15,500 nucleotides of DNA, from assembly GCA_016550415.1 (NCBI GenBank), contig JABXGU010000238.1, positions 1 to 15,500 of the forward strand. The letters are read 5' to 3'. Below, piece by piece: positions 1 through 15,500 of the stretch (its first letter is position 1; the number at the start of each line of letters is the position of its first letter). This stretch comes from an archaeon (GTDB lineage: Archaea; Asgardarchaeota; Hermodarchaeia; Hermodarchaeales; Hermodarchaeaceae). The notes beneath the pieces were generated by a model. That model was not told where the DNA came from. It searched no databases and saw only the letters and a list, made by a program, of their open reading frames with translations. The position numbers were made by a program, and so were the translations under genes.

Positions 1-52
1 TAACAAGCAGCGAAAGCAGTTTCTGCTCCTTTTCTGTAACACTGACACTCAT
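1..52 (-). CDS. N-terminal fragment of an unidentified protein
   Basis: An ATG at 52-50 on the minus strand opens a frame that runs off the left edge of the window and begins MSVSVTEKEQKLLSLLV. It is preceded by a purine-rich GGGTGG with a spacing of about 7 bases, a reasonable Shine-Dalgarno site, and by a strong box A further upstream. The charged, leucine-rich start resembles the first helix of many winged-helix proteins, but 17 residues are too few to assign a family. The gene is oriented like the Bax1 and PIN genes but separated from them by 172 bases and a promoter-like element, so it is probably a separate transcription unit. Confidence 0.5.
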   Translation of the reverse strand, partial: MSVSVTEKEQKLLSLLV

Positions 53-224
53 TTACAATCCACCCTTTCTATGGAAGTTGTTATTATGTAGGCTGATGGA
101 ATAAAATTGTGGGTTCGATAGGAAAAACCAACGTTAAGAGAAACTAAATAAATTCCAAGGCATCAGCCAGCCTTTTCATTAACTGGAGCAATCAGTGACA
201 GTATTTTGTATATAAATCCACCCA
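53..224 (-). promoter_or_regulatory. Leader/promoter region of the left-edge gene
   Basis: No gene is visible between the Bax1 stop and the left-edge ATG. On the minus strand TTTATATA (216-209) matches the archaeal box A consensus, which would place a transcript start near 185-190 and give a leader of roughly 135 bases. Inside that leader, GGCTGATG (91-98) and CATCAGCC (161-168) are perfect inverted repeats, and GAAT (99-102) can pair with ATTC (152-155) around a five-base bulge, so the leader could fold into a long hairpin. No known riboswitch class is recognised. The box A is a sequence match only; the folding is inference. Confidence 0.35.
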
Positions 225-1505
225 CTAGCTGGGAAGAGCCTTCAATATTTTCCCATAGGGAATTTCATATCGTTGCCCTTTAGGTTTGTAGAAGATTACT
301 GGATAGACAGATTTGCTGAAATGCTTTCTGTGTTTATTGTCCACTAAGAGAATGAAGTCTTTAAGTCCCAGATTGCGGAGAGCCTCCAGTTGGGCTTTTT
401 TCTTCTGTGTATACTCTTCTCGCCAATACCCGATGATTTCCAATAATACCTTCTTGTCATCTTTTACAAGGGCAAAGTCAGGAATTACCATACTTGAACC
501 GAAGGTTATTGCTTCGGGCTCACGAATAATATCCCATCCTCGAAACTTGTTGTTTTTCCATGCCCAATAGAACTGCTTTTCCACTTTAGAATCTAGGAAG
601 GCTTCTTCCTCATGTAACTCCCCACGGGGCAAGAAGGCTGGAAGCTTTTCCGGTGTAAGGTGGACCACGTAGTAGCGGTCACGAAGAACCACGTTGATTT
701 TCAAATCCACGAGCTGTATATTCAATCGCGAAGCTTCACGTAAAAGGTAGGTAATGACTTGTGCGATGTTCCAGCCAAAGGAGGAGGAGCGCCCAAAGAA
801 GAGGCGTGGTCCCATGATAGTGGCTTGTAAACCTTCATTTGTTTGTTCTAGATCGATGAGTACGCCGAAGCGTTTTGTAGAGTGGAATAGAACACGGGCA
901 GCACTTCCCAGACTTCCGCCAGTGATTGTGATGGATATTGATTCGCTGTTGTAGAGAAGTGTTTCAAGGACTTCAAAGTTGTATGCACTTAGGAGGTCTT
1001 TGGCTGTTGGACAACTTCCCTGGCGTTGGAGGAGCATATGCTCATCACGGTGAGCTGTCAGGAGGTTGTTCATCTTGGCTGCTTCGAGATTCAGGGTTTT
1101 GGCAATCTTGTCTAGAACAGCTTGGCTTTTTTCACGTGGGATAAATCCATTGTACTGTTCTTGGATAATTGACCAATACCAAAGTCGCAAATCTTCAAGA
1201 CTAGCTATTCCCAATCTCCGCAATTCTGTGAGTTCTTGGCTTGTAAGAAGGTCTTCTAATTTTCGAGCTTCGAAGATATAGAAACGTGATAATGCTGTAG
1301 CTACGAGAGCTCGTGCTATGCGTACATCGGGCACCCATGTTGTAGGAGTGTCTAAATCAACTTCTTCACGGTGCTTATCGATATAGGTTTCTAAAAAATC
1401 TATGAGACGTTTGGGGATTTCCTCATCGTCAGGATGGCGTAGAAAGTAGGGTGTCAATTGTCCACCAGAGCTATGGTATTTGAGGTATTGAAGACGTAAG
1501 ACCAT
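225..1505 (-). CDS. bax1: Bax1-type nuclease (DUF790), XPB partner
   Basis: This 426-residue protein matches the archaeal DUF790/Bax1 family, the structure-specific endonuclease that binds archaeal XPB and is thought to act in unwinding and incision of damaged DNA. The family is recognisable from the N-terminal LRLQYLKYHSSGGQLTPYF region and especially the C-terminal nuclease-like module: IPDFAL (341-346), then LLEIIGYW (354-361) and a lysine-rich helix (368-370), an arrangement like PD-(D/E)XK enzymes with D343 and E356 as candidate metal ligands. Length fits the family. The ATG lies 29 bases after the PIN-TPR stop, without a clear Shine-Dalgarno site, suggesting co-transcription. The XPB gene is about 2.4 kb upstream on the same strand, separated by the PIN-TPR gene and an opposite-strand gene, whereas the two are typically adjacent. 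Family assignment is fairly sure; the catalytic residues are inferred by eye. Confidence 0.85.
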   Translation of the reverse strand: MVLRLQYLKYHSSGGQLTPYFLRHPDDEEIPKRLIDFLETYIDKHREEVDLDTPTTWVPDVRIARALVATALSRFYIFEARKLEDLLTSQELTELRRLGIASLEDLRLWYWSIIQEQYNGFIPREKSQAVLDKIAKTLNLEAAKMNNLLTAHRDEHMLLQRQGSCPTAKDLLSAYNFEVLETLLYNSESISITITGGSLGSAARVLFHSTKRFGVLIDLEQTNEGLQATIMGPRLFFGRSSSFGWNIAQVITYLLREASRLNIQLVDLKINVVLRDRYYVVHLTPEKLPAFLPRGELHEEEAFLDSKVEKQFYWAWKNNKFRGWDIIREPEAITFGSSMVIPDFALVKDDKKVLLEIIGYWREEYTQKKKAQLEALRNLGLKDFILLVDNKHRKHFSKSVYPVIFYKPKGQRYEIPYGKILKALPS

Positions 1506-1534
1506 TGTCAGTAGTTTGCAAGGAGAGGTAATAT

Positions 1535-3436
1535 TTAATGGCTATCATTAAGTTGAGGCCCCAATTGGATTAAACGGAAGCCATGACCTCCCCGAATATA
1601 GATCCTACTCTTCCCACTTGGTTCTGCATTTATGAGGGCAAGTATCCTATAGCGTTGTTTTAGGCTGCGTGGAGGATGTGTAACCTTGAATTTGCCTTCA
1701 CCAAGTCGAACTTGTTCACCACTCTTTGCCTTCTCTTCAAGCAATACACCCTTTATCAAGAGCCCAAAATTCCAATTCCGTTTCAAGTTACGACAAATCA
1801 GAATGCTTCCTTCAAGTAACACCGTATCGACACGGTCAATCACCATCATCCAATCACTAAGATCTGGATGAAGCTTCTCCGCCAATAGACTAGTTTCAGT
1901 GAAATAATCAGGAGATGGATCCCTTTTCCTAGATAACTCACTCTTCAAGGTCTTTACTAGGGTCTTATCATGCCTCTTTTCTTTGAGCCATTTTTCTACT
2001 CGCTCAATTATTTCCAGAAATTCACTCTTCTTTTCTTGTCCTTCTGCGTAGTAGATGAGAGTCATCCGCTTCAATGCCGGTTCAAGTGCAGAAAATAAGT
2101 CAAAATATTGGATAATGTATATTACTTGGTTGAGGAGGCGCCAAGCTTCCCAGAATCTGCGCAATGTAAAATATAGGGAAGCCAAATCAACTAGAAACCG
2201 GATGACTTCTTCTGGATCTGTTATGAGGGGAAATTCGGTTGAAGTAATATCACCACGTATTACAAGCAGTGTCAGATAGAGTGCTTGAGAGGTAGCTTCC
2301 TCCTTTGTAAATTCCCATTCCTGGCATTTCCTGCTGAAGATGGAAAAGTACATTGTTGCGGTATCAAAATCCTCTAACAATATATTGATGGTTATGCGCA
2401 GTAGGTGTGTCATAATCATTAGGCGTCGATAAGTTGTTGCATCAGGACGGGTTGTAAGGAGGATGCGGTTGCATTCCTCGATGGCATTTTTTGCCTGAAC
2501 CAGATTTTCTTGTTCGCCGAGATAAAGATGGCAAAGGGCGGCAAGGTAATTGAGAAGAACCATGTCAGGTGTAATTTGTCGTATAAGTTTGCGGTGAGCA
2601 GTGGCAGAAAGTTCCCATGCTAATAAAACCAAGTGATTGTATAATTCCGTGTAAGCTGAATCAATCTCTTCAAGGACACTTTTGTAATTTTGTTCGTGAA
2701 TTTTCTGGACAAATACGGTATATCTGCGGCGCAATTCTTGTAGAAACGTGAGGAGTCCCAGTGCTTCTGTAGCAGACATGCCAATGAGTTCTTCTTTGTC
2801 AAGTATGGGACTGCGAAGTGTTCGTAGGATATGGAATGCCTGGTTTTCAATGAGTTTAATCCTGGTCATTGGATCATAAGCGGAACTACGAGCTAGACTA
2901 TACTTAATTTCAGTATTCAAAACACGTTCACGAAGATTTTCAAGAAAGGTTGAATCTTCTTCGTCTTTCAGGCTTCTCTCCAAGAGGTCAAGGAGGAAGG
3001 CGCTTCCCATTAAACCTTCAATTTTGGGTTCAAGACTGCGGAGACTCTGCAACAATTGAAAGTCTGAGCTTACTAACCATTTTTGATTCAACTTGCCAAG
3101 CACGATGAGAAGCGAGAGATCAGGAGCTTGTGGAATACGATCCAGAATTCCTTTTGCTTTGCTGATATATTCTTGTAACTCTTCATCAGATACACCAATA
3201 ATCTCGACAACATCTTTCACATAGCGGTGAAGGCTTCCATGCAATTCGTCCAAGATTTGGGGCGAGATGCATATTCTAATGGAAAGCCGATCGATAATCT
3301 GCTTAAACCGAGTAAGTACCTCTGGCTGATGACCGAAGGCTAGTATGAAGAAATTGGCATCAGCAGCAATGCGTGTCCATTGCCCTTCAGATGTCATATC
3401 TGGCACATCTGTTGAAGACCCGTCGAGAGGAGACAT
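1535..3436 (-). CDS. PIN-domain protein with TPR-like helical repeats
   Basis: This 633-residue protein starts with a PIN-like nuclease domain (about 22-150). The acidic residues expected of the fold are present: D26 in AADANFF, E64 in ILDEL, D106 in QAPDLSLL and D125 in SSDFQLL, so it could be an active metal-dependent RNase or DNase. Residues about 160-500 are almost all amphipathic helix with TPR-like segments (for example LAALCHLYLGEQ), suggesting a protein-binding scaffold. The last 80 residues (about 553-633) are predicted beta-rich and unrecognised. It is much larger than VapC toxins and has no neighbouring antitoxin, so a toxin role is unlikely. The ATG has AAGGA about 9 bases upstream. 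Its position directly before bax1, on the XPB strand, suggests a link to that repair pair, but this is inference. No gene symbol is known to me. Confidence 0.7.
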   Translation of the reverse strand: MSPLDGSSTDVPDMTSEGQWTRIAADANFFILAFGHQPEVLTRFKQIIDRLSIRICISPQILDELHGSLHRYVKDVVEIIGVSDEELQEYISKAKGILDRIPQAPDLSLLIVLGKLNQKWLVSSDFQLLQSLRSLEPKIEGLMGSAFLLDLLERSLKDEEDSTFLENLRERVLNTEIKYSLARSSAYDPMTRIKLIENQAFHILRTLRSPILDKEELIGMSATEALGLLTFLQELRRRYTVFVQKIHEQNYKSVLEEIDSAYTELYNHLVLLAWELSATAHRKLIRQITPDMVLLNYLAALCHLYLGEQENLVQAKNAIEECNRILLTTRPDATTYRRLMIMTHLLRITINILLEDFDTATMYFSIFSRKCQEWEFTKEEATSQALYLTLLVIRGDITSTEFPLITDPEEVIRFLVDLASLYFTLRRFWEAWRLLNQVIYIIQYFDLFSALEPALKRMTLIYYAEGQEKKSEFLEIIERVEKWLKEKRHDKTLVKTLKSELSRKRDPSPDYFTETSLLAEKLHPDLSDWMMVIDRVDTVLLEGSILICRNLKRNWNFGLLIKGVLLEEKAKSGEQVRLGEGKFKVTHPPRSLKQRYRILALINAEPSGKSRIYIRGGHGFRLIQLGPQLNDSH

Positions 3437-3578
3437 GATAATGATTCCTTAACATTACAGCAATACTACTAATTGCTAGAGGTGCAAATAAGTTGTAGGT
3501 AGCCTATTAGATTTATTACCTGAAAAGATAAATAGTCAGATTTGCGTGTTTAAATTTGCAGAATTATTGGTGATATTT

Positions 3579-3920
3579 ATGGTTCAGCAACCCGCGCTTT
3601 TTGGAGGAATAATGTTGGGTATCGCAGCTTGGCTGGAGGTCTGGGCTATCCTCTTCCTTGCCGAAGGAGCTTGGCAGCTCATCGTTATTCCGGGCCTATT
3701 CTTTGTTGCAGGTTTGTTCCTTGCAGGTACCCTTCAAGAAGGCAGCCAATCTGCAGAGTTAGCCATTGGTGGTGTTTGCATAGCTGTTGCGATAGGTTTT
3801 GTTGGTTGGTTCTGGATAATCATTGACTTGATGTGGGGTTCACTAGTATCCCTGGGTGCGGGAATCCTGATATTACTGGGCCTAGTCTTCATCGCAGGCG
3901 GCGCAAGCAAAGGCTACTAA
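3579..3920 (+). CDS. Small four-helix membrane protein
   Basis: This is a 113-residue, very hydrophobic protein with four likely membrane segments, at about 6-30, 32-50, 60-83 and 85-108, and a short GGASKGY tail. No family is recognised. The ATG at 3579 is chosen because GGTGAT (3569-3574), a match to the archaeal anti-Shine-Dalgarno target, lies 4 bases before it. An in-frame GTG at 3546 would add 11 residues; it has no ribosome-binding site, though an AT-rich ATTTATTA (3511-3518) could drive a short-leader transcript to it. The gene is divergent from the PIN-TPR gene and its stop overlaps the XPB stop by 4 bases (3917-3920), tail to tail. It interrupts an otherwise minus-strand block, so a functional link to repair is not implied. 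The glycine/alanine-rich helices with E20 and E29 in or near helix 1 are the only notable details. Confidence 0.6.
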   Translation: MVQQPALFGGIMLGIAAWLEVWAILFLAEGAWQLIVIPGLFFVAGLFLAGTLQEGSQSAELAIGGVCIAVAIGFVGWFWIIIDLMWGSLVSLGAGILILLGLVFIAGGASKGY

Positions 3921-5422
3921 GCAGCTGTATCATTATCCTCTCCAAAACGACGACGTCTGGCAATTCCATCCTCAATAGTGGATTCTGTAACTAGTTCAAT
4001 GAGAAATGCTTCATCTTTTTGTGGACGGAGGAGACGCCCCAAACGCTGGATGAATTCCCGTTTGCTTCCTGTCCCAGATATTATGATTCCAACGGAGGCA
4101 TCAGGAACATCTATTCCCTCATCCAAAACCTGTCCAGTAACAATTTTTGTAAATTGTCCACGCTTGAAGCCTGTGAGGATACGGTTCCGTTCAGAGACCT
4201 TTGTCTTATGTGTAATTAGAGGGATGCCAAAGATGTCGGATATGGTTTCAACAATACTTGTGTATCGTGAAAAAATAATGACCTTGTGATTTTTGTATTG
4301 GTCAAGCAGTTTTTCCACAAAATCTATTTTTCCAGAGGCTTCAAGGGCAACACGACGGGCTTTTTCAAGGTGGGAAAGTGCACTGCGAGCATCCGGGTCA
4401 AAGAGGGTACGTCCTACAATGGTGTCAAAGTTCCAGCTAGGCTCGATATCAGAGAGACGTCTTGTGTATTCGCGGAATATTGACATGTGGGATTCGTAGC
4501 GAATTTTTTCTTCATCCGTGAGAGTAATTTGGATTGTTCTGATACTGTAGGAGGCAAGATGACCCTCGCGTTCAAGAAGCTGTGGAGCGACACGATATAC
4601 GGTTGGTCCAACAAGGTAATCGAGTTCAAGATGGAGTTCATCATATCGCTCTGGTGTTGCTGTCAGTCCAAGACGATAGGGTGCTATGAGGAGCTCAGCA
4701 GACAGCCGGTAACTGGGACTGGGAAGATGATGAACTTCGTCAAACACAATTAATCCAAATATGTCCGCAATTTTTGGAGCCAAAAGAGATGCTGAATCAT
4801 ATGTTGACACAGTTATTGGAGTGACTGTTTTAGTCCCGCCGCCAAGCATACCTACATCAGGGACATGAAGCTGTGTTTTCAGAACCTCACTCCACTGGTT
4901 AAGGAGATCGATTGTAGGGACAACAATTAGAGTCTTTACACCTAATTGGCGAATTGCTTCTAATGCAATTATTGTCTTGCCAGAACCTGTTGGCAATACA
5001 ATGACTCCTCGCATCTTTGCCCCGAACCATCGTCTTAGAGCTTCTTGCTGATAGTCACGAAGAACCAAATCGAAATGGATTTCCTCCTTCGCCTCAGCAG
5101 GTAGAGAAAAGTCCAAAGCTAGGTGCGAGATAACAGGGTACCCCTTGGTTTCTAGGAATCTACGAATTGTGAAAAAGTCCATTATCCGAGCATGGAAAAC
5201 TCGTTCTTCAGCATCATAGGTGAGAAGGGATTTGATGTCAGTGATTTCAAGGAAACCAGTTGGCTTGAGAATAAGGTCACTTTTTCGTAATAATAATTCA
5301 GCGAAGCGAGAAATGCCTTGCAATTTTAGAATATCTTTTTGAAGACCTGGTGACAGCCCATATCCTATTTTTTCAAGAAGGCTCAGTAGCTCAGGCAGGG
5401 GATGCTGTGCTGCCTTTTCCAA
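3917..5422 (-). CDS. xpb: XPB/Rad25-type DNA helicase
   Basis: This superfamily-2 helicase resembles archaeal XPB, an ATP-dependent 3'-5' translocase that opens DNA in repair with Bax1. Numbering from the TTG at 5422, the motifs run in order: Q-motif-like LRDYQQEAL (121-129), Walker A LPTGSGKT (143-150), Ia VVPT (167-170), II DEVHH (228-232), III LTATPE (253-258), then an RYD (259-261) where XPB proteins carry the RED motif, VIIFSRY (381-387), QVLDEGIDVP (431-440) and QRLGRLLRP (459-467). The C-terminus is basic (ARRRRFG). Only TTG is available as a conventional start, with no Shine-Dalgarno site, and the frame upstream stays protein-like to 5549, so the annotated N-terminus is probably about 50 residues short (see next entry). 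Family call is very sure; the start is doubtful. Confidence 0.9.
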   Translation of the reverse strand: MEKAAQHPLPELLSLLEKIGYGLSPGLQKDILKLQGISRFAELLLRKSDLILKPTGFLEITDIKSLLTYDAEERVFHARIMDFFTIRRFLETKGYPVISHLALDFSLPAEAKEEIHFDLVLRDYQQEALRRWFGAKMRGVIVLPTGSGKTIIALEAIRQLGVKTLIVVPTIDLLNQWSEVLKTQLHVPDVGMLGGGTKTVTPITVSTYDSASLLAPKIADIFGLIVFDEVHHLPSPSYRLSAELLIAPYRLGLTATPERYDELHLELDYLVGPTVYRVAPQLLEREGHLASYSIRTIQITLTDEEKIRYESHMSIFREYTRRLSDIEPSWNFDTIVGRTLFDPDARSALSHLEKARRVALEASGKIDFVEKLLDQYKNHKVIIFSRYTSIVETISDIFGIPLITHKTKVSERNRILTGFKRGQFTKIVTGQVLDEGIDVPDASVGIIISGTGSKREFIQRLGRLLRPQKDEAFLIELVTESTIEDGIARRRRFGEDNDTAA

Positions 5423-5576
5423 GTTGAATTTAAACAGTGTCTTCCCCGAATCGGAAGGAACAGAGATAGTTTCAGCTACTTTACTTAGTGCTTCGATTAG
5501 TGGTGAATCAACTTTGTTGACTTCGAAGAAAAGAGAACTTTTGCGAAGAATTTGGGGGATTGACAGAAACCTCCAT
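5423..5576 (-). other. Displaced XPB N-terminal coding sequence (probable frameshift)
   Basis: The XPB frame stays open upstream of its TTG to a stop at 5593-5591 and reads as ordinary protein (for example FFEVNKVDSPLIEALSKVAE), but contains no ATG, GTG or TTG. An ATG at 5576-5574 in the +1 frame reads MEVSVNPPNSSQKF and soon ends. Removing one base from the C5 run (G5 on plus, 5554-5558) joins the two into MEVSVNPQILRKSSLFFEV continuing directly into the helicase, giving about 552 residues. A box-A-like TTAAATA centred about 25 bases before this ATG would fit a leaderless transcript starting there. Either an assembly/sequencing indel, a real mutation, or programmed slippage at the run could explain it; an error is the simplest. 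Confidence 0.6.
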
Positions 5577-5597
5577 AGAAGAGCGATGGGCTACACG

Positions 5598-5604
5598 TAT
5601 TTAA
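5598..5604 (-). promoter_or_regulatory. Box A-like promoter element for XPB
   Basis: TTAAATA on the minus strand is centred about 25 bases upstream of the ATG at 5576. Archaeal TATA elements sit about 26 bases before the transcript start, so this would place the start at or next to that ATG, that is, a leaderless mRNA. This is a motif match and spacing argument, not measured. Confidence 0.35.
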
Positions 5605-5704
5605 CACCTGCTTAATTAGGCGCCATTTTAAGTTCATTGGAAAACAGTTTAAGAAGCCAAATGTCATATTTCAAGAGGATTGCAAAGACTCGAAGGTTTT
5701 TCTA

Positions 5705-6535
5705 GTGTCAATTGATGATGAGCTTCGTGAAATTGGTGCAAAGACAAGAGAAGCACATCGATTAGAGGAAGAGGGGAAAATAAGCGAAGCTGTGGAATTG
5801 CTTACTAAACTTTCTCAAGAGCTTCGAGCCTTAGCAGAACGTGCTGGAACATCTTCATTGCGAGGAGTCCTGATGCAGCGTAGTCGAGAATACGCAGACA
5901 ATGCCACACTTCTAAAACGGAAACACATGGAAGAGAAGCCAAGTGTAGAGCCAGCACCTCGAATGAAAGGGATGGCAGAGATTCAGTTCTTACGAGGAGC
6001 AGATGTGAGAACACAACTAATCGATTTGTTCCAATCTGCACAATATCGTATTTTAATTGCCACGCACCAAATTCATGCCGTTGAACTGCCAATAAAAGAT
6101 CGAGAAAAAGCACCTTTAGATTTGATTGGTCTTTTGAAGGAGCGCTCTGATGCAGGTGTAAAAGTACGGATTCTCACAACACCACCATCACATCTATCGG
6201 GAGTAACGAGATGGAAGCAAGCTGATGCTTTGCGTACTCTGGCAAGTCACGGTGTTGAGTTTCACCTGTGTTCAAGATTACACTTCAATGGTGTCCTAGT
6301 TGATGATACTGCGGTATGGCGAGGCACAGCATCTCTTACAGAAGAGGGCCTAATCGGCTTAGATGATGTAGTTGAATTTTCAACCGACCATTGGCTCAGA
6401 GCCATCTACCTTGATTTGTTCCGGGACAGATGGGAACGAAGTGATCTGACATGTGAACAATGCCATGATAAAACTTGTTTGGCAAAATTCAAGTCAGAGG
6501 ATCCACGGCGTAAATTTGAAGATGAAAGCCGATAA
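5705..6535 (+). CDS. MIT-like domain plus PLD-like domain protein
   Basis: This 276-residue protein has two modules. Residues 4-73 are three amphipathic helices with the pattern of MIT domains: an A..R.EE.G...EAVELL first hairpin and a final RSREYADNATLLKRK helix; MIT domains bind ESCRT-III tails. After a proline linker, residues 91-246 resemble a PLD-like domain: YRILIATHQ, a GVKVRILTT strand (151-159), then LHFNGVLVDD (192-201) and GTASLT (207-212). The expected HxK is H193-F-N195, so the catalytic lysine is missing and there is only one such motif; enzymatic activity is doubtful and a binding role is likelier. A C250/C253/C258 cluster near the end might bind zinc. The same order, MIT then inactive PLD-like, occurs in eukaryotic MITD1. 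A TrmB-type sensor-like PLD fold is an alternative for the second half. The start is GTG with AAGG about 8 bases before. It converges on the longin-wHTH gene, 10 bases away. Confidence 0.6.
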   Translation: MSIDDELREIGAKTREAHRLEEEGKISEAVELLTKLSQELRALAERAGTSSLRGVLMQRSREYADNATLLKRKHMEEKPSVEPAPRMKGMAEIQFLRGADVRTQLIDLFQSAQYRILIATHQIHAVELPIKDREKAPLDLIGLLKERSDAGVKVRILTTPPSHLSGVTRWKQADALRTLASHGVEFHLCSRLHFNGVLVDDTAVWRGTASLTEEGLIGLDDVVEFSTDHWLRAIYLDLFRDRWERSDLTCEQCHDKTCLAKFKSEDPRRKFEDESR

Positions 6536-6545
6536 TTAGTAAAAT

Positions 6546-7199
6546 CTAGGTTTCCCTAGTCGATTGATGCCCATGAATAACTTTAACGTAGCCATGTTCT
6601 TCTGAATACTGAATGATTTTTTCCACAATATCAGGAGTCAGTTTCAGTGCTTTAGCGATTTCTAGAGCAGTATGTTTACCGTCTGATAATAGAATCACTT
6701 CGATGGCATCGAAACCAAATTTGCCCACCAATTCTGATCGAATTTCAGAAGTCTTAGTTATCAAACGAGTAATTGAGGAAACACGAACAGGAAGGGGTTC
6801 CTCTTGAGGTTTATGTCCAACTAGCTTGTCAACCTCTAGGTGGAAATCACGTAAGAGAGCTTGAGCTTCAGGGCTGCTTCGTAGTGGTGAGCTTAGAAGA
6901 ATCATGTTTTCACCAAAGAACTTGAAGAAAACATTCCGCAGACCTTCAAGCAATGAACCAGTCGCGGTGTCTTTCTTCACGCAAACAAGAAAAACAAGCC
7001 CGGAATCAACAATATAATTGAAAGACATATCCTCAAATGCAATATCCTGGAGTTGCCTGCCAAGGAGTTCGGATTGGAAATGCACAATGGCCGAGAAAAA
7101 GCTGCTGAATAGGGTAGGGTCAAATTCGAGTGGGGAGAACGCCTTATGATAGAGGGGAATACCACTTGCATCAATTACCCAAACCGCATGACATACCAT
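6546..7199 (-). CDS. Longin-like domain protein with C-terminal winged helix
   Basis: This is a 217-residue protein. Residues 1-125 look like a longin/roadblock-type sensing fold: an opening strand HAVWVIDASGIPLYHKAF, a long helix (about 28-45), paired strands including LVFLVCVKK (68-76) and a closing helix (about 82-96). Such domains act as GTPase regulators or scaffolds and are abundant in Asgard archaea. After a linker, residues 163-210 form a probable winged helix: FDAIEVILLSDGKHTALEIAKAL, the recognition helix PDIVEKIIQYSEEHG and the strand YVKVI. The pairing suggests a signalling or DNA/protein-binding adaptor. The ATG (7197-7199) has only a weak GGGGA upstream. A longin identification rests on pattern, not on a profile match. 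The upstream gap holds an imperfect dyad and a box A. Confidence 0.6.
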   Translation of the reverse strand: MVCHAVWVIDASGIPLYHKAFSPLEFDPTLFSSFFSAIVHFQSELLGRQLQDIAFEDMSFNYIVDSGLVFLVCVKKDTATGSLLEGLRNVFFKFFGENMILLSSPLRSSPEAQALLRDFHLEVDKLVGHKPQEEPLPVRVSSITRLITKTSEIRSELVGKFGFDAIEVILLSDGKHTALEIAKALKLTPDIVEKIIQYSEEHGYVKVIHGHQSTRET

Positions 7200-7229
7200 G
7201 TGTTTTCCCCAGCCGGAAGTAATAATATT

Positions 7230-7262
7230 GCACTAATGTGCAAAAGCTTGTGCATAAGTGTG
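7230..7262. promoter_or_regulatory. Imperfect dyad in the longin-wHTH leader
   Basis: Arms CACTAATGTGCA (7231-7242) and TGTGCATAAGTG (7249-7260) are imperfect inverted repeats around a central AAGCTT. The dyad lies between the proposed box A (7291-7298) and the ATG (7199), just after the expected transcript start, where a repressor could act. The gene's own winged helix is a possible binder, but this is speculation. Confidence 0.3.
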
Positions 7263-7290
7263 TTGCTTTATTCAATAATCAAGCTATTGC

Positions 7291-7298
7291 TTTTATAT
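7291..7298 (-). promoter_or_regulatory. Box A-like element for the longin-wHTH gene
   Basis: ATATAAAA on the minus strand lies in the 145-base gap between the asnS stop and the longin-wHTH ATG. It would predict a transcript start near 7268 and a leader of about 70 bases. Other than this and the dyad, I see nothing in the gap. Confidence 0.3.
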
Positions 7299-7344
7299 GT
7301 GGTTTCATTTTGGAGCAATTAGTAAGAAGGCAGGACCTAGTTTC

Positions 7345-8658
7345 CTATGGCTTAATGCGACTTGGTGTCCTAGGGAAGAGACAGGTCTCACGTATATGTT
7401 TAAGCCCGAGTAACCAGGTCACTAATCGTTCGAGACCCATTCCAAATCCTGCATGTGGCGGAATACCAAATTTTCGCAACTCTAAATACCATTCATAGGA
7501 GCTTGCATCCAAGTTTTGTTCTTTGATGCGACTGAGCAGTTGGTCTAAATCATGAATACGTTGTCCGCCACTTGTGAGTTCACCATATCCCTTTGGCGCG
7601 ATTAAATCACTGCTCATCGTGACTTCAGGACGGTCAGGATCGGGAAGATGATAGAATGACCTTGATTTTGTAGGATAGCCTGTAATAAAGAATGGTTCCT
7701 TGAAATGCTTGGATATGGCACGTTCAGCTTCAGTACCCAAATCTTCGCCCCATGGTATCTTGAATCCCTTTTTAGCAGCAATGTCTATGGCTTCATCATA
7801 GCTTATACGTTTGAATGGGAGTGAAGGTACGGGGATTTCTGCCTTTAGGATTTCTTGTTGATATTTACATTCATTATGGGCATGTTTGCAAATGGCGTGA
7901 ACAAGACGCTCTTCAACACTCATTATATCATTATGATCAGCGAAGGTTAGCTCAGCTTCTAGGTGCCAAAATTCTGTTAGATGTTTTCTGGTCCGGTGTT
8001 TCTCCGCTCTGAAGCTTGGAGCAATAAGATAGACCTTTTCTAAACCACAAATTGCTGCTTCTTCATAGAGTTGGGCACTTTGACTGAGATATGCAGTGGT
8101 TTCGAAGTATTGGAGAGGGAATAGGGTTGCACCACCTTCAACACTGGCAGAAACTAGGATGGGGGGAAAAATCTCTGTGAATCCTTCACTATCGAAATGC
8201 TGGTGAGCAGCCTTGCTTATTTCTGCCTTGACCTGCATTATTGCGATTTGGCTTGGACTCCGTAAATATAGATGACGTTTATCGAAGAGAAAAGCATCAC
8301 CAGCATCTTTTTCTAATGGCCATTCTGGGTCAGCAAGATTCACTATTTCAAATGAAGAAATCTGCAATTCTACTCCAGTGGGCGCACGCTTATCAACGAC
8401 AATTTCACCAGTTACACGAATTGATGATTCTAATGTAGCAGTTTGCATGGCTTCGAAAACTGCCTCAGGTATTTTTCCGCGATGCCCGGCGATTTGAATG
8501 ATGCCAGTTGAATCCCGGAATATGATGAAGATTACTCCACCATGCTCTCTTTTTCGGTGAATCCATCCTGTTAGTGTTACTTTCTCACCAGCCATTGAAG
8601 TGCCAAGTTCAGATGCATAATGGCTTTTTCCGTATGTTTTCAATACTTTCCCAGTCAA
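7345..8658 (-). CDS. asnS: Asparaginyl-tRNA synthetase, archaeal type
   Basis: This 437-residue class IIb synthetase joins asparagine to tRNA-Asn in the cytoplasm. An N-terminal OB-fold anticodon-binding domain (about 24-106, with LTGWIHRKREHGG) precedes the catalytic core: motif 1 around FTEIFPPILV (160-169), motif 2 FRAEKHRTRKHLTEFWHLE (217-235) and motif 3 GFGMGLERL (404-412). Asn rather than Asp specificity is favoured by the ending LFPRTPSRIKP, since archaeal AspRS proteins usually end FPRD-R, by SGGQRIHD, and by close overall similarity to the archaeal AsnRS pattern. Length is normal. The start is TTG at 8658, supported by AGGTGA about 7 bases upstream; no ATG is suitably placed. The gene follows the GTPase after 56 bases on the same strand and may share its transcript. 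Confidence 0.9.
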   Translation of the reverse strand: MTGKVLKTYGKSHYASELGTSMAGEKVTLTGWIHRKREHGGVIFIIFRDSTGIIQIAGHRGKIPEAVFEAMQTATLESSIRVTGEIVVDKRAPTGVELQISSFEIVNLADPEWPLEKDAGDAFLFDKRHLYLRSPSQIAIMQVKAEISKAAHQHFDSEGFTEIFPPILVSASVEGGATLFPLQYFETTAYLSQSAQLYEEAAICGLEKVYLIAPSFRAEKHRTRKHLTEFWHLEAELTFADHNDIMSVEERLVHAICKHAHNECKYQQEILKAEIPVPSLPFKRISYDEAIDIAAKKGFKIPWGEDLGTEAERAISKHFKEPFFITGYPTKSRSFYHLPDPDRPEVTMSSDLIAPKGYGELTSGGQRIHDLDQLLSRIKEQNLDASSYEWYLELRKFGIPPHAGFGMGLERLVTWLLGLKHIRETCLFPRTPSRIKP

Positions 8659-8714
8659 ATAATCTCACCTTAATTGATAACTACATCATCACATAGTAAT
8701 TTGGTCTAGTTTGT

Positions 8715-9233
8715 TTAGCTTGTGCGAACACGAACATATGCTAGCATTTCCCTAGCCATATAATCGAAGGCAGGTGTCACGTTCAAGTCAGCCTTTGAGC
8801 TAGTCTCAAAATAAGCTTTTACTCCGAACTTCTTCGCGAATTCTATAACTTCGTTCCGATTTACAGTTCGTTGTAAATCTGCCTTTGTGCCAATTAGAAT
8901 AATCGGGATATTGTCAGTGTTTCCACGAATCAATTCCATCCACTGGTCTAATTTTAAGAATGTACTAAAGCGATTCAAATCAAAGGATATCATTGCACCA
9001 CGGGCGCCATAACAAAACTTTGGTAGTAAGAAGCGGAAGCGTTTTTCGCCTCCAAAATCCCAAATCTGCAGTTTGACAGCTGTATCTCCATAACCATCAT
9101 GTACTACGAAATTCTTGGCTGCAAAAGCAGTGCCCACTGTCAAAAGCGAGTCGTGGTATACGCCCTCCACGAACCTACGGACAAACGTAGTTTTGCCAAC
9201 ACCGCCTTCGCCAGCGACGATTAATTTTAGCAT
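8715..9233 (-). CDS. Ras-superfamily small GTPase
   Basis: This 172-residue protein is a complete G domain: G1 GEGGVGKT (8-15), a switch I region with T32 and T35, G3 WDFGGEKRF (58-66), G4 GTKADL (115-120) and G5 ETSSK (143-147). Three positions depart from canonical Ras: the G3 motif is DFGGE, so the catalytic glutamine is replaced by glutamate; G4 is TKAD rather than NKxD, as in Rho-like and some archaeal GTPases; and the end, VRVRTS, has no cysteine for lipidation. It should therefore be soluble or bound through partners. The ATG at 9233 is chosen because AAGGA lies a few bases upstream and the Rossmann strand LKLIVAGEGG begins immediately; the frame continues upstream to 9332 but that stretch is not protein-like. 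It is divergent from the ferredoxin-AOR operon. Confidence 0.9.
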   Translation of the reverse strand: MLKLIVAGEGGVGKTTFVRRFVEGVYHDSLLTVGTAFAAKNFVVHDGYGDTAVKLQIWDFGGEKRFRFLLPKFCYGARGAMISFDLNRFSTFLKLDQWMELIRGNTDNIPIILIGTKADLQRTVNRNEVIEFAKKFGVKAYFETSSKADLNVTPAFDYMAREMLAYVRVRTS

Positions 9234-9386
9234 GATTCCTTCTAGTTCCAAAGCTGCGCGCTTCCAGCTCCTTTCTAATTTGAGTAGGATTAGGATACAA
9301 AAAACTGTTTTGGAGAATATTGAATTACTCATTCACAACCCTTTTTTGATTGAAGACAGCGGTATCGTCAATAACGATGTGATTGA

Positions 9387-9917
9387 ATGAGAATTGCTGT
9401 TTTGCCAGAAAGATGTGTTGGCTGCCGAGTTTGCGAATTAGTCTGTAGCGAATCTCGTGAGAAAGAATTTCGTCCCAGTAAAGCCTGCATCAAAGTGCTC
9501 TCCTTTGACGAGAGTGTTCAAGATATTCCAATTGTCTGTCAACAGTGTCCTGATGCACCTTGTCTTGAAGCATGCCCGTCAGAAGCATTATCCCGTGATG
9601 AAAAAACAAATGCCGTTGTAGTTAATCCCGAACTATGCATTCAGTGCCTATCATGTATCAAGGCATGTATTGTGGGAAATGGGACACTCAAAGAAGATGA
9701 AAAGATTGTAATCAAATTTGATGAAGAAAATCAAATACCGCTAAAATGCAATCTCTGTTCAGGTGATCCCCAATGCGTGAAATACTGTCCTACACAAGCT
9801 CTGATTTTATCAGAGGATTCACCGGGACCTGAAGAAATTGGGGTCTCAGATATGACACAGGCAATAAAATTCTCCCTTCGTCAAGAGGATCTGCCACGGA
9901 AAAAGGAGTCAAGGTGA
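9387..9917 (+). CDS. Ferredoxin-like subunit with four [4Fe-4S] clusters
   Basis: This 176-residue iron-sulfur protein carries 16 cysteines in four groups: C10/13/16/20, C51/54/59/63, C84/87/90/94 and C121/124/130/134, plus a lone C34. This is the pattern of DmsB/HycB-type electron-transfer subunits, with room for four [4Fe-4S] clusters. The last 40 residues are charged and lack cysteine. Its stop (9915-9917) overlaps the GTG start of the AOR gene by three bases, GTGA, so the two are almost certainly translated together and it should receive electrons from the AOR. An AorA/AorB-like two-subunit enzyme is the best analogy. No signal peptide is seen, so it is cytoplasmic. The Shine-Dalgarno site before the ATG is weak. 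Confidence 0.85.
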   Translation: MRIAVLPERCVGCRVCELVCSESREKEFRPSKACIKVLSFDESVQDIPIVCQQCPDAPCLEACPSEALSRDEKTNAVVVNPELCIQCLSCIKACIVGNGTLKEDEKIVIKFDEENQIPLKCNLCSGDPQCVKYCPTQALILSEDSPGPEEIGVSDMTQAIKFSLRQEDLPRKKESR

Positions 9918-11836
9918 GAGGAATGTACTCAGGTTATACAGGTAAAATACTTCGAATCAATCTTACAAAACAAACAGCAAAAACCGAATCAACTTCTCAG
10001 GTGCTTGCCCGCCGTTTCATTGGTGGCGTAGGTTATGGTGGATTCTTGCTTTATCAAGAAGTAGCAAAGGGTATTGACCCATTAGGTTCAGATAATAAAC
10101 TCTTCTTTGTGACTGGTCCAGTGACAGGAACTGTATGGCCCACCGCAGGTCGAATGGCAGTTGTTAGCAAATCACCCTTGACTGGAATTTGGGCTGAAAG
10201 CCATGTTGGCGGCCATCTGGGTCCTGAAATAAAATATGCAGGTTATGACGATATCATTGTTGAAGGTATTGCAGATTCTCCAACAGTTGTCTCCATCGTT
10301 GATAAAGACGTCCAATTCCATTCGGGAAAGAAATACTGGAAATTATCCACTTCAAAAACAACTTCAACAATCCGAAGGGATCTTGGACAACCCTACAGCC
10401 ATGTGGCATCAATTGGTCCCGCTGGAGAAAATCTAGTGAAAACTTCAGCGATTATGATTGATGGTGCCAGAGCAGCAGGACGAACTGGACTGGGCGCTGT
10501 TATGGGTAGTAAGAAATTGAAGGCAATACTTGTGAGGGGAACAGGGAGCGTCAAAGTAGCCCAACGTGAACGTTTCCGGAATCTATGGATTGAAGCACAT
10601 AAACGCATTCAAGAAAACCCACAAGCCATTGAAATGCGCCGGTATGGAACAGCAATTTTGGTAGCTACAAAACAGAACATTGGTGAACTGCCCACTAAGA
10701 ACCATAGGGAGGGCGTATTTGAAGGCTGGGATAAAATATCCGCTGAAACCCTACGGGACAAATTCTATCTGACAACCAGAGCTTGTTCGACTTGCAGACT
10801 TGCCTGCAAGAAAGCCTTCAAAGTTGATAGGGGACCCCACAAGGGGCTGATAACTGAGGGACCAGAATATGAGGGAATCATGGCAATGGGAAGCAATGTT
10901 GGTATTGACGACGTGCCCACCATTCTCATGGCACAACATCTCTGTAATGAATTTGGATTGGATGTCATTAGTGCAGGATGTACAGCAGCACACCTTATGG
11001 AACTGAGAGAACATGGCATACTAAAGCCCGAGGAATTATCTGGCATAGATCTTCGGTGGGGAAATGAAGATGCCCTTCTCCAATTTCTTGACGCTTTAGC
11101 TCACAGGAAGGGCATTGGTGACCTAGCTGCTGAGGGCACACATAGATTTGCTCTTAAGAAAGGCGCAAAAGCCGCACCCTTCGATATTACTGTAAAGGGG
11201 ATGGAGGTTTCTGGTCAGGACGGTAGGGCACATCGATCAATGGCGCTTGGTCATGCTGTAGCCGCACGTGGAGCAGATCATCTCCGTAACCTTGTGACAA
11301 TGGATCAATTGGCATACAAGGATGTTGCCGCTGAACGATTCGGAAAGGACAAGTTGCCTGAAATTTGTGACCCCTATGTTGAAACCTATAAGGCAATGGC
11401 AACAGTAGTCACTGAGAAAGTCTACACAATTAGAGATAGCCTCATTGTCTGTTGGTATACTTGTTCTTGGCCACCAATATTTTGGGTAGAGGATTTTGCA
11501 CCTTTACTAGCATCTGTTACTGGCGAAGCAGCTTTTGATGACCCTGAAGAACTAATGCGAATTGGTGCTCGACTAGTCACCTTGAAACGTTGCTTCAATG
11601 TTAGGGAAGGCATAACCCGAAAGGACGACACTCTTCCAAAGCGGTTCACAGATGAACCAATGCCCAGTGGTCCAAGTGGAGGGCAGACTGTGAATCTTAA
11701 TCCAATGCTTGACGAATACTACTCGCTCTATGGATGGGACGTAGCTACCGGAATTCCAACACGAAAATGTCTGCATGACCTTGGTTTGGATGATTTTGCA
11801 AAAGACCTTGATAAATTAGGTTTGCTACAAGAGTAA
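9914..11836 (+). CDS. Aldehyde ferredoxin oxidoreductase family protein (tungsten)
   Basis: This 640-residue protein is an AOR-family enzyme, which uses a tungstopterin cofactor and one [4Fe-4S] cluster to oxidise aldehydes to acids. The N-terminal domain has the family pattern YTGKILRINLT (8-18), FIGGVGYGGFLLY (35-47), and GPVTGTVWPTAGRMAVVSKSP (68-88). The cluster ligands are C291, C294 and C298 (CSTCRLAC) and C513, in DSLIVC (508-513), which keeps the family D-x4-C spacing. EGPEYE (315-320) is also characteristic. The substrate cannot be read from sequence; AOR, FOR, GOR and related aldehyde or aromatic-acid enzymes share this fold. The GTG start has AAAAGGAG five bases upstream (9901-9908); an ATG at residue 4 is an alternative. 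With the upstream four-cluster protein it forms a two-gene operon. Confidence 0.92.
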   Translation: MRGMYSGYTGKILRINLTKQTAKTESTSQVLARRFIGGVGYGGFLLYQEVAKGIDPLGSDNKLFFVTGPVTGTVWPTAGRMAVVSKSPLTGIWAESHVGGHLGPEIKYAGYDDIIVEGIADSPTVVSIVDKDVQFHSGKKYWKLSTSKTTSTIRRDLGQPYSHVASIGPAGENLVKTSAIMIDGARAAGRTGLGAVMGSKKLKAILVRGTGSVKVAQRERFRNLWIEAHKRIQENPQAIEMRRYGTAILVATKQNIGELPTKNHREGVFEGWDKISAETLRDKFYLTTRACSTCRLACKKAFKVDRGPHKGLITEGPEYEGIMAMGSNVGIDDVPTILMAQHLCNEFGLDVISAGCTAAHLMELREHGILKPEELSGIDLRWGNEDALLQFLDALAHRKGIGDLAAEGTHRFALKKGAKAAPFDITVKGMEVSGQDGRAHRSMALGHAVAARGADHLRNLVTMDQLAYKDVAAERFGKDKLPEICDPYVETYKAMATVVTEKVYTIRDSLIVCWYTCSWPPIFWVEDFAPLLASVTGEAAFDDPEELMRIGARLVTLKRCFNVREGITRKDDTLPKRFTDEPMPSGPSGGQTVNLNPMLDEYYSLYGWDVATGIPTRKCLHDLGLDDFAKDLDKLGLLQE

Positions 11837-11857
11837 TGTTAGAACAATTTATTTCCG

Positions 11858-13060
11858 TTAGATTAAGCGAGCCTTAAGTTCTGCAACTAGCATTTTTCCG
11901 ATTAGACTGAGTGGATTCCTTATCATGCGATAATAGTCGATTTGACCCATTGCGAGACTTCTAATGAGTTGAGATAATCCGTGAAGATGTTTTGCCAACT
12001 TGAATGTTCCATAAAGATGCCTATGGATGAAATGGGCTACAGAAATGCTTGCGTTTAATTCTTCACCTAAGCGACCCCTGACTAGGGCAGGATATTCATT
12101 GAGTGTTGAAACGCTGAAATCTTGTTTCTGTACTGCCCTCACGGCGGTCCTTCCTGCGAGAATACCACTTTCCAGAGCATAGCAAATTCCCTGACCAGTG
12201 AACATATCAACAAAACCTGCAGCGTCACCTGCAAGAAGCAACCTATCAGAAACTATCGGTTGTAAGAATCCGGAGGCAGGAAGAGGGTGTCCACCAACAT
12301 TCTGGAGGGGAGGAATAGGCAGACCAGTGTATCTAGCATATTTCTTCGTAAGAACACGCAAATGCCTTGGCAGATTCTTCAAGACAGTCGCTATACCTCC
12401 TAACCCTATTGAAAGACTCTGTCGCCTTGGGAATACCCAGAAATACCCAAGTGGAACCCACGGAAACCATAGGGTCAAAAGAGTTGGGTCAATCTTTTGT
12501 TCCAAAATATCTGCGGATATGGGGACATCAACCTCAACGCATATGCCTGTGGATGAAGCATCTAGGCGACTTCTTAATCCTGTTGCCCTCCCCACCCCAC
12601 ATGTTACTCCATCTGCTCCAATTACCAATCGTCCTGCAAAGACCCCATTTGAAGTCTGGCAGATGACCTGGTCCTTTTTTTGTTCAATACTTCTTACTCT
12701 ATTACCATCTAGAAATTCTGTGCCAGCTTTAATTGCCTGCTTTACTAAGAAATGATCAAAGGCATGCCGTCTCACAGTTATTGCGAGCTGCTGATTGGAA
12801 CGAAGAGTAAATGACTCCCAATCCGGACCCATTAACTGAATGCCATGAATCTTCCTTTCAACAAGGTTGGAAGGTGGATCAGCCCCGATAGTATGAAGTA
12901 GCCTTAACGAGCGTCCGGACACTGCGCCAGCACAAAGCTTCTCACGTGGGAATGATGACTTATCCAATAGGAGTGTATCAAGTCCTGCTTTGGCACAGAC
13001 ATTTGCAGATGCTGAACCGGCAGGTCCAGCGCCCACAATGATAGCATCATATAACTTGAT
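11858..13060 (-). CDS. Geranylgeranyl reductase family FAD enzyme
   Basis: This flavoprotein has the Rossmann FAD site YDAIIVGAGPAGSAS, a CAGAVS segment, GADGVTCGVGR, the GYFWVFPRR segment typical of archaeal geranylgeranyl reductases, and the second FAD motif LLLAGDAAGFVDMFTGQG. Such enzymes saturate isoprenoid chains of archaeal lipids, although paralogues act on other prenyl substrates or in electron transfer, so the exact substrate is open. Length, about 400 residues, fits. The start is unusual: the only in-frame GTG (13036) falls inside the first beta strand, and between it and the upstream stop (13093-13091) there is no ATG, GTG or TTG. GGAAGG lies 8 bases before an ATC at 13060, giving I/M-KLYDAIIVGAGP, the expected N-terminus. 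I place the start there as non-standard initiation or an ATG hit by an error. It converges on the AOR gene with 21 bases between. Confidence 0.85.
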   Translation of the reverse strand: MKLYDAIIVGAGPAGSASANVCAKAGLDTLLLDKSSFPREKLCAGAVSGRSLRLLHTIGADPPSNLVERKIHGIQLMGPDWESFTLRSNQQLAITVRRHAFDHFLVKQAIKAGTEFLDGNRVRSIEQKKDQVICQTSNGVFAGRLVIGADGVTCGVGRATGLRSRLDASSTGICVEVDVPISADILEQKIDPTLLTLWFPWVPLGYFWVFPRRQSLSIGLGGIATVLKNLPRHLRVLTKKYARYTGLPIPPLQNVGGHPLPASGFLQPIVSDRLLLAGDAAGFVDMFTGQGICYALESGILAGRTAVRAVQKQDFSVSTLNEYPALVRGRLGEELNASISVAHFIHRHLYGTFKLAKHLHGLSQLIRSLAMGQIDYYRMIRNPLSLIGKMLVAELKARLI

Positions 13061-13140
13061 ACTGATCGCCTTCCAGGAAAAGTCCTTTTTTTACATTAAG
13101 TAGTAAAAAGTATCAATAATTCTTATTAGTGACGCAAAGG

Positions 13141-13148
13141 CTTATAAC
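13141..13148 (+). promoter_or_regulatory. Box A-like promoter of the aminotransferase gene
   Basis: CTTATAAC on plus, preceded by purine-rich GCAAAGG as expected of a BRE, lies about 50 bases before the ATG at 13195. A start near 13170 would leave a leader of about 25 bases containing the GGTGA ribosome-binding site. The rest of the divergent gap (13061-13194) holds a T7 run (13086-13092) but no other element I can name. Confidence 0.4.
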
Positions 13149-13194
13149 AAGGATTGATTCGCTCAAGCATCAGCTCAAATTGTGGTGAAATTGT

Positions 13195-14361
13195 ATGGTT
13201 GTTGATGAAGAGCTTACACTATTAATGATTCCTGGACCTGTGCCAATACATCCACGCGTGTACCGTGCCATGTCCCGAATATTGTATGGACACCGAACAA
13301 AAGAATATCAAAAACTGTATCGGGAGACTGTTGAATTACTGAAACGATTGTTACATACAGAGCAAGATGTAATCATTTTTACAGCATCTGGCACAGCAGC
13401 GATGGAAGCAGCAATTGCTAATGTGTTAGAACCGGGTGAAAAAGTACTCAATATTGTGAATGGAAATTTCAGCGATCGATGGAATGAATTAACAACCACC
13501 TTTGGAGGAACTGCAGTTATCCAATCGTATGAGTATGGTCAGGCTGCAAACCCAAAGACGATAGCAGAGAAGTTGGAAGCTGACAACAGTATCCGTATAG
13601 TAACTATTTGCCACAACGAGACATCAACAGGCGTACTTAATCCCGCAGAGGAAATTGGTCGTGTTGTCAGGGACCATGACCGCCTTCTCATTGTTGATGG
13701 AATTACATCGGTTGGTGGGGATTACGTCTATCCGGATAAATGGAACTTTGATGTGCTCGTAACAGGAAGTCAAAAATGCCTAGGTGTTCCTCCTGGTCTT
13801 GGAGTCGTTTGGGTAGGACCTCGTGCCTGGCAAAAAATTGAATCCAGAAAGAAAAAGAACCCAGTATTCTATTTGGATCTTCTTGAGGCAAAGAAGCGCT
13901 TCGATGATGCCGGTGACTCTCCCTACACTTCAGCGGTTAGTCTAATGTATGGACTCCATGAGTCGCTAACAATTATGTTCGAAGAGGGATATCAACAACG
14001 TGTTGAACGACACCGCAGACTTGGGCGTATCACTCGGGCAGGTTACCTTGCGATGGGATTGGAACTGTTGGCTGACCCAGCCCATTATTCCAATACTGTT
14101 ACAGCAGTAAAGTATCCGGCAGGTATTAATGACCAGGATTTCAGAAATTATGTCCGCAGCCTCGGCATTCTTATTGCTGGCGGTCAGGGACCCGTCAAGG
14201 GCAAAATCTTTCGAACCAACCATATGAACATCTGCACAGAACGAGACGTTTTGGCCACAATGGCGGTTATTGAGATTGCATTGAAAAAACTGGGGTTCAA
14301 AATCGATCTTGGTTCAGGAGTCGCTGGCGCTCAAGAGCAGCTCCTTAGAGAAAAGGTTTAG
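13195..14361 (+). CDS. Class V aminotransferase (serine/alanine-glyoxylate type)
   Basis: This 388-residue PLP enzyme of fold type I class V transfers amino groups between amino and keto acids, most like alanine-glyoxylate or serine-pyruvate aminotransferases. It opens with LMIPGPVPIHPRV, which these enzymes share, followed by FTASGTAAMEAA (62-73) for phosphate binding, HNETSTG (140-146), VDGITSVGG (167-175) with D168 against the pyridine nitrogen, and SQKCLGVPPGLG (192-203) with K194 as the Schiff-base lysine. KIFRTNHM near the C-terminus supplies the usual substrate arginine. The ATG has GGTGA about 7 bases upstream. The likely substrates are serine, alanine or aspartate with glyoxylate or pyruvate, but cannot be decided by eye. 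It is the first gene right of a divergent promoter region shared with the geranylgeranyl-reductase family gene. Confidence 0.9.
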   Translation: MVVDEELTLLMIPGPVPIHPRVYRAMSRILYGHRTKEYQKLYRETVELLKRLLHTEQDVIIFTASGTAAMEAAIANVLEPGEKVLNIVNGNFSDRWNELTTTFGGTAVIQSYEYGQAANPKTIAEKLEADNSIRIVTICHNETSTGVLNPAEEIGRVVRDHDRLLIVDGITSVGGDYVYPDKWNFDVLVTGSQKCLGVPPGLGVVWVGPRAWQKIESRKKKNPVFYLDLLEAKKRFDDAGDSPYTSAVSLMYGLHESLTIMFEEGYQQRVERHRRLGRITRAGYLAMGLELLADPAHYSNTVTAVKYPAGINDQDFRNYVRSLGILIAGGQGPVKGKIFRTNHMNICTERDVLATMAVIEIALKKLGFKIDLGSGVAGAQEQLLREKV

Positions 14362-14424
14362 AAAGAGCCGTTACCCATCCTAGTTTATCGCCACCCTTAA
14401 AGAGGGGAGAGGGCAAACGTAGCA

Positions 14425-14444
14425 GGCTAATCACAGGGTTAGCC
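14425..14444. repeat. Small hairpin downstream of the aminotransferase
   Basis: GGCTAA and TTAGCC form a perfect 6-bp stem with an 8-base loop 63 bases after the aminotransferase stop. No T tract follows, so a terminator call is not supported; its role is unknown. Confidence 0.3.
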
Positions 14445-14448
14445 ATAC

Positions 14449-14463
14449 AATACATAATGTATT
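14449..14463. promoter_or_regulatory. Perfect 15-bp dyad upstream of the TrmB-like gene
   Basis: AATACAT-A-ATGTATT is perfectly symmetric about one central base. It ends 24 bases before the ATG at 14488, in the region where a promoter would lie. A palindrome of this size and place suits an operator for a dimeric winged-helix regulator, and the adjacent gene encodes one, so autoregulation is plausible. AT-rich dyads also occur by chance. Confidence 0.4.
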
Positions 14464-14487
14464 CAATTAATGGAGCTGTGAACAGGT

Positions 14488-15500
14488 ATGACTCCAAAAG
14501 CAAAAGGACCAAAATCACCCACCAAGCAAAGAAAGGGTCGGAAAGCCCCCAAAACAGAAGCTAGGATTAATGTCGATGAAGGATTAATGAACACTCTAGT
14601 ATCTCGATTTAGTCTAAGTACTTCTGAGGCAGAGGTGTACACAACAATATTAGTTATGGGTCAGCTTACACCCTATGAAATTGGTATTTACTCAGGGGCC
14701 ACCCTAACTGAAATTGAATCTTCAATTAAATCACTTTTAAAGAAGAACCTCATCAAGGTAATGCCTGGGATTGTGGTCCGGTATCGCGCTTTTGCCCCCT
14801 ACAAGGATTTAGCAGATGTAGTTCGTGATTTCCAACAACAAACGACTACAGCTTTGGATGAGCTTCAAACCACAAATGAAAAAGTTAGAGAAGAAATCAG
14901 TTCGAAATTTGGAACAGCATCATCCAGAATTGAATCAGATTTAGGGAAGTGGATTGAACAACAGGGTTCGACAATAAATGATGTACTAGCCGCCACGAAG
15001 GCTTCGCAAGATAAAGCTGTCACTAATCTTCTCAAAGCATTGACTAGTATTTCAAACTCCAGTTGCAACGGTTTTTCATCTCAAACCGCTCTAATTCAAC
15101 AAAACTTGGAGCAGACCCCTACCGATTGTGTAAAACAGATTGAAAAAACATTCACAGAATCACTTGAGAGAACGCACGAAATAATGGAAAACCATCAGGT
15201 TACCTCAGAGCAATGGCTAGCTTCAGCGACCAAACAAATCCTTCAACAATTAGACACGACTACCAATCAGTTTGAAGCCCTAAAAAAGGATACTAGTTCT
15301 TCTATTCAACAAACCCTAGAAAAGGAGGCGGATGCTACAACTGCCAATCTCACCAATCAGATAGAAGGAACTCGCCAGCGCGCACAGAAAGTAGCCGCAT
15401 CCGTTACAAAGGGACTTGAAACCCTCGGAGAAACAACCAAGAAAGTGATTGATGAAACACAAACACAACAGACCATAACCATTACTAAAGCATCACAGGA
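14488..15500 (+). CDS. TrmB-type winged-helix protein with long coiled coil (partial)
   Basis: An ATG at 14488 opens a frame with no stop for 337 codons up to the window edge, so the gene is C-terminally incomplete. Residues 1-27 form a very basic, disordered tail rich in K, P and R (KSPTKQRKGRKAPK). Residues about 30-105 match TrmB-type winged helices: LVSRFSLSTSEAEVYTTIL, GQLTPYEIGIYSG, the helix TEIESSIKSLLKKNLIKV and a final wing VVRYRAFAP. From about 113 the protein is one long coiled coil rich in Q, T, E and S, with almost no glycine or proline. No TrmB sugar-sensor domain is seen in the visible part. The coiled coil suggests dimerisation, scaffolding or chromatin-like roles. It is preceded by a perfect dyad. 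Shine-Dalgarno support is weak (GGAG 12 bases upstream). Confidence 0.75.
   Translation, partial: MTPKAKGPKSPTKQRKGRKAPKTEARINVDEGLMNTLVSRFSLSTSEAEVYTTILVMGQLTPYEIGIYSGATLTEIESSIKSLLKKNLIKVMPGIVVRYRAFAPYKDLADVVRDFQQQTTTALDELQTTNEKVREEISSKFGTASSRIESDLGKWIEQQGSTINDVLAATKASQDKAVTNLLKALTSISNSSCNGFSSQTALIQQNLEQTPTDCVKQIEKTFTESLERTHEIMENHQVTSEQWLASATKQILQQLDTTTNQFEALKKDTSSSIQQTLEKEADATTANLTNQIEGTRQRAQKVAASVTKGLETLGETTKKVIDETQTQQTITITKASQ

Follow-up and report, generated by a model that had tools for sequence, protein, structure and literature searches.

The PLD-like domain of eukaryotic MITD1, which follows an MIT domain, has lost catalysis. Parts of PMC6015221 describe MITD1 binding to ESCRT-III and to membranes, and parts of that paper and of PMC9477494 a possible role as a tether; the latter, in part, also maps the MIT-domain cofactors of ESCRT-III in humans. 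For Asgard archaea, portions of PMC10936438 and PMC7240154 treat MIT as part of Vps4, and the latter portion describes MIM-like motifs. The word 'phospholipase' is absent from the accessible portions of PMC10936438 and PMC8970359, and the open-licence literature yielded no paper joining MITD1 with Asgard archaea, nor one that brings Asgard, ESCRT, phospholipase D and an MIT domain together; two papers there do mention Asgard, phospholipase D and ESCRT. Here we describe a protein, encoded in a 15,500-nucleotide stretch of Hermodarchaeal DNA (the window), that, judged from sequence and structural model, looks like a pseudoenzyme within an Asgard MIT-PLD family.

The window gene (Table 1) has 49 relatives, 53-86% identical to the window protein over its full length in alignment A1, which comprises the window sequence and these relatives; from the 51 proteins of the database search, P0002 (identical to the window protein) and P0052 (a fragment) were dropped. 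The named-genome loci of the family, which came from an alignment-based scan of genome contigs, all derive from Hermodarchaeota or 'Hermod' MAGs (8/8), whereas the same scan with one sequence as query detected no relatives; some relatives bear other Asgard labels, assigned by their sources. Kinship of this kind supports an Asgard host for the window, as the earlier note had supposed conditionally. On one side lies a divergent XPB gene (7/8 loci, L006 stopping short of XPB), on the other a convergent longin/winged-helix-like gene and then AspRS (8/8, AspRS being truncated by the contig end in L003), and the MIT-PLD gene shares an operon with none of the three. Window positions 225-5422 hold a block that five Hermod loci retain: a Bax1 (DUF790) nuclease, an ORF of 633 aa matching Pfam PIN weakly (E=0.05), a small hydrophobic ORF and an XPB-like helicase. 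The conserved PIN-like/helical protein, encoded between XPB and Bax1, is a possible third partner. The longin/winged-helix-like ORF (Pfam matches below cut-off) and a Ras-like GTPase flank AspRS (6546-9332) in 7/8 loci, with the GTPase 1.7 kb farther away in L004 and L003 ending before it; the two are a possible GTPase/regulator pair. A promoter scan gave 3 sites against 2.7 in shuffles, and 2 terminator-like sites against 1.0. A mobile-element origin was rejected after a search of a plasmid collection gave no match.

Table 1. Features of the MIT-PLD gene and its predicted product, in window positions
Feature	Position	Strand	Basis
MIT-PLD ORF, 276 aa, GTG start	5705..6535 (including stop codon)	+	full-length conservation in 49 relatives
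Predicted MIT-type three-helix bundle, residues 3-77 (H1 3-22, H2 26-46, H3 50-77)	5711..5935	+	AF2, Foldseek, hhalign
Variable linker, residues 78-91	5936..5977	+	pLDDT under 50 at 77-89, mostly unconserved columns
PLD-like domain, residues 92-247	5978..6445	+	Pfam PLDc_2, fold
C189, first Cys of putative four-Cys site, four residues before motif His	6269..6271	+	50/50, 16/16 and 44/45 in the three clades
Degenerate HxK motif, H193-F194-N195	6281..6289	+	N in 50/50; K in 16/16 Jord and 45/45 Hermod paralogue
D200 of HxKx4D motif, kept	6302..6304	+	50/50
Degenerate GSxN motif (G207-T-A-S210)	6323..6334	+	Asn at 210 in 0/50, against 16/16 Jord and 45/45 Hermod paralogue
E224, kept acidic residue	6374..6376	+	E in 50/50 and in 16/16 Jord; T/S in 45/45 Hermod paralogue
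C250-x2-C253-x4-C258, remainder of putative metal site	6452..6478	+	50/50; Jord 16, 16 and 15 of 16; paralogue 44/45 each

Modelled alone, the N-terminus reaches a pLDDT of 91.7 (AF2), and its Foldseek ranks 1-18 are all MIT structures, with weak E-values (none under 0.001) and with TPR and designed bundles ranking close after. Profile-profile comparison (hhalign) aligns the family N-terminus colinearly with Vps4 MIT (13-71/12-70, prob 84.5) at a score of 33.0, against 17.0 for the best of 89 decoys, and with the Jord MIT profile at 27.7, against 17.9. With a mixed profile built from the wider family, the MIT chain of Vps4B comes up at E=3.1e-5 and the MIT domain of MITD1 at E=0.049. Pfam MIT, whose cut-off is 30 bits, gives 39.4 in relative L025 and 38.1 in relative L024. 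In the window protein itself Pfam MIT (PF04212) has no match at E<=1. Weak matches, below the cut-off, occur in 16/50 family members (best E=0.0078), against 17/50 in an unrelated HAD family; as the model at E<=1 also fires in 12/14 control genomes, sub-threshold MIT matches were not used as sole evidence. Homology to established MIT sequences is indicated by the profile score over decoys and by the homologues above the cut-off, and the A1 profile alone, which matched coiled-coil and TPR-like chains and no MIT chain, counts against it. Weak by sequence alone, the assignment is carried by the modelled fold, the profile-profile scores and the homologues, on which residues 3-77 are an MIT-type bundle. 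The three-helix MIT pattern that the earlier note saw at residues 4-73 is thus borne out. Its feared alternative, an N-terminus that is only a generic coiled coil or TPR, is what the A1 profile returns, but not what the fold, the profile-profile comparison or the homologues with curated MIT matches indicate.

The second half is PLD-like, much as had been proposed for residues 91-246. PLDc_2 matches residues 105-220 at E=1.4e-9 (Pfam) and is present in 50/50 family members, and the AF2 whole model (pLDDT 77, pTM 0.57) places PLD-like elements at residues 93-245, for which the best fold matches are the single-HKD nucleases Nuc and NucT. A TrmB sensor, which the earlier note had allowed might explain this half better, was tried and rejected: Foldseek with the whole model places TrmBL2 first, but TrmB falls below NucT and Nuc, with a lower Z, on a second structural alignment, and a winged helix does not fit the bundle, the model having only helices and no strand before residue 93, nor does Pfam TrmB (PF01978) match. 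The note's reading of HxK as H-F-N with the lysine gone is confirmed, H193, N195 and D200 being identical in 50/50; what it overlooked is a second loss, that of the GSxN Asn, position 210 being P, S, A or Q in 50/50. The window family thus lacks two canonical catalytic residues of a PLD (HKD) enzyme (Lys 0/50, Asn 0/50), which are present in 61/61 aligned homologues of the other two clades. These counts are of alignment columns; regular expressions found an HxK/HxN plus GSxN-type motif in 15/16 Jord, 49/50 window-family and 42/45 paralogue proteins. PADLOC gives the window protein (P0001) weak PLD-type matches (MkoC, E=0.0006; DpdK, E=0.0014), and NCBIfam DpdK and DrmC match it at E=0.002-0.003, far under the cut-off; the intact relatives match DrmC/DpdK better, as PLDs in general do. 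A defence protein was rejected, these matches being weak and general to PLDs.

The catalytically intact relatives fall into two clades, Jord/Freyarchaeial homologues with a Pfam-significant MIT and an intact HKD, and a Hermodarchaeal paralogue with HxK and GSxN intact in 45/45. Both resemble the window family in their helical N-terminus, PLD-like domain and four-Cys site, and differ from it in their intact motifs. Pfam MIT exceeds its cut-off in the full-length Jord proteins scanned and not in the paralogues scanned, PF04212 and PF13091 occur together in 14/69 homologues, and some Jord or paralogue proteins are annotated 'phospholipase D-like' or 'phospholipase D family'. The window-family profile aligns with the protein of genome G077 across residues 16-262 (E=1.7e-42) and with that of G079 across 16-263 (E=4.3e-42). 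Strong matches occur in 13/227 Asgard genomes; five of the 18 matched genomes gave only weak ones (E 1e-4 to 4e-6), mostly from shorter proteins, and were left out of the family count. For alignment A4, P0112, P0115 and P0117-P0122 were dropped from 69 proteins, and it includes 21 of the 50 A1 rows; the tree has 35 rows (12/50 window family, 8/16 Jord, 10/45 paralogues, 4 outgroup and G092). Because both intact clades keep the HKD, the window family looks like that branch of the Asgard MIT-PLD proteins which became a pseudoenzyme, a point beyond the first reading, and its inactivity looks derived within the wider family.

A membrane link is hinted at in three Jord genomes, where a gene for a DUF2070 membrane protein immediately precedes the MIT-PLD gene, both being on one strand and, in the two cases measured, 19 and 6 bp apart; L065:9207-11955 and L066:4074-6941 have this order, and other DUF2070 copies lie elsewhere in the genome. 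The open-licence literature yielded no paper on DUF2070. At the G092 locus (L067:4819-13923) the PLD-plus-Cys domain forms the C-terminal end of an ORF of 1331 aa, which adjoins a 1060-aa ORF and a double-GTPase gene, an arrangement we take to resemble a GTPase-centred conflict system. A 231-aa Asgard protein (L032:1069-1764) has an MIT-like N-terminus (weak A1 match, residues 6-88, E=4.3e-5; no Pfam MIT match) and a C-terminal zinc ribbon below the cut-off.

The cluster C250/C253/C258, which the earlier note had noticed as an added oddity, is indeed invariant (50/50), but it is a family-wide trait and goes with a fourth cysteine, C189, that the note had not listed. The four may form a metal site tying the C-terminal tail, whose pLDDT is under 50 in the AF2 model, to the strand before the motif His. 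Regular expressions found the C-terminal CxxCx4C in 15/16 Jord, 50/50 window-family and 39/45 paralogue proteins, and the column counts of Table 1 are preferred.

Candidate partners are encoded in the relatives' genomes. All eight Hermod genomes have ORFs with MIT over the cut-off, read as Vps4-type ATPases, and seven of the eight have Snf7 (ESCRT-III), the one with none being the smallest (G005, 1.7 Mb). The ESCRT-III tails read in six Hermod genomes are of two kinds, one protein type ending LxxEIxxLK and the other having LPxVP; these resemble the MIM1 and MIM2 consensus and are candidate MIM tails. The Vps4 and ESCRT-III genes of Hermodarchaeal genomes (L055, L057-L061) contrast with a passage of PMC10936438 in which Hermodarchaeia are said to have none of these, which may mean extended families only.

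Other single-HKD PLD proteins are generally dimers. Our preferred reading, which we place midway between doubtful and probable, is that the window protein is a pseudoenzyme working like MITD1, an ESCRT-III-docked, ligand-binding PLD scaffold. The MIT bundle would bind the MIM-like tails of ESCRT-III filaments, and the PLD-like domain, perhaps a dimer, would use its emptied but conserved pocket for a phosphate-bearing ligand, most likely a membrane lipid. A metal bound by the four cysteines would keep the C-terminal tail close to this pocket, and the protein would link ESCRT-III with membrane during division or scission, like MITD1.

The pocket might instead hold nucleic acid, the protein being a pseudo-nuclease, docked on ESCRT-III or not, that handles DNA beside the XPB-Bax1 repair pair, for instance guarding chromosomes at division. 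We find this doubtful: because the gene is divergent from XPB and outside its operon, and because the whole surrounding block is syntenic, the neighbourhood says little, and the window protein, slightly acidic at pI 6.3, draws only the weak PLD-type PADLOC matches. Another possibility is a PLD-like ligand sensor of the TrmB type whose bundle serves generic oligomerisation, as a three-helix or TPR-like module unconnected with ESCRT. It would account for the chains matched by the A1 profile, the TPR and designed bundles close behind the MIT chains and the first rank of TrmBL2; we consider it distinctly unlikely. Conservation of the pocket raises a further alternative, an enzyme of altered chemistry in which the invariant His and Asn carry out a different phosphotransfer. 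H193, N195, D200, D221 and E224 are each 50/50 in the A1 columns, which is unusual for a pocket without function, but with both canonical residues lost throughout the family and universal in the other two clades, this is very improbable.

To orthology, in which MITD1 would descend from an Asgard MIT-PLD protein, we give almost no weight. Domain order and catalytic loss are the same, the mixed profile reaches the MITD1 MIT domain, and Foldseek aligns MITD1 over both domains of the whole model (255-256 columns, ranks 10 and 12), but with TM 0.30 and rmsd 16.6, and the domains are therefore differently oriented; MITD1 is not among the 50 matches listed by the second structural alignment, which excludes nothing. 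MIT_C (PF16565) has no match at E<=1 in the window protein, exceeds its cut-off in 0/227 Asgard genomes and matches 1/82 aligned members of the wider family (E=0.05). It reaches E<=0.001 in 3/227 genomes, below the cut-off, in ORFs that were rejected as candidates and that by eye resemble an ABC ATPase, a hydrolase of the nitrilase type and a large protein that has a PLD-like stretch of its own. Strong family matches are confined to 13 of the 227 genomes, and since the closest homologues have an intact HKD the inactivation of the window branch looks independent of that in MITD1. The MITD1-type architecture suggested by the earlier note therefore stands as an MIT-type bundle followed by a degenerate PLD-like domain, and a specific tie to MITD1 is not supported.

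The ESCRT-III-docked scaffold may belong to a wider picture, which we offer as speculation and think fairly unlikely, in which Asgard archaea use PLD enzymes docked on ESCRT-III where division or scission takes place, the intact Jord and paralogue forms cutting lipids or trapped nucleic acid, the window branch having turned into a structural tether, and an archaeal MIT-PLD module older than the eukaryotes either surviving in them as MITD1 or having MITD1 as a parallel. An MIT-PLD family of Asgard archaea in which some branches keep the catalytic motif and others are degenerate would add a second class to the candidate clients of ESCRT-III. How MITD1-like adaptors arose becomes testable, and a likely pseudoenzyme is seen arising within a traceable archaeal lineage.

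The window protein shares parts with several known systems. With the Asgard Vps4/CdvC MIT domain it has the MIT-type bundle in common, and it differs in having a PLD-like domain in place of the AAA ATPase. Nuc and NucT likewise have one PLD domain, and are without the N-terminal bundle, the Cys tail and the loss of Lys and Asn. The archaeal regulators TrmB and TrmBL2 also end in a PLD-like domain, but carry a winged helix that the window protein does not. By analogy, MITD1 is the best reading of how the protein works: from sequence and model it has, like MITD1, MIT and then a non-catalytic PLD-like domain, and kinship is not claimed because MIT_C is not recognised. The PLD part of the window protein matches PLDc_2 instead, and its family is set apart from MITD1 by four invariant cysteines and by catalytically intact sister clades.
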